Origin: Pseudomonas campi
Lineage (GTDB): Bacteria > Pseudomonadota > Gammaproteobacteria > Pseudomonadales > Pseudomonadaceae
Direction of reading: 5' to 3'
Assembly (NCBI RefSeq): GCF_013200955.2
Contig: NZ_CP053697.2
Coordinates: 4,030,001 to 4,094,000 of the forward strand
Length of the DNA stretch: 64,000 bases
Shown: in pieces, positions 1-64,000 of the stretch
Layout: each line of letters starts with the position of its first letter
Position numbering within the stretch: position 1 is the stretch's first letter
Notes under the pieces: generated by a model
Told to the model about the DNA's origin: nothing
The model's input: only the letters and a program-made list of their open reading frames with translations
Databases searched by the model: none
Position numbers and translations under genes: made by a program

Positions 1-128
1 AGACGAGCCTTAGCCGGTGACAGCAGAGTGGTTTCCCAGCAGCTTAGGCGCTGGCGCTGGATATTCCTACGGGTGAGGGCGACCACGCCTGATACACTTC
101 GCCTCATTCCTTCTTGCAGGCTCCTCCC

Positions 129-1505
129 GTGAACAGCGCTTTCTCCTCCTTGCCCCTTTCCGCCGCCATGCTGGCCAACCTCGACGCCCTCGGTTATGCC
201 GAGATGACGCCGATCCAGGCGCAAAGCCTGCCGGTGATTCTCAAGGGCATGGACCTGATCGCCCAGGCCAAGACCGGCAGCGGCAAGACCGCAGCCTTCG
301 GCATCGGCCTGCTGGCACCGCTAAATCCGCGCTTCTTCGGTTGCCAGGCGCTGGTGCTGTGCCCGACCCGCGAGCTGGCCGACCAGGTCGCCAAGGAGCT
401 GCGCCGCCTGGCCCGCGCCGCCGACAACATCAAGATCCTCACCCTCTGCGGCGGCGTGCCGTTCGGCCCGCAGATCGGCTCGCTGGAACACGGTGCCCAC
501 GTCATCGTCGGCACCCCGGGGCGCATCCAGGAACACCTGAAGAAGGGCACCCTCAAGCTCGACGGCCTCAACTGCCTGGTGCTCGACGAAGCCGACCGCA
601 TGCTCGACATGGGCTTCTACGACAGCATCGCCGAGATCATCAACCAGACCCCGGCCAAGCGGCAGACCCTGCTGTTCTCCGCCACCTACCCGACCGGTAT
701 CAAGCAGCTCAGCGCGACCTTCATGCGCGACCCGCAGCAGGTCAAGGTCGAGGCCCTGCACGACGATGCGCAGATCGAACAGCGCTTCTACGAGATCGCC
801 CCGGAGCAGCGCATGGATGCCGTGCTCAAGCTGCTCCACAGCTACCGCCCGGAATCCTGCGTGGCCTTCTGCTTCACCAAGCAGCAGTGCCAGGAGCTGG
901 TCGATCACCTGACGGCCAACGGCATTTCCGCAGCCGCACTGAATGGCGACCTGGAACAGCGCGACCGCGACCAGGTGCTGGCGATGTTCGCCAACCGCAG
1001 CCTGTCGGTGCTGGTGGCCACCGACGTGGCGGCCCGCGGCCTGGATATCGACGCCCTGGACATGGTGATCAACGTCGAGCTGGCGCGTGACTCGGAAATC
1101 CACATCCACCGCGTTGGCCGTACCGGCCGCGCCGGTGCCAAGGGCATGGCCATGAGCCTGGTCGCCCCGGCCGAAGGGCAACGCGCCCAGGCCATCGAAA
1201 CCCTGCAGAAGAGCCCGCTGAACTGGCACCCGCTGAGCAGCCTCAAGGTGCAGAGCGGCGAGCCGCTGCAACCGCCGATGGTCACCCTGTGCATCGGTGC
1301 CGGGCGCAAGGAGAAGCTGCGCCCCGGCGACATCCTCGGCGCACTCACCGGCGAGGCCGGGCTGCCCGGCGCGAAGATCGGCAAGATCGCCCTGTTCGAC
1401 TACCAGGCCTTCGTCGCCGTCGAGCGCGACGTGGCCAAGCTAGCGCTCAAGCGCCTCAGCGAAGGCAAGATCAAGGGTCGCTCGCTGCGCGTACGCCCAC
1501 TCTGA
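129..1505 (+). CDS. dbpA: ATP-dependent RNA helicase DbpA
   Basis: DEAD-box RNA helicase, known in the family to act on 23S rRNA (hairpin 92) during 50S subunit assembly in the cytoplasm. The 458-residue product shows a Q-motif (MTPIQAQSLP, about residues 26-35), Walker A AKTGSGKT (about 47-54), PTRELA, DEAD (about 153-156), SAT, HRVGRTGRAG and, after residue about 380, the DbpA-type RNA-binding domain that separates this protein from RhlB/SrmB. I chose the GTG at 129 because it gives an N-terminus like that of E. coli DbpA; an in-frame TTG at 114 would add five residues. It stands alone, with no clear operon partner; the next gene starts 240 bp downstream. Confidence 0.95.
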   Translation: MNSAFSSLPLSAAMLANLDALGYAEMTPIQAQSLPVILKGMDLIAQAKTGSGKTAAFGIGLLAPLNPRFFGCQALVLCPTRELADQVAKELRRLARAADNIKILTLCGGVPFGPQIGSLEHGAHVIVGTPGRIQEHLKKGTLKLDGLNCLVLDEADRMLDMGFYDSIAEIINQTPAKRQTLLFSATYPTGIKQLSATFMRDPQQVKVEALHDDAQIEQRFYEIAPEQRMDAVLKLLHSYRPESCVAFCFTKQQCQELVDHLTANGISAAALNGDLEQRDRDQVLAMFANRSLSVLVATDVAARGLDIDALDMVINVELARDSEIHIHRVGRTGRAGAKGMAMSLVAPAEGQRAQAIETLQKSPLNWHPLSSLKVQSGEPLQPPMVTLCIGAGRKEKLRPGDILGALTGEAGLPGAKIGKIALFDYQAFVAVERDVAKLALKRLSEGKIKGRSLRVRPL

Positions 1506-1745
1506 GCACCTGATTACGGTCTGCCCCAACCGGCGATGAACACGGCGGGCAGATCGCAACCAGCCGCTGAGTGCAAGGTCGCTCAAGGATCGGCCCCGCG
1601 CGGCCACCCACTACCGACCTCACAGCCCAGCGGCAAAATCGCCCGCGGCTTTTGCCCCAACGCCCGCTAGACTGGTGCCTTGACGGTGGCTTGCGCCGTC
1701 TTCTCCAAGACCCTTATCACACTCCCGGCGGGTAGCCGTTCGCCC

Positions 1746-3938
1746 ATGCCTTCATCGCTCGACTTCACCCTGCGCAGCCTGTGGGCGCGCGAAAAATTCA
1801 CCTACGGCATCCGCGTGTTCATCGCGCTGGCCGGCTCCATGGCACTGTGCTGGTACCTGGACAAGATCGCCCTGGTCATCCCGCTGTTCCTCGGCTGCAT
1901 CGCCAGCGCCCTGGCCGAGAGCGACGACCACTGGCGCGGCCGCCTGCAGGCCCTGCTGGTCACCCTGCTGTGCTTCGCCGCCACCGCCACCGCGGTGCAA
2001 TTGCTGTTCCCCTACCCCTGGCTGTTCGGCATCGGCCTGGCCCTGGCCGCCTTCGCCATGACCCTGCTCGGCGGCATCGGCGAACGCTATGCGGCGGTGG
2101 CCTCGGCCACCCTGATCCTGGCGATCTACACGGCCATCGGCCTGGAACACCGTGGCGGCGGCATGGGCAGTTTCTGGCAGGAGCCGCTGCTGCTGATTGC
2201 CGGTGCGGCCTGGTACGGCCTGCTCGGGGTGATCTGGAGCGCGCTGTTCAGCCAGCAGCCGGTGCAGCAGGCACTGGCGCGGGTGTTCATCGAGCTGGGC
2301 GCGTTCCTGCGTCTCAAGGCCGCGCTGTTCGAACCGCTGCGCCAGCTGGATGTGGAAGCCCGGCGCCTGGCCGTGGCCAAGCAGAACGGTCAGGTGGTGA
2401 ATGCCCTGAACCAGGCCAAGGACATCATCCTCAACCGCATGAGCCGCAAGCGCAGCGGGCAGAAGACCAACCGCTACCTCAAGCTGTACTTCATCGCCCA
2501 GGACATCCACGAGCGCGCCAGTTCCTCGCACCACCCGTACAACGCCCTGGCCGAAGCCTTCTTCCACAGCGACGTGATGTTCCGCTGCGGGCGCCTGCTC
2601 AGCCAGCAGGGCAAGGCCTGCCAGGCCCTCGGCACGGCCATCCGCATGCGCCAGCCGTTCGACTACAACGACAACAGCCAGGCCATGGCCGATCTCAACG
2701 CCTCCATGGCCTACCTGCGCGAGCAGAACAACCCGGCCTGGCGCCGCCTGCTGCGCTCGCTGGCCGCCCTGGCCGGCAACCTGGCAACCCTGGAACGCAA
2801 GCTGACCAGCGCCAGCAACCCCGATGCCCTGGCCGACGAGCAGGACAGCACGCTGCTCGACCGCTCGCCACAAAACCTCAAGGATGCCTTCGAGCGCCTG
2901 CGCCAGCATGTCTCGCCGACCTCGCTGGTGTTCCGTCACGCCCTGCGCCTGTCGGTGGCCCTGGCCGCCGGTTATGGCCTGCTGCACTGGGTGCATCCGC
3001 AACAGGGCTACTGGATTCTGCTGACCACCCTGTTCGTCTGCCGGCCCAGCTACGGCGCCACCCGCCTGCGCCTGGTACAGCGGGTCAGCGGCACCCTGCT
3101 CGGCCTGGTGGCAGGTTGGGCGCTGATCAGCCTGTTCCCCGATCCGCTGCTGCAGTCGCTGTTCGCCGTGGTCGCCGGGGTGGCCTTCTTCACCAACCGG
3201 GTCGACCGCTACACCCTGGCCACCAGCGCCATGACCCTGGTGGTGGTGCTCTGCTTCAACCAGGTCAGCGACGGCTATGCGGTGATCTGGCCGCGCCTGG
3301 TGGATACCGTGCTGGGCACGGTGATCGCCGGCCTGGCGGTGTTCTTCATCCTGCCCGACTGGCAGGGGCGCAAGCTCAACCAGGTACTGGCCAGCACCCT
3401 GAGCAGCAACAGCCGCTACCTGCTGCAGATCATGCAACAGTACACCTCCGGCAAGCGCGACGACTTGAGCTACCGCCTGGCCCGGCGCAACGCACACAAC
3501 GCCGATGCGGCGCTGTCGACCACCCTGAGCAACATGCTCATGGAGCCCGGCCACTTCAGGAAAGACGCCGAGACCGGCTTTCGCTTCCTGGTGCTGTCGC
3601 ACACCCTGCTCAGCTACCTGTCGGCCCTCGGCGCGCACCGCGTGAGCCTGGCCGACGATGCCAGCGACGCCCTGCACGACCGCGCCGTGGCGCATATCAG
3701 CGCGGCGCTGGAGAGCATCGCCAGCAGCCTGCGCGACAACCAGCCGGTGGCGGTCTACAGCGAGGCCGACCAGGCCCTGGCCGAGGAGCTGGAACAGCTG
3801 CCGGAAGAGATCGACGAAGGCCACCGCCTGGTGCAGGTGCAGCTCGGCCTGATCTGCCGCCAGCTGGCCCCACTGCGCACCCTGGTCGCCCACCTGCAGA
3901 AGCAGCAGCCGGAGGCGGTGGTGGCCAAGGCGGCCTGA
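1746..3938 (+). CDS. yccS: YccS/FUSC-family inner-membrane protein
   Basis: A 730-residue integral membrane protein of the YccS/YhfK (FUSC) family, close in length to E. coli YccS. The family is related to aromatic-acid efflux and aluminium-activated malate transporters, but the substrate of YccS is not established. Two blocks of hydrophobic helices are visible, one near residues 20-165 and one near 395-515, separated and followed by long polar cytoplasmic regions, which is the usual FUSC layout. The ATG at 1746 starts the conserved-looking N-terminus (MPSSLDFTLRSLWARE); an upstream TTG at 1680 would add 22 residues without family support. A repeat cluster follows the stop codon directly. Confidence 0.85.
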   Translation: MPSSLDFTLRSLWAREKFTYGIRVFIALAGSMALCWYLDKIALVIPLFLGCIASALAESDDHWRGRLQALLVTLLCFAATATAVQLLFPYPWLFGIGLALAAFAMTLLGGIGERYAAVASATLILAIYTAIGLEHRGGGMGSFWQEPLLLIAGAAWYGLLGVIWSALFSQQPVQQALARVFIELGAFLRLKAALFEPLRQLDVEARRLAVAKQNGQVVNALNQAKDIILNRMSRKRSGQKTNRYLKLYFIAQDIHERASSSHHPYNALAEAFFHSDVMFRCGRLLSQQGKACQALGTAIRMRQPFDYNDNSQAMADLNASMAYLREQNNPAWRRLLRSLAALAGNLATLERKLTSASNPDALADEQDSTLLDRSPQNLKDAFERLRQHVSPTSLVFRHALRLSVALAAGYGLLHWVHPQQGYWILLTTLFVCRPSYGATRLRLVQRVSGTLLGLVAGWALISLFPDPLLQSLFAVVAGVAFFTNRVDRYTLATSAMTLVVVLCFNQVSDGYAVIWPRLVDTVLGTVIAGLAVFFILPDWQGRKLNQVLASTLSSNSRYLLQIMQQYTSGKRDDLSYRLARRNAHNADAALSTTLSNMLMEPGHFRKDAETGFRFLVLSHTLLSYLSALGAHRVSLADDASDALHDRAVAHISAALESIASSLRDNQPVAVYSEADQALAEELEQLPEEIDEGHRLVQVQLGLICRQLAPLRTLVAHLQKQQPEAVVAKAA

Positions 3939-3943
3939 TACAG

Positions 3944-4073
3944 CGGCCCTCTCCCCCGGCCCCTCTCCCGTGAACGGGAGAGGGGTGACTAACCCCCAGC
4001 ACCGCAAACTGGTGGATGCACGGAGCCGCTCCTGCCCCCTCTCCCATTTATGGGAGAGGGCTGGGGAGAGGGG
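3944..4073. repeat. GGGAGAGGG-type extragenic hairpins
   Basis: Two short perfect hairpins, CTCTCCCGTGAACGGGAGAG at about 3964-3983 and CCCTCTCCCATTTATGGGAGAGGG-like at about 4037-4060, each flanked by extra CCCTCTCCC/GGGGAGAGG half sites. The same paired design recurs near 5.55, 7.7, 35.85, 38.6 and 40.0 kb. The 390-bp gap between yccS and the next gene holds this pair plus two further inverted repeats and no credible gene. Confidence 0.85.
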
Positions 4074-4075
4074 CC

Positions 4076-4134
4076 GTAGGGCGGGTGAAACCCGCGTGCC
4101 CGATAACGACTGCCGCGGGTTTCACCCGCCCTAC
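4076..4134. repeat. GTAGGGCGGGTGAAACCCGC inverted repeat
   Basis: Arms GTAGGGCGGGTGAAACCCGC and its reverse complement are separated by a roughly 19-bp loop, so the whole unit folds into a long hairpin and each arm contains its own short palindrome. This is the form of a REP pair (BIME-like). Only this copy is seen in the window. Confidence 0.85.
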
Positions 4135-4174
4135 GCACCACCGCGCCGACAACCGCGCGCAAGCTCGCCAAGCC

Positions 4175-4234
4175 GTAGCCCGGATGCAATCCGGGGCCGG
4201 AGCTGCCTGCATTCCCGGATTGCATCCGGGCTAC
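4175..4234. repeat. GTAGCCCGGAT...ATCCGGGCTAC inverted repeat
   Basis: An inverted pair of GTAGCCCGGATGCAATCCGG-type units. The same family occurs at 23229-23285 and 38085-38155, always between genes. It is one of the REP-like families common in Pseudomonas and related genera. Confidence 0.85.
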
Positions 4235-4330
4235 GACCGCGCCTGCCGCGCTCGTCCGACGACCACCCGCAAGCCCGCCAGCGCTTTCCGCTAGAATGCG
4301 CGCCTTTGCGACTTATCCGAGGTTCCAGCC

Positions 4331-5515
4331 GTGTCCTTCTTCCCGGTCATCATCATTGGCGCTGGCGCCGCCGGCCTGATGTGCGCAGCCCAGGCGGGCG
4401 CGCGCGGGCGTCAGGTGCTGCTGCTCGATCACGCCAACAAAGCGGGCAAGAAGATCCTCATGTCCGGCGGCGGACGCTGCAACTTCACCAATATGTACAG
4501 CGAGCCGGGCAACTTCCTCTCCGGCAACCCGCACTTCTGCAAATCGGCCCTGGCCCGCTACACCCAGTGGGACTTCATCGAGCTGGTGGGCAAGCACGGC
4601 GTGCCCTACCACGAGAAGAAGCTCGGCCAGCTGTTCTGCGACAACAAGGCCAGCGACATCCTCAACCTGCTGCTGGCCGAGTGCGACGCGGCCGGCGTCG
4701 ACCTGCGCCTGGACACCAGCATCGAGCAGATCGACAAGCTTGAGGCCGGCTACCGCCTGCTCACCAGCGGCGGCAGCTTCGACTGTGAATCCCTGGTGAT
4801 CGCCACTGGCGGCCTGTCGATCCCCACCCTCGGCGCAACGGGCTTCGGCTACCAGGTGGCACGGCAGTTCGGCCACGAGCTGCTGCCGACCCGCGCCGGC
4901 CTGGTGCCGTTCACCATTACCGAGCCGCAGCTCAAGGAGCTGTGCACCGAGCTGTCCGGCACTTCGGTGGAAGACTGCCTGGTGAGCTGCAATGGGCAGA
5001 GCTTCAAGGAGAACATTCTGTTCACCCACCGCGGCCTCAGCGGCCCGGCGATCCTGCAGATTTCCTCCTACTGGCAGCCCGGCGACAGCGTGCAGATCAA
5101 CCTGCTGCCGCACCTCGACCTGCCCGAGTGGCTGGCCGAGCAACAGCGCGAGCGGCCCAACAGCGAACTGAAGACCGTACTTGGCGAGCTGTTCACCAAG
5201 AAGATGGCCAACCTGCTGGCCGAACAGTGGTTCGTCTCCAAGCCGCTCAAGCAGTACACCCCGGCCGAGCTGAATACCGTGGCCACGCGCCTGGCCGAGT
5301 GGACGCTGATCCCGGCTGGCACCGAGGGCTACCGCACCGCCGAAGTCACCCTGGGCGGCGTGGACACCCGCGAGGTCTCGTCGAAGACCATGGAGTCGCT
5401 GAAATCACCGGGGTTGTACTTCATCGGCGAGGTGCTCGACGTCACCGGTCATCTGGGCGGCTTCAACTTCCAGTGGGCCTGGGCCTCGGCCCATGCGGCG
5501 GCGCAGTTCGTCTGA
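4331..5515 (+). CDS. HI0933-family NAD(P)/FAD-dependent oxidoreductase
   Basis: A 394-residue flavoprotein of the HI0933/YhiN/BaiN-like family; the physiological substrate is not known for most members. The N-terminus carries the FAD dinucleotide-binding motif IIGAGAAGLMCA (residues about 7-18), followed by the family-typical SGGGRCNFTN, a central TGGLSIPTLGATGFGY, and the C-terminal GHLGGFNFQWAWASAHAAA segment that closes the FAD site. The start is GTG at 4331, the only start that retains the glycine-rich loop at the usual distance from the N-terminus, with a GAGG about 8 bp upstream. It is monocistronic, enclosed by repeat clusters on both sides. Confidence 0.9.
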   Translation: MSFFPVIIIGAGAAGLMCAAQAGARGRQVLLLDHANKAGKKILMSGGGRCNFTNMYSEPGNFLSGNPHFCKSALARYTQWDFIELVGKHGVPYHEKKLGQLFCDNKASDILNLLLAECDAAGVDLRLDTSIEQIDKLEAGYRLLTSGGSFDCESLVIATGGLSIPTLGATGFGYQVARQFGHELLPTRAGLVPFTITEPQLKELCTELSGTSVEDCLVSCNGQSFKENILFTHRGLSGPAILQISSYWQPGDSVQINLLPHLDLPEWLAEQQRERPNSELKTVLGELFTKKMANLLAEQWFVSKPLKQYTPAELNTVATRLAEWTLIPAGTEGYRTAEVTLGGVDTREVSSKTMESLKSPGLYFIGEVLDVTGHLGGFNFQWAWASAHAAAQFV

Positions 5516-5540
5516 GAACCTGTTCCATGATCGCGGAAGC

Positions 5541-5630
5541 TCCCCTCTCCCACTGGTGGGAGAGGGGCTGGGGGAGAGGGGATTGGTCAGCACACCCTCT
5601 CCCCATCCCTCTCCCGTAAACGGGAGAGTG
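5541..5630. repeat. Paired GGGAGAGGG hairpins
   Basis: A left hairpin CCCCTCTCCCACTGGTGGGA with matching right arm, a GGGGGAGAGGG spacer, and a right hairpin CCCTCTCCCGTAAACGGGAG. The left and right halves are themselves complementary, so the 90 bp could form a cruciform. It lies in the gap between the flavoprotein gene and the diguanylate cyclase gene. Confidence 0.85.
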
Positions 5631-5778
5631 GGAAAAGGCGCCCCCCATCCACCCTGAACAGCAGCCTGGCAGGCCGCCAAAAGACTTTAAAATCGTGGAG
5701 CAAGGCTGGGCAGCCCTATTGGCACTCTGCCAGTATTGGCGGATGGCGCCCCGCGGCGCAGATCACCCGAGTATCCCG

Positions 5779-7575
5779 ATGCCTGACGCCCGTCACCATC
5801 CTTCGCTGCCCCTGCTGATGCTGCTCGCCCTGCTGCTGAGCCTGCTGACGCTGCCTGCGCGGGCCGCCCTGGTGCTGCACGATGACAGCCAGCCCGTGGC
5901 CCTGCTCGGCCAAGTCGACTACCTCACCGACCCGAGCGGCGCGCTGCAACTGCAGGCGCTGCTCGCCAGCCCCGAGCGTTTCCACAGCAGCGCCGGGCGC
6001 CGCGACCTGGGTTTCGGCTATGTCCAAGGCGCCATCTGGCTGCGCCTGCAGGTCGAGTCCGCGGCCAGCCAGCCGCGCGACTGGCGCCTGGAAATCGACT
6101 ATCCCTCGCTGGATCGGGTCGACCTCTACGATGCCGGCGCAGACGGCGTGCGCCACAGCCAGGCCGGCGACATGCTGCCCTTCGCGGAGCGCAGCGTCGG
6201 CAACCGCAACCCGGTGTTCGACCTGCACCTGCAACCTGGCGAGCGCCGCACCCTGTACCTGCGCGCCAGCTCCGCAGGCAGCATGACCCTCGGTGCCAGC
6301 CTCTACTCGCGGCAGGCCCACGAACTGCACAGCATCCAGGGCTACGTGGTTCAGGCGCTCTACGGCGGCACCCTGCTCGCCCTCGGCTGCTACAACCTGC
6401 TGCTGTTCCTCGCCCTGCGCGAACGGCCGTTTTTCTATTACGTGTTGTTCGTCAGCGTGTTCGCCATCGGCATCCTCGGCCTCAACGGCATCGGCGCGCA
6501 GTTCCTCTGGCCGCAAGCCGGCTGGTGGACCAACCGCGCCCTGCCCTTCGGCATCAATGGCGCAGCGGCCATCGGCATCCTCTTCGCGCGCAGCTTCCTC
6601 GATACGCCGAAATGGCTGCCGCGTGGCGACCGCTGGTTGCGCCTGGCCTTCGTCGTCGTAGCCTGCTGCGCCCTCGCCACCCTGCTGCTACCGGTACAAC
6701 TGGCCCTGCAGATCATGTCGATTTCCGGCATCGCCATGTGCCTGACCCTGCTCGGCACCGGCTTCGTCTGCCTGAAGAATCGGGTGCCGGGCGCCGGCAT
6801 CTTCGCCCTGGCCTGGAGCATGCTGCTCGGCGGCGCCGTCCTGCTGGCGCTGCGCAACTTCGCCCTGATCCCGTCGAACTTCTTCACCATCCACGCCATG
6901 CAGATCGGCTCGTCGCTGGAGATGATCCTGCTGTCCTTCGCCCTCGCCGCGCGCTTCAACGTGCTCAAACGGCAGAAGGAACAGGCCCTGCAGCAGCATG
7001 AGCGCCAGCTGGAGCTGCGCGTGGCCGAGCGCACCGAGGCCCTGGAAGATGCCAACCAGCGCCTGCGCGGCCTGGCCATGAAAGACCCGCTCACCGGCCT
7101 GGCCAACCGCACCGCGCTGCAGACCCAGCTGGAGCTGGCCATCCGCCGCTCGCAGCGGCGCCAGGAGTTGCTGGCCGTGATGCTGATCGACCTGGACGGT
7201 TTCAAGCCGATCAACGACCAGCACGGCCACGCCCTCGGCGATCAGGTGCTCGCCGCCATCGCCCGGCGCCTGCAGCACTGCGCCCGCGAAACCGACCTGC
7301 CGGCGCGTTTGGGTGGCGATGAGTTCGTGCTGGTCTGCGAGACCATCAGCTCGCCCCAGCACGCGGAACAGGTGGCGCAGCGGATTCTCGAACAGATCAG
7401 CCTGCCCATTGAACTGGACCAACTGACCGTGCAAGTCGGCGCCAGCATCGGCATCGCCCTCAGTCGCGGCGAGGACAGCGGCACTCTGCTGATCCGCCGC
7501 GCCGACGCCGCTATGTATGCCGCCAAGGCCAGCGGCCGCAACCGCGTGCAGTTGCATGAGGTCACGCCGGCCTGA
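5779..7575 (+). CDS. 7TMR-DISM diguanylate cyclase (GGDEF)
   Basis: Membrane-bound enzyme predicted to make cyclic di-GMP from two GTP. The 598 residues show a signal peptide (LLMLLALLLSLLTLPARA), a periplasmic 7TMR-DISMED2-like sensor region (about 35-180), a block of about seven hydrophobic helices (about 190-400), a short coiled coil rich in E/Q/R, and a GGDEF domain with an intact active-site GGDEF near nt 7315-7329. An RETD I-site sits exactly five residues before GGDEF, so product feedback inhibition is expected. ATG 5779 gives a proper signal peptide; the frame is open to a GTG at 5695 but that extension looks non-coding. The sensed ligand cannot be told from sequence. Confidence 0.9.
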   Translation: MPDARHHPSLPLLMLLALLLSLLTLPARAALVLHDDSQPVALLGQVDYLTDPSGALQLQALLASPERFHSSAGRRDLGFGYVQGAIWLRLQVESAASQPRDWRLEIDYPSLDRVDLYDAGADGVRHSQAGDMLPFAERSVGNRNPVFDLHLQPGERRTLYLRASSAGSMTLGASLYSRQAHELHSIQGYVVQALYGGTLLALGCYNLLLFLALRERPFFYYVLFVSVFAIGILGLNGIGAQFLWPQAGWWTNRALPFGINGAAAIGILFARSFLDTPKWLPRGDRWLRLAFVVVACCALATLLLPVQLALQIMSISGIAMCLTLLGTGFVCLKNRVPGAGIFALAWSMLLGGAVLLALRNFALIPSNFFTIHAMQIGSSLEMILLSFALAARFNVLKRQKEQALQQHERQLELRVAERTEALEDANQRLRGLAMKDPLTGLANRTALQTQLELAIRRSQRRQELLAVMLIDLDGFKPINDQHGHALGDQVLAAIARRLQHCARETDLPARLGGDEFVLVCETISSPQHAEQVAQRILEQISLPIELDQLTVQVGASIGIALSRGEDSGTLLIRRADAAMYAAKASGRNRVQLHEVTPA

Positions 7576-7689
7576 AGGGCGGCGGTCAGGAGTCTGTTAC
7601 TGCTCTCGGAAACGCCCCACTCCCCCGTATGGCAGTGGGGCCTACAAGCCGCGCCACGGCGCCGTTAGCCCCGGAGCGAAGGATTAGTC

Positions 7690-7785
7690 ACCCCTCGCCC
7701 GTTTACGGGAGACGACTGCAGGGATGCAGGAGGTAGAGCGTCGCCGGGAGCTAAAGCCGAGGGGCCGGGGGAGAGGGCTGCGCCC
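7690..7785. repeat. Degenerate GGGAGAGGG-type repeat
   Basis: A decayed copy of the paired hairpin family: CCCCTCGCCCGTTTACGGGA at the left and GAGGGGCCGGGGGAGAGGG at the right, with unrelated sequence between. It lies between two convergent genes. Confidence 0.55.
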
Positions 7786-7818
7786 CGCCGACGCCTTATC
7801 CCCAAGAGGCCGCCTCGC

Positions 7819-8685
7819 TCAGACCTTTGGCAGCAACTCGATAAAGCTCCGCGTCCAGCTGTGCACATCGCCCGGCCAACGCGCCGACACATAGTTACCG
7901 TCCCGCACCACCCAGGCCGGACGACTGTCGCTGGCGCTGTCGCGGTGCAGGCCGCTGGTCTTGCGCCAGTAGTCGGCGGCATCCTTGGGCACATCGAGAA
8001 AGTCCGCCGGGCTGGCCAGCAGGCGCCCGACCTCGCCCTGCACACTCATATGCCCGGCCGCCTCACCCGGCGCCTCCAGATAGGTGCGGTAATAATCGCG
8101 ATCCCACCAGCGCCCGTAGAAGCGCGTCAGGTCCCAGGCAGTCTTCTCCATCTGCCAGGTCAGCCCGGTGGTCTTGCGCCCGTGCAGCACCGAGCGGCCA
8201 TCCGCCGCGCGGCTGCGCGCCACCAGCAAGACGCCATGGCAGACCGCCGCCAACGGCTTGTCGGCGGCCATCCACGCCGCGATAAAGGCCTGCAGCGCCG
8301 GACTTTCCAGGTACTCGCGCATGCCGCGCGCCCAGTGCCCACCCGGCACCACCACCCCGGCGAAGTCCTCGACACGCAGGCGCTCGTGGCGCAGCGGCTG
8401 GCGATAATCCGCATCGGCCAGCATCTCCGCGCAGGCCTCGCGCGCATCGCCACGGGCGCGCAGCAGCAAGCCGAGCAGCTTGAAGCGGCGCAGGCCGGCA
8501 ATCCGCCCCCAGGGATCGAGCCCTTCACCGCTCAGCATCAGCGGGTCCGGCTGCGCCGGCAGGCCGTCCGGGGTGGCGAAACACACGCGGTAACCGGCCT
8601 GGCGCAGCAGGCGCCAGCTCAGGGCGGCTTCACTGGGGTCGTAGTCACGGCACGGCAGGGGAATGACGACACAGGGTGCGGGCAT
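7819..8685 (-). CDS. DJ-1/PfpI-like class I glutamine amidotransferase-fold protein
   Basis: A 288-residue protein of the DJ-1/PfpI superfamily. It has the alternating strand/loop pattern of that fold, a GVVVPGGHWARGM segment and the nucleophile-elbow AVCHGVLLVARS with a central Cys followed by His. No signal peptide is seen, so it is probably cytoplasmic. Members include deglycases, chaperones and proteases, and the sequence does not decide among these. The start at 8685 (MPAPCVVIPLPC) puts the first beta strand at the N-terminus; an upstream in-frame start would add 12 poorly hydrophobic residues. It is followed on its 3' side by a repeat and convergent with the diguanylate cyclase gene. 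Confidence 0.75.
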   Translation of the reverse strand: MPAPCVVIPLPCRDYDPSEAALSWRLLRQAGYRVCFATPDGLPAQPDPLMLSGEGLDPWGRIAGLRRFKLLGLLLRARGDAREACAEMLADADYRQPLRHERLRVEDFAGVVVPGGHWARGMREYLESPALQAFIAAWMAADKPLAAVCHGVLLVARSRAADGRSVLHGRKTTGLTWQMEKTAWDLTRFYGRWWDRDYYRTYLEAPGEAAGHMSVQGEVGRLLASPADFLDVPKDAADYWRKTSGLHRDSASDSRPAWVVRDGNYVSARWPGDVHSWTRSFIELLPKV

Positions 8686-8792
8686 GCGCGGTCTCTCGGT
8701 AGGCGGCAAAGGCTCGACCATAGCAGCTCACCCCGCGCCGCACCGTGGCCCAGCGTGCCAGCGTCCACGGCCAGGGCTGCCAATCCGGCCGC

Positions 8793-9653
8793 TCAGCGCA
8801 GCGTGGCAGCAATCTCATGGATATCGGCGCGATGGGCGAGCACCAGCTCCAGCTCGCCATTGGCACTGACGAAATTCAGCGGCGGCAACAGCTTGTGGTA
8901 AGCCGCCAGCTCCACCAGCAGCGGCAGCTCGGCTTGCGGGTTCTGCTCCTTGATCGCATGGAACAGCGCCAGGTTGACCAGATCGATCAGCCCCAGCTCG
9001 CGGCTTTCACACAGACTCCAGTTGCCGGCGTTGCGGATCACCCCGATGTACTCGTCGTCCACCGCCCACTTCTTCAGCACGATCACCCCGAGCGACTTGC
9101 TGTACTCGCGGCACAGCTTGTAATACAGCTCGCCGGAAGGAATCTGCGCCTCATCCTTGAACGCCGACAGCACCGCCAGGGTGCCCACCTCGCTGAGCAG
9201 GCTGGCCAGCAACGCATGCTCCGGCGCCACATGGCCGAGCAGGCGGGCAAGCATGGCGCTGGTGCTGGCCTTGAGCACCAGGCGCTCCCACACCTCGACG
9301 AACAACCGCTTGTGCGCCGCGCTGTGCAGGGTGAACAGGCTGCGAATGCTGTGCACCATGGTGATGCGATCCACCTCGGCCATGCCGAGTAGGGTGATCA
9401 CCTCATGCAGCGTCTTGGGCACCAGCGCATGCCGATAAAGCGCGCAGGAGGCATGCTTCATCAGAATCGCGCTCAACGCCGGATCACGGCTGACCAGCCG
9501 TACCAGCGCCGGCACCGTCATCCGCTCGTCACTCAGGGCCCGGCGGATATCCAGGGTAATGGTCGGCAGGCTGGGCAACTGCTCCTGACCCTGCATCAGC
9601 TGCGACACCACCCGCCGGTAGATCGAATAATCGGACGTCTCATTGACCAACAC
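8793..9653 (-). CDS. HDOD domain protein
   Basis: A 286-residue protein spanning a single HDOD domain, a catalytically silent relative of HD phosphohydrolases that is common in signalling proteins of Pseudomonas. Typical features are the N-terminal LPSLPTITLDIRRALSDE, the SRDPALSAILMKHASCA helix pair, the ITLLGMAEVDRITM segment and the later LLASLLSEVGTLAVL region where HD proteins would carry metal ligands. The start is GTG at 9653, with GGAGG just upstream on the minus strand. It borders the cassette array and seems to be the last core gene before it. Confidence 0.85.
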   Translation of the reverse strand: MLVNETSDYSIYRRVVSQLMQGQEQLPSLPTITLDIRRALSDERMTVPALVRLVSRDPALSAILMKHASCALYRHALVPKTLHEVITLLGMAEVDRITMVHSIRSLFTLHSAAHKRLFVEVWERLVLKASTSAMLARLLGHVAPEHALLASLLSEVGTLAVLSAFKDEAQIPSGELYYKLCREYSKSLGVIVLKKWAVDDEYIGVIRNAGNWSLCESRELGLIDLVNLALFHAIKEQNPQAELPLLVELAAYHKLLPPLNFVSANGELELVLAHRADIHEIAATLR

Positions 9654-9895
9654 ACACCTCCGCGCACTTCCGTTGCAGTGTAGGTGGCGCTCGGCGGGTG
9701 GTGAGACAAAGGCACAGCGTTACGCGGTGGACAGGTCAGGGGGGAGTCAGTAGGTTCGGCTCAAGTGCTCGGGACGATGCTCGGGAGCCGAGGGCGCTGA
9801 CCCCGTCGCGGCTTCTCCCAAGGCTTTCGCATTAACTATGGCAGCCTCTAGACAGAAAACGATCAAGGTCTGGCAAGGAATATTAGGAGGCAAGG

Positions 9896-10210
9896 ATGCT
9901 CAAAACCGAGTCATGGCGGAAATATTTATTCATAGTATTCATACATTCATTACCGGCTGCACTCATCACAGCAATCTCATTTTTCATGTATTCATCGCTT
10001 GAATCGGAATGCCATGTGAGCAATGTATTACAAGAAAAAATGAGAGCTCGCTTGTCGAAGTCAGAGCTGCAGTCAGCTCGCCCTAGTTCTGGATCCGGGG
10101 GGTGCCCTGTATTGTTCTTTTACATGAGAGATGACGGGGCAGGTGCTTGCGCAGGAGGTTCTGAAAATATATTTCGCGGACCTGAAATTTATTTTGACAG
10201 TTGCGGTTGA
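9896..10210 (+). CDS. Cassette gene A: small membrane-anchored protein, unknown
   Basis: I do not recognise this 104-residue protein. It has one hydrophobic segment near residues 10-32 (LFIVFIHSLPAALITAISFF) and a Cys-containing remainder that would lie outside the membrane. The ATG at 9896 has a textbook ribosome-binding site (AGGAGG at 9885-9890). Base composition is clearly more AT-rich than the surrounding genes. An attC-like site begins 9 bp after the stop codon, the spacing expected of an integron gene cassette. The 240 bp upstream hold no gene, no recognisable attC and no integrase. Confidence 0.6.
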   Translation: MLKTESWRKYLFIVFIHSLPAALITAISFFMYSSLESECHVSNVLQEKMRARLSKSELQSARPSSGSGGCPVLFFYMRDDGAGACAGGSENIFRGPEIYFDSCG

Positions 10211-10218
10211 GTGCAAGC

Positions 10219-10294
10219 TCCTAACAACTGATTCAAACCGTTCGCTACGCTCACCGGGATGGGTTAAAGCCAACCCCTTAACCAAACGTTAGGC
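10219..10294 (+). other. attC-like recombination site 1 (best preserved)
   Basis: The left end TCCTAAC (10219-10225) pairs with the right end GTTAGGC (10288-10294); the latter fits the R' core consensus GTTRRRY exactly. Inside are a TTCAAACCG L''-like and a CCCCTTAACCAAA L'-like segment, and a central imperfect palindrome with CGCTACGCTC. Length is about 76 bp. This is the layout of an integron attC site. The central sequence resembles sites I associate with Pseudomonas chromosomal integrons, from memory. Confidence 0.8.
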
Positions 10295-10310
10295 AAAGGA
10301 AGGCATCACA

Positions 10311-10658
10311 GTGCCTGGCTGGCGACGCGAATTCATAAAACTATTCCCGCAACATCAGAGTGCAGCGCAAGCAGAAACATACTCTGGCGCACTGGTTCAA
10401 CAGCCGCTTTTCTTCATCCTCAAAGAGGCCATAATTCTTGGCGAGACCGACAATATTAAAAGAGTTATTTCTTACGTTAAGTGGCTTGACCAAAACCCTG
10501 CAGCCAGTTGCACCGCAGAAATTGAAGAAGACCTATTTATACCGATAGCAGAATCCAGAGACCTGCGCACAGGCCTGCTAAAAACACTCAACAAGCATGA
10601 TTTCGAGTCAATAAAGAAATACTTCATAGCAAGCTGGCAAAGCGAAGAACATCGATAA
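10311..10658 (+). CDS. Cassette gene B: small cytoplasmic protein, unknown
   Basis: A 115-residue soluble, mainly helical protein (WRREFIKLFPQHQSAA..., ILGETDNIKRVISYVKWLDQ...) with no signal peptide or membrane segment. I do not recognise the family. Starts with GTG at 10311, preceded by AAGGAAGG at about 10296-10303, which itself sits directly against the R' end of attC site 1, as is usual for cassette genes. Codon use is AT-richer than in the flanking core genes. Confidence 0.6.
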   Translation: MPGWRREFIKLFPQHQSAAQAETYSGALVQQPLFFILKEAIILGETDNIKRVISYVKWLDQNPAASCTAEIEEDLFIPIAESRDLRTGLLKTLNKHDFESIKKYFIASWQSEEHR

Positions 10659-10713
10659 TGAATTCAACTCAATACACAGCTAGCCTTTTCAATCTGACGC
10701 ATCTGCGTAACCT

Positions 10714-10786
10714 GCCTAGCAAACGGCTCAAACCACTCGCCGCGCTCGCTGGAGCGGGCTAAAGCCTCCTTTAACCAAACGGTATT
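10714..10786 (+). other. attC-like recombination site 2 (right core degraded)
   Basis: The left core GCCTAGC (10714-10720) differs by one base from the complement of GTTAGGC. L''-like GGCTCAAACCA, central CGCGCTCGCTGGAGCG and L'-like CCTTTAACCAAAC follow in the same order as in site 1, but the right core that should read GTTAGGC is GGTATTT. The site therefore looks mutated and probably weak or inactive. Confidence 0.6.
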
Positions 10787-10801
10787 TTTCAAAGGTAGCA
10801 T

Positions 10802-11158
10802 GTGAGCAACCTCATCAAGATTTTTCTCTCAGCAACAATAACCACCACAGTTATATTAATGACCCAGCATTATCTGGAAAATAAACCAGCAGAAATGAGC
10901 CGGGAGGAATTGCGCCTTATAAGTTCGTGCAATTTCCCTGTATCCCGTACAGAGCCCCTCACCACTGAAGAAACCTGCGTCGTAGATTTACTTAAAACCA
11001 GATGCAACAAGATAGACTCCTGTTACGTAGACTGCATTACATCAGGAGATGGTTTGGATATTGGAGGCGGGTGTCCGCATCTGTGCAACTATGCAAACAG
11101 AAAGCACTGGCGCCCACCGGCTGAAATCGCGAAGTGCGCCAAGCCTCAGCAAAATTGA
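10802..11158 (+). CDS. Cassette gene C: Cys-rich exported or anchored protein, unknown
   Basis: A 118-residue protein with an N-terminal hydrophobic helix (LIKIFLSATITTTVILM) that can be a signal anchor, followed by a polar region with nine cysteines (SCNF, TCVVD, RCNK, SCYVDC, GCPHLC, KC), suggesting a periplasmic disulfide-rich domain. No family is recognised. Start GTG at 10802; an overlapping ATG at 10800 is out of frame. A GGTAG is just upstream. It begins 16 bp after attC-like site 2 and is followed within a few bases by site 3. Confidence 0.6.
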   Translation: MSNLIKIFLSATITTTVILMTQHYLENKPAEMSREELRLISSCNFPVSRTEPLTTEETCVVDLLKTRCNKIDSCYVDCITSGDGLDIGGGCPHLCNYANRKHWRPPAEIAKCAKPQQN

Positions 11159-11160
11159 AC

Positions 11161-11229
11161 ACATAACAAATGGCCCAAGCCGCTCGCTCGGGATCGGCTT
11201 AAAGCCGGCCCCTTAATCAACCGTTAGAG
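11161..11229 (+). other. attC-like recombination site 3
   Basis: The left core ACATAAC (11161-11167) and right core GTTAGAG (11223-11229) are near-consensus and mostly complementary. The interior has GGCCCAAGCCG, CGCTCGCTCG, GGCTTAAAGCC and CCCCTTAATCAA in the same order as site 1. Length is about 69 bp. Confidence 0.7.
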
Positions 11230-11234
11230 ACCAC

Positions 11235-11552
11235 ATGTCACTGCTTCTCGCCCGCTTACTGCTTGCCCTAGCATCCGTGGCTTGGCTACGTGCACTGGGT
11301 GGCATTTGGTACGCACACTTCTTCGTGAGCGATATCGTTGAGCCAAAGAACATCATGTCCCGACAAACCGCAGCGAGCTTAATATCTCTAGAGGTCGGTT
11401 GGTGGCTCGCACTTGCCGCTTTGGCGCTCTCCGGCTTGTTGCTCGCATTGTCTCGGAGCCGGCCCCGCCCAGCGTTCTGGGCCGCACTAGTCAGTGGCGC
11501 GTATGTCACCCCAGTAGTTCTCGTGATTAGCTATGTACAGCTCATTCATTAG
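11235..11552 (+). CDS. Cassette gene D: small three-helix membrane protein, unknown
   Basis: A 105-residue protein with three hydrophobic segments (about residues 2-22, 52-72, 80-102) and almost no soluble part, hence an inner-membrane protein of unknown role. Start ATG at 11235 lies only 5 bp after the right core of attC-like site 3, so part of its ribosome-binding region is the attC end itself. GC content is higher than in genes A-C, which suggests a different donor. No family is recognised. Confidence 0.6.
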   Translation: MSLLLARLLLALASVAWLRALGGIWYAHFFVSDIVEPKNIMSRQTAASLISLEVGWWLALAALALSGLLLALSRSRPRPAFWAALVSGAYVTPVVLVISYVQLIH

Positions 11553-11594
11553 CTCCGCAGTCGGGACACGCCTCAATGGGAAGCACCTGCCCGC

Positions 11595-11671
11595 CTCTAA
11601 CAACGAGTTTAAGTCACCCGCCTCGATCGCTCCGGACCACATCCCGCGGCCCCTTCAGCAAAACGTTCGTC
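11595..11671 (+). other. attC-like recombination site 4 (degraded)
   Basis: The left core CTCTAAC (11595-11601) is good. An L''-like GAGTTTAAGTCACC and L'-like GGCCCCTTCAGCAAAAC follow, but the right core reads GTTCGTC where GTTRRRY is expected. Order and spacing match the other sites; the central palindrome is poor. Confidence 0.5.
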
Positions 11672-11687
11672 CCTTATAGGAGTTTCA

Positions 11688-12209
11688 GTGACCACGCAAA
11701 AAGAAGTCGAACGCATCCTGCGCGTCGACCATGCCGGAGAGCGTGGCGCTATCAGTATCTATACAACTCAAATCGCCATTTCCAGGCGCCTGTGGCCAAG
11801 CTGCGTTCCTGCGCTTGAAGAAATGTTGGCGCATGAGAAGTCGCACTACCGGACATTCGAGTCAGAACTGCGAAAAAGGCATGCGCGCACCTGTTATGCC
11901 CTCCCCCTGTGGAACCTGGGCGGTGCAACCCTGGGCCTGATCACAGCCCTGCTCGGGCCGAAAGCCATCTGGTCATGCACTGCCGCCGTCGAAAGTACCG
12001 TCTACAAACACCTGCAAGAGCAGCTTCACTTTCTAGAACAGCACGACCAGGCGGCCTGGCTGGCCGTCAAGGCGATTGAGGCAGACGAGAAATCCCACCT
12101 TGAGCACGCGCTGGACAATGGTGGTGAGCCAGTTAGAGCCAATTGGCTTATTTGGGCAGTCGTCTCTTCGTGTACATCCATGGCTATCTGGCTCTCGCGC
12201 AAGCTATGA
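11688..12209 (+). CDS. COQ7-type demethoxyubiquinone hydroxylase-family protein (cassette gene E)
   Basis: A 173-residue di-iron protein of the COQ7 family, whose known members hydroxylate demethoxyubiquinone in ubiquinone synthesis. The metal ligands are visible: an early Glu in RVDHAGERGAISIYTTQ, ExxH in LAHEKSHYRTF, a Glu in AAVESTVYKHL and a second ExxH in IEADEKSHLEHA. A hydrophobic C-terminal segment (LIWAVVSSCTSMAIWL) suggests membrane association. Start GTG at 11688 with AGGAG at about 11679-11683. It follows attC-like site 4 and precedes a degenerate site 5, so it appears to be a cassette rather than the core coq7 gene; whether it works in quinone synthesis is inference. Confidence 0.85.
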   Translation: MTTQKEVERILRVDHAGERGAISIYTTQIAISRRLWPSCVPALEEMLAHEKSHYRTFESELRKRHARTCYALPLWNLGGATLGLITALLGPKAIWSCTAAVESTVYKHLQEQLHFLEQHDQAAWLAVKAIEADEKSHLEHALDNGGEPVRANWLIWAVVSSCTSMAIWLSRKL

Positions 12210-12212
12210 ACT

Positions 12213-12262
12213 GCCCAGCAGCCGGTTAAAGTCGTTCGCTACGCACCAGCACCCCGTTGCAA
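12213..12262 (+). other. attC-like site 5 remnant
   Basis: GCCCAGC (12213-12219), then GGTTAAAGTCG, CGTTCGCTACGC and CCCCGTTGCAAC, a short and eroded version of the pattern in sites 1-4. It marks the probable right edge of the cassette island, since the next gene (GNAT) looks like an ordinary core gene. Confidence 0.4.
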
Positions 12263-12285
12263 CCTTGCACCACAGAGCCGCCCCC

Positions 12286-12759
12286 ATGCCCATCACCTGG
12301 TTTATCCGCCATCACGCCGACCTCTCCATCCACGAGCTTTACGCCCTGCTCGCCTTGCGCACGCAGGTGTTCGTGGTGGAGCAGAACTGCCCTTATCTGG
12401 ATGTGGATGGGCAGGACCTGCTCGGTGCTACCTGCCACCTGCTGGCCTGGCAGGGCGATGTGCTGGTGGCCTATCTGCGCCTGCTCGACCCGGCGAAACA
12501 GGGCGGTGATGTGGTGATCGGCCGCGTGGCGGTCGCCCCTGAGGCGCGCGGCATGGGGCTCGGTCATGCACTGATGGAGCGGGCGTTGCGGGCCTGTGCC
12601 GAGCGCTGGCCGGGCTTGCCGATATATCTGTCGGCCCAGGCGCACCTGCAGGGCTACTACGGCCGTTATGGCTTCGCGCCGGTCGGCGAGGTCTATCTGG
12701 AAGACGCTATCCCGCATATCGGCATGCGCCGCCGCTCCACACAATCTCCACAGACCTGA
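12286..12759 (+). CDS. GNAT acetyltransferase, ElaA-like
   Basis: A 157-residue N-acetyltransferase of the ElaA type. The acetyl-CoA loop is visible as VAVAPEARGMGLGHALM (R/Q-x-x-G-x-G/A form) and the N-terminal ALRTQVFVVEQNCPYLDVDGQD is the family signature. The C-terminal YGRYGFAPVGEVYLEDAIPHIGM matches the usual end. The acceptor substrate is unknown for the family. ATG 12286 is used; the frame runs open upstream into the cassette island but that part has no family resemblance. Confidence 0.85.
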   Translation: MPITWFIRHHADLSIHELYALLALRTQVFVVEQNCPYLDVDGQDLLGATCHLLAWQGDVLVAYLRLLDPAKQGGDVVIGRVAVAPEARGMGLGHALMERALRACAERWPGLPIYLSAQAHLQGYYGRYGFAPVGEVYLEDAIPHIGMRRRSTQSPQT

Positions 12760-12816
12760 CCCAGCGCCTCCATCCTGGCGCCGCAGACTGCCGGCCTTCA
12801 CCAAGGAGGACGGGCA

Positions 12817-13626
12817 ATGCTGATGATGTTGGGACTCTTGCTCTGCGCACTGCTGGTGCTAACTGCACTGGTTCGCGGGCTGTTGCTGTTTCCCTGGTGC
12901 GGGGCCCGGCGCGGCTGGTCGCTGGCGCTGCGGCGCTATGGCCTGAGCGTGCTGCTGTGCGTCAGTGTGACAGCGTGGGAGTTGGGCGCCTTGTATGGCT
13001 TCAGCTGGCGCCATCTCGGCCGGGTCAGTCAGGTCGAGATGGCCAATACCGCCGTGGCCTATGCCTACCCGCAGGTGTATGCCGACCTGGGCGAGCTGCG
13101 CCATGACTATGCCCGCTTCCGGCCCTCGGTCAGCTATTGGAACAGCTGGCGCTTCGAGGAGCGCATCACTGTGTGGGACAAACTGCTGGGCGACACCGAC
13201 TACCAGGTGCGCCTGCCCGACCGCGTGGTGGTGCTGAATGTGCATGGCACTCCGCAGTATGACTACGCCTTGGAGGATGAACAGATCATCGCCCCCGACC
13301 GCGCGGATATGGGCCTGATTGCCCGCGTGCAGAGCCGTGACTCCTACGCCACCGAGCTACAGGATTTGCAGGCCAGCTGGTCGCAGCCAGGGCGTGGCGA
13401 GGTTCGCCTGCAAGAGCGCTGCTTGAGCGCCTACAGCGCCCAGCCACGGGGCCTGAACCTGCAGCTGACGGCCAAGGAGCACCATCCGCTGACGATCACT
13501 CCGCGCTTCGGCTTCTATCGCATGACCCTGGGCCTCAGCCCTGCCGACGACTATGGCTACGGCAGCCAGGATATCCAGCGCATCAGCCGCGCCGAGTTCA
13601 TGCGCCTGCGTGACTGCAACGACTAG
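12817..13626 (+). CDS. Membrane-anchored protein of unknown function
   Basis: I do not recognise this 269-residue protein. It has two hydrophobic segments (residues about 2-25 and 36-60), then a long soluble domain rich in aromatic and charged residues with a YGYGSQDIQRISRAEFMRLRDC C-terminal stretch. A strong AAGGAGG ribosome-binding site precedes the ATG at 12817. It lies 57 bp after the GNAT gene on the same strand and could be cotranscribed; it is convergent with the next gene. Confidence 0.6.
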   Translation: MLMMLGLLLCALLVLTALVRGLLLFPWCGARRGWSLALRRYGLSVLLCVSVTAWELGALYGFSWRHLGRVSQVEMANTAVAYAYPQVYADLGELRHDYARFRPSVSYWNSWRFEERITVWDKLLGDTDYQVRLPDRVVVLNVHGTPQYDYALEDEQIIAPDRADMGLIARVQSRDSYATELQDLQASWSQPGRGEVRLQERCLSAYSAQPRGLNLQLTAKEHHPLTITPRFGFYRMTLGLSPADDYGYGSQDIQRISRAEFMRLRDCND

Positions 13627-13644
13627 TGCGGGGCGCCAAGTGTG

Positions 13645-14397
13645 CTAGTCCGGCAACTCCTGCCCCGGCAGCCAGCGGTGGTAAATCGTGCTGAAACTGC
13701 CGTCGGCCTTCATCGCATCCAATGTCGTCTGCCACTGAGCAATCAGCGCATCGTCGGTCGATGGCGAGAAGGCGATGTAGGCATAGCTGCGCAGAAAGCT
13801 GTGCAAAGGCTCGACATCCTCAGGCTTGAGATCACCCAGGGCGAGCAGGCTGGCCAGGGTGACGTTGTCCGCCACCACCACGGGTACCCTCCGATGACGC
13901 AACATGGTCATCATCTGTTTCGGCCCGATCACCCCATAGAGGTTGGGCAGGCCTTTGGCCTGGAGCGTCTGGTAGCTGTACCACTGGCGCGGCACGGCAA
14001 TGGTGCCGACCTTGCTGGCGTCGTCCAGGCTGTCGATGGTCAAGCCGGAACCCTTGAGGGCATAGAAACTGGTGACGCCGACGATGATCGGCCCAACCCA
14101 CTTGAACAGCTGTTCGCGCTCCTCGGTGCGCATGGCGACGAACAACCCGGTATTGGGCTCGTTCAGCGTCGCCTGGTAGCCACGGGCCCAGGGCACCACC
14201 TCGATAGACGCCTGCTGCCCGGTACGACGGAGGATTTCCTTCACCACCTCGACGCCGAGCCCGGCAGGCTTGCCCGCCTGGCTGAAGTTCAGCGGCGGGT
14301 ACTCCTCGGTGTACAGCTGCAAGGGCTCGGCCGCCAGCCCCAGGCCGGCGTAGCAGAACATCAGGCAGAGCAGGCAGCAGCGGCGAAGAGCGCGCAT
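13645..14397 (-). CDS. Periplasmic solute-binding protein, SBP_bac_3 family (orphan)
   Basis: A 250-residue protein with a signal peptide (RCCLLCLMFCYAGLGLA, cleavage near AEPLQ) followed by an amino-acid-binding-type fold: LQLYTEEYPPLNFSQAG, GLGVEVVKEILRRTG, VPWARGYQATLNEPNTGLFVAMRTEERE. No permease or ATPase gene is adjacent, so it is either a partner of a distant ABC transporter or a free periplasmic sensor/scavenger. It is one of four such orphan binding proteins in the window. Confidence 0.8.
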   Translation of the reverse strand: MRALRRCCLLCLMFCYAGLGLAAEPLQLYTEEYPPLNFSQAGKPAGLGVEVVKEILRRTGQQASIEVVPWARGYQATLNEPNTGLFVAMRTEEREQLFKWVGPIIVGVTSFYALKGSGLTIDSLDDASKVGTIAVPRQWYSYQTLQAKGLPNLYGVIGPKQMMTMLRHRRVPVVVADNVTLASLLALGDLKPEDVEPLHSFLRSYAYIAFSPSTDDALIAQWQTTLDAMKADGSFSTIYHRWLPGQELPD

Positions 14398-14505
14398 GGG
14401 AGATCACCTTGCGGAATCTGCCTGAGTCTAGACCAGCGCATGGGCACAAGACCCCGACCAGGGTGGCCTGCTACCCTGCACACCCGTTCACTGCCCGCCG
14501 CGACC

Positions 14506-14976
14506 ATGGACAAGACCCTTCTGCAACAACAGGTGTGCGAGCACCTGGAGGCCGATCTGGCCATGGCCGTGCGTGCCGCGCAAACCGCCCATGAGGCGGC
14601 CACGCACGAAGAAAACATCGCCGAGAACAAGTACGACACCCTCGGCCTGGAGGCCTCCTACCTGGCCGCCGGGCAAGCACGGCGGGTGGAGGAAATTCGC
14701 CAGGCCCTGCACGCCTGGCGAACCCTGCAGATGCGCGACTTCGACGAGGAACAAGGCATTCAGCTCGGCGCCCTGGTGTTGCTGCAGACAGCCGATGGGC
14801 GGCGCCAGTGCCTGCTGCTCGGCCCCGATGGCGCCGGTCTGAAACTGCCGAGCGCATGGGGCGAGGTCATGTTGATCACCCCGCGCGCACCGCTCGGGCA
14901 GCAACTGCTGGGGCTCGGCGCGGGTGACGAAGTGAGCAGCGGCCCGCAGCGCTGGCAGATCATGCAGGTGATCTGA
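14506..14976 (+). CDS. GreA/GreB-like transcription factor-related protein
   Basis: A 156-residue protein with an N-terminal helical region containing acidic/basic heptads (AAQTAHEAATHEENIAENKYD), like the coiled coil of Gre factors, and a C-terminal GreA/GreB-type domain (GALVLLQTADGRRQCLLLGPDGAG, PRAPLGQQLLGLGAGDEV). The LG..L.GL..GD pattern is typical of the Gre/Rnk C-terminal fold. Whether it enters the RNA polymerase secondary channel as GreA does is not shown. The ATG at 14506 (MDKTLLQQQV) follows a long non-coding reading frame and was chosen because it starts the coiled coil. Confidence 0.75.
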   Translation: MDKTLLQQQVCEHLEADLAMAVRAAQTAHEAATHEENIAENKYDTLGLEASYLAAGQARRVEEIRQALHAWRTLQMRDFDEEQGIQLGALVLLQTADGRRQCLLLGPDGAGLKLPSAWGEVMLITPRAPLGQQLLGLGAGDEVSSGPQRWQIMQVI

Positions 14977-14986
14977 GGCCCATCCG

Positions 14987-15742
14987 TCAAGGAACGGCCA
15001 CTCCGAGGGACTGCCCCAGGCTGGCCAGCCGGCCGCTGGCGATGAACTGACGAAACTGCTCATCGATGCGCTGGCGCAGCGCCGCGTGCCTGGCGTCACG
15101 GGGGAAGGCGAAGTAGCCGCGCTGGATATCCAGCTGCGGCTGCAGCTCTCGTATCTGTGCAGCAAGCTGCTGATCGGCCAGATACGGCCGGGTATTGCGC
15201 TGGTTGCTGGCCAGCAGGTCGACGCGGCCGATGGCGAGCATGCGCAGGCCATTCTGCACGCTCTCGACCACCACCGGGTTGAGCTGCTGGCGAGCCTGCT
15301 CGAACTGCCCGCCGTAGGTCCAGCCACGCACCACCGCAATCCTCCGCCCCTGCAGGTTCTGGTAGAGCCCGTCCCAGGGCGGTTCATGACCGCGGCGGGC
15401 GAAGAGCACCATGCTGTCCTGGTAAAAGGGTTCGGCCGCGAAGGCAAAACGCGCCTCGCGCTCGGCGTTGCGGTAGGGGCCGACGAGGATATCCGCCTGA
15501 CCCAGTTCAACCATGAGTTGCGCCCGCGCCCAGGGATGCAGCTCGAAACGCAGGTTGTCGCCCAGCTCGACCGCCAGGCGGCGTAGTACGGCAGGTGCCA
15601 GGCCGATGAAATGGCCCTCGGCCGTGCGCTCATAGACTTGCGGGAAGTGGGTACCGACTACCAACCATTGGCGGGCCTGCGCCGGCCCGCCGAGCAACAG
15701 GCCGAGCACAGCAGCCAAAAGGTAACGTGGGAAGCAGCGCAT
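14987..15742 (-). CDS. Periplasmic solute-binding protein, SBP_bac_3 family (orphan)
   Basis: A 251-residue protein with a signal peptide (YLLAAVLGLLLGGPAQA) and an SBP_bac_3-type domain: WLVVGTHFPQVYE, HFIGLAPAVLRRLAVELG, LMVELGQADILVGPYRNAEREARFAF, then the hinge-proximal SMVLFARRG. No transporter subunits flank it. It ends 10 bp beyond the convergent Gre-like gene. A relative of the binding protein at 13645-14397, but not a close duplicate. Confidence 0.8.
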   Translation of the reverse strand: MRCFPRYLLAAVLGLLLGGPAQARQWLVVGTHFPQVYERTAEGHFIGLAPAVLRRLAVELGDNLRFELHPWARAQLMVELGQADILVGPYRNAEREARFAFAAEPFYQDSMVLFARRGHEPPWDGLYQNLQGRRIAVVRGWTYGGQFEQARQQLNPVVVESVQNGLRMLAIGRVDLLASNQRNTRPYLADQQLAAQIRELQPQLDIQRGYFAFPRDARHAALRQRIDEQFRQFIASGRLASLGQSLGVAVP

Positions 15743-15860
15743 GTTGCCAATCAGGCCTCGGGGTAATACGTAAGGCTCAACCTAGGGTAGTCGAACCGAC
15801 TGCAGCCAACGATAGCCTGTGTGTCGGCGGCAAAGCGTGACTGAGTAGACCGGCCGGGGC

Positions 15861-15894
15861 GCTGCCAGCAGGTTCTTCTGGGCCTGCCGGCAGC
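15861..15894. terminator. Possible hairpin downstream of the cNMP/rhodanese gene
   Basis: GCTGCCAGCAGG (15861-15872) and CCTGCCGGCAGC (15883-15894) form a 12-bp stem with one wobble pair and a 10-nt loop. It follows the stop codon of the minus-strand gene by 7 bp. There is no T-tract, so intrinsic termination is uncertain. Confidence 0.35.
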
Positions 15895-15901
15895 GCTAGG
15901 C

Positions 15902-16954
15902 TCAGGCCGCGGCCGAAGAAGCCTCACCGAGCAGGTAGGCGTCGAAGCCGAGCTGGTTGAGCAGGTGTACGGCCAGTTCGCTGCGGATGCCGCCTTCCGG
16001 GGTCACCACATAACAGGTCGCGCGATCGAGGCTGTCGGCATGGGTGCGCAGGTTGGCCACCGGCAGGTTGAAGCTTTCCGGCAGATGGCCCAGGCGGTAC
16101 TCGACAGCCAGGCGCACATCGAGCAGCAGGTACTTGCGCCCGGCCTGCTGGCCGATTTTTTCCAACTCCTTGTCGCTGATGCGCGGGATCAGGGTCGGCC
16201 GCACCAGCTCGACGAAGTCGTCACGGTGCAGGCGCGCCAGCTCGCCATCTTCGAGCATGGTCACGCTGGCCGAACGCACCGAGCCACTGACCAGCGCCTC
16301 CTCGCCGAAGAAGTCGCCACACTCCAGGGTTTGCGTGGGTTGCTCGCGATAGGCCGTGGGCAGGTTGATACGCGCCCGCCCGCGTTTGATCACATAGAAG
16401 TGCTCGCCCGGCTCACCGTAGCTGACCACGTTGTCACCGGCCTTGGCCTCGACATACTCGAAGCGCGCCAGCAGGGCATGCAGGTGCGAGGGCGCCAGGC
16501 GGCCGAACAGCGGGGTGCCGAGCAGACGCGCCAGCCAGTCCTCACCGTCATCCTCTTCCACCAGCATGCCACCGCCCAGGCTGTTGACCTGGTAGGCCGC
16601 CTCCTGGCTCCAGCCAAGCAGGCGCTCGAGCAACTGGTGCTCGACGGCAAACAGACTGATATCGGTCAGCGCCTTGACCGTGGCGGGATTGGGCTGACTG
16701 CCGTTAAGCGGCATATGCGCCTGCGGCGAGCCGCCTTCGAAGGTCTGCTTGGCATGGCCGGCGTCCACCGCCACCTTACCGCTGAGCAAGTAGTACTGCG
16801 CCAACGAGCGCTCACCCTTCTGCAACAACAGCGTGCCTGCCGGCCGCTGCACGTACTTGAGGCTGGCATGCAGCTGCTGGCGGTACTGCGGGGTGAGGAA
16901 GTCCATCGGGCTGAAGCTGCTCAGCTGTTCGATGCTGAGCGTTGAACTACTCAT
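15902..16954 (-). CDS. Cyclic-nucleotide-binding domain plus degenerate rhodanese domain protein
   Basis: A 350-residue cytoplasmic protein. The N-terminal half contains a Crp-like region, the middle (about 145-255) a cNMP-binding domain with YGEPGEHFYVIKRGRARI and CGDFFGEEALVSGSVRSASVTM, which carries the phosphate-binding-cassette look (FGEEALVSG..RSA). The C-terminus is a rhodanese-like domain (LLLDVRLAVEYRLGHLPESFNLP). The active-site loop reads PEGGIRS where active rhodaneses have CxxGxRS, so sulfur transfer is not expected. ATG 16954 (MSSSTLSIEQL) is chosen; the frame is open for 53 more residues without family support. Likely a regulatory protein sensing a nucleotide. Confidence 0.8.
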   Translation of the reverse strand: MSSSTLSIEQLSSFSPMDFLTPQYRQQLHASLKYVQRPAGTLLLQKGERSLAQYYLLSGKVAVDAGHAKQTFEGGSPQAHMPLNGSQPNPATVKALTDISLFAVEHQLLERLLGWSQEAAYQVNSLGGGMLVEEDDGEDWLARLLGTPLFGRLAPSHLHALLARFEYVEAKAGDNVVSYGEPGEHFYVIKRGRARINLPTAYREQPTQTLECGDFFGEEALVSGSVRSASVTMLEDGELARLHRDDFVELVRPTLIPRISDKELEKIGQQAGRKYLLLDVRLAVEYRLGHLPESFNLPVANLRTHADSLDRATCYVVTPEGGIRSELAVHLLNQLGFDAYLLGEASSAAA

Positions 16955-17156
16955 GAGCTGTACTCCGCGAGAAGACGCGGCCTTGCGCGTGAAGGAGGTT
17001 CCATTGCCAAGGGCATACCTTAACCATAGTGCCTGGCCAGCAGCCTGGTGCTGACGCTGGTCGGATACGTTATGCACAGCTGGCGGGGATGACTCTGTGG
17101 ATAACCTGCGCATGATCCCGCCGGGGCCCTGCCAGCCGTGGGCTGCGTCCTGCTGC

Positions 17157-17594
17157 TCAGTTCTTGTACGACGAGCGCCGCAGACGCCAGTGGAAGTGAC
17201 AGCTGGCGAGCAGGGACAGCAGGCTGATTAAGGCAAATGACCAGGCGGCGAGCTGCTTGCTCATGGCGACAGCGTTGCCAACACGCTCGATGTTGAGAAT
17301 GAACAGGAACACCAGCAAGAGCAGCTGCAAGACCGCGCAGCACACAAAAGCCACGTGCCGACGGCTCACCAGCAAACCGTACAGCAACGTCGGCAAGCCC
17401 AGCATCAGCAGCATGATGGCCAGCTCCAGCAACCCCGCTCTGCCCTCCCAGAGCACATACAGGTAGATCAGGGAAACCAGCGCAGCGTAACTGCGGCTGA
17501 ACCACTGATAGGCGCTATAGCCACGCGGTAGCAGTCCGCTGTCGACACGAGCCAGTTCACTGCCCGGCGGGGCGTACGGATTGATCTCGTCCAT
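17157..17594 (-). CDS. Small inner-membrane protein, unknown
   Basis: A 145-residue protein with a polar proline-rich N-terminus (MDEINPYAPPGSEL, a start seen in many small DUF4870/YdgC-like membrane proteins) followed by four hydrophobic segments (about 33-50, 53-75, 81-100, 112-132). Function unknown. The ATG at 17594 lies 16 bp after the stop of the YgjP-like peptidase gene on the same strand, so the two probably form an operon. Confidence 0.65.
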   Translation of the reverse strand: MDEINPYAPPGSELARVDSGLLPRGYSAYQWFSRSYAALVSLIYLYVLWEGRAGLLELAIMLLMLGLPTLLYGLLVSRRHVAFVCCAVLQLLLLVFLFILNIERVGNAVAMSKQLAAWSFALISLLSLLASCHFHWRLRRSSYKN

Positions 17595-17610
17595 GAGTGA
17601 TTCCTTGCAG

Positions 17611-18111
17611 TCAGTTCGGCGCCACCAGCTCACGCCAGGTCAGGTACACGCGCAGGTCGAATTCCAGCTGGTGGTAGCCCGGCAGCATGTATTCGCAGAG
17701 CTTGTAGAAGGCCTTGTTGTGGTCGTATTCCTTCAGGTGCGCCAGCTCATGCACCACGATCATCTGCAGGAATTCCGGCGCCGCCTCCTTGAACAGCGCG
17801 GCCACGCGGATCTCCTTCTTCGCCTTGAGCTTGCCGCCCTGCACCCGCGATACCGCCGTGTGCAGGCCGAGGGCGCGGTGGGTCAGATCGAGGCGGTTGT
17901 CGTAGAGCACCTTGTCGATGTTCGGCGCGTTACGCAGATGCTCCTGCTTGAGCCCCAGGGTGTAGGCATACAGGGCCTTGTCGCTCTGGATCTGGTGGCG
18001 CGCCGGATAGCGCGTGGTCAGGTAATCACCGAGACGGCCGTCGGCGATCATATGCATCACCTGCTGCTGCAGGTGCATCGGGTAGGCCTGGAGGTATCTG
18101 AGCGCGGTCAT
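17611..18111 (-). CDS. YgjP-like metal-dependent hydrolase (M48/DUF45 family)
   Basis: A 166-residue zinc-metallohydrolase-fold protein. The motif VVHELAHLKEYDHNKAF provides HExxH plus the downstream His, the signature of the YgjP/WLM (DUF45) group; E. coli YgjP has been reported as a nucleotide pyrophosphohydrolase, so peptidase activity should not be assumed. No signal peptide or membrane segment. The ATG at 18111 gives the whole domain. First gene of a probable two-gene operon with the small membrane protein downstream. Confidence 0.8.
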   Translation of the reverse strand: MTALRYLQAYPMHLQQQVMHMIADGRLGDYLTTRYPARHQIQSDKALYAYTLGLKQEHLRNAPNIDKVLYDNRLDLTHRALGLHTAVSRVQGGKLKAKKEIRVAALFKEAAPEFLQMIVVHELAHLKEYDHNKAFYKLCEYMLPGYHQLEFDLRVYLTWRELVAPN

Positions 18112-18146
18112 CGGGCGGTACTGCGGGTACGGGTCACCAGTCTACC

Positions 18147-18175
18147 GCCCACGGGGCCGCGCGGCACCCGTGGGC
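18147..18175. terminator. Hairpin between chemoreceptor gene and ygjP-like gene
   Basis: A perfect 9-bp stem, GCCCACGGG (18147-18155) with CCCGTGGGC (18167-18175), starting about 10 bp past the chemoreceptor stop codon. A T-run is absent, so this may be a weak terminator or processing barrier. Confidence 0.4.
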
Positions 18176-18184
18176 AGTGACCAC

Positions 18185-20182
18185 TCAGCGCACCTTGAAG
18201 CGGTTGACCAGCTCGACCAGGCGGCGGTTGGAGGCGAGCAGCGCATCGGTGCTCTTGTCCGCCTGCTGCCCGCTGCTGACCAGGTCATCGACCATGTGGC
18301 GGATGGCAACCATGTTCTGGTTGATCTCCTCGGTCACCGCGCTCTGCTCCTCGGCAGCCGTGGCGATCTGCGCGCTGAGGTCGTGGATGCGCCCGACCGA
18401 AGAGGCCATGTCGTCGAGGCCGACGTTGACCCGCGAGGTCTTGTCCGCCGTGGCCTGGCAGCTGGCCTTGGTCTTCTCCATGGCCTGCACGGCAGAGCTG
18501 ACGCCCTGCTGCAGCTTGCTGAGCATCTCGTTGATCTCCGAGGTGCTCTGCTGGGTCCGCCCGGCCAGGGCACGCACTTCGTCGGCGACCACGGCGAAGC
18601 CACGGCCCTGCTCACCGGCACGCGCCGCCTCGATGGCGGCGTTGAGCGCCAGCAGGTTGGTCTGCCCGGCAATTTCGCCGATCACCCCGAGCACATCGTT
18701 GATGCGCTGGGCGTCCTGCTGCATCTCCTGCACGCGCGCGGTGGCGCTTTCCACCTCATCGACCAGGGCCAGCACGCTGGTCGAGGCCTCGGCCACTACC
18801 ACACGGGACTGTTCGGCCTTGTCGTTGGCATCGCGGGTGAAGCTGGCGGTCTCGGTCGCGCTCTGCGCCACGGTGTCGGCGGTGGAGCTCATCTCGGTGA
18901 TGGCCGTCACCGCCTGGTCGGTTTCCGAGGCGTGGCGGGTCAGCACTTCGTTGGTGTGGCGCGACTGCTGCTGGAGCTGCGCCAGCTCTTCGGCGATCAC
19001 CGCGGAAGCCTGGGTGACATCAGCGATCATGTTCTGCAGGTAGGCGATAAAGCGGTTGACCGAGCTGCCCACCGCGTCCATCTCGTCCTCGCCCTTGAGG
19101 GCGATGCGCCGGGTCAGGTCGGCATCGCCGGCGGACAACGAGTCGATATTGCCGCGCAGCACATGCAGGCGCTGCATCAGCTGGCGGATGGAAAACAGCA
19201 TCATCGCCAGCAACAGGATCACCAGAGGAATCTGCAGGGTGGCCAGGGTTTTCAGCACGCCGGCACTGTTCTCGGTGAGCAGGTGGGTCGGCAGCGCCGC
19301 GGCCAGCAGCCAGGGCGTGCCCTCGATCGGCTGCAGGTAGAAGGTCCAGTCATCGCCGTCCTCGGCCTGGAACTGGTGCTTGAACAAGGCGTCGCGGCCG
19401 ATCTGGCCCAGGCCTTCCTGGATCTCGTTGACGAACAACGACTGGCGAGCCAGCTCGGAAACGTTCTTCAGCACGATCTCGCCGCCGATACGCGACTGGT
19501 TGCTGAGGATCTTGCCGTCCGGCTCGACGATCATCACCTCGCCGTGGATTTCCTTTTCCTTCTCGGCCACCAGGTTGTTGAAGAAGCCCAGGGTCACGTC
19601 GATGGTCGACACGCCGAACGGCGCACCGTCCTTGCTGATGGCCATGGCGCAGTTGGTGCGTGGTTGGGCGCTGGCGTCGTCCTTGTAGGCCGCGGCCCAG
19701 GCGCAGTGGCCGCGCGGGGCCTGCATGCCGGCGCGGTGCCAGGGCTGCTCGTAGTACTTGAGCGACTCGTCGGAGTTCCAGTAGGTGTTCACCGTCATCT
19801 TGCCGCTACCGTCGCGGTGGAAGAAGGTGCTGTGCTTGTCGCGCTCGGAGCGCTGCTGCGGCAGCGGCCAGATACCGCCGCCGAACACCTTGGGATCACC
19901 GTACTGGTCGACCAGGCCGGGCACCACGGTATCGATGCTGGCGCTGTCGAGCAGTGGAATGGTCTGGGTGATGCTGCGCGACTGCGCCTCGACCTTGGCC
20001 AGCTCGAAGAGGATGGTCTCGGCGATCCTGTTGACCTTGTCCAGCACCAGCTGCTCTTCCGAGGCCTTCAGCTTGGGCGTGATGAGATGGCGAATGCCCT
20101 CTTCGGTCAGGACAAAGATCACGGCGATAAAGGCAATGAAGATAAGGGTGTAGCGGGCCTGAATTGTTTTAAGCGAACTCAT
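18185..20182 (-). CDS. Methyl-accepting chemotaxis protein with periplasmic Cache-type sensor
   Basis: A 665-residue transmembrane chemoreceptor. TM1 is near residues 10-28, the periplasmic ligand domain about 30-295 (dCache-like; contains FGVSTIDVTLGFF and WLLAAALPTHLL, typical of Cache folds), TM2 about 305-325 (LQIPLVILLLAMMLF), then HAMP and the cytoplasmic signalling hairpin with the invariant tip region EIAGQTNLLALNAAIEAARA and GRGFAVVADEVRALA. Methylatable Glu/Gln residues flank the hairpin. The ligand is not deducible. It stands alone, away from che genes, as is normal in Pseudomonas. Confidence 0.93.
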   Translation of the reverse strand: MSSLKTIQARYTLIFIAFIAVIFVLTEEGIRHLITPKLKASEEQLVLDKVNRIAETILFELAKVEAQSRSITQTIPLLDSASIDTVVPGLVDQYGDPKVFGGGIWPLPQQRSERDKHSTFFHRDGSGKMTVNTYWNSDESLKYYEQPWHRAGMQAPRGHCAWAAAYKDDASAQPRTNCAMAISKDGAPFGVSTIDVTLGFFNNLVAEKEKEIHGEVMIVEPDGKILSNQSRIGGEIVLKNVSELARQSLFVNEIQEGLGQIGRDALFKHQFQAEDGDDWTFYLQPIEGTPWLLAAALPTHLLTENSAGVLKTLATLQIPLVILLLAMMLFSIRQLMQRLHVLRGNIDSLSAGDADLTRRIALKGEDEMDAVGSSVNRFIAYLQNMIADVTQASAVIAEELAQLQQQSRHTNEVLTRHASETDQAVTAITEMSSTADTVAQSATETASFTRDANDKAEQSRVVVAEASTSVLALVDEVESATARVQEMQQDAQRINDVLGVIGEIAGQTNLLALNAAIEAARAGEQGRGFAVVADEVRALAGRTQQSTSEINEMLSKLQQGVSSAVQAMEKTKASCQATADKTSRVNVGLDDMASSVGRIHDLSAQIATAAEEQSAVTEEINQNMVAIRHMVDDLVSSGQQADKSTDALLASNRRLVELVNRFKVR

Positions 20183-20480
20183 TGTTCACTCCTGGCTCTC
20201 GATCTGCGAATGCTTCGGTGGATGTAATGCAACACCTCACCACCTGCCGGCTCGTGCCGGTCTGTGCGATGCCGTACAGCGGTCCCTCTTCTACACGCTC
20301 CTGCAAAGAGTCTAGATGGAGATGCCACTGTATCGGGATCTGTATCGAGGGCTTGATGGCGGCGCGAGTAGCGCAGGGTTTTATCAGACGAACGTGATGC
20401 ACGATCGTTCTAGATGAAGCGCGCCAGATACAGGACAAGCGCTGGCCGAAAAACTCCCACTCCCCAGCGGTGAAATCGCC

Positions 20481-20946
20481 ATGGCTCGCTCGATTTTCCA
20501 AGACTCCATCGACTACACCAAGGTCAAGGTGCATCGCGATGAATACCTGCCGTTTGGACTGCAGCCGGACAACACTGCGATCATATTTCCAGGAAGACTT
20601 CTCAAGCGCCAAGCAGGATGAATACAAGCACTGGTTCATGCACGAGATGGTTCATGTCTGGCAGCACCAGTTGGGTTACTGGGTCAAGCTGCATGGCATG
20701 TTGCTGCACCCTGGCAGTCTCTGGGGACTGCTGGGCGACCCGTACCAATACACCCTGGATGCCACGAAAAAGTTGCAGGACTACAACATGGAACAGCAGG
20801 GCGACATCATCGCCGACCACTATGCCCTCTCCAGCGGCCTCAGCGCGTTATCGAATAGCGGGCGCCAAGTGCGTGACCGTAGCCTGTTCAACCTGGTACT
20901 AGCCGACTTTCTCAAGGATCCCAGCAATGCCAACGCACGCCCCTAA
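20481..20946 (+). pseudogene. Frameshifted zincin (HExxH) gene, possible toxin relative
   Basis: Two overlapping frames together resemble one protein. The first frame from ATG 20481 reads MARSIFQDSIDYTKVKVHRDEYLPFGLQPDNTA and stops at 20619-20621; the second frame, continuing from about 20581, reads YFQEDFSSAKQDEYKHWFMHEMVHVWQHQLGYW and on to 20946. The HEMVH zincin motif lies in the second frame. Similar proteins, from memory, have several residues between these halves, so a small deletion with frame change near 20575-20590 is likely. Upstream coding resemblance (ALAEKLPLPSGEIA) continues to a stop at 20415, so the N-terminus may also be lost. Such proteins are sometimes annotated as Vgr/Rhs-related. 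Confidence 0.55.
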
Positions 20947-21445
20947 GTGGCCGATACTGGTCAGCCTGTGCCTGCTCAGCCTCAGCAGTCAGGCCATGTC
21001 GCGCCTGTTCGATGGCGACGCCAACGTCTGGATCGCCAATGATCGGCTGTGCTTTGGTGGGACCGAGTTCAAGTCAGCGGGGCTGTTCTTCAACCGCACG
21101 CTCAAGGTCGATGCAGGCCAGGTCGTGGTGCATGCCATCCAAGTGACCGGTGCCGCCCCCGGCTCGTACTGGGCAATTAGTGCGGCAGACCCGGAACACG
21201 CACTGCCGCTCACCGGCAACACCTGCATTGCCTATGGCGAGCGCATTGCACACTTCAACCCAAGCCAGGCAGCCAAGCCGCTGGTGGATGGTCTGTACAG
21301 CGTGACATTGGCCGGCTCCGATCTGAAGAGAGGCAATCGAGCCACGTTCTACAAGAACTTCTGCCTGCAGCACAACGACAGCGGGCGCAGGGTGACGGCG
21401 GCCCATTACGACAAGAGTGCCCAGCAATGGGTCTGCTCGCCGTGA
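20927..21445 (+). CDS. Secreted small protein, possible immunity partner of the zincin
   Basis: A 172-residue protein with a signal peptide (WPILVSLCLLSLSSQAMS) and a compact beta-rich domain (DANVWIANDRLCFGGTE, HAIQVTGAAPGSYWAIS, TCIAYGERIAHFN, YKNFCLQH) with four cysteines after the signal. Its ATG overlaps the last 20 bp of the zincin reading frame, implying translational coupling. The pattern reminds me of periplasmic immunity-type proteins next to effector genes, but I cannot name the family. The partner gene is broken, while this one is intact. Confidence 0.55.
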   Translation: MPTHAPKWPILVSLCLLSLSSQAMSRLFDGDANVWIANDRLCFGGTEFKSAGLFFNRTLKVDAGQVVVHAIQVTGAAPGSYWAISAADPEHALPLTGNTCIAYGERIAHFNPSQAAKPLVDGLYSVTLAGSDLKRGNRATFYKNFCLQHNDSGRRVTAAHYDKSAQQWVCSP

Positions 21446-21479
21446 TTCCCCATCCCCGTCATTCTCCGCCTGGCTGGGC

Positions 21480-21893
21480 CTAAGGTCGGGAAAAGCCACC
21501 TGGCTTGCCAGCCAGATAGTCGCGATAGACCTGCAGCAACTGCGCGGTGCTGTAGCGACAGCTTGGCGTCTGGCACTCGGCATTGAAGTCGAAGCGCCCG
21601 CTCATGGGCTCGGCCAGGCGGATGTAGATGGCCGGCCACTCGCTCCGTGGCGCATCCGCCGGGGTGAACAGCAGGCGCTCCTGGCGTTGCACCAGAGCAC
21701 CACCGGCAGCTGCATAGTCGAAGACGAACAGCAGGGTGCGTGAGGTCTTGGTGGTGCATTCGGCCTGGCTCAGGCACTGCTGTGGGTCGGTTGCCAACGG
21801 CGTGGGGGCTGGCGCAGGAGCAACGACAGCGGGCTGCTGCATACAGCCCGCCAGCAACAGAACAACGCAGAATGTGGCAATGGCTGACTTCAT
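21480..21893 (-). CDS. Putative lipoprotein, unknown
   Basis: A 137-residue protein with a lipoprotein signal (ATFCVVLLLAGC, lipobox LLAGC with Cys at about 16), then a proline/alanine-rich linker (PAVVAPAPAPTPLA) and a globular domain with four Cys residues (QQCLSQAEC..., AECQTPSC). Probably anchored in the outer or inner membrane leaflet facing the periplasm. No family is recognised. Convergent with the preceding secreted-protein gene; a REP pair lies just upstream. Confidence 0.65.
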   Translation of the reverse strand: MKSAIATFCVVLLLAGCMQQPAVVAPAPAPTPLATDPQQCLSQAECTTKTSRTLLFVFDYAAAGGALVQRQERLLFTPADAPRSEWPAIYIRLAEPMSGRFDFNAECQTPSCRYSTAQLLQVYRDYLAGKPGGFSRP

Positions 21894-21917
21894 GGCGTGT
21901 ACTCCGGCATCGGCATC

Positions 21918-21981
21918 GTAGGAGCGAGCTCTGCTCGCGAAGCAGCGCCTCAGAAGCTTCGCGAGCAGAGCTCGCTCCTAC
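21918..21981. repeat. REP pair, GTAGGAGCGAGC type
   Basis: Inverted copies of GTAGGAGCGAGCTCTGCTCG separated by a loop; each unit also contains its own palindrome (CGAGCTCTGCTCG-type). This is the standard Pseudomonas REP form. A second copy is at 25584-25641. Confidence 0.92.
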
Positions 21982-21999
21982 AGCTTTGCCCCTGATACG

Positions 22000-22026
22000 C
22001 AAGAGCCCCGCATGGCGGGGCTCTTG
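22000..22026. terminator. Terminator-like hairpin after fba
   Basis: CAAGAGCCCCGC and GCGGGGCTCTTG form a perfect 12-bp stem around a 3-nt loop, about 30 bp downstream of the fba stop codon on the minus strand. It lacks a long T-tract but is GC-rich at the stem base of the loop and is well placed. Confidence 0.65.
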
Positions 22027-22056
22027 GTGACAGCGCGGTAATTTAGAACCTGGTTC

Positions 22057-23121
22057 TTAGTTGACCTTGGCGGTCAGCTCGCCCTTGGCGTAGCGCTGGA
22101 ACATGCCTTCCAGGGAGATCGGTTTGATCTTGGAGGCATTGCCGGCGGTGCCGAAGGCTTCGTAGCGGGCGATGCAGATGTCGCGCATGGCGGTGACGGT
22201 GGCACCGAAGAATTTGCGCGGGTCGAACTCGCTCGGGTTGGTGGCCATCAGGCGGCGCATGGCACCGGTGGACGCCAGGCGCAGGTCGGTGTCGATGTTG
22301 ACCTTGCGCACGCCGTACTTGATGCCTTCGACGATTTCTTCGACCGGCACGCCGTAGGTTTCTTTGATGTCGCCGCCGTACTGGTTGATGATCGCCAGCC
22401 ACTCTTGCGGTACCGAGGAAGAGCCGTGCATCACCAGGTGGGTGTTGGGGATGCGCTTGTGGATTTCCTTGATGCGGTCGATGGCGAGGATGTCACCGGT
22501 CGGCGGCTTGGTGAACTTGTAGGCGCCGTGGCTGGTGCCGATAGCGATGGCCAGGGCATCGACCTGGGTGCGCTTGACGAAGTCGGCGGCTTCTTCCGGG
22601 TCGGTCAGCATCTGGCTGTGATCGAGCACGCCTTCGGCGCCAACGCCGTCTTCTTCGCCGGCCATGCCGGTTTCCAGGCTGCCCAGGCAGCCCAGCTCAC
22701 CTTCCACCGACACGCCGCAGGCGTGGGCGAATGCCACGGTCTGCTGGGTGACGGCGACGTTGTAGTCGTAGTCGGCCGGGGTCTTGCCGTCTTCTTTCAG
22801 CGAGCCGTCCATCATCACCGAGCTGAAGCCCAGCTGGATCGAGCGCTGGCACACGTCCGGGCTGGTGCCGTGGTCCTGGTGCATGCACACCGGGATGTGC
22901 GGGAATTCTTCGATGGCGGCCAGGATCAGGTGGCGCAGGAACGGCGCACCGGCGTATTTGCGGGCGCCGGCGGAAGCCTGGACGATCACCGGGGAATCGG
23001 TCTTGTCGGCCGCTTCCATGATCGCGCGCATCTGCTCGAGGTTGTTGACGTTGAAGGCCGGCACGCCGTAGCCGAATTCGGCGGCGTGGTCGAGCATCTG
23101 GCGCATGCTGATAAGTGCCAT
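22057..23121 (-). CDS. fba: Fructose-1,6-bisphosphate aldolase, class II
   Basis: Reversible zinc-dependent cleavage of fructose-1,6-bisphosphate to glyceraldehyde-3-phosphate and dihydroxyacetone phosphate. The 354 residues show the class II zinc-ligand region [13 protein letters not shown], the E/D-rich [10 protein letters not shown] loop, the second zinc His in [11 protein letters not shown] and [10 protein letters not shown]. The length and motifs match the CbbA/Calvin-type subgroup. ATG 23121 ([17 protein letters not shown]) is the family start; an upstream extension is open but unrelated. It is the last gene of the tktA-epd-pgk-fba block, separated from pgk by a REP-like repeat. Confidence 0.95.
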
Positions 23122-23228
23122 GGTGTTCTTTCTCCCGGTGGGGCTCGTTAATCGTGCAAGCCTGCCGCAGGGGCAGGCGCTATTCAAGTTATTGGAGACC
23201 AGGGGGCTGCCTGGCCTCTATTCAATCC

Positions 23229-23285
23229 GTAGCCCGGATGCAATCCGGGTTGCCTCAAGGTTCTCCCGGATTACATCCGGGCTAC
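23229..23285. repeat. GTAGCCCGGAT...ATCCGGGCTAC inverted repeat in pgk-fba gap
   Basis: A 20-bp arm pair (GTAGCCCGGATGCAATCCGG and its near-complement) with a short loop. Same family as 4175-4234 and 38085-38155. It sits between cotranscribed genes, 22 bp beyond pgk, where such hairpins commonly protect upstream mRNA 3' ends. Confidence 0.85.
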
Positions 23286-23307
23286 CGCACTGCTATAGAG
23301 TGACAAC

Positions 23308-24471
23308 TCAGGCCTTGGCGCGTTGTTCCAGCACTGCCACGGCCGGCAGCACCTTGCCCTCGACGAACTCGAGGAAGGCGCCACCACCGGTGGAGATATA
23401 GCTGATCTGTGCGCCGACGCCGTATTTGTCGATGGCGGCCAGGGTGTCGCCACCACCGGCGATGGAGAACGCCGGGCTTTCGGCGATGGCCTGGGCCAGG
23501 ACCTTGGTGCCGTTGCCGAACTGGTCGAATTCGAACACGCCGACCGGACCGTTCCACAGGATGGTCTTCGACGACTTCAGCAGCTCGGCGAACTGCGCAG
23601 CAGTTTGCGGGCCAATGTCGAGGATCATGTCGTCCTCGGCCACGTCGGACACCAGTTTGACGGTGGCTTCGGCGTCTTCGGCGAAGGCCTTGGCCACTAC
23701 CACGTCAACCGGCAGCGGCACGCTGACCTTGGCGGCGATGGCCTTGGCGGTGTCGATCAGGTCGGCCTCGTACAGCGACTTGCCGACCGGGAAACCGGCG
23801 GCAGCGAGGAAGGTGTTGGCGATGCCGCCGCCGACGATCAGCTGGTCGCAGATCTGGCTCAGGCTGTTCAGTACGTCGAGCTTGGTCGACACCTTGGAGC
23901 CGGCGACGATCGCTGCCATCGGCTTGGCCGGGTTGCCCAGGGCCTTGCCCAGGGCGTCCAGCTCGGCCGCCAGCAGCGGGCCGGCAGCGGCGACCTTGGC
24001 GAACTTGGCCACGCCATGGGTAGAGCCCTCGGCGCGGTGGGCGGTGCCGAAGGCGTCCATGACAAACACGTCGCACAGGGCGGCGTACTGCTGGGCCAGT
24101 TCATCGGCGTTTTTCTTCTCACCCTTGTTGAAGCGCACGTTCTCGAACAGCACGACCTGGCCCGGCTGCACGTCGATGCCACCGAGGTAGTCGGCCACCA
24201 GCGGCACGTCACGACCGAGGGCCTTGCTCAGGTAGGCAGCTACCGGTGCCAGGCTGTTCTCTGCGCTGAACTCGCCCTCGGTCGGACGACCCAGGTGCGA
24301 GCAGACCATGACTGCCGCGCCCTTCTCCAGGGCCAGTTTGATGGTCGGCAGGGAAGCGAGGATGCGCGCGTCGCTCTTCACCACGCCGTCTTTTACCGGC
24401 ACGTTGAGGTCTTCGCGGATCAGCACGCGCTTACCGGCGAGGTCGAGGTCGGTCATCTTCAAAACAGTCAT
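23308..24471 (-). CDS. pgk: Phosphoglycerate kinase
   Basis: Transfers phosphate from 1,3-bisphosphoglycerate to ADP in glycolysis (reversed in gluconeogenesis). The 387-residue length is normal. Visible motifs: [15 protein letters not shown] (substrate-binding Arg/Asp/Asn), [28 protein letters not shown]-type [19 protein letters not shown] and the C-terminal nucleotide-binding [13 protein letters not shown] and [12 protein letters not shown]. The ATG at 24471 is 2 bp downstream of the epd stop codon, implying coupled translation. Confidence 0.97.
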
Positions 24472-24473
24472 GG

Positions 24474-25559
24474 TCAGTCCTTCACAAGGGGCTGGTTAGT
24501 GGCTTTCTGTTCGGTGGAACAGGCAGAAACATCAAGGAAATGTTGGGCAACGTCGAGCATGCGGTTGGCAAACCCCCACTCGTTGTCGAACCAGGCCAGC
24601 AGGTTCACCAGGCGCGGGCCGGACACGCGGGTCTGGCTGCCATCGACAATCGCCGAATGGGCGTCGTGGTTGAAGTCGCAGCTGGCGTGGGGCAGCTCGG
24701 TGTAGGCCAGCAGGCCCTGGAGCGGGCCGCTGGTGGCGGCCTCGCGCAGTACCCGGTTGATCTCTTCGGCACTGGTGTCGCGAGCGGTCTGCAGGGTGAT
24801 ATCCAGGCAGGACACGTTGACCGTCGGCACGCGGATGGCCTTGGCCTGGATGCGCCCGGTCAGTTCCGGCAGCAGGCGCTCGATACCGCGGGCCAGGCCG
24901 GTGGATACCGGGATCACCGACTGGAAGGCCGAGCGCGTACGGCGCAGGTCTTCATGGTGGTAGGCGTCGATCACCGGCTGGTCATTCATCGCTGAGTGGA
25001 TGGTGGTGATGGAGACATACTCCAGACCCACCGCCTCGTTGAGCAGCTTGAGCAACGGCACCCCGCAGTTGGTGGTGCAGGAGGCGTTCGACACCAGCTT
25101 CTCGGCGCCTGTCAGGCAGGCCTGATTGACACCGAACACCACGGTGGCATCGATATCCGCTTCGCTGGCCATCGGCTGGGAGAACAGCACGCGCGGCGCA
25201 CCCGCCGCCAGGAAGCGCTCGGCATCGGCGCGACTGTGGTAGACGCCGGAGCACTCCAGCACCAGGTCGATATCCAGCGCGGCCCAGTCGACGGCTTCAG
25301 GCGTGGCCTGACGCAGCACCTGCACGCAGTTGCCATTGATATGCAAGCAATCGCCCTCGACCCGTACTTCGCCGGGGAAACGGCCGTGGGTGGAGTCGAA
25401 ACGGGTCAGGTATTCGATGCTGGCCTGGTCGGCCAGGTCGTTCAACGCGACGATCTCGAAACCGGCCGCCGCGCCACGCTCGTGTAAAGCGCGCAGCACG
25501 CAACGACCGATACGGCCGTAGCCGTTGAGGGCGACTTTATAGGGGCGGGCGTTGGGCAT
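24474..25559 (-). CDS. epd: D-erythrose-4-phosphate dehydrogenase
   Basis: NAD-dependent oxidation of erythrose-4-phosphate to 4-phosphoerythronate, the first step of the DXP-dependent pyridoxal phosphate route. The protein is GAPDH-like ([14 protein letters not shown], catalytic Cys in [40 protein letters not shown]). Assigned to Epd rather than GapA because of the HSAMxDQ and NHDxHSAIVDGxQTRVSG segments and the position next to pgk and tktA, as in many gammaproteobacteria. ATG 25559 gives 361 residues; a TTG at 25580 would add seven. Confidence 0.9.
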
Positions 25560-25583
25560 GTTGGGCACGATTGCAGTCAACCT

Positions 25584-25641
25584 GTAGGAGCGAGCTTGCT
25601 CGCGATCAATGTTTGAGCATCGCGAGCAAGCTCGCTCCTAC
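25584..25641. repeat. REP pair in tktA-epd gap
   Basis: Inverted copies of GTAGGAGCGAGCTTGCTCGC with a short loop. It occupies nearly the whole 90-bp gap between the tktA stop codon and the epd start. Confidence 0.93.
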
Positions 25642-25649
25642 ACAGTCCG

Positions 25650-27650
25650 TCAGGCGTCCAGCAGCTCTTCGGCGGTTTCCAGGAGATTCTCGACGGTGAA
25701 GCCGAACTCCTCGAACAGCGCCGGCGCCGGGGCGGACTCACCGAAGGTGGTCATGCCGATGATGCGCCCTTCCAGGCCCACGTACTTGTACCAGTAGTCC
25801 GCGTGCGAGGCCTCGATGGCGATGCGCGCGCCCACCTGCAGCGGCAGCACGGCCTGCTTGTAGCTCGCATCCTGCTGGTCGAACACGCTGGTCGACGGCA
25901 TCGACACCACGCGCACCTTGCGGCCTTGCGCGGTCAGTTTGTCGTAGGCCTGCACGGCCAGACCGACTTCCGAACCGGTGGCGATCAGGATCAGCTCCGG
26001 CTCGCCGGCGCAGTCCTTGAGCACGTAGGCACCACGGGCCACGTCGGCCAGCTGCTGGGCGTCGCGCGCCTGGTGCGGCAGGTTCTGCCGGCTGAAGATC
26101 AGCGCGGACGGGCCGTCGGCGCGCTCAATGGCGTATTTCCAGGCCACTGCGGATTCCACCGCGTCGGCCGGGCGCCAGGTGTCGAGGTTCGGCGTGCCAC
26201 GCAGGCTGGCCAGCTGCTCGATCGGCTGGTGGGTCGGGCCGTCTTCACCGAGGCCGATGGAGTCGTGGGTGAACACGAACAGCACGCGCTGCTTCATCAG
26301 CGAAGCCATGCGCACGGCGTTGCGTGCGTATTCCATGAAAATCAGGAAGGTCGCGCCGTAGGGGATGAAACCACCGTGCAGGGCCACGCCGTTCATGATC
26401 GCGCTCATGCCGAACTCGCGCACGCCGTAGAACATATAGTTGCCGGAGGCGTCTTCTGCAGACACGCCCTTGCAGCCTTTCCACAGGGTCAGGTTGGAGC
26501 CGGCGAGGTCAGCCGAGCCGCCGAGGAATTCCGGCAGCAGCGGGCCGAAGGCATTCAGCGCGTTCTGGCTGGCCTTGCGACTGGCGATGGTTTCGCCCTT
26601 CTCGGCGACGTCCTTGATGTAGGCAGCGGCTTTCTCGGCGAAGTCGGCCGGCAGTTCACCGGCAACCCGGCGCTTGAACTCGGCAGCCAGCTCGGGATGG
26701 GCGACGGCGTAGGCAGCGAACTTGTCGTTCCAGGCGGCTTCGCGGGCGGCGCCGGCTTCCTTGGCGTCCCACTCGGCGTAGATCTCCGAAGGGATCTCGA
26801 ACGGGCCGTGGCTCCAGCCGAGCTGCGCGCGAGTGGCGGCGATCTCGTCATTGCCCAGAGGTGCGCCGTGGCACTCTTCCTTGCCACCCTTGTTCGGCGA
26901 ACCGAAGCCGATCACGGTCTTGCAGCAGATCAGGGTCGGCCGGTCGCTGGACTTGCGCGCGGTCTCGATGGCGATCTTGATCTCTTCGGCATCGTGGCCG
27001 TCGACATTGCGGATCACCTGCCAGCCGTAGGCTTCGAAGCGTGCCGGGGTGTCGTCGGTGAACCAGCCATGCACTTCGCCGTCGATGGAGATGCCGTTGT
27101 CGTCGTAGAAGGCGACCAGCTTGCCCAGGCCCAGGGTGCCGGCCAGCGAGCAGACTTCATGGCTGATGCCTTCCATCATGCAGCCGTCGCCGAGGAAGGC
27201 GTAGGTGAAGTGGTCGACGATGGCATGGCCGTCACGGTTGAACTGCGCGCCCAGGACTTTTTCGGCGAGGGCGAAGCCGACGGCGTTGGCGATGCCCTGG
27301 CCCAGCGGGCCGGTGGTGGTCTCGACGCCCGGGGTGTAGCCGTATTCCGGGTGGCCCGGGGTGCGGCTGTGCAGCTGGCGGAACTGCTTGAGATCGTCGA
27401 TGCCCAGGTCGTAGCCGGTCAGGTGCAGCAACGAATAGATCAGCATCGAGCCGTGGCCGTTGGACAGAACGAAGCGGTCGCGGTCGGCCCAGTTCGGGTT
27501 CTGCGGGTTGTGCTGCAGGTAGTCGCGCCACAGCACTTCGGCGATGTCCGCCATGCCCATGGGGGCACCGGGGTGGCCGCTGTTGGCTTTCTGCACAGCA
27601 TCCATGCTGAGGGCACGAATGGCATTGGCACGCTCACGACGGCTGGACAT
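25650..27650 (-). CDS. tktA: Transketolase
   Basis: Thiamine-diphosphate enzyme of the pentose phosphate pathway, moving two-carbon units between sugar phosphates. The 666-residue product has the family N-terminus ([23 protein letters not shown]), the ThDP/Mg motif [13 protein letters not shown]...DDN, the catalytic Glu region and the pyrimidine domain [22 protein letters not shown], then the C-terminal domain. Start ATG 27650. It is divergent from sahR, the two sharing a 190-bp promoter region that contains a perfect 14-bp inverted repeat nearer the sahR side. Confidence 0.97.
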
Positions 27651-27774
27651 CGCTGAATCTCCTGGGAAGGACTGTTGCTAAATGAGAGAAGCGGAAAAAG
27701 GCGCGCATTTTCGCCCAGCCAGGCGCTGCGGGGCAATGAAAGATCGACGAAAGCTGCCGGCCGATCCGCCCAAA

Positions 27775-27804
27775 CATCAATATCAAAAAGTTTTGATATT
27801 GATG
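27775..27804. promoter_or_regulatory. Perfect inverted repeat, predicted SahR operator
   Basis: CATCAATATCAAAA (27775-27788) and its exact reverse complement TTTTGATATTGATG (27791-27804) surround a 2-nt spacer. The AT-rich dyad directly abuts a predicted sahR -35 hexamer. SahR regulators of proteobacteria are known to bind AT-rich palindromes in front of methionine/SAM-cycle genes; that this one is the SahR site is inference from position and symmetry. Confidence 0.8.
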
Positions 27805-27833
27805 TTGCTGGATGAAAAATGACCGACTAGACT
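27805..27833 (+). promoter_or_regulatory. Predicted sahR-metK promoter
   Basis: TTGCTG (27805-27810) and TAGACT (27828-27833) are separated by 17 bp. Transcription would begin near 27840, only a few bases from the ATG at 27843, and no Shine-Dalgarno is visible, so the sahR message may be leaderless or nearly so. Confidence 0.5.
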
Positions 27834-27842
27834 GCCGCCACT

Positions 27843-28838
27843 ATGAATATGCGCGTGCCCCAGCTCCGTTTCGAGCCAGCCGATGAGCTCGCCGCCCTGT
27901 GCAAGGCCGGCGGCGATCCGCTGCGCCTGAACGTGCTGCGCGCGCTGACCAACGACTCGTTCGGCGTGCTGGAACTGGCGCAGATCTTCGCCATCGGCCA
28001 GTCGGGCATGAGCCACCACCTCAAAGTGCTGGCCCAGGCCGGCCTGGTGGCCACCCGCCGCGAAGGCAATGCGATCTTCTACCGTCGCGCCCTGCCGCAC
28101 AGCGAACTGCTCGGCGGCACCCTGCATGCCGCGCTGCTGGCGGAGGTCGACGAACTGCAGCTACCGGCCGAGGTGCAGGCGCGCATCGCCGCCGTGCACG
28201 CGCAACGCGCCGCCGCCAGCCGCGACTTCTTCGCCAAGACAGCGGACAAGTTCCAGGCCCAGCAGGACCTGATCGCCGGCCTGCCGCAGTACCGCGACAG
28301 CGTGCTGGCCCTGCTCGATGCACTGGGCTTTGCCGCCGGCGCCACGGCAGTCGAAGTCGGCCCCGGCGACGGCGGTTTCCTGCCGGAACTGGCGCGACGC
28401 TTCCATCACGTGACCGCGCTGGACAACAGTGCGGCGATGCTCGAGCTGGCCCGCCAGCGCTGTGAGCAAGAACAACTGGGCAATGTCGAGCTGCAGCTCG
28501 CCGATGCCCTGAACGACGAAATCGGCGCCGCCGACTGCGTGGTGGTGAACATGGTCCTGCACCATTTCGCCGCCCCGGCCGAGGCACTGAAGCAGCTGGC
28601 GCGCCTGGTCAAACCGGCCGGCAGCCTGCTGATCACCGAGTTGTGCAGCCATGACCAGAGTTGGGCCAGGACGGCCTGCGGCGATCTCTGGCTCGGCTTC
28701 GAACAGGAAGACTTGGCCCGTTGGGCCGATGCCGCGGGGCTCACGCCCGGCGAGAGCCTCTATGTGGGCCTCAAGAACGGCTTTCAGATTCAGGTACGGC
28801 ACTTTGCCAAGCCGGATGCGAAGCAAACCCAGGTATGA
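27843..28838 (+). CDS. sahR: ArsR-family regulator fused to SAM-dependent methyltransferase domain (SahR type)
   Basis: A 331-residue repressor-type protein. Residues about 10-95 form an ArsR winged helix (DPLRLNVLRALTNDSFGVLELAQIF, GQSGMSHHLKVLAQAGLV is the recognition helix). After a linker, residues about 150-310 form a class I methyltransferase fold with motif I VEVGPGDGGFLPEL and an acidic LDNSAAM strand-2 end. In the SahR group this domain is believed to sense S-adenosylhomocysteine and release DNA. It is followed 13 bp later by metK, and preceded by a perfect palindrome, the classic SahR-metK arrangement. ATG 27843; a second ATG lies two codons on. Confidence 0.88.
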   Translation: MNMRVPQLRFEPADELAALCKAGGDPLRLNVLRALTNDSFGVLELAQIFAIGQSGMSHHLKVLAQAGLVATRREGNAIFYRRALPHSELLGGTLHAALLAEVDELQLPAEVQARIAAVHAQRAAASRDFFAKTADKFQAQQDLIAGLPQYRDSVLALLDALGFAAGATAVEVGPGDGGFLPELARRFHHVTALDNSAAMLELARQRCEQEQLGNVELQLADALNDEIGAADCVVVNMVLHHFAAPAEALKQLARLVKPAGSLLITELCSHDQSWARTACGDLWLGFEQEDLARWADAAGLTPGESLYVGLKNGFQIQVRHFAKPDAKQTQV

Positions 28839-28851
28839 ATAGGATTTTGAA

Positions 28852-30042
28852 ATGAGCGAATACGCCCTGTTTACCTCCGAGTCCGTGTCCGAAGGCCATC
28901 CGGACAAGATCGCCGACCAGATTTCCGATGCCGTCCTCGACGCCATCATCGCCCAGGACAAACACGCCCGCGTGGCTGTGGAAACCCTGGTCAAGACTGG
29001 TGTGGCCATCGTCGCCGGCGAAGTCACCACCAGCGCCTGGGTCGACCTGGAACAGATCGTCCGCGACGTGATCTGCGACATCGGCTACACCAACTCCGAC
29101 GTCGGTTTCGACGGCGCCACCTGCGGCGTGCTGAACATCATTGGCAAGCAATCCCCGGACATCAACCAGGGTGTCGACCGCGCCAAGCCGGAAGACCAGG
29201 GTGCCGGCGACCAGGGCCTGATGTTCGGCTACGCCAGCAACGAAACCGATGTGCTGATGCCGGCGCCGATCCGCCTGTCCCACGCCCTCGTCGAGCGCCA
29301 GGCCGAAGCGCGCAAGTCCGGCCTGCTGCCGTGGCTGCGCCCGGACGCCAAGAGCCAGGTCACTTGCCAGTACGAGAACGGCAAGGTGGTCGGCATCGAC
29401 GCCGTGGTGCTGTCCACCCAGCACAACCCGGAGGTCAGCCTGAGCGACCTGCGTGAGGCGGTGATGGAGCTGATCATCAAGCACACCCTGCCGGCCGAGC
29501 TGCTGCACAAGGACACCCAGTTCCACATCAACCCGACCGGCAACTTCGTGATCGGCGGGCCGGTGGGCGACTGCGGCCTGACCGGGCGCAAGATCATCGT
29601 CGACTCCTACGGCGGCATGGCCCGTCACGGCGGTGGCGCGTTCTCCGGCAAGGACCCATCCAAGGTTGACCGTTCGGCCGCCTACGCCGGTCGCTACGTG
29701 GCGAAGAACATCGTCGCCGCCGGCCTGGCCGATCGTTGCGAAATCCAGGTTTCCTACGCCATCGGCGTGGCCCAGCCGACCTCGATCTCGATCAACACCT
29801 TCGGCACCCACAAGATCGCCGAAGACAAGATCATCCAGCTGGTGCGTGAAGTGTTCGACCTGCGTCCGTACGCCATCACCAAGATGCTCGACCTGCTGCA
29901 CCCGATGTACCGCGCCACTGCGGCCTACGGCCACTTCGGCCGTACCCCTCAGGAAGTGACCGTGGGTGGCGACAGCTTCACCACTTTCACCTGGGAAAAG
30001 ACCGACAAGGTTGCCGAGCTGCGCGCTGCCGCCGGTCTGTAA
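28852..30042 (+). CDS. metK: S-adenosylmethionine synthetase
   Basis: Makes S-adenosylmethionine from ATP and methionine with release of phosphate and diphosphate. The 396 residues contain the N-terminal [19 protein letters not shown], the active-site loop region [12 protein letters not shown] and the P-loop-like [19 protein letters not shown]. It is second in the sahR-metK operon, with AGGA about 10 bp before the ATG, and ends at a strong intrinsic terminator. No SAM riboswitch is visible upstream; control is expected to come from SahR. Confidence 0.97.
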
Positions 30043-30057
30043 GCCTTAGCGCAATGC

Positions 30058-30087
30058 AAAAAGCCCCGCCTAGTGCGGGGCTTTTTG
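30058..30087 (+). terminator. Intrinsic terminator of metK
   Basis: AAAAAGCCCCGC, a 4-nt loop and GCGGGGCTTTTTG: an 8-bp GC-rich stem extended by A/T pairs and a T-run, starting 16 bp after the metK stop codon. The A-tract on the other side makes it potentially bidirectional, serving the convergent small membrane gene as well. Confidence 0.93.
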
Positions 30088-30101
30088 TTGGCAGTGGACT
30101 T

Positions 30102-30320
30102 TCAGCCGAACTGCAGGCCGCCACTGGTGTACATCAGACCCAGCCCGGAGACGAGAACCAACAACGGGAAACGGATCGCCGGCTCGTAAATGGCAAAGAT
30201 TGCCTGCGCAATGGGTGGGAAGATGAAATTCAGGACGCAGCACAGCAGCGACACCTGAATGCCACGGGCAACCGACCAAATGAAACCACTCAGGGCGATT
30301 AGCAAGCCGACGGTATTCAT
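30102..30320 (-). CDS. Small two-helix membrane protein, unknown
   Basis: A 72-residue protein dominated by hydrophobic residues: one helix near residues 5-30 (containing SVARGIQVSLLCCVLNFI) and one near 45-66. A good GGAGG precedes the ATG at 30320 on the minus strand. No family recognised. It ends 15 bp from the metK terminator and lies at the junction between two gene blocks that are far apart in P. aeruginosa. Confidence 0.6.
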   Translation of the reverse strand: MNTVGLLIALSGFIWSVARGIQVSLLCCVLNFIFPPIAQAIFAIYEPAIRFPLLVLVSGLGLMYTSGGLQFG

Positions 30321-30422
30321 GCTCAAACCTCCATGTTCAGTCGCTGACACTCCAGCGGGGCCGGCATTCTGCCTGCACCGCCCCATGATCGGCAATTTCC
30401 CCGGACAGCAGAAGCTCAGCGG

Positions 30423-31736
30423 CTATACCGCATCCCGCGGCAGCAGCAGCCCCAGCGGCAGGCAGATACGCGCCTCCAGCCCGCCGCCCGAGCGATTGCG
30501 CAGCTCGACACTGCCGCCGTGCAGCGCGGCGATGCGCTTGACGATGGCCAGGCCGAGGCCGGTGCCCTTGCCACCACGGGCGCGATCGCCGCGGATAAAG
30601 GGGTTGAACAGTTCACCCAGTTCGGCCGGATCGATGCCCGGGCCGCGATCCAGCACGCTGAGCACCACATAGGGCGCGCTGCTATCGCCGGACAGGTTGG
30701 CTACCACCTCGACCCCCTGGCCGCCATAGCGCAGGGCATTTTCCAGCAGGTTGGTCAGCAGGCGCTTCATCGACACCCGGCGCAGCGGAAACGGCGGCAC
30801 CTGCTCCAGACACAGGCGCACCTGCTCGCGCTGCTGGTTGTAAGGCGCCACCACTTCGCGCACCAGCTCGCTGAGCTCACAGGATTCCGGCTTCTCGTCG
30901 CGGCCGTCGCGGATGAAAGCGAGGAACTGGTCGAGAATGGCGTCCATGTCCTCGATATCGCGGATCATGTCCTCGGTCAGCTCCGAGTCGCTGTCGAGCA
31001 ACTCCAGCGACAGGCGCAGGCGGGTCAGCGGCGTGCGCAGGTCATGGGACACCCCGGCCAGCATCAGCTCGCGTTCGCGGGCGCCCTGCTCGACATCCTC
31101 GGCCATCTGGTTGAAGGCGCGGTAGACCTCGGTCATCTCGCTCGGCGTGTCGCTTACCGGCAGCCGCACGCTGCGCCCCTGGCCGAGCTGGCGGGCAGCG
31201 AACACCAGGCGCTTGAGCGGCGCGCTGAGCTGGCGCACGAAGATCCACGCCGCCGCCGTGGATAGCAGGCCGATGCCGAGGAACCAGCCAAGTACACTCC
31301 AGATCTTCTGCCCACGCAGGGGGTGCGGATACAGCGGCACCTTGGTCCAGCCGTCCCCCAGATTCGGCGCCCGCACCCACAGCGCGGGCGGGCTCTTGAC
31401 CCGTACCCGCACCTCGGTGTCCGGGCCCAGCTCGGCCTGCATCTGGCGTAGGAAGATCTCCGAATAGGGCCAGTGCTGCTCGGTCGGCGGCACCTGGTCG
31501 GCGGCCACCTGCTTCAGGGTCGCCGCAGTGGCGATATGCGCACGGTCCTCCGGATCGGCTGCCCAGTAGGCACGCAGGGTCAGCGCGGCACCGTGGCTGT
31601 ACTGACGATCGACCAGCACGTCCTCGTTCATCATCAGGTAAACCAGGGTCAGCGCCTTGGAAAACAGCACGACCACCAGCACCAGCCAGAGGGTGCGAGC
31701 GAAGAAGCTTTGCGGAAACCAGAGCGGGGTTTTCAT
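30423..31736 (-). CDS. amgS: Envelope-stress sensor histidine kinase AmgS (EnvZ-like)
   Basis: A 437-residue membrane kinase of the EnvZ/AmgS type; in P. aeruginosa AmgRS responds to membrane damage by aminoglycosides. TM1 lies near residues 15-36, a periplasmic domain about 37-150, TM2 about 152-172, then HAMP (RQLSAPLKRLVFAARQLGQG), the phosphoacceptor H-box SHDLRTPLTRLRLSLE, N-box TNLLENALRYGG, G1 DRGPGIDP and G2 GGKGTGLGLAIVKRI. Its ATG at 31736 is 3 bp from the stop of a small membrane gene inserted between it and amgR. Confidence 0.88.
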   Translation of the reverse strand: MKTPLWFPQSFFARTLWLVLVVVLFSKALTLVYLMMNEDVLVDRQYSHGAALTLRAYWAADPEDRAHIATAATLKQVAADQVPPTEQHWPYSEIFLRQMQAELGPDTEVRVRVKSPPALWVRAPNLGDGWTKVPLYPHPLRGQKIWSVLGWFLGIGLLSTAAAWIFVRQLSAPLKRLVFAARQLGQGRSVRLPVSDTPSEMTEVYRAFNQMAEDVEQGARERELMLAGVSHDLRTPLTRLRLSLELLDSDSELTEDMIRDIEDMDAILDQFLAFIRDGRDEKPESCELSELVREVVAPYNQQREQVRLCLEQVPPFPLRRVSMKRLLTNLLENALRYGGQGVEVVANLSGDSSAPYVVLSVLDRGPGIDPAELGELFNPFIRGDRARGGKGTGLGLAIVKRIAALHGGSVELRNRSGGGLEARICLPLGLLLPRDAV

Positions 31737-31739
31737 TGA

Positions 31740-32171
31740 TCAGACCCTAGCCTGAACAGGCAACCGGCGCTGCTGCACAAGTTGCCACAGACCTTGGCCA
31801 ACCAGAGACAGCGCACAGCCTGCAGCAGAGCAGAACATCAGGAGCGCCCACCGGTAAGGATGAGCCCAGGAACCAAAGGGATTGCCTAACAGCGTGAACA
31901 GCACGGCGAAGACCAGCCAGGCCAGCACCGCCAAGCTCATCCGCCTGGCAGGCCAGCGTAACGCAGCGGCGTTTTGCAGCAGCGTCAGAAAGGCAAAGAC
32001 ATACAACGCCAGCTGTACGGTAATGCCCCAACTGACACCGCCACGCAGGGTTCGGCCTCGCGCCACAGCCATTGATACGGCAGTTTCATGCAGATACACG
32101 AACAGCAGAATGGCTGCAGCACTGACCAACAAAATCTGCAGACTGCCTGCTAGAAGCACGCGCCATGTCAC
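31740..32171 (-). CDS. Inner-membrane protein inserted between amgR and amgS, unknown
   Basis: A 143-residue protein with four hydrophobic segments (about 4-26, 45-65, 74-92, 103-123) and a basic C-terminus (QQRRLPVQARV). No family is recognised. Its GTG start at 32171 overlaps the amgR stop codon (GTGA), and its own stop is 3 bp before the amgS ATG, so all three genes must be translated from one message. In the P. aeruginosa locus, as I remember it, the regulator and kinase genes are adjacent. A role in modulating or partnering the kinase is inference. Confidence 0.7.
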   Translation of the reverse strand: MTWRVLLAGSLQILLVSAAAILLFVYLHETAVSMAVARGRTLRGGVSWGITVQLALYVFAFLTLLQNAAALRWPARRMSLAVLAWLVFAVLFTLLGNPFGSWAHPYRWALLMFCSAAGCALSLVGQGLWQLVQQRRLPVQARV

Positions 32172-32899
32172 TTGCTGCCATCCGGCACAAACACATAACC
32201 CACGCCCCACACCGTCTGGATATAGCGCGGCTTGGACGGGTCCGGTTCGATCAGCCGGCGCAGACGCGATATCTGCACGTCGATGGAGCGCTCCAGGGCG
32301 TCCCACTCGCGGCCACGGGCCAGGTTCATCAGCTTGTCGCGGGTCAGCGGCTCGCGGGCGTGCTGGACCAGGGCCTTGAGCACGGCGAACTCGCCGGTGG
32401 TGAGCATGTGCACCTCGTCACCCTTCTTCAGCTCGCGGGTGGCCAGGGACAGTTCGTACTCGCCGAAGCTGACACTCTCGTCCTCGCTGCCCGGCGCACC
32501 CGGCACTACCGGCGCCTGGCGGCGCAGCACGGCCTTGATCCGCGCCAGCAGCTCACGCGGGTTGAACGGCTTGGCCAGGTAGTCGTCGGCGCCCTGCTCC
32601 AGGCCCTGAATGCGGCTGGCTTCATCGCCCTTGGCGGTGAGCATGATGATCGGCAGCTGGTTGTTCGCCGCGCGCAGGCGGCCGCAGGCGGACAGGCCGT
32701 CCTCACCGGGCAGCATGAGGTCGAGCACCAGCAGCTGGAACAGCTCGCGGGCCAGTAGGCGGTCCATCTGCTCGACGTTCTCCACGGCGCGCACACGGTA
32801 GCCCTGCTCGCTGAGGAAGCGCTCCAGCAGGCGGCGCAGGCCGGGGTCATCGTCGACGATAAGGATCTTCTCGCCTTCCACTACGGGTGTGCTGCTCAT
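32168..32899 (-). CDS. amgR: OmpR-family response regulator AmgR
   Basis: A 243-residue response regulator. The receiver domain (about 10-125) has acidic pocket residues in ILIVDDDPGLR, the phosphoacceptor Asp in LLVLDLMLPGEDG, and Lys in DYLAKPFNPREL. The C-terminal OmpR winged helix (about 150-240) has LTTGEFAVLKALVQHAREPLTRD and SIDVQISRLRRLIEPDPSKPRYIQTVWGVGY. Start ATG 32899 (MSSTPVVEGEKIL) preceded by GGGAGAAA. Cotranscribed with the membrane gene and amgS downstream. Confidence 0.92.
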   Translation of the reverse strand: MSSTPVVEGEKILIVDDDPGLRRLLERFLSEQGYRVRAVENVEQMDRLLARELFQLLVLDLMLPGEDGLSACGRLRAANNQLPIIMLTAKGDEASRIQGLEQGADDYLAKPFNPRELLARIKAVLRRQAPVVPGAPGSEDESVSFGEYELSLATRELKKGDEVHMLTTGEFAVLKALVQHAREPLTRDKLMNLARGREWDALERSIDVQISRLRRLIEPDPSKPRYIQTVWGVGYVFVPDGSK

Positions 32900-33083
32900 G
32901 ATTTCTCCCATTCGAAGTGCCGGCATTATTGCCCAGCACCGATGATTGGCGGCTGGCCCCATTGTTAGCAGATTTTTCCCCGAACGGTTCCCAATGCCGC
33001 AAGGACCGGTGTTTATAATGCGGCGCTTTCGTGCCGGGCCACCTTTAGCGTGGACGGCTGGTGTTCTCCGTCAGGTGTTTTAA

Positions 33084-35420
<2,337 letters not shown>

Positions 35421-35423
35421 GCC

Positions 35424-35810
35424 ATGAGTACTGCCTCCCCCGTTGGCCAGGACAGCAACTTCAGCAAGCTGCTGGGCATCGTCATCGACAAGGCCGAGAA
35501 CGGCGAAGCCCAGGCGCGCATGAGCATGCAGGAGCACCTGCTCAACCTGCACGGACGCATGCACGGCGGCGCGCTGTTCTCGCTGATCGACACCACCCTC
35601 GGCCAGGCCAGCCACAGCCTGTTCGGCGGCGCGGCCGGCAGCATGACCCTGGAGTGCAAGGTCAACTACATCCGCGCGGTCGAGCAGGGCGAGATTCTCT
35701 GCACCGCCCGCGTGCTAAATGCCGGGCGCAAGGTGCATGTGCTGGAGGCGCGGGTGCAGCAGGGTGACAAGTTGATCGCCACGGCCCAGGCGACCTTTAT
35801 CTGCAAATAA
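35424..35810 (+). CDS. PaaI-family hotdog-fold thioesterase
   Basis: A 128-residue protein with the hotdog-fold signature of PaaI/YbgC-type acyl-CoA thioesterases: LNLHGRMHGGALFSLIDTTLGQAS (with HGG and the catalytic acidic residue) followed by MTLECKVNYIRAVEQGEILCTARV. Acts in the cytoplasm on a small acyl-CoA of unknown identity. It begins 3 bp after tex and is clearly in its operon; the same pair occurs in P. aeruginosa (PA5201-PA5202, from memory). Confidence 0.85.
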   Translation: MSTASPVGQDSNFSKLLGIVIDKAENGEAQARMSMQEHLLNLHGRMHGGALFSLIDTTLGQASHSLFGGAAGSMTLECKVNYIRAVEQGEILCTARVLNAGRKVHVLEARVQQGDKLIATAQATFICK

Positions 35811-35834
35811 GCTTCCGTCTGCGGCCTCGCTTGC

Positions 35835-35925
35835 TCCCCTCTCCCACTTGTGGGAGAGGGGCCGGGGGAGAGGGCATAGGCCAAGCACCCTCTCCCCAGC
35901 CCTCTCCCGTGAACGGGAGAGGGGG
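35835..35925. repeat. Paired GGGAGAGGG hairpins
   Basis: Left hairpin CCCCTCTCCCACTTGTGGGA with its right arm, GGGGCCGGGGGAGAGGG, then CCCTCTCCCCAGCCCTCTCC and a right hairpin around GTGAAC. The copy is nearly complete and lies between the thioesterase gene and gshA. Confidence 0.85.
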
Positions 35926-36136
35926 CAAAAGCGATCGGTGCCTGCAACCGTCTGCATAAAATTCAGGAAGTCGCCGGGATACCACCCGGCGCCTCTCTCA
36001 GGATTGCACCAAGCCCCCCGCTCGGCGCATCCTGCCCTTTTCCGGTCAGGCCTCCAGGCCAATCCGTCCATTCCGCCTTGTAAGCGACGTTTCCACCCCC
36101 ATATAAGGGCGACCGTCGAGTGAAGGAATAACCATC

Positions 36137-37723
36137 TTGAGCGAGCTTTTCTCCCGCCGCCTGGCGTTGCTCGGCGATGCTGCCGCCCTGCCCCTGCTGA
36201 CCCAGAACCTGCACGGCATCGAGCGTGAATGCCTGCGCGTGAACGCCGACGGCAGCCTGGCGCAGACTGAACACCCGCGTGCCCTGGGTTCGGCGCTGAC
36301 CCACCCGCAGATCACCACCGACTATTCCGAAGCGCTGTTGGAGTTCATCACCCCGGCCGAGGCGAACCCGGCGGACACCCTCGCCGACCTGGAGCGCATC
36401 CACCGCTTCGCCAGCAGCCAGCTGGACGGCGAATACCTGTGGAGTCCGTCGATGCCCGGCCTGTTGCCTGACGAGGCGGACATCCCGATCGCCCGCTACG
36501 GCAGCTCGAATATCGGCCGCCTCAAGTACGTCTACCGCCAGGGCCTGGCCCTGCGCTACGGCAAGACCATGCAGTGCATCGCCGGCATCCACTACAACTT
36601 CAGCCTGGCCGAAGGCCTGTGGCCGCTGTTGCAGCAGCTGGACGGCGACACCCAGAGCGCCCGCGACTACCAGTCGGCCAGCTACATCGCGCTGATCCGC
36701 AACTTCCGCCGCTACAGCTGGCTGCTGATGTACCTGTTCGGCGCCTCGCCGGCGCTCGACGCCAGCTTCCTGCGCGGCCGCCCGCACCAGCTGCAGCAGC
36801 TCGACGCCGACACCCTGTTCCTGCCCTACGCCACCAGCCTGCGCATGAGCGACCTGGGCTACCAGAGCAATGCCCAGGCCGGCCTGACGCCCTGCTACAA
36901 CGATCTGGCCAGTTACACCGAGAGCCTGCGTTCGGCAGTGGCCACGCCCTACCCGGCCTATGCCGAGATCGGCACCAAGAACGCCGCCGGCGAATGGCTG
37001 CAGCTCAACAGCAACATCATCCAGATCGAAAACGAGTACTACTCGAGCATCCGCCCCAAGCGCGTCACCTATTCCGGCGAGCGGCCGATCCAGGCGCTGA
37101 TGAGCCGCGGCGTGCAGTACGTGGAAGTGCGCTGCCTGGACATCAACCCCTACCTGCCGCTGGGCATCGACCTCGATCAGGCACGCTTCCTCGACGCCTT
37201 CATCCTGTTCTGCGCCCTGGAGGACAGCCCGCTGCTGGCCAGCGGCGTGTGCCGTGCCAGCACCGAGAACTTCCTCAAGACGGTCAAGGAAGGCCGCCGC
37301 CCAGGCCTGCAGCTGCAGCGCGACGGCCAGCCGGTTGAACTGCAGACCTGGGCTAGCGAGCTGCTCGAACGCTTCGCGCCGATCGCCGAATTGCTCGACC
37401 GCGCCTATGGCGGCGACGCCTACCAGACCGCCCTGCACCTGCAGCAGCGCAAGGTCGACGACCCGGCGCAAACGCCGTCGGCGCAGGTACTGGCCGAGCT
37501 GCGCGAGACCGGCGAGAGTTTCCGCGCCATGGCCCTGCGCCACAGCAAGGAACATGCGGCGAATTTCCGCGCCCAACCGCTGACTGCCGAGGAACAGGCC
37601 GGCTTCGTGGCCATGGCGCGCACCTCGCTGGCCGAGCAGGCCGAACTGGAAAGTGCCGAGCCGGGCGACTTCGATAGCTTCGTCGCCGCCTACCAGGCCA
37701 GCATTCTCGGTATTGGTGTTTGA
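36137..37723 (+). CDS. gshA: Glutamate-cysteine ligase (type 1)
   Basis: ATP-dependent ligation of L-glutamate and L-cysteine, the first step of glutathione synthesis. The 528 residues match the proteobacterial type 1 enzyme (E. coli GshA about 518). Typical segments: [54 protein letters not shown] and [18 protein letters not shown]. The start is TTG at 36137 with AAGGA 10 bp upstream; it gives the expected N-terminus ([13 protein letters not shown]). Monocistronic. Confidence 0.95.
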
Positions 37724-37868
37724 AATCAGCGACCTAGGTGACGGGCTGTGGCCATTAAGGGCAGCCCGTCACAAATCCGCCAGTTCGACCGCTCAGCCCT
37801 GACCAATGGCTCGCGGTCGCCCCCGACGACGGCTAACCTGTGTGGGAAACCCGCATTGGCCACGCCCG

Positions 37869-38078
37869 ATGACGCCGCCCGACGAACACCACAGCGAAGA
37901 CAGCCACTGGAGCCTGGAAAGCCTGAACAAGGCTTATCAGCAAGGCTACATGGCAGGCCTCACCGGCCAGCCGCAGCACCAGCAGCCCTATCCCGCCGAG
38001 GTCCTGGCCGCAGCCTGGGAAGCCGGCTGGGACGACGGCAACGAGCAGTTCAAACAGCACCAGCGCCGCAGCGCCTGA
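37869..38078 (+). CDS. Small RMF-like protein
   Basis: A 69-residue protein with the pattern AYQQGYMAGLTGQ...PYPAEVLAAAWEAGWDDG, which resembles the ribosome modulation factor fold (AYxxGYxAGxxG...W..GW). It differs from canonical Rmf by an acidic N-terminus, so binding to the 30S subunit as in stationary-phase 100S formation is only a possibility; CrpP-like proteins share the same pattern. ATG 37869 is chosen since the upstream open frame has no similarity. A REP-like repeat follows immediately. Confidence 0.6.
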   Translation: MTPPDEHHSEDSHWSLESLNKAYQQGYMAGLTGQPQHQQPYPAEVLAAAWEAGWDDGNEQFKQHQRRSA

Positions 38079-38084
38079 GTGGCC

Positions 38085-38155
38085 GTAGCCCGGATGTCAT
38101 CCGGGAACCTCTCTCGAACGACCGCTCACCCGCTCCCGGATGGCATCCGGGCTAC
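38085..38155. repeat. GTAGCCCGGAT...ATCCGGGCTAC inverted repeat
   Basis: Inverted arms GTAGCCCGGATGTCATCCGG and CCGGATGGCATCCGGGCTAC around a loop of about 30 bp. The right end, CTAC, supplies the stop codon (TAG, minus strand, 38152-38154) of the VOC protein gene. Confidence 0.85.
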
Positions 38156-38517
38156 GCCCTGGAAAACGCCCGACTGCTAATGGAAACGGTATTGCCGTCA
38201 GGGTCTTTGCCATTGGCGAAGCGGTAGCCGTCCGCTTGATGCGTAGCGCCAAACGCCAGCCCTTGCTCCAGGCACTTTGCCTTGAATCCGTCCACGTCCT
38301 CGATATCGAAGACCAGCTTGACGGTGACCTGTCCGGTTTTGACGCTTTTGGCCGCCGGATGCAGCATGAGAATTGCCCCGCCACCTGGGGCGCTCAACTC
38401 CACGACTCGGTCGTCGGCTTGCCGCTGGCTGACAAACCCGAAATGACGCTCATAGAAGTCGCAGGTGGCCTGGACATCGCGCACATACAGCATTATCCGG
38501 TTGAGTACAGGCCGCAT
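38152..38517 (-). CDS. VOC-family (glyoxalase/bleomycin resistance-like) protein
   Basis: A 121-residue single VOC domain protein. The beta-alpha-beta-beta-beta unit is visible twice: LNRIMLYVRDVQATCDFYERHFGF and, later, VKLVFDIEDVDGFKAKCLEQG with GKDPDGNTVSISS carrying the usual metal-ligand region (DPDGN). Substrate unknown. Start ATG 38517 (MRPVLNRIML). The last residues and the stop codon run into the end of a REP-like repeat, so the C-terminus may have been altered by repeat insertion. Confidence 0.8.
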   Translation of the reverse strand: MRPVLNRIMLYVRDVQATCDFYERHFGFVSQRQADDRVVELSAPGGGAILMLHPAAKSVKTGQVTVKLVFDIEDVDGFKAKCLEQGLAFGATHQADGYRFANGKDPDGNTVSISSRAFSRA

Positions 38518-38611
38518 GATTTCGTCCCTGAGTAGCAATTGAGAAGGCGCAAAGCGTCGAGTCTTGGCACCTGACGCACAAGTACCGAGTGACGGCCTGA
38601 ACGGGTGGCCA

Positions 38612-38643
38612 CGAGCCCTCTCCGATTACTAGCGGAGAGGGCT
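38612..38643. repeat. Half GGGAGAGGG-type hairpin
   Basis: GAGCCCTCTCCGATTACTAG followed by CGGAGAGGGC forms one short hairpin, half of the paired unit seen elsewhere. It lies directly downstream of the argA stop codon and could terminate it. Confidence 0.55.
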
Positions 38644-38647
38644 GCAG

Positions 38648-39946
38648 TCAAAGGGCCTTTTCGAAGATCTTCGAATTGCGCTGGTAGTTGTACAGCGAGG
38701 CCCGCGCGGCCGGCAGGCGCTCGACGCTGCTCGGCTCGAAGCCGCGTTCCTGGAACCAATGGGCGGTGCGCGTGGTGAGCACGATCAGGGTCTTCAGGCC
38801 CTGCGCCCGCGCGCGTTCCTCGATGCGTTCGAGCAGTTCGTCGCCACGTCCACCATGCCGGTAGTCCGGGTTCACCGCCAGGCAGGCCAGCTCGCCGCAG
38901 TCCGAGTCGGCGATCTGGTACAGGGCCGCGCAGGCGATGATCAGGCCGTCGCGCTCGACGATGCTGAACTGCTCGATCTCGCGCTCCAGCACTTCGCGCG
39001 AACGGCGCACCAGGATGCCCTGGTCCTCCAGCGGAGTGATCAGGTCGATCAGCCCGCCGACGTCCTCGATGGTCGCCTCGCGCAGCGATTCGAACTGCTC
39101 CTGGTCGACCAGGGTGCCGCCGCCGTCGCGGGTGAACAGCTCGGTGAGCAGCGAACCATCGTCCATGTAGCTGACGATATGGCTGCGCTTGACCCCGCCA
39201 CGGCAGGCCTGGGCGGCGGCATCCAGCAGCTCGGCCTGGTAGCAGGCGCCGAGCCGCGCCAGGTGCGCCGGCACCTGTTGCGGGCGCAGCTCACGCACCA
39301 GCTTGCCGGCTTCGTCGAGCAGACCGTGTTCGGCGCTGAACAGCAGCAACTTGTCGGCCTGCAGGTCAATGGCGGCGCGGGTGGCGACGTCCTCGCAGGC
39401 CAGGTTGAAGATCTCCCCGGTGGGCGAGTAACCGAGCGACGACAGCAGCACAATGCTGCGCTCGTCGAGCAAACGACCGATGCCCTTGCGGTCGACGCGA
39501 CGGACCTCGCCGGTGTGGTGGTAGTCGACGCCATCGAGCACGCCGATCGGCCGCGCGGTGACGAAGTTGCCGCCGGTCACGCGCAGGCGCGAGCCCTGCA
39601 TCGGCGAGGCGGCGATATCCATCGACAGGCGCGCCTCGATGGCGATACGCAGCTGGCCGACGGCATCGATCACGCATTCCAGGGTTGGCCCGTCGGTGAT
39701 GCGCAGGTTGTGGTGGTAGCGCGGCGTCAGGCCGCGAGCGGCCAGGCGCGTCTCGATCTGCGGGCGCGAGCCGTGTACCAGCACCAGGCGCACGCCGAGG
39801 CTGTGCAGCAGCACCAGGTCGTGGACGATATTGCCGAAATTCGGGTGTTCGACGCCTTCGCCGGGCAGCATGACCACGAAGGTGCAATCCCGGTGGGCGT
39901 TGATATAGGGCGTAGCGTGGCGCAGCCAGTTGACGTAGTCGTGCAT
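38648..39946 (-). CDS. argA: Amino-acid N-acetyltransferase (N-acetylglutamate synthase)
   Basis: First step of arginine synthesis, acetylating glutamate with acetyl-CoA. The 432 residues combine an N-terminal amino-acid kinase-like domain (about 20-280; LLHSLGVRLVLVHGSRPQIE) that binds arginine for feedback inhibition and a C-terminal GNAT domain (ACLAVNPDYRHGGRGDELLERIEERAR). ATG 39946 (MHDYVNWLRHATPYINAH) matches the family start; the frame is open upstream only through the adjacent repeat. Confidence 0.95.
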   Translation of the reverse strand: MHDYVNWLRHATPYINAHRDCTFVVMLPGEGVEHPNFGNIVHDLVLLHSLGVRLVLVHGSRPQIETRLAARGLTPRYHHNLRITDGPTLECVIDAVGQLRIAIEARLSMDIAASPMQGSRLRVTGGNFVTARPIGVLDGVDYHHTGEVRRVDRKGIGRLLDERSIVLLSSLGYSPTGEIFNLACEDVATRAAIDLQADKLLLFSAEHGLLDEAGKLVRELRPQQVPAHLARLGACYQAELLDAAAQACRGGVKRSHIVSYMDDGSLLTELFTRDGGGTLVDQEQFESLREATIEDVGGLIDLITPLEDQGILVRRSREVLEREIEQFSIVERDGLIIACAALYQIADSDCGELACLAVNPDYRHGGRGDELLERIEERARAQGLKTLIVLTTRTAHWFQERGFEPSSVERLPAARASLYNYQRNSKIFEKAL

Positions 39947-39973
39947 GAGAGTGTTCGCAGTACGGGTCCATGA

Positions 39974-40070
39974 CTCCCCTCTCCCGTTCACGGGAGAGGG
40001 GCCGGGGGAGAGGGGCATCGGCTCGCCCTCTCCCCAACCCTCTCCCATAAATGGGAGAGGGGGCTGTCTG
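39974..40070. repeat. Paired GGGAGAGGG hairpins
   Basis: Left hairpin CCCCTCTCCCGTTCACGGGA, GGGGCCGGGGGAGAGGGG, then CCCTCTCCCCAACCCTCTCC and a right hairpin around ATAAAT. A complete copy of the family, between argE and argA. Confidence 0.87.
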
Positions 40071-40117
40071 TGGTTATCGTCGTAGCACAGTGAACAGGCT
40101 CCGGTCGGTCTGGCAGG

Positions 40118-41257
40118 TCATAGGCAGTAGTGCTGAATCAGTTGGCGCAGCAGCGTGATCGTGGGCTGGATACGCGCCAGCTCGAGAAACTCGCCCGGCT
40201 GGTGGGCGCAGGCGATATCGCCGGGGCCGAGGACGATGGTCTCGCAACCGAGTTGCTGAAGATACGGCGCTTCGGTGCCAAATGCCACCGACTGCGCCGC
40301 ATGCCCGGTCAGCTTTTCCGCCAGGCGTACCAACTCGCAATCGGCGCTCTGCTCGAAGGGCGGCACATTGGCGAACAGCGGGGCGAAGTCGATCTTTACC
40401 TGATGCCGCTCGGCCAGTGGCTGCAACTTGCTGCGAATCGCCGCGCGCAACTGCTCCGGGTCCATGCCCGGCAGCGGGCGCAGGTCGAACTCCAGCGCGC
40501 ACTGGCCGCAGATGCGGTTGGGATTGTCGCCACCGTGAATGCAGCCGAGGTTGAGGGTCGGCTGCGGCACGCTGAACTGCGGGTTGTTGAACTCGCGCTG
40601 CCACTGATTACGCAGGGCCCGCAGCTCGCCCATGGCATCCTGCATGGCCTCCAGGGCACTGTGGCCGAGGCTGGGGTCGGAGGAATGACCGCTCTGGCCG
40701 AGGATGTCGATGCGTTCCATCATCACCCCCTTGTGCAGGCGGATCGGCTTTAAGCCCGTCGGCTCGCCGATCACCGCGGCCCGCCCCAGCGGCCTGCCGG
40801 CATCGGCCAGGGCGCGGGCGCCGGACATCGAGCTTTCCTCGTCGCAGGTGGCGAGAATCAGCAGCGGCTGGCGGAACGGCTGGTCAAGCAGGCCGCGCAC
40901 GGCCTCGATCACCAGCGGGAAAAAACCCTTCATGTCGCACACGCCGAGGCCGATCCAGCGGTCGCCCTGCTCGGTCAGCTTGAGCGGATCGCTCTGCCAC
41001 AGCGCGGCATCGAACGGCACGGTGTCGCTGTGCCCGGCCAGCACCAGGCCGCCGGGGCCACTGCCATAGGTGGCCAGCAGGTTGGCCTTACCCGGCGCGA
41101 TATCCTGGATTTCGCAGGCGAAGCCGAGTTCACCCAGCCAGCTGGCCAGCAGGTCGATCACGGCACGGTTGGACTGGTCCCAGTGCGGCTGGGTGCAACT
41201 TACCGACGGCGCGGCAATCAGCGCGGCGAACTGGTCTTGCAGGGAGGGAAGCGACAT
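40118..41257 (-). CDS. argE: Acetylornithine deacetylase
   Basis: Zinc-dependent removal of acetate from N-acetylornithine in arginine synthesis. The 379-residue M20 peptidase-fold protein shows the first metal site LVLAGHSDTVPFD, the catalytic/metal segment ATCDEESSMSGARAL, GEPTGL and the HQPGEFLEL end. ATG 41257 (MSLPSLQDQFAALIAAPSVS) is the family start. Placed upstream of argA on the same strand, separated by a repeat. Because Pseudomonas usually recycles acetyl groups with ArgJ, the precise in vivo role of this ArgE-type enzyme is less certain. Confidence 0.87.
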   Translation of the reverse strand: MSLPSLQDQFAALIAAPSVSCTQPHWDQSNRAVIDLLASWLGELGFACEIQDIAPGKANLLATYGSGPGGLVLAGHSDTVPFDAALWQSDPLKLTEQGDRWIGLGVCDMKGFFPLVIEAVRGLLDQPFRQPLLILATCDEESSMSGARALADAGRPLGRAAVIGEPTGLKPIRLHKGVMMERIDILGQSGHSSDPSLGHSALEAMQDAMGELRALRNQWQREFNNPQFSVPQPTLNLGCIHGGDNPNRICGQCALEFDLRPLPGMDPEQLRAAIRSKLQPLAERHQVKIDFAPLFANVPPFEQSADCELVRLAEKLTGHAAQSVAFGTEAPYLQQLGCETIVLGPGDIACAHQPGEFLELARIQPTITLLRQLIQHYCL

Positions 41258-41331
41258 CGGCGTTCTCCGCGGGGGATGGCCCATGATAGGGCCATCGCCG
41301 CCGCAGAAGAAACCCGCCTAACGCAGCTCAG

Positions 41332-41469
41332 AACCTGTTTAGGATCTTTTGAGCTAGAGCCAGGCAAGGCGCAATTGGGCGAGGGAGCGGAGTTTACGAG
41401 CTGTAAATGAGCAGCCCGAGCCCAATTGCAACGCAGCATGGCCGACGATCAAGAGATCGTAGACCGGTT
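41332..41469. repeat. Stop-codon-associated palindromic element, copy A
   Basis: Terminal inverted repeat AACCTGTTTAGGATCT...AGATCGTAGACCGGTT; inner arms GCAATTGGGC (41371-41380) and GCCCAATTGC (41420-41429) pair perfectly; the loop carries GTTTACGAGCTGTAAATG. Flanks read CTCAG on the left and CTTAG on the right, an approximate CTNAG target duplication. The right flank contains the pitA stop codon (TAA on the minus strand). Confidence 0.85.
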
Positions 41470-41470
41470 C

Positions 41471-42736
41471 TTAGAGGAAGATGCCGCGCAGGATATAGAA
41501 GAACAAAATCGACAGCCCCGCACCGACCGGCAGGGTGATGATCCAGGACATGAAGATCGAGCCGATCACGCCCAGGTTCAGCGCACCGATGCCACGGGCG
41601 ATACCGATACCCAGCACCGCACCAACCAGGGTGTGGGTGGTGGAAACCGGCAGGCCGATGGCCGACGCCCCGACCACGGTGGAAGCGGTGGCCAGCTCGG
41701 CGGCGAAACCGCGGCTCGGGGTCAGCTCGGTGATTTCCTTGCCGATGGTGGCGATCACCTTGTAGCCGTAGGTGGCCAGGCCGATGACGATACCGACGGC
41801 GCCGAGCAGCAGCACCCAGCCCGGCACGGCAGACTTGGCAGCAATCGCGGCGGTGCCGTTGGACTGGATCACGCCAACGATGGCGGCCAGCGGGCCAACG
41901 GCGTTGGCCACGTCGTTGGCGCCGTGGGCGAAGGCCATGGAGCAGGCGGTGAAGATCATCAGCACGGCGAACACGCGCTCGACGCTGGCGAAGTGGAAGG
42001 CCTTGTCGGCCTCCACATCAATCTTGATCCGGCTGAGGATGGCGATGCCAAGCAGCATGACCAAGGCACCCACACCGATCGACAGCAGCAGGCTTTCGGC
42101 GCCGGACAGGTTCAGGCCGATGTGTTTGAGGCCCTTGGACAGGGTCATGATCGACACCATAAAACCGGTGAGGAACATGTAGAACGGCACGAAGCGCTTG
42201 GCGTTCAGGAACGGGTTGTCGGTGTTGATGATCAGCGCCTGCACGCTCATGAACAGGCCGAAAGCCACCAGACCGGAGAGAAACGGCGTCACCACCCAGC
42301 TGGCGACGATCGGGCCGACCGAAGCCCACTGCACCGCATCGGTGGACACGCCGACGGCGGCAAAACCGATCACCGCACCGACAATCGAGTGGGTGGTGGA
42401 GACCGGCCAGCCCTTGTGGGTCGCGATCATCAGCCAGGTACCGGCGGCCAGCAGCGCCGACATCATGCCCAGCACCATCAGATCCGGAGTGATCGCCTCA
42501 GCATCGACGATACCGTTCTTGATCGTCTCGGTGACTTCACCACCAGCCAGGTAGGCGCCGCAGAACTCGAAGACCATGGCGATCAGGATCGCCTGCTTGA
42601 TGGTCAGCGCCCGCGAACCCACCGAAGTACCCATGGCGTTGGCCACGTCGTTGGCGCCCACGCCCCAGGCCATGAAAAAGCCGAAACAGCAGGCGAGTAC
42701 CAGGAGTACGAAGCCGTAATCCGCAATCAGAGACAT
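41471..42736 (-). CDS. pitA: Low-affinity inorganic phosphate transporter, PiT family
   Basis: A 421-residue proton- or sodium-coupled phosphate transporter in the inner membrane. Duplicated PiT signatures are visible: GANDVANAMGTSVGSRAL near the N-terminus and AHGANDVANAVGPLAAI in the second half, each followed by a VSTTHS/VSTTHT motif, with about ten hydrophobic helices. Start ATG 42736. It follows a DUF47 gene by 37 bp on the same strand, the usual PiT-accessory pair. Its stop codon is the first triplet at the edge of repeat copy A. Confidence 0.93.
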   Translation of the reverse strand: MSLIADYGFVLLVLACCFGFFMAWGVGANDVANAMGTSVGSRALTIKQAILIAMVFEFCGAYLAGGEVTETIKNGIVDAEAITPDLMVLGMMSALLAAGTWLMIATHKGWPVSTTHSIVGAVIGFAAVGVSTDAVQWASVGPIVASWVVTPFLSGLVAFGLFMSVQALIINTDNPFLNAKRFVPFYMFLTGFMVSIMTLSKGLKHIGLNLSGAESLLLSIGVGALVMLLGIAILSRIKIDVEADKAFHFASVERVFAVLMIFTACSMAFAHGANDVANAVGPLAAIVGVIQSNGTAAIAAKSAVPGWVLLLGAVGIVIGLATYGYKVIATIGKEITELTPSRGFAAELATASTVVGASAIGLPVSTTHTLVGAVLGIGIARGIGALNLGVIGSIFMSWIITLPVGAGLSILFFYILRGIFL

Positions 42737-42773
42737 AAATAGTTACCTGTAATCCCAGAAAGAATACTGGCGC

Positions 42774-43451
42774 TTAGCGCGCCAGCAGTTGTTCCAGTCG
42801 GTTGCCCACACGCTGGGCGCGGTCGGCGACATCGCCGACCCAATCGATGATCTGGTAGAGGAACATCACGTCCACGGCGGGCATGTCCTTCTCCAGCTTG
42901 AACAGGGCGCGGCGCACCTCGATCTGCAGGCGGTCGGTATCGTCTTCGATCTCGTCCAGCTCCTCGACCAGGGTCTCCACCAGCTTGGCTTCGCGACCGC
43001 TGAAACCGGCCTCGAGCAGTTCGTCCAACTCGTTCATCGCTTTCAGCGCCTGGGCGCTGGCATCGACGGTGCGCTGCACGAAGGTGCGGATCAGCGGCTG
43101 CAGATCCGCGGGAATGTCCATCTCGCGGCCAAGCATCAGCCCGGCGATGTCCTTGGCGCGATTGGCAACTTTGTCCTGTACACTCAGCAGTTCAAGCAAG
43201 TCCGAACGCGGCACCGGCAGAAACAGGCTTTTCGGCAGGTTCAGCCGCACACTCTTCTTGAGTTTGTCGGCCTCTTTTTCCAGCCGCACCATTTCCTTCT
43301 GGACCTCGGCCACTTTCGCCCAGTCCTGCGCCATCACTGCTTCGAAGAACGGCACCAGATTGGCCGCACACTCATGTGCCTTGGCGATGTGCTGCTGCAT
43401 CGGACCGATCGGCGAACGGCCGAACAGACTGACAAAGGGATTGGTAGGCAT
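42774..43451 (-). CDS. DUF47 (PhoU-like) PiT accessory protein
   Basis: A 225-residue all-helical cytoplasmic protein of the DUF47/TIGR00153 family, related to PhoU. Typical start MPTNPFVSLFGRSPIGPMQQHI and regularly spaced acidic residues in helices (VEELDEIEDDTDRLQIEVRRALF) that bind metal in PhoU proteins. The gene is directly upstream of pitA in the same operon; members of this pairing modulate PiT-type transport. ATG 43451 chosen; the 33 residues upstream in frame look spurious. Confidence 0.87.
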   Translation of the reverse strand: MPTNPFVSLFGRSPIGPMQQHIAKAHECAANLVPFFEAVMAQDWAKVAEVQKEMVRLEKEADKLKKSVRLNLPKSLFLPVPRSDLLELLSVQDKVANRAKDIAGLMLGREMDIPADLQPLIRTFVQRTVDASAQALKAMNELDELLEAGFSGREAKLVETLVEELDEIEDDTDRLQIEVRRALFKLEKDMPAVDVMFLYQIIDWVGDVADRAQRVGNRLEQLLAR

Positions 43452-43564
43452 AGGGTTTACCCCGGTTGGAAAAAAGGCCGCAAGTATAGGGAGCACTCGA
43501 CTGGCAAGCCAGCACGAGTCATCGGACTGCAACAATTTAATGATAGGCACCGGAACTGCGCACC

Positions 43565-44929
43565 ATGCACAAAGAAACCGAAATCAAGCTGCGCGTCAGC
43601 CGCGAAACCCTGGCCGCCCTGCGTGATCATCCGCTGCTGAAGAAACGCAACAAGTCCGGCTGGCAAACCTGCGAGCTGTTCAACCAGTACTTCGATACTC
43701 CCGAGCGCGAGTTGGCCCAGGCCAAAGTCGCCCTGCGCCTGCGCCGTGACGGCGAGCAGTTCATCCAGACCCTGAAAACCCGTGGGCAAAGCGTAGCAGG
43801 CCTGTCGGAGCGCAATGAGTGGGACTGGTACCTGAGCAAAGCCAAGCTCGACACCAAGAAGCTCAGCGCCGAATGCTGGCCGGCCAGCCTGGCCGAACTG
43901 GACAAGAAGCAGCTGAAACCGATCTTCACCACCGACTTCGTCCGGGAAAAGGCCGAGATCGCCTGGGGCCGCGGCAAGGCCAAGGTGGTCATCGAGGCTG
44001 CCCTGGACCTGGGCAAGGTGATCGCCGGCGAAGGCGAGGAAGAAATCTGCGAGCTGGAACTGGAACTGCGCGAAGGTGATCCGGCCGCCCTGCTGGAGCT
44101 GGCCGCCGAGCTGGCGGCCGACCTGCCGCTGATGCCTTGCGATATCAGCAAGGCCGAGCGCGGCTACCGCCTGTTCGACTCGGGCAGCTACAGCCTGAGC
44201 CTGCCGGCACCCGAACTGAACGCCGAACAGAGCCTGGACGATGCCTTCTGCGCTCTCGCCTGGCACCTGCTCGGCAGCAGCCAGCGGCTGGCCGAACAGT
44301 ACCGCTTCAACGGTCACTGGAAACTGCTGGCCCAGTGGCTGGAAAAACTGGTGGAACTGCGCGCGCTGCTCAGCAGCCTCGGCCAGGCGGCGCCGCGTGC
44401 CTCCAGCACAACCCTGCGTGAAGCACTGGATGGCCTGCTCGGCGACTGGCGCCCGCGCCTGCTGGCCGGCCAGACCGACGACAGCCTGCGCAAGAATGCC
44501 CCGGCACTGTTCGCCGCCGAACTGCAGGGCAACCGCTGGGGCCTGTTCTCGCTGAACCTGTCGCGCTGGTTGCTGGCGCGCAGCTGGACGGTCGAGCGCA
44601 ACAACCGTGGCAATCGCCAGGGCGCCGCGGTGCTGGGCAACTGGCTACCGACCCTGCTCAAAGAAGAAGGCGCCGCCCTGCAGCTCAAGCGCTACCAGCA
44701 GCAACCGGAAGACCTCGCCGAACAGCTGCCGCGCATCGAGCGCATCCAGGCCTGGCTGCATCTGGCCCGCCAGGTTCTGGACGTGGCGGAAGTCGACCGG
44801 CTGTACGGCGAGCTGTGCAAGCTGCACGAGCTGGCCCTGCAACCGCTGGATGCCGAGGTGTTGGCCGCACGGGTGGCGCAGGCTCATACTGTGGCCACGC
44901 TCAAACCCTGGAAGCTGCTGGTGCAATAA
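43565..44929 (+). CDS. CYTH-CHAD domain protein (inorganic triphosphatase type)
   Basis: A 454-residue protein with an N-terminal CYTH domain opening with the signature HKETEIKLRVS (ExExK) and continuing with LRLRRDGEQFIQTLKTRG, then a C-terminal CHAD domain rich in His/Arg/Lys helices (LAEQYRFNGHWKLLAQWLEK). E. coli YgiF of the same build hydrolyses inorganic tripolyphosphate; CHAD domains are linked to polyphosphate. It lies divergent from the phosphate-transport pair, consistent with a phosphate-metabolism role. ATG 43565. Confidence 0.85.
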   Translation: MHKETEIKLRVSRETLAALRDHPLLKKRNKSGWQTCELFNQYFDTPERELAQAKVALRLRRDGEQFIQTLKTRGQSVAGLSERNEWDWYLSKAKLDTKKLSAECWPASLAELDKKQLKPIFTTDFVREKAEIAWGRGKAKVVIEAALDLGKVIAGEGEEEICELELELREGDPAALLELAAELAADLPLMPCDISKAERGYRLFDSGSYSLSLPAPELNAEQSLDDAFCALAWHLLGSSQRLAEQYRFNGHWKLLAQWLEKLVELRALLSSLGQAAPRASSTTLREALDGLLGDWRPRLLAGQTDDSLRKNAPALFAAELQGNRWGLFSLNLSRWLLARSWTVERNNRGNRQGAAVLGNWLPTLLKEEGAALQLKRYQQQPEDLAEQLPRIERIQAWLHLARQVLDVAEVDRLYGELCKLHELALQPLDAEVLAARVAQAHTVATLKPWKLLVQ

Positions 44930-44965
44930 GCTGACAGGCTGGCAGATCACCACTAAGGGAACCGC

Positions 44966-46750
44966 ATGTCCGCTCTAGCTTCGTCGACCCAGGATCGCGC
45001 GCTGGACCTCAACGACATCCTGCGCGAGCTGATGGTCCAGGGCCGCGTGTCGCAGGAACAGGCCGAGCAGTGCCTGATGCTGCGCCGCGGCGCGGAGAAC
45101 GCCAAGCTGCACCCGCTGGAGTTCCTCGCCGCGCAGCAGGTCGATGACTTGCAGCACCCTGGCAAGAAGCACGATCTGGAAAGCCTGACCCTGTGGCTGG
45201 CCGCCTGGGCCGGCCAGCCCTACCTGCGCATCGACCCGCTGAAGATCAATGTCGCCGCGGTCACCCCGCTGATGTCCTACGCCTTCGCCCAGCGCCACAA
45301 GATCCTCGCGGTGGCGGTGGACAGCGAGGCGGTCACCATCGCCAGCGCCCAGCCCTTCGTGCACAGCTGGGAAGCCAACCTGACCCATGTGCTGAAGCGG
45401 CCGATCAAGCGGGTGGTGGTCAACCCCACCGACCTGCAGCGCTTCACCACCGAGTTCTACCGCCTGGCCCGCTCGGTCAGCGGCGCCAACGCGACCGACC
45501 AGAAGGTCAGCGGTGTGGGCAACTTCGAGCAACTGCTCAGCCTCGGCGCCAGCGACCAGGAGCCGGACGCCAACGACGCGCACATCGTCAATATCGTCGA
45601 CTGGCTGTTCCAGTACGCCTATCAGCAGCGCGCCAGTGACATCCACATTGAGCCGCGCCGCGAACAGGGCACCGTGCGCTTTCGCATCGACGGCGTGCTG
45701 CACAACGTCTACCAGTTTCCGCCGCAGGTCACCGTGGCCATCGTCAGCCGCCTGAAGAGCCTGGGGCGGATGAACGTGGCCGAGAAGCGCAAGCCGCAGG
45801 ACGGTCGGATCAAGACCAAGACCCCGGACGGCGGCGAAGTCGAATTGCGTCTGTCGACCCTGCCCACTGCCTTCGGCGAGAAGATGGTGATGCGTATCTT
45901 CGACCCGGAAGTGCTGCTCAAGCGCCCGGAGCAGCTGGGCTTCTCCCCCGACGACCTGCGCCGCTGGGAAAGCATGACCGGCCAGCCCAACGGCATCATC
46001 CTGGTCACCGGCCCCACCGGCTCGGGCAAGACCACCACCCTGTACACCACGCTCAAGCAACTGGCCACGGCGGAAGTGAACGTCTGCACCATCGAAGACC
46101 CGATCGAGATGATCGAGGGCGCCTTCAACCAGATGCAGGTGCAGCACAACATCGACCTGACCTTCGCCAGCGGCGTGCGCGCCCTGATGCGCCAGGACCC
46201 GGACATCATCATGGTCGGCGAGATCCGCGACCTGGAAACCGCCGAGATGGCGATCCAGGCGGCACTCACCGGCCACCTGGTACTGTCGACCCTGCACACC
46301 AACGATGCGCCCAGCGCCATCACCCGCCTGCTCGAACTGGGCGTGCCGCACTACCTGCTCAAGGCCACCATCCTCGGCGTGATGGCCCAGCGCCTGGTGC
46401 GCACCCTGTGCCCGCACTGCAAGGAGCCGGTGCAGATCAGCGAGGAAGACTGGCAGAGCCTGACCAAACCCTGGAGCTCGCCGCTGCCAACCCAGGCGCA
46501 ACGCGCCGTCGGCTGCCTGGAATGCCGCGAGACTGGCTACCGCGGCCGCGCCGGGGTGTACGAGATCATGCTGCTGAACGACGGCATCAAGCCGCTAATC
46601 ACCGCCGACACCGACCTGGTCACCCTGCGCCGCCAGGCGTTCAAGGAAGGCATGCGCAGCCTGCGCCTGTCCGGCGCACAGAAGGTCGCCGCCGGCCTGA
46701 CCACCATCGAGGAAGTGCTGCGGGTCACCCCGCAGAGCGAGCAGAAGTAG
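44966..46750 (+). CDS. GspE/PilB-family secretion ATPase (orphan)
   Basis: A 594-residue hexameric secretion-ATPase-type protein. An N-terminal MshEN-like region is followed by Walker A GPTGSGKTTTLYTTL, the Asp-box region, Walker B MVGEIRDLETAEMAIQAA and the Cys4 zinc motif (CPHC...CLEC). No other pilus or type II secretion gene is nearby, so it is an isolated ATPase; the P. aeruginosa counterpart (PA5210, from memory) is also isolated. Possible partner systems cannot be inferred. ATG 44966 with AAGGGA upstream. Confidence 0.88.
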   Translation: MSALASSTQDRALDLNDILRELMVQGRVSQEQAEQCLMLRRGAENAKLHPLEFLAAQQVDDLQHPGKKHDLESLTLWLAAWAGQPYLRIDPLKINVAAVTPLMSYAFAQRHKILAVAVDSEAVTIASAQPFVHSWEANLTHVLKRPIKRVVVNPTDLQRFTTEFYRLARSVSGANATDQKVSGVGNFEQLLSLGASDQEPDANDAHIVNIVDWLFQYAYQQRASDIHIEPRREQGTVRFRIDGVLHNVYQFPPQVTVAIVSRLKSLGRMNVAEKRKPQDGRIKTKTPDGGEVELRLSTLPTAFGEKMVMRIFDPEVLLKRPEQLGFSPDDLRRWESMTGQPNGIILVTGPTGSGKTTTLYTTLKQLATAEVNVCTIEDPIEMIEGAFNQMQVQHNIDLTFASGVRALMRQDPDIIMVGEIRDLETAEMAIQAALTGHLVLSTLHTNDAPSAITRLLELGVPHYLLKATILGVMAQRLVRTLCPHCKEPVQISEEDWQSLTKPWSSPLPTQAQRAVGCLECRETGYRGRAGVYEIMLLNDGIKPLITADTDLVTLRRQAFKEGMRSLRLSGAQKVAAGLTTIEEVLRVTPQSEQK

Positions 46751-46763
46751 CGCTACTAAAAGC

Positions 46764-47480
46764 TCAGCTTTTCGGCGGGGCCTGGCGGGCGAGGATGCTC
46801 GCCACCCGCTGCGGTTTGCAGTCCAGGTAGGCGGAGTTGCGCAGCCAGCGCCGATCCGAGTGCCAGGCAAAGAGGAATTGCCCGCCCTTGAGCTTGTCGA
46901 CCACCATCCGCGCCACTTGCGGACGCACCGCCGGGCAGCCCAGGCTGCGGCCGATACGGCCCTGGCTGCGCACCAGGCGCGGGTCGACGTAGCTGGCACC
47001 GTGAATGACGATGGCGCGCTCGCGCGCCAGATCATTCAACCCCGGCTCCAGGCCATCCATGCGCAACGAATAGCCATGCTTGCCACGGTAGCTCTCGGCG
47101 GTACGGAACAGGCCGAGGCTGCTCTGGTAGCTGCCCTCGCGGTTGGAAAAACTCTGCGCGAAGTTTTCCCCGGAGCGGCGGCCGTGGGCCACGTAGTCAC
47201 TCAGCAGCAGGCGCTTGCGCTGCAGATCGAAGATCCACAACCGGCGCGCCGTGGACGGCTGCGAGTAATCGATCACCGCCAGCCGGCTGGCGGGTTCGGC
47301 GCCGTGGTTGACCGCACACTGCATGGCCGCCACGGCATGCCGCAGCGCCTGCTGATTGAGGCCCGGCGCCACGCGGGCGAGGTCCTTGATCAGCTGGTCA
47401 TTCGCCGTGGGCGCCGCCAGCAGCGGTGCACAAAACAGCCAGAGCCCCATCAGGGCCAAGCGGCCAACTCGTCCAAACAT
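46764..47480 (-). CDS. Murein L,D-transpeptidase catalytic-domain family protein (YkuD_2-like)
   Basis: A 238-residue periplasmic protein with a signal peptide (LALMGLWLFCAPLLA). The domain has HGASYVDPRLVRSQGRIGRSLGCPAV, where His and the Cys in LGCPAV fit the transpeptidase active-site pattern of this family. Expected to act on peptidoglycan peptides or Braun-type linkages, but this subfamily is poorly characterised. It is divergent from a second L,D-transpeptidase gene 114 bp away. Confidence 0.78.
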   Translation of the reverse strand: MFGRVGRLALMGLWLFCAPLLAAPTANDQLIKDLARVAPGLNQQALRHAVAAMQCAVNHGAEPASRLAVIDYSQPSTARRLWIFDLQRKRLLLSDYVAHGRRSGENFAQSFSNREGSYQSSLGLFRTAESYRGKHGYSLRMDGLEPGLNDLARERAIVIHGASYVDPRLVRSQGRIGRSLGCPAVRPQVARMVVDKLKGGQFLFAWHSDRRWLRNSAYLDCKPQRVASILARQAPPKS

Positions 47481-47594
47481 GCGCGCAATACCTCAAAAAA
47501 CGCTACGCCCGTCGTGCCCTGTCACAAGGGCCGACGCCAATCCACTTATACTGACTAGCAGCCGCCCGTCACTGCTGACGGGGTACCCTGAGCC

Positions 47595-49163
47595 ATGGAC
47601 TGGAGCAGTATGTTGTTCAAAAAGTGTGCATCTTACCCGAGCATTCTCCTGCTCACCCTGCCACTGGTCGCGAACGCCATGGAGGCACCCGACGCCCAGC
47701 CGGTCGACCTGCGCCCGCTGTTGATGCAGCCCGCCAGCCCCTGTACGGCCGTTCTGGCAAGCCTAGACGACTCTACGGCAACCCTGCTGAACAACTTCTA
47801 TGCACAGCGCGACGGCCGTCCGGCCTGGCGTGACGCCCCCCATCTGCAACTGCTCCAGGAGCAACTCGCGCAACTGGCGGACGACGGCCTCAACCCGGCT
47901 GACTATCCACTCCCGCAGAGCGCGGACCACTGCAACGACCTGCAGGCCAGCAGCAGCTACCTGCGCGCCCTGCGCGACCTGCGCAGTGGCCGTCTCGACC
48001 AGCAGCAGCTGGAACCGCTGTGGCGCGACCCACAACAAACCCGCCCGGACCCGCAGCTGGCGACACTGTCCATCGCCCTGCTGCAAGTGGATGACCCCGC
48101 CGCCGCATTTGCCAGCGCCCGCCCCACCCTGCCGCAGTACCAGCGCCTGCGAGCTGTTTATGCCCATGAACGCCTGCAACCCCTGCCCAGTTGGCCAGCG
48201 CTGCCGACCGGCCCGCTGCTGCGCCCCGGCAAACAGGATGCGCGGGTGCCGTTGCTGCGCGAGCGCCTCAACCTGCCAGTCGACGAGGTCCAGGCCGAGT
48301 TCTATGACCCGAGTACCGTCACCGCCCTGGAAGACTTCCAGGCGCGACACGGGCTCAAGCCCGATGGCATCCTCGGCCCGGCCAGCCTGACCGAACTGAA
48401 CCTCGATGCCCTGACCCGCCGCGCACAGTTGCGCGTCAACCTGGAGCGCCTGCGCTGGCTGGCCGACGACCTCGGCCAGGCCCAGGTGGCGATCAATGTC
48501 GCCGCCGCCGAACTGCTGGTCTTGCAGCAAGGCGAAGAACGCTGGCGCACCCGCACCCAGGTCGGTCGGGTCGAGCGGCAAACCCCGCTGCTAGCCTCAC
48601 GGATCAACCGACTGACACTCAATCCGACCTGGACAGTGCCGCCGACCATCCTGCGCGAGGACAAGCTGCCGGCCATCCGCGCCGACCGCAGCTACCTGAG
48701 CGAGCATGAGATGGACGTCTACGACCATGACGGCAATTGGCTCGATCCCGAACAGATCGACTGGGACAACCCTGGCGCCATCCTCCTGCGCCAGGCTGCC
48801 GGGGTGCGCAACCCGCTCGGCCAGGTCGCCCTGCGCTTCGGCAACCCGTTTTCGGTGTACCTGCACGACACCCCCAGCAAGAACCTCTTCGAAAAAGCCC
48901 CGCGCCTGTTCAGCTCCGGCTGTGTGCGGGTCGAGGCCGTCGACAGCCTGCTGACCTGGCTGCTGCCACCCGCGGAGCTGGCCAGCGTGCAGACCCGCAT
49001 TGCCAGCGGCAAGACCCAGCAATACCGTCTGGCGCAACCGGCGCCGCTGCTGATCGCCTACTGGACGGTCGAAGTGGATGCCGACGGCCAGCTGCGCTAT
49101 GCCCCCGACACTTACCAGCACGATGCCCGACTGATCCAGGCACTGCGCGCGAGTGGCAGTTGA
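47595..49163 (+). CDS. L,D-transpeptidase, YcbB/LdtD-like
   Basis: A 522-residue periplasmic peptidoglycan enzyme. After a signal peptide (YPSILLLTLPLVANAM) comes the YcbB-type N-terminal scaffold, a peptidoglycan-binding domain (LEDFQARHGLKPDGILGPAS) and the YkuD catalytic domain with YLHDTPSKNLFEKAPRLFSSG and the nucleophile in SSGCVRVEA. This is the full domain set of LdtD-type 3-3 cross-linking enzymes. ATG 47595 used; ATG/TTG at 47610 is an alternative with the same signal peptide. Confidence 0.9.
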   Translation: MDWSSMLFKKCASYPSILLLTLPLVANAMEAPDAQPVDLRPLLMQPASPCTAVLASLDDSTATLLNNFYAQRDGRPAWRDAPHLQLLQEQLAQLADDGLNPADYPLPQSADHCNDLQASSSYLRALRDLRSGRLDQQQLEPLWRDPQQTRPDPQLATLSIALLQVDDPAAAFASARPTLPQYQRLRAVYAHERLQPLPSWPALPTGPLLRPGKQDARVPLLRERLNLPVDEVQAEFYDPSTVTALEDFQARHGLKPDGILGPASLTELNLDALTRRAQLRVNLERLRWLADDLGQAQVAINVAAAELLVLQQGEERWRTRTQVGRVERQTPLLASRINRLTLNPTWTVPPTILREDKLPAIRADRSYLSEHEMDVYDHDGNWLDPEQIDWDNPGAILLRQAAGVRNPLGQVALRFGNPFSVYLHDTPSKNLFEKAPRLFSSGCVRVEAVDSLLTWLLPPAELASVQTRIASGKTQQYRLAQPAPLLIAYWTVEVDADGQLRYAPDTYQHDARLIQALRASGS

Positions 49164-49239
49164 AGCGGACCAGGCAGCAACGTGGTAGCGACTGTGCTTA
49201 GATGCGTTAACCCCCTATGTACAAGACAGGAGAATTAAT

Positions 49240-50160
49240 ATGGAAATTGGTGGCGTACTGCTGCTCTTCGTCGGCCTCGCCGTGGCCGTGGTGTTCATGG
49301 GCTTCAAGGTGGTGCCGCAGGGCTTCGAGTGGACGGTGGAGCGCTTTGGCCGCTACACCAACACACTCAAGCCGGGCCTCAATATCATCGTGCCGGTGAT
49401 GGACAAGATCGGCCGCAAGCTCAACGTGATGGAAAGCGTGCTGGATATCCCGCCGCAGGAAGTGATCACCGCCGACAACGCCACGGTGCAGATCGACGCC
49501 ATCTGCTTCTTCCAGATCATCAACTCGGCGCAGGCCGCCTACGAGGTGAACAACCTCGAGCACGCCATCCGCAACCTGGTGATGACCAACATCCGTACCG
49601 TGCTCGGCTCCATGGAGCTGGACGCCATGCTCGGCCAGCGCGACGCGATCAACGAGCGTCTGCTCAAGACCGTGGATGAAGCCACCGCGCCCTGGGGTAT
49701 CAAGATCACCCGTATCGAGATCAAGGACATCAGCCCGCCCGCCGACCTGATGGCGGCCATGTCCGGGCAGATGAAAGCCGAACGGATCAAGCGCGCGCAG
49801 ATTCTCGAAGCCGAGGGCCTGCGTGCCGCCGCCATCCTCACTGCCGAAGGGCAGAAGCAGGGCGACATCCTCAAGGCCGAAGGCCAGCGCCAGGCCGCCT
49901 TCCTCGAAGCCGAAGCGCGCGAACGTGCCGCCCAGGCCGAAGCCGAGGCCACGCGCATGGTGTCCGAGGCCATCGCCAGCGGCAACGTGCAGGCGGTCAA
50001 CTACTTCGTTGCGCAGAAGTACATCGAGGCCCTGGGCAATCTGGCCAGCTCCGACAACAGCAAGGTGATCCTCATGCCGCTGGAAGCCAGCCAGGTGATC
50101 GGCGCGGTCGGCGGCATCGGCGAAATCGTCAAGGCCACCTTCGGTGACCAGCAGAAATGA
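49240..50160 (+). CDS. SPFH/Band 7 membrane protein (QmcA/stomatin-like)
   Basis: A 306-residue membrane-scaffold protein. One N-terminal transmembrane helix ([16 protein letters not shown]) is followed by the SPFH domain ([28 protein letters not shown] ... [20 protein letters not shown]) and a C-terminal Ala/Glu-rich coiled coil. Such proteins form large membrane rings and associate with proteases. It overlaps the following NfeD gene by ATGA, the standard stomatin-NfeD pairing. Start ATG 49240 with AGGAG upstream. Confidence 0.9.
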
Positions 50161-50615
50161 TGGCCTACCTGCAGCACCTCTCCTACTGGGACTGGCTGGC
50201 CTTCGGCACCGTACTGCTGATCCTCGAGGTCTTCGGCGCCGGCGGCTACCTGCTGTGGATCGGCCTGGCCGGCGCCAGCGTCGGCGTGCTGACCTTCCTC
50301 TTCCCGGAGCTGCCCTGGACCCTGCAGTTCATCCTGTTCGCCGTGCTCTCGGTGCTCACCGCCGTGCTCTGGTGGCAACGCCAGCGCAGCGCCGGCAAGC
50401 CCTCCGACCAGCCCGGCCTGAACCAGCGCGGCAGCGAGCTGCTCGGACGCCAGTTCGTCCTGCACGAGGCCATCGTCGGCGGACGCGGCAAGATCAAGGC
50501 CGGCGACAGCCTGTGGCTGGTGATCGGTGCGGATCTGCCAGCCGGCAGCGAAGTCCGTGTGGTCGGCCAGGACGGCGTGCTGCTCAAGGTCGAAGCGGTG
50601 CACCCGCAAGGCTAG
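50157..50615 (+). CDS. NfeD-family membrane protein
   Basis: A 152-residue NfeD protein: two to three hydrophobic helices ([40 protein letters not shown]) followed by the C-terminal OB-fold domain ([32 protein letters not shown]). Works with the upstream SPFH protein, with which it overlaps at ATGA (50157-50160), indicating translational coupling. Confidence 0.88.
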
Positions 50616-50706
50616 CGACTCATGTAGCAACGGGCTGCTCGATGGGCCAGGCGTTGGCTGACGAGCAGCTGGATTGCAGTTTTTTACATCTGGATGGAGT
50701 GCATGG

Positions 50707-51963
50707 ATGGCCCGATTGCTTGTACTGGGGCTGCTCGCCCTGCTGGGCGGCTGCCAGTTGCTGGAGCTGGATCGTCAGTACGCCAGTGCCCAGCGCGAAC
50801 TGCTGCTGATCCCCGGCACCCTGCAGGGCTCGGAGCAGGCGCTGGTCGCCCTGCTCGACCCGCAGGCTCGGCTGCTGGCCTACCGCATCGTCCAGCCGGG
50901 CGGGCTGTTCTACTTCAGCATGCCCGCCGGCGATTACCAGTTGCTGGCCTTCAGTGATCGCAACGGTAATCTGCGCCTGGATGCCGACGAGCCACACCAC
51001 TGGCTGCCACAGGCCCGCACCGCGCCCTTCCGAGTGCAGCCAAACGCCGAACAGCGTAGCCAGCTCGGCCAGCTCAACCTGCTGCAGCCCGAACTCGCCA
51101 GTCACTCGCGCGCTACGCCGCCGGCCCTCGACCTGAGCCAGGCCTACCGCGAGCTGCCGCGCCTGCAGCACAACTATCTGCAGGTGGTGGACTTCGATGA
51201 CCCGCGCTTCTCGCCGCAACGGGTCAGCCAGGGCGCCTGGCAGCCCCTGGACTTCCTCAGCGAGGTCGGTTACGGCCTGTACCTGCTGGAGCCCTGGGAC
51301 GCGGACAAGGAACCGATAGTCCTGGTGCACGGGATCAACAGCGGCCCGCCGGTGTGGCGCGAGTTGGCTGAGCACATCGACCGCGAGCGTTTCCAGTTGG
51401 TGCTGTTCCACTATCCCAGTGGCCTGCCGCTGAACCACAGCGCCTACCTGCTCGGCGAGGCGTTGCGCGATGTGCAACTGCGCCACCGCCCGCAGCGCTT
51501 CCATGTGTTCGCCCACAGCATGGGCGGGCTGGTGGCACGCCGCGCCGTGCAACTGCTCAGCGCCGGCGGCGGCACCGACCGGCAATGCCTGTTCCTCACC
51601 CTGGCCACACCCTGGGATGGCCACCCGTCGGCGGCGGACGGCATCGCCCGGGCACCAGTGGTGGCGCCGGTCTGGCGCGATCTGGCGCCGGGCAGCCAGT
51701 ACCTGCAAAGCCTCTTCGCCACCCCATTGCCGGCACATATCAGCCAGTGGCTGCTGGTCAGCTACAGCGGCAACAGCCGGCTGCTGGAGCAGCCCAACGA
51801 CGGCGTGGTGCCACTGGCCAGCGAGCTGCGGGCCGCCGCCCAGGATGAAGCGCAACGCCTGTTCCTGCTGGCCGAAGACCACACCAGCATCCTCGCCAGC
51901 CCGCGCAGCCAGGAGCTGATCCGGCGGGCGCTGAGCGAGTTGCCGGACAGTGGCTGCCGCTGA
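50707..51963 (+). CDS. Lipoprotein alpha/beta-hydrolase (lipase/esterase-like)
   Basis: A 418-residue lipoprotein with a short signal ending in lipobox LLGGC (Cys at about 16). After an N-terminal domain of about 190 residues comes an alpha/beta-hydrolase: PIVLVHGINSGPPVWRELAEHI, nucleophile elbow VFAHSMGGLVARRAVQ, and catalytic acid/His candidates in NDGVVP and AEDHTSIL. Likely anchored to the outer membrane facing the periplasm. Substrate unknown. The ATG at 50707 is used because it gives a proper lipobox spacing; an upstream start would add eleven polar residues. Confidence 0.83.
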   Translation: MARLLVLGLLALLGGCQLLELDRQYASAQRELLLIPGTLQGSEQALVALLDPQARLLAYRIVQPGGLFYFSMPAGDYQLLAFSDRNGNLRLDADEPHHWLPQARTAPFRVQPNAEQRSQLGQLNLLQPELASHSRATPPALDLSQAYRELPRLQHNYLQVVDFDDPRFSPQRVSQGAWQPLDFLSEVGYGLYLLEPWDADKEPIVLVHGINSGPPVWRELAEHIDRERFQLVLFHYPSGLPLNHSAYLLGEALRDVQLRHRPQRFHVFAHSMGGLVARRAVQLLSAGGGTDRQCLFLTLATPWDGHPSAADGIARAPVVAPVWRDLAPGSQYLQSLFATPLPAHISQWLLVSYSGNSRLLEQPNDGVVPLASELRAAAQDEAQRLFLLAEDHTSILASPRSQELIRRALSELPDSGCR

Positions 51964-52019
51964 GCGACTCACCGTAAGGTGCGCTACGCGCACCCGTAAG
52001 AGCTGAGATAGACGCTAAG

Positions 52020-52090
52020 AGCCTGTCCGCGATCTTTTTAGAGCCTGCTTTAAACGTGGTAGCCGACGGACAGGAGATCGTGCACAGGCT
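52020..52090. repeat. Stop-codon-associated palindromic element, copy B (short)
   Basis: A 71-bp shortened copy with terminal inverted repeats AGCCTGTCCGCGATCT and AGATCGTGCACAGGCT but without the left inner arm and conserved loop. It is flanked on both sides by CTAAG (52015-52019 and 52091-52095), a clear 5-bp duplication. The right CTA is the stop codon (TAG, minus strand) of the binding-protein gene. Confidence 0.8.
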
Positions 52091-52996
52091 CTAAGGCAGC
52101 GCATAGACCTTGAACAGCGCCTGCTCCGCCTCACCCGGCTTGCCGAGGTGTTCGGTATACAGTCGCTCAAGCTCGCCGGAGCGGTACAGTTCGCTCAATG
52201 CGCTATCGACCAGCAGGCGCCAATCCTCGTCACCGCGCGGCACACCCAGCGCGACCGGCACCGACTCGAAGATGCGCGGCAATACCTGCAGCTGCTCGGT
52301 ACCACTGTGAGCCCTCAGGTAGTGCTCGAGGAACATGCGCTCGGAGAAGAAGGCATCGGCCTGGCCACTGGCGATCAGCGCCACACCCTGGTCGTAGCTC
52401 TCAACCGTCAACAGCTTCACCACTACTCCCAGACGTCGCACCTTCTCCAGAATCCACGCCTGGGTAACGCCGCCGGCCATGCTCACGTAGGTATGCTGGG
52501 CCAGGCCGCGGTTGACCGTGGCCCGCCAGGTCGGCCCGCTATGCGCAGGTTGGCCGCTGAGCACGGCCAACAGAGTCTGCGGCGCATCCTCGCGTACCAG
52601 TACACCCAGGCCGGCGGTGTAGACCGGCACCGAGAAGCTCACCGCCTGGCGTGCGGCCAGGCTTTCCGGGCTTGGCGTGCAGAGAATGTCGGCCTTGCCC
52701 GTGGCCAGCGCAGCAGTCTTCTTCGCGTCTGCGACCGCCAGGAAATTCAGCTTGAGTTCGCCAGCTCCCAGCTCGGCCTGGACCCTCTGCGCGATACGCC
52801 GGCACAGGTCGATGCCATAGCCACTGACCTGCTCGCCCTGCTGGCTGCTGAAGGGCGCCACTTCCGGCACGAACGCCAGGGTCATGCTGTTGCTGCTGCG
52901 CACCCGCTCGAGGGTGTCGGCAGCGGCCAGCAGCGGCAGCGCCGCAACCAGGCAGAGCAGCGCCCGGATGGTCGATTTGATCGGATTTAGCGTCAT
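52091..52996 (-). CDS. Periplasmic solute-binding protein, SBP_bac_3 family, between two repeats
   Basis: A 301-residue protein with a signal peptide (RALLCLVAALPLLAAA) and an amino-acid-type binding fold: MTLAFVPEVAPFSSQQG, GYGIDLCRRIAQRV, ALATGKADILCTPSPESLAARQAVSFS and the C-terminal ALGVPRGDEDWRLLVDSAL. Resembles glutamate/aspartate binding proteins. No transporter subunits are adjacent. Oppositely oriented copies of the palindromic element bound the gene on both sides, leaving almost nothing else between them. Confidence 0.82.
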   Translation of the reverse strand: MTLNPIKSTIRALLCLVAALPLLAAADTLERVRSSNSMTLAFVPEVAPFSSQQGEQVSGYGIDLCRRIAQRVQAELGAGELKLNFLAVADAKKTAALATGKADILCTPSPESLAARQAVSFSVPVYTAGLGVLVREDAPQTLLAVLSGQPAHSGPTWRATVNRGLAQHTYVSMAGGVTQAWILEKVRRLGVVVKLLTVESYDQGVALIASGQADAFFSERMFLEHYLRAHSGTEQLQVLPRIFESVPVALGVPRGDEDWRLLVDSALSELYRSGELERLYTEHLGKPGEAEQALFKVYALP

Positions 52997-53036
52997 GTCC
53001 TGTTCCCTGAATAGTGATGCCTGTGCCATGCCTAAG

Positions 53037-53175
53037 AACCCGTCCACGATCTCTTGTCGGTCGGCCATACCGCGTTAAAAACAGGCTCGGAAAGCTCATT
53101 TACAGCTCGTAAACTCCGCTTCCTCGCCTGTTTTTTGCCTTGTCTGGCCCTAGTCCAAAAGATCGTGAACAGGCT
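53037..53175. repeat. Stop-codon-associated palindromic element, copy C (inverted)
   Basis: Oriented opposite to the other copies. Inner arms AAAAACAGGC (53077-53086) and GCCTGTTTTT (53126-53135) pair perfectly, around the reverse complement of the conserved GTTTACGAGCTGTAAATG-type core. Flanks are CTAAG (53032-53036) and CTAGG (53176-53180); the latter holds the stop codon of the PotE-like gene. Confidence 0.85.
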
Positions 53176-54513
53176 CTAGGACCTCCCGCGGGTCGTCGGT
53201 CTGGTCGGCGCGTCGACGAAACGCTTGGTGATAAAGCCGTAGAGTAGGTAACCGATGACCAGGACGATGGCCGCACCAAACACCGCATCCTTGCCGGAGG
53301 CATACAGGGCGTAATAGCAATAAAGCATCGCCACCAGCAGCACCGCCACATTGCGGGTAAAGATCGCCGTACCGACCTGGGCCTTGTACATGATCACCAG
53401 CAGCCCGGAGAGCGCCGTGACGTAAGGAATCAGGTTGGTGACCGCCGCCAGGTTGACCAGTTTGCTGAACTGCTCGCTGGCGTTCGGCGAGATGGTCGAC
53501 AGGGCCAGCAGCGTCTGCAGCACGGCGCAGGCGATCATGCCGATGATCGGTGCATCCAGCTTGCTGACGCGGGCGAACAGCCTGGGAAACATGCCCTCTT
53601 CGGCGGTGACCTTGGCGGTCTGGCCGAGGGTGAACTGCCAGCCCAGCAGGGAGCCGATGCAGGCCATCACCGCGAGAATCATGATGATGTTGCCCACCAG
53701 CGGATTGAACATCTGCGCGTAGACATAGGCGAACGGCGCGCTGGAATTGGCCAGCTCGGCGTTGGGGATGATGCCCTGGATCACCGTGGTCGAGAGGATG
53801 TAGACCACCGCCGCACCGAGGGTGCCGAACAGGCAGGCCAGCGGCACGTTGCGCTTGGGATTGTCTACCGCGTCTGAGTTCTGCGCCGCCGACTCCATGC
53901 CGAGGAAGGCCCACAGGGTCAGCGGGATGCTCTGCGCGATGGCATCGTTGGTGGCCAGGTTGTTGGGGTTCCAGGCCGCGGCAAACACCGCACTGTCGAA
54001 CCAGAACCAGCCGATCACGCTGAGCCCCGCCACCGGAATGATCACGCCCCAGACGGTGATCGAGCCGATCTTGCCGGTGATGCTCGGGCCACCGAAGTTG
54101 GCCACGGTGGTCAGCCAGATCAGTCCGACCGTACCGATGAACAGCGGAATGGCGCCGCTGCCCAGCCAGGGGAAGAAGGGCGTCAGATAACCCACAGCGG
54201 AGATGCCGATGGCCACATTGCCGATCGCCAACGAGAGGAAGTAGAGAAACGAGCAGAGGAAGAACGCCGACTTGCCATGCGCCTCCTCGCTGTACGCCGA
54301 CATGCCGCCGGAGCGCGGGCAGTAGATGCCGCATTGGGCAAAGCAGTAGGCGATGGCCATGGAGCCGATGGCCGTGATGATCCATGACAGCAGCGACACC
54401 GCCCCCAGCTGCGCCATGCTCGACGGCAGCATGATGATGCCGGAACCCATCATGTTCACCGCCACCAGGGTGGTAAGCCCCATCAGGCTCATTTTCTTGC
54501 TTGCTTCAGCCAT
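53176..54513 (-). CDS. potE: Putrescine/ornithine antiporter, PotE-like
   Basis: A 445-residue APC-superfamily permease with about twelve hydrophobic helices. It matches E. coli PotE closely in many segments: VNMMGSGIIMLPSSMAQLG, VANFGGPSITGKIGSITVWG, LTLWAFLGMESAAQNSD, GSLLGWQFTLGQTAKV and LVNLAAVTNLIPY. Expected to exchange putrescine for ornithine across the inner membrane, although no ornithine decarboxylase gene is adjacent here. ATG 54513 (MAEASKKMSLMGL) gives the PotE-like start. The gene's stop codon is at the edge of repeat copy C. Confidence 0.85.
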   Translation of the reverse strand: MAEASKKMSLMGLTTLVAVNMMGSGIIMLPSSMAQLGAVSLLSWIITAIGSMAIAYCFAQCGIYCPRSGGMSAYSEEAHGKSAFFLCSFLYFLSLAIGNVAIGISAVGYLTPFFPWLGSGAIPLFIGTVGLIWLTTVANFGGPSITGKIGSITVWGVIIPVAGLSVIGWFWFDSAVFAAAWNPNNLATNDAIAQSIPLTLWAFLGMESAAQNSDAVDNPKRNVPLACLFGTLGAAVVYILSTTVIQGIIPNAELANSSAPFAYVYAQMFNPLVGNIIMILAVMACIGSLLGWQFTLGQTAKVTAEEGMFPRLFARVSKLDAPIIGMIACAVLQTLLALSTISPNASEQFSKLVNLAAVTNLIPYVTALSGLLVIMYKAQVGTAIFTRNVAVLLVAMLYCYYALYASGKDAVFGAAIVLVIGYLLYGFITKRFVDAPTRPTTRGRS

Positions 54514-54816
54514 CGAAGACTCCCTGATCGATTTGCCACACGCAACCGGCTCCGGCACCTCAGGAGCCGGGAGCAGACAACGCGAATATGAGTAGCCTGA
54601 TGTGTAGCGGACTAACCCTGCCGATGCCGGCCTCCCCCGCCGCATCCGTCATGCCCGCTACTCTGGGGCACTATGACTGCAGAAATATTTACCGCACTGC
54701 ACCAGATCAAGAGCGTAGCAAAGCCTTGAACGCAGTCCGGCTTTTCTCCGCAGCCCGCCCCATATGCGCAGGAGGTCGCGGCTGCAGCCGCTTGCGCAGG
54801 AGAAATCGCCGGCAAT

Positions 54817-54841
54817 AAAAAACCGCCCGAAGGCGGTTTTT
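54817..54841. terminator. Intrinsic terminator of gcvP
   Basis: AAAAAACCGCC, a 4-nt loop CGAA and GGCGGTTTTTC; read on the minus strand it is a GC stem followed by a T-run, 18 bp beyond the gcvP stop codon. Confidence 0.9.
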
Positions 54842-54858
54842 CATGGCCCTCGCGCGAT

Positions 54859-57735
<2,877 letters not shown>

Positions 57736-57811
57736 GGTGGGACTCTCGGGAAATGACAGAGCCTCGACGAATCGAGGCTCGGCGACGAAGGTGACCTGGG
57801 GCGGTTCGTAG

Positions 57812-57948
57812 AAGCGGATCAGGATCTCGCGAGCTAGAGCCAGACTAGGCGGAAGTGGCCGAGGGGGCGGAGTTTACGTGCTGTAAATGAGCACCCCGAG
57901 GCCGCTTCCAACGACGTCTGGCCGACGCGCAGCAGATCCTGGCCGCTT
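57812..57948. repeat. Stop-codon-associated palindromic element, copy D (inside gcv operon)
   Basis: Inner arms GGAAGTGGCC (57851-57860) and GGCCGCTTCC (57900-57909) pair with one G-T wobble, though their sequence is unlike those of copies A, C, E or F. The loop has GTTTACGTGCTGTAAATG. The right flank CTCAG (57949-57953) contains the gcvH stop codon (TGA, minus strand); the left flank is CGTAG. Confidence 0.85.
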
Positions 57949-57949
57949 C

Positions 57950-58339
57950 TCAGGCGTCGGCTTCGCAGGCGGCTTGATAGCCGGCGGCATCCAGCAGGCT
58001 GTCGAGGTCGGCGGCATTGCTCGGCTGCAGCTTGAAGAACCAGGCGGCGTAAGGTTCGCCGTTGACCTGTTCGGGGCTGTCGCTGAGGGCTTCGTTGACC
58101 GCGATGACTTCGCCGGCGATCGGTGCGTAGATGTCCGAGGCGGCTTTCACCGACTCCACCACACCGGCTTCCTGACCGGCGGCCAGCTGCTTGCCGACTT
58201 CCGGCAGTTCGACGTAGACCACGTCACCCAGGGCTTCCTGAGCGTGGTCGGAAATACCCACGGTGACGGTGCCATCCGCTTCGAGGCGGGCCCACTCGTG
58301 GCTGGCAGCAAAACGCAGATCGGCGGGGATAGTGCTCAT
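57950..58339 (-). CDS. gcvH: Glycine cleavage system H protein
   Basis: Lipoyl carrier protein that shuttles the aminomethyl group between P, T and L proteins. The 129 residues show the lipoylation loop [20 protein letters not shown], with the modified Lys in ESVKAASD, and the conserved [14 protein letters not shown]. Start ATG 58339. It begins 52 bp after the gcvT stop and is probably cotranscribed. Its stop codon abuts repeat copy D. Confidence 0.96.
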
Positions 58340-58391
58340 CAGGGTGTCCTCAGGATCAGGTGGCGGGTAGCCCGCCCGGAAAAGTTAGCAG

Positions 58392-59474
58392 TTAGATGGT
58401 GGCTTTGCCGTTACGCACGAAGTTGGCTTGCACGACGCGCACCGGGTACCACTTGCCGCGAATCTCCACTTCGGCGCGTTCGCCGGTGGCCGCCGGCACT
58501 CGGGCCAAAGCGATGGACTTGCCGAGGGTCGGCGAGAAGCTGCCGCTGGTGATCTCGCCTTCGCCAACGCCTTCGATGCGCACCACCTGGTGGGCACGCA
58601 GCACGCCACGTTCTTCCAGTACCAGGCCGACCAGCTTGGGCTGGTCACCGGCGGCACGCTGGCTTTCCAGGGCGGCACGGCCGACGAACTGGCGCTCGGC
58701 CGGTTCCCAGGCAATGGTCCAGGCCATGTTGGCGGCCAGCGGCGAAACGTCGTCAGTCATGTCCTGGCCGTACAGGTTCATGCCGGCTTCCAGGCGCAGG
58801 GTGTCGCGGGCGCCGAGGCCGATCGGGGCGATGCCGGCACCGACCAGCTCGCTGAGGAAGGCGGCGGCCTGTTCGGCCGGCAGCATGATTTCCAGGCCGT
58901 CTTCACCGGTGTAACCGGTGCGGGCGATGAACCAGTCGCCTTCCGGCAGGCCCTGGAACACCTTGAGTTCGTTGATGATCGCGGCACGCGCGGAGCTCAC
59001 CAGTTCGGCGGTCTTGGCGCGGGCCTGGGGGCCCTGAATGGCGAGCATGGCCAGTTCGGCGCGCTCGGCCAGGGTGACGTCGAAGCCGGCGGTGTGCGCC
59101 TGCATCCAGGCCAGGTCCTTGTCGCGGGTGGCGGCGTTGACCACCACGCGGTAGCCCCAGTCGGTGAGGTAGACGATGAGGTCATCGACCACGCCGCCGC
59201 GCTCGTTGAGCATGCCGCTGTAGAGGGCCTTGCCTGGAGTTTTCAGACGCGCCACGTCGTTGGCCAGCAGGTACTGCAGCCAGGCCTGGGCCTGAGGGCC
59301 GGTGACATCGACCACGGTCATGTGGGAAACGTCGAACACGCCGCAGTCACGGCGCACCTGATGGTGCTCCTCGACTTGCGAGCCGTAGTGCAGTGGCATG
59401 TCCCAGCCACCGAAATCGACCATCTTGGCGCCAAGCGCCAGATGCTGTTCGTACAGAGGGGTACGTTGTCCCAT
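58392..59474 (-). CDS. gcvT: Aminomethyltransferase (T protein)
   Basis: Transfers the methylene group from the H protein to tetrahydrofolate, releasing ammonia. The 360 residues carry [24 protein letters not shown], the conserved [27 protein letters not shown] and the [19 protein letters not shown] segment. First gene of the gcvTHP cluster; ATG 59474 with AAGGAG upstream. I looked for a glycine riboswitch in the 130 bp upstream and saw no credible one. Confidence 0.96.
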
Positions 59475-59618
59475 GGGTAACTCCTTGCGCTAGACGCCCG
59501 CCCGCGCCGGCCGGGGCCTGCAGCGGATACGGGGTTCATGGTCGGGCTGCGTCAGCAGGCGCGCATTGTAGCCCCGCAAAGGCGTCTGGTCATCTCGCAA
59601 AATGACCGCATAGTCTAG

Positions 59619-59759
59619 GGTTCGGCGAGCTAGAGCCGGGCAAGGCGAAAGCGCGTGAGGCCGCGGAGTTTACGAGCTGTAAATGAGCAGGCCGAACGCG
59701 CTTGACCAGCCAGAGCTGTTACTGCGTTTCAACGCAGCCCGGCCGACGCGCAGCCAACC
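59619..59759. repeat. Stop-codon-associated palindromic element, copy E
   Basis: Terminal arms GGTTCGGC and GCCAACC are flanked by CTAG on both sides (59615-59618 and 59760-59763). Inner arms AAGCGCGTGAGGCC (59649-59662) and GGCCGAACGCGCTT (59690-59703) pair over 12 of 14 positions around GTTTACGAGCTGTAAATG. The right CTA is the stop codon (TAG, minus strand) of the iron permease gene. Confidence 0.83.
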
Positions 59760-61379
59760 CTAGTGCCCTGGCTGGCGGGCCGAGCGGCGAATCAGGCCTA
59801 TCACCGGCAACAGGCCGACCAGCACCAGGCTCAGCGCCGGCAACGCGGCACGCGCCCACTCGCCCTCGCTGGTCATCTCGAACACCCGTACCGACAGGGT
59901 GTCCCAGCCGAAGGGGCGCATCAGCAGGGTCGCCGGCATTTCCTTGAGCACATCGACGAACACCAGCAGCGCGGCGCTCAGCGCGCCCGGCACCAGCAGC
60001 GGCAGATAGACCCGCAGGAACAGCTGCGGGCCACCTACGCCGAGGCTGCGCGAAGCCTGCGGCAATGACGGGCGAATGCGCGCCAGGCTGCTCTCCAGCG
60101 GCCCGTAGGCGACCGCCATGAAGCGCACCAGGTAGGCCAGCAGCAAGGCGCCCAGGCTGCCCAGCAGCAGCGGCTTGCCCGCCCCGCCCAGCCAGCTGGA
60201 GAGGGGGATGACCAGATGATTGTCCAAGTAACTGAACGCCAGCATCACCGCCACCGCCAGCACCGAGCCGGGCAGCGCATAGCCGAGATTGGCCAGGCCC
60301 ACCGCGGCATGGATGCCACGGGTCGGCGCCTGGCGGCGGGCAAAGGCCAGTAGCAGGGCGACGCTCACGGTGAGCAGGGCCGCCAGGCCACCCAGATAAA
60401 GGGTATGCAGGATCAGCCCGACATAACGCTCATCCAGATCGAAACGGCCGCGCTGGAAAAACCACACCAGCAGCTGCGCCATCGGCACGACGAAAGCGCA
60501 GGTGAACACCAGGCCGCACCAGCCACTGGCCAGCGCCGCCTGCCAACCGCGCAGGTGGTACAGCGGCTGGCCCCGTGGCCGCTCGCTGGCCGGGCGCGTG
60601 GCACCCCGCGCACGGCGCTCGCCATACAGCACCAGCAGCACCGCCAGCAGCAGCAGGCTGGCCAGCTGGGTGGCGCTGGACAGGCTGTAGAAGCTGTACC
60701 AGGTCTTGTAGATGGCGGTGGTGAAGGTATCGAAGTTGAACACCGAGACCGCGCCGAAGTCGGCCAGGGTCTCCATGATCGCCAGGGCCAGACCGGCGCC
60801 GATGGCTGGGCGCGCCATCGGCAGGGCGACACGCCAGAACGCCTGCCAGGGCGACTGGCCGAGCACCCGCGCCGCCTCCATCAGGCCCTTGCCCTGCGCC
60901 AGAAAGGCGCCGCGGGCAAGCAGGTAGACGTAGGGGTAGAAGACCAGCACCAGGACGATGATCACCCCGCCGCTGGAGCGCACCCGCGGGAAGCGCAGGC
61001 CGCTGCCGAACCAGTCGCGGGCCAGGGTCTGCAGCGGCCCGGCAAAGTCCAGCAGGCCGACGAAGACGAAGGCCAGCACATAGGCAGGAATGGCGAAGGG
61101 CAGCATCAGCGCCCAGTCCAGCCAGCGCCGCCCGGGGAACTCGCAGAGACTGGTCAGCCAGGCCAGACTGACACCCAGCAGCACCACGCCCGTGCCGACC
61201 CCGACCACCAGCAGCAGGGTATTGGCCAGCAGGCGCGGCAATTGCGTCTGCCACAGGTGCGCCCAGATGCTCTGGTCGACCTCATGCCAGGACAGCAGCA
61301 ATACCGAAAGCGGCAGCAGGACCAGGGCGGCGATGGCAAAGGCGATGGGATACCAACGGCGCTGGGCGGGATGGGCCAC
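59760..61379 (-). CDS. Fe(III) ABC transporter permease (FbpB/HitB type)
   Basis: A 539-residue inner-membrane permease with two tandem binding-protein-dependent transport domains (about 12 helices), the layout of FbpB/HitB. Each half has an EAA-type loop: SLMEAARVLGQSPWQAFWRVALPMARP-like in the first and SLPQASRSLGVGGPQLFLRVYLPLL in the second. It works with the Fe(III)-binding protein encoded at 62412-63413. The ATPase gene is not in the window. A separate binding-protein gene lies between the two. Confidence 0.88.
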   Translation of the reverse strand: MAHPAQRRWYPIAFAIAALVLLPLSVLLLSWHEVDQSIWAHLWQTQLPRLLANTLLLVVGVGTGVVLLGVSLAWLTSLCEFPGRRWLDWALMLPFAIPAYVLAFVFVGLLDFAGPLQTLARDWFGSGLRFPRVRSSGGVIIVLVLVFYPYVYLLARGAFLAQGKGLMEAARVLGQSPWQAFWRVALPMARPAIGAGLALAIMETLADFGAVSVFNFDTFTTAIYKTWYSFYSLSSATQLASLLLLAVLLVLYGERRARGATRPASERPRGQPLYHLRGWQAALASGWCGLVFTCAFVVPMAQLLVWFFQRGRFDLDERYVGLILHTLYLGGLAALLTVSVALLLAFARRQAPTRGIHAAVGLANLGYALPGSVLAVAVMLAFSYLDNHLVIPLSSWLGGAGKPLLLGSLGALLLAYLVRFMAVAYGPLESSLARIRPSLPQASRSLGVGGPQLFLRVYLPLLVPGALSAALLVFVDVLKEMPATLLMRPFGWDTLSVRVFEMTSEGEWARAALPALSLVLVGLLPVIGLIRRSARQPGH

Positions 61380-61440
61380 GCAAAGTCCTCAGGGCTGACA
61401 GCTAGGCTAGGGCGCGCGCAGTATAACGGCAGCTGGCCAG

Positions 61441-62247
61441 CTAGTCCGCCCCCGGCGCCTGTTGCCAATCATGCAGGCCATAGCGCGCCAGAATCTTCTC
61501 CAGCTCGCCACTCTGACGCAGGCTGCTCATGCCGTCCGACAGGATCTGTGCATATTCACTGCAGGCCGGACAAACCTCCTCGGGCGCGAAGGCGATGTAC
61601 AGCAAACGGTCAATCTCGCCCAGCTGCTCGCCACCAGCGTCACGGAAACGGTCGGCCAGCCCCATCTGCTTTGCGGTATAGCGAAACGCCAACTCGTCGG
61701 AGCGCACCAGACTGATACGTCCGTGCAACAGCTTGTTAAGGTTGTTCTGCAGTGCGTCCTCGCCATGCGCATACTGCACCCGCTCCGTACCCTCATTAGC
61801 CGCGATGTAATCGCGAATCGGTGCATAGCCGTAGCCGGCAATCAGACCCAAGCGCTCGGAATACAAGGACTGCGTGCCGTTGTAACGCCAGGTGCTGTCG
61901 GCCAGGGTGAAATAGGCGCCGCGAATGCGCGCCTGCTCCTGCTGCGGAGCCTGCAGCGGCTGCTCCAGTTTCTGCAGCATGCGCGGCGTAACACCGATAA
62001 GCCCCTGATAGCGCCCGGCCTGCACCGATTGCTGGGCACGGTTCCAGGGCTCGACCAGATACACCACCTTATATCCGGCAGCGCTGAATACCCGTTGGGC
62101 GATTTCGACCATGAAACCCGGACGCTCGCTGTCCGGATCGCAGTTGTAGGGACACCAGGCATCGGCCACCAGAATGATGGTTTCGGCCTGGGCAGTGCCC
62201 ATGGCAATGGTCAGCAATCCCGCTGCCAGTAGAGGCTTGGCAAACAT
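61441..62247 (-). CDS. Periplasmic SBP_bac_3-family protein inserted in the iron-transport locus
   Basis: A 268-residue protein with signal peptide (PLLAAGLLTIAMGTAQA), then ILVADAWCPYNCDPDSERPGFMVEIAQRVF, in which two Cys sit near the substrate-binding N-terminus, and YQGLIGVTP. A second Cys pair is near the C-terminus (EEVCPACSEYAQIL). Similar to polar amino-acid-binding proteins; the CPYNC and CPAC pairs are unusual. It is placed between the iron-binding protein gene and the permease gene on the same strand, so it may share their transcript. ATG 62247. Confidence 0.78.
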   Translation of the reverse strand: MFAKPLLAAGLLTIAMGTAQAETIILVADAWCPYNCDPDSERPGFMVEIAQRVFSAAGYKVVYLVEPWNRAQQSVQAGRYQGLIGVTPRMLQKLEQPLQAPQQEQARIRGAYFTLADSTWRYNGTQSLYSERLGLIAGYGYAPIRDYIAANEGTERVQYAHGEDALQNNLNKLLHGRISLVRSDELAFRYTAKQMGLADRFRDAGGEQLGEIDRLLYIAFAPEEVCPACSEYAQILSDGMSSLRQSGELEKILARYGLHDWQQAPGAD

Positions 62248-62411
62248 CGGCAAATCCTGTCGGCGCGCAACGGGTCCCCGCACTGCCCGACACAGGGGTG
62301 CCGGCAACATCAGGGGGGGTATTGCAACCAGTAAGGCGCAGCCGGGTGCTGCGCTTACTGATTATAGGCCTCGCGGTGATTAGCCGCGGACAAGAAGCTG
62401 CCGCACAAGCA

Positions 62412-63413
62412 TCAGTTCCAGCCGGCGCGATCCATCAGCTTGGTCGCTTCGGCCTGGCGCTTGCCCGCCACTTCCATCGGCACGCTGTCGGCCTTGAAGC
62501 TGCCCCAGGCAGCCACTTCGGCAGACGGCTTGACCACCGGGTTGGCCGGGTACTCCTGGTTGACGTCAGCGAACAGGCTCTGCGCTTCGGCGCCGGTCAT
62601 CCACTCCAGCAACTTCTGCGCCTCGGCGGCATGCGGAGCGTGCAGGGTCACGCCGGCACCGGACATGTTGACGTGCACGCCACGGTCGGCCTGGTTCGGC
62701 CAGAACGGCTTGACCTTCAGATCCGGCTGCTGCTTGTGCAGGCGGCCGTAGTAGTAGGTGTTGGTGACGCCTACGTCGCACTGGCCGGCGTCGATGGCCT
62801 GGAGCAAGGCGGTGTCATCGGCGAACACGTCGGTGGCCAGGTTGTTGACCCAGCCTTTGACGATCTCTTCGGCCTTGGCTTCGCCATGGGCCTCGATCAG
62901 GGTGGCGGTCAGCGACTGGTTGTAGACCTTCTTGCTGGTGCGCAGGCACAGGCGGCCTTCCCAGTTGCTATCAGCCAGGGCTTCGTAGGTCGACAACTCT
63001 TCCGGCTTCACGCGCTCGGTGGAGTAGAAAATGGTCCGCGCGCGCAGCGACAGGCCAGTCCAGGCACCGGTGCTGGAGCGGTACTGCGACGGAATGTTGG
63101 CCTCGATCACGGCCGACTTGAGCGGCTTGAGCACGCCTTCCTGCTCGGCCTGCCAGAGGTTGCCGGCGTCCACGGTGATCAACAGGTCGGCCGGGGTATT
63201 CGCCCCCTCGGCCTTGAGGCGGGCCAGCAGCGGCGCTTCCTTGTCGGTGATGAACTTCACCGTTACGCCGGTCTTGGCGGTGTAGGCGTCGAACACCGGC
63301 TTGATCAGCTCGTCGATGCGCGCGGAGTAGACCACCACTTCATCGGCCGCCTGGACGCTGGTAGCCAGTGCGGAGAGAGCCAGGGTAGCGATAAGACCTG
63401 TGCGAGCCTGCAT
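62412..63413 (-). CDS. Fe(III)-binding periplasmic protein (FbpA/HitA type)
   Basis: A 333-residue ferric-iron-binding protein. Signal peptide ([16 protein letters not shown]), mature start [27 protein letters not shown] as in FutA/FbpA proteins, and the iron-coordinating tyrosine cluster in [17 protein letters not shown]. Delivers Fe(III) to the permease encoded downstream. ATG 63413 with GAGGCGG upstream. Nested inverted repeats 15-60 bp upstream suggest regulation, plausibly by iron. Confidence 0.9.
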
Positions 63414-63426
63414 GATGCCGCCTCAT

Positions 63427-63475
63427 GTTGAGAAGAAGGAGCCGAATAGTAGTGAATACTATTTAGCTTCTCAAC
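63427..63475. promoter_or_regulatory. Nested inverted repeats upstream of the Fe(III)-binding protein gene
   Basis: Outer arms GTTGAGAAG (63427-63435) and CTTCTCAAC (63467-63475) are perfect complements. Inner arms AATAGTA (63445-63451) and TACTATT (63457-63463) form a 19-bp dyad matching the Fur consensus at about 10 of 19 positions. Could be a diverged Fur box, another operator or an mRNA leader hairpin. The other roughly 250 bp of the 304-bp gap hold repeat copy F and nothing else I recognise. Confidence 0.5.
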
Positions 63476-63522
63476 TACACAGATGTCGCAGGCGTTAACG
63501 AATATTGCAGGAAGCCTGTCGG

Positions 63523-63716
63523 AACCTGTTCACGATCTTCTGTACTAGAGCCAGACAAGGCAAAAACAGGCGAGGAAGCGGAGTTTACGAGCTGTAAATG
63601 AGCATGACTCGTTTCACTCGCCCTTCGGGTCGCGCTAAAGCGCGTTAGCCTCAAGCGGCTTGCCGAGCCTGTTTTTAACGCGGTATGGCCGACGGACAGG
63701 AGATCGTGAGCAGGTT
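63523..63716. repeat. Stop-codon-associated palindromic element, copy F (expanded loop)
   Basis: Terminal repeats AACCTGTTCACGATCT and AGATCGTGAGCAGGTT; inner arms AAAAACAGGC (63562-63571) and GCCTGTTTTT (63667-63676); core GTTTACGAGCTGTAAATG. An extra stretch of about 55 bp lies between the core and the right arm (about 63606-63660). The right flank supplies the stop codon (TGA, minus strand, 63718-63720) of the next gene. Confidence 0.85.
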
Positions 63717-63717
63717 C

Positions 63718-64000
63718 TCAAGCCCGCGCCAACAGCGGCAGATCACCGGACAGGCCGAGAGCCTGACGAACGAACAGCGCCTTGGCCTCCGGCAAGTCGT
63801 CGACCCAGTTCAGGCCGCTGTTGCGCAGCCAGCGCAGCGGCAGCGGGTCGGCCTGGAACAGGCGCTCGAAGCCTTCCATGGCCGCCATCATTGCCAGGTT
63901 GTGCGGCATGCGCCTGCGCTCGTAGCGGCTGAGCACACGCACGTCGTTCGGCTGCTCACCGCGCTCGAGGGCATGCAGCAGCACTTCGGCCAGCACCGCG
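63718..64000 (-). CDS. UbiH/VisC-type FAD monooxygenase, C-terminal part
   Basis: The 3' end of a gene that runs off the window; about 94 residues are visible. The sequence VLSRYERRRMPHNLAMMAAMEGFERLFQAD and LRNSGLNWVDDLPEAKALFVRQALGLSGDLP is the typical end of ubiquinone-synthesis FAD hydroxylases (UbiH/UbiI/VisC group; LxxYxxxRRxxN). Which ring position it hydroxylates cannot be decided from this part. Its stop codon lies at the edge of repeat copy F. Confidence 0.8.
   Translation of the reverse strand, partial: AVLAEVLLHALERGEQPNDVRVLSRYERRRMPHNLAMMAAMEGFERLFQADPLPLRWLRNSGLNWVDDLPEAKALFVRQALGLSGDLPLLARA

Follow-up and report, generated by a model that had tools for sequence, protein, structure and literature searches.

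Coq7/CLK-1 (PF03232), represented by human COQ7 and by the Coq7 proteins of P. aeruginosa and R. rubrum, is the demethoxyubiquinone (DMQ) hydroxylase, and every Coq7 tested in E. coli has proved to be C6-specific (PMC5069965). Integron cassettes are known to carry accessory peptide deformylases, which are inhibitor-resistant and occur alongside the canonical enzyme (PMC12690207), and clusters of at least two attC sites with no integrase nearby are described as CALINs. Here we analyzed a 64,000-nucleotide stretch of the Pseudomonas campi chromosome (the window, to whose first base all positions refer unless they are given as chromosomal), in which a COQ7-type gene lies among attC sites, and find this case to be a variant of these known things. 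The protein shares with Coq7/CLK-1 the fold (predicted here), the length of the catalytic domain, and the six ligands, but is about 34% identical to human COQ7 and still more distant from the host's Coq7, belongs to a separate clade, appears to be accessory, and is known here from its sequence and a predicted model. Like the integron-borne peptide deformylases, it is a core-pathway enzyme on a cassette with a canonical copy also in the chromosome and a clade of its own, whereas those enzymes belong to another pathway, lie partly in complete integrons, and have been shown to confer inhibitor resistance (PMC12690207). The array resembles a CALIN in that each of several like-oriented attC sites lies on the 3' side of an ORF, no IntI is nearby, and a complete integron is present elsewhere in the chromosome, but it is small and decayed, and its last cassette ends in half an attC site.

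The COQ7-family ORF occupies 11688-12209 on the plus strand, encodes 173 aa, and begins with a GTG codon directly downstream of an AGGAG Shine-Dalgarno sequence; an initial annotation had placed the end of the gene at 12262, 53 bases beyond its true end. The match to Pfam COQ7 (PF03232) is full-length (E = 1e-46, 159 bits versus a cut-off of 23.5, profile positions 2-169 of 169), and in the PDB the sequence matches human COQ7 (3.7e-23). The same annotation held that all predicted di-iron ligands are kept, and this was borne out: E18, E50, H53, E102, E134, and H137 (Glu, two ExxH motifs, and Glu) are all present, are equivalent to E60, E90, H93, E142, E178, and H181 of human COQ7, and are invariant in an alignment of 28 proteins from all COQ7 groups. 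Judged by sequence, membership of the gene in the COQ7 family is real. In an AlphaFold2 run that took the proteins of the window and of the related loci as input, the cassette protein gave a model with six helices and a pLDDT of 95.8, which is structurally closest to the two entries for human COQ7:COQ9, above all to the NADH-bound form (7sss chain E, TM 0.88, 34% identity), and the protein is accordingly predicted to have the COQ7 four-helix-bundle fold.

The core bases of the sites are degenerate in this array, so that a strict scan for the attC motif found none, and we searched with a covariance model trained on 21 attC sites from the integron of the host; with this model the host's own integron sites score 75-103 bits, which served as the reference for the array. 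This revealed a CALIN of five cassettes at 9886-12257 on the plus strand, with a left edge at 9885/9886 defined by divergence from a sister species (G333), between an HDOD-domain gene on the left chromosomal flank (8793-9653, minus strand; Pfam HDOD, 2.5e-26) and a GNAT acetyltransferase gene on the right (12286-12759, plus strand; Pfam and NCBIfam), DNA similar to the GNAT flank being found in 335 of the 398 genomes of the genus. The first four cassettes, all on the plus strand, carry ORFs of 104 aa (9896-10210), 115 aa (10311-10658), 118 aa (10802-11158), and 105 aa (11235-11552), none of which belongs to a known family or has a Pfam or PADLOC match. They end respectively in the well-preserved attC 1 (10220-10293, 81.8 bits), the decayed attC 2 (10715-10786, 44.0 bits), attC 3 (11162-11228, 56.5 bits), and the decayed attC 4 (11596-11670, 36.2 bits), the last of which is also the left limit of the coq7 cassette. 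These four sites have E-values of 2e-22 to 1e-8 in 136 kb, lie on one strand, and each directly follow the 3' end of an ORF; the array as a whole exceeds chance. The fifth cassette, with coq7 as its cargo, closes the array, and the orientation of the gene and the attC 4 to its left fit the cassette layout. The cassette's own attC is a half-site on the plus strand (12214-12257, left half only; 9.8 bits, and 15.2 bits in the sister species) with an E-value of 1 over 136 kb and 0.022 in a 3.1-kb search, and is recognised chiefly by its position and by the better-scoring copy in the sister species. Thus, of the two attC-like sites between which the initial annotation had placed the gene, site 4 is real though decayed, while "site 5" amounts to a left half. 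The cassettes also differ in composition from their flanks, with a GC content of 44-57% versus 63-66% in the flanking genes and a GC3 of 40-64% versus 80-85%.

The chromosome of the host is a single contig of 4.44 Mb, and its sole full IntI match (497 bits) is at 1.339 Mb, beside a long attC array. Chromosome-wide there are 96 attC hits. Besides this main array, which spans 1.320-1.338 Mb, they form another large cluster at 2.240-2.263 Mb, and the remainder are lone sites or small groups near 0.81, 2.495, 2.588, 2.815, and 4.040 Mb, of which the group at 4.040 Mb is the coq7 array. As the four scored sites of the array lie at 4.040-4.042 Mb and the only full IntI is at 1.339 Mb, the coq7 array is a small integrase-less cluster, or CALIN, in a host that has a complete integron elsewhere, and its attC sites match those of that integron. 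The second large cluster (chromosomal positions 2240000-2263500, plus strand) contains about 45 well-preserved attC sites and likewise has no full match to an integron integrase alongside. We infer that an integron of this lineage captured coq7 and that the gene was then stranded between the HDOD and GNAT genes, either when a cassette inserted off target or when a larger array was rearranged. Integron integrases reportedly insert cassettes off target at attG sites, according to one study cited in PMC12690207, which could explain such clusters, as could array rearrangement.

Comparison with related genomes, in which a search from the HDOD side returned too few loci and one from the GNAT side returned empty sites, is consistent with insertion at this junction. 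In two less close relatives (G280 and G291), the HDOD and GNAT genes adjoin, with about 80 bp between conserved blocks versus 2.6 kb in the window, and this represents the empty site. The corresponding locus of the sister species shares with the window the coq7 gene (99% protein identity), attC 4, and the half-site, and its insertion has an identical left boundary (window position 9885). Where the window has cassettes 1-3 and half of cassette 4, the sister species instead has two ORFs, one for a metallophosphoesterase and one of the nSTAND6/TPR type. These two ORFs (locus L062, 12028-15401), the first of which is calcineurin-like and overlaps the second, give weak PADLOC matches to PDC-S60 and mads_8 and may be a single gene broken at a run of G; they possibly represent a defence gene in the same insertion site. 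A further genome (G118; locus L147, about 1040-1500) has an unrelated insert of about 460 bp at the HDOD-GNAT junction, which includes a short lysine-rich ORF and in which no attC was detected, and the junction therefore takes up different DNA in different species. Separately, stretches of about 40-60 bp at 3947-4073, 5595-5644, 35888-35936, and 39976-40064 of the window are common to these several places and to the region in the sister species, and are probably dispersed REP-like repeats.

The gene had initially been described as lying on a mobile cassette, which appears to be true of its past and not of its present. Both species with the coq7 cassette show a truncated attC at its end, which makes excision or integration by IntI unlikely; the cassette was once mobile and is probably immobile today, and a still mobile cassette was rejected on the same grounds. 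Between the two species, the coq7 genes differ by 14 synonymous and three nonsynonymous substitutions (dN 0.005, dS 0.130, dN/dS about 0.04, based on 17 changes), with two amino-acid changes, T2A and I31V, and no frameshift in either copy. This ratio indicates purifying selection on the gene during its time at the stranded position, although the numbers of changes are low. The same substitution pattern and the intact frame speak against the idea that the gene is a passenger, a promoterless and unexpressed cassette relic without present function, as does the retention of coq7 in the sister species, where the cassettes on the left of the gene have been lost or exchanged. We regard the passenger explanation as quite unlikely, although it agrees with the decay of the attC sites, with the distance of the cassettes from the integron promoter, and with a promoter scan of the array, covering the sigma-70-like type, that found none. 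This last result also counts against the reading that we prefer and to which we give about an even chance, namely that the gene is old integron cassette cargo encoding an accessory Coq7-type hydroxylase of a lineage distinct from the core one, kept as an alternative isozyme.

A check proposed with the initial annotation was a search for a second, core coq7 gene elsewhere in the genome, and such a gene was found on the minus strand at chromosomal positions 540440-540916; within the genus, a COQ7 match is present in 296 of 298 sampled genomes. The gene in the window is thus not the only coq7 of its genome, and both its product's 27% identity to the host's core Coq7 and our trees place the protein outside the vertically inherited Pseudomonas Coq7 cluster. 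Its nearest relatives are instead proteins from a Steroidobacteraceae MAG (55% identity) and a Kangiellaceae MAG (49%). A quick and a careful tree both gave three groups: the gammaproteobacterial core Coq7 proteins; the alphaproteobacterial proteins with human COQ7; and a third group, here called clade C (support 95/92 in the careful tree), which comprises the cassette protein, second copies from Pseudomonas, the two MAG proteins, and rhizobia-like proteins. These trees are of short proteins with long branches and are to be read with care, Coq7 having been judged too short for firm phylogeny by Pelosi et al. (PMC5069965), and in an AU test a branch joining the window protein with the gammaproteobacterial core Coq7 was not rejected (p 0.23). 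That p-value, which also weighs against our preferred reading, is the sole point for a recent duplication or replacement of the host's own coq7, which we consider barely credible given the far higher identity to the Steroidobacteraceae protein than to the host's core protein and the presence of the core gene in its own genome and almost throughout the genus; recent duplication is refuted by the identity to the core protein.

When the proteins of 398 genomes from the genus were searched (E 1e-15), the cassette protein itself was found in the window species (G000) and its sister species only, and a second COQ7 was found in 27 further genomes, 26 of them at 38-43% identity and one at 33%, so that second copies are patchy (7% of sampled Pseudomonas). 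Across the class the cassette protein is rare, with two other carriers among 369 sampled genomes (E 1e-20). The initial annotation had expected the protein to group with proteins from integron contexts, but its relatives are stand-alone second copies in Pseudomonas, other gammaproteobacteria, and rhizobia-like bacteria, near which a covariance model tuned to the sites of this host found no attC; an integron clade was rejected on this basis. The view of a COQ7 gene on a cassette therefore stands as regards its separateness from the core gene and is unsupported as regards its grouping with integron proteins. A second COQ7 is present beside the clade-C gene in 10 of the 12 clade-C genomes checked, and any COQ7 at all occurs in just 14 of 60 sampled genomes of one rhizobia-like genus, and clade C therefore looks accessory almost everywhere; in two genomes of that genus (G909 and G1101), the clade-C gene is the only COQ7.

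What the accessory protein does can be read in two ways. The cassette enzyme would, as in known Coq7, carry out an O2- and NADH-dependent C6 hydroxylation of demethoxyubiquinone, and we consider DMQ hydroxylation as a second isozyme to be its most likely reaction because of the fold, the ligands, and the fact that the Coq7 proteins tested so far are specific for C6 (PMC5069965). Against this reading, the protein scores 65.5 bits with NF033656, the equivalog model of bacterial DMQ monooxygenases, and falls well short of the cut-off of 180; moreover, a few positions that are conserved in COQ7 set clade C apart from the two core groups. Together with the core coq7 already in the genome, this low score and these clade-specific residues would also suit a clade-C protein that has the COQ7 fold and di-iron site and uses a different substrate outside the ubiquinone supply, be it a lipid, a foreign compound, or a quinone of another kind, a reading that we hold to be possible though tentative. 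The gene neighbourhoods bear on it from both sides. In the Kangiellaceae MAG, the neighbours are desaturase-, saccharopine-dehydrogenase-, and DUF4166-like with none a quinone gene, and elsewhere the neighbours are not conserved. In one of the two rhizobia-like genomes (G909), a UbiA-like gene, read by eye, is two genes away from the clade-C gene and gives a weak hint at ubiquinone. Retention of the six ligands and of the predicted human COQ7 fold, and the two rhizobia-like genomes with no other COQ7, further argue against another substrate. No quinone gene neighbours the cassette coq7 at the locus itself, which counts against the DMQ reading.

If the cassette enzyme is an alternative DMQ hydroxylase, it might be useful where core Coq7 fails, under iron, oxygen, or redox stress or in the presence of a natural inhibitor. 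A broader proposal, which we consider rather unlikely, is that clade C is a third, so far undescribed COQ7 lineage whose members spread among proteobacteria as accessory genes and have travelled on an integron cassette at least once. Its carriers would thereby gain an alternative ubiquinone hydroxylase able to withstand an agent (an inhibitor, or iron, oxygen, or redox stress) that puts core Coq7 out of action, much as peptide deformylases carried by integrons do for their own target. We found no papers joining integron cassettes with coq7 or describing the clade-C group in the open-access literature, which is weak evidence of novelty. After peptide deformylase, the locus would be the second case of an integron cassette with a core-pathway enzyme. 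Should the enzyme prove active, horizontally spread enzymes would back up the synthesis of respiratory quinones, and clade C would tell which properties of Coq7 nature selects.

Several further observations concern the relatives of the cassette protein. None was found in viral contigs or PHROGs, and a phage collection gave one record of Wolbachia phage WO with 32% identity (MN180249.1, 22134-22616), a COQ7-family gene annotated as benzoquinol hydroxylase that may be host DNA in a phage record. A plasmid search returned two rhizobial records at 45-48% identity. No conserved operon was found around the clade-C genes, the exceptions being blocks common to related Pseudomonas loci or to the two rhizobial plasmids. 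In the Kangiellaceae MAG (locus L013, 3244-6507), the fatty-acid-desaturase-like, saccharopine-dehydrogenase-like, and DUF4166 genes are followed directly by the clade-C COQ7 gene on the same strand and possibly form an operon with it. The stand-alone accessory COQ7 genes of 26 Pseudomonas genomes (loci L035-L060) lie in varied neighbourhoods, and in at least two of these genomes a small cytochrome c gene adjoins.
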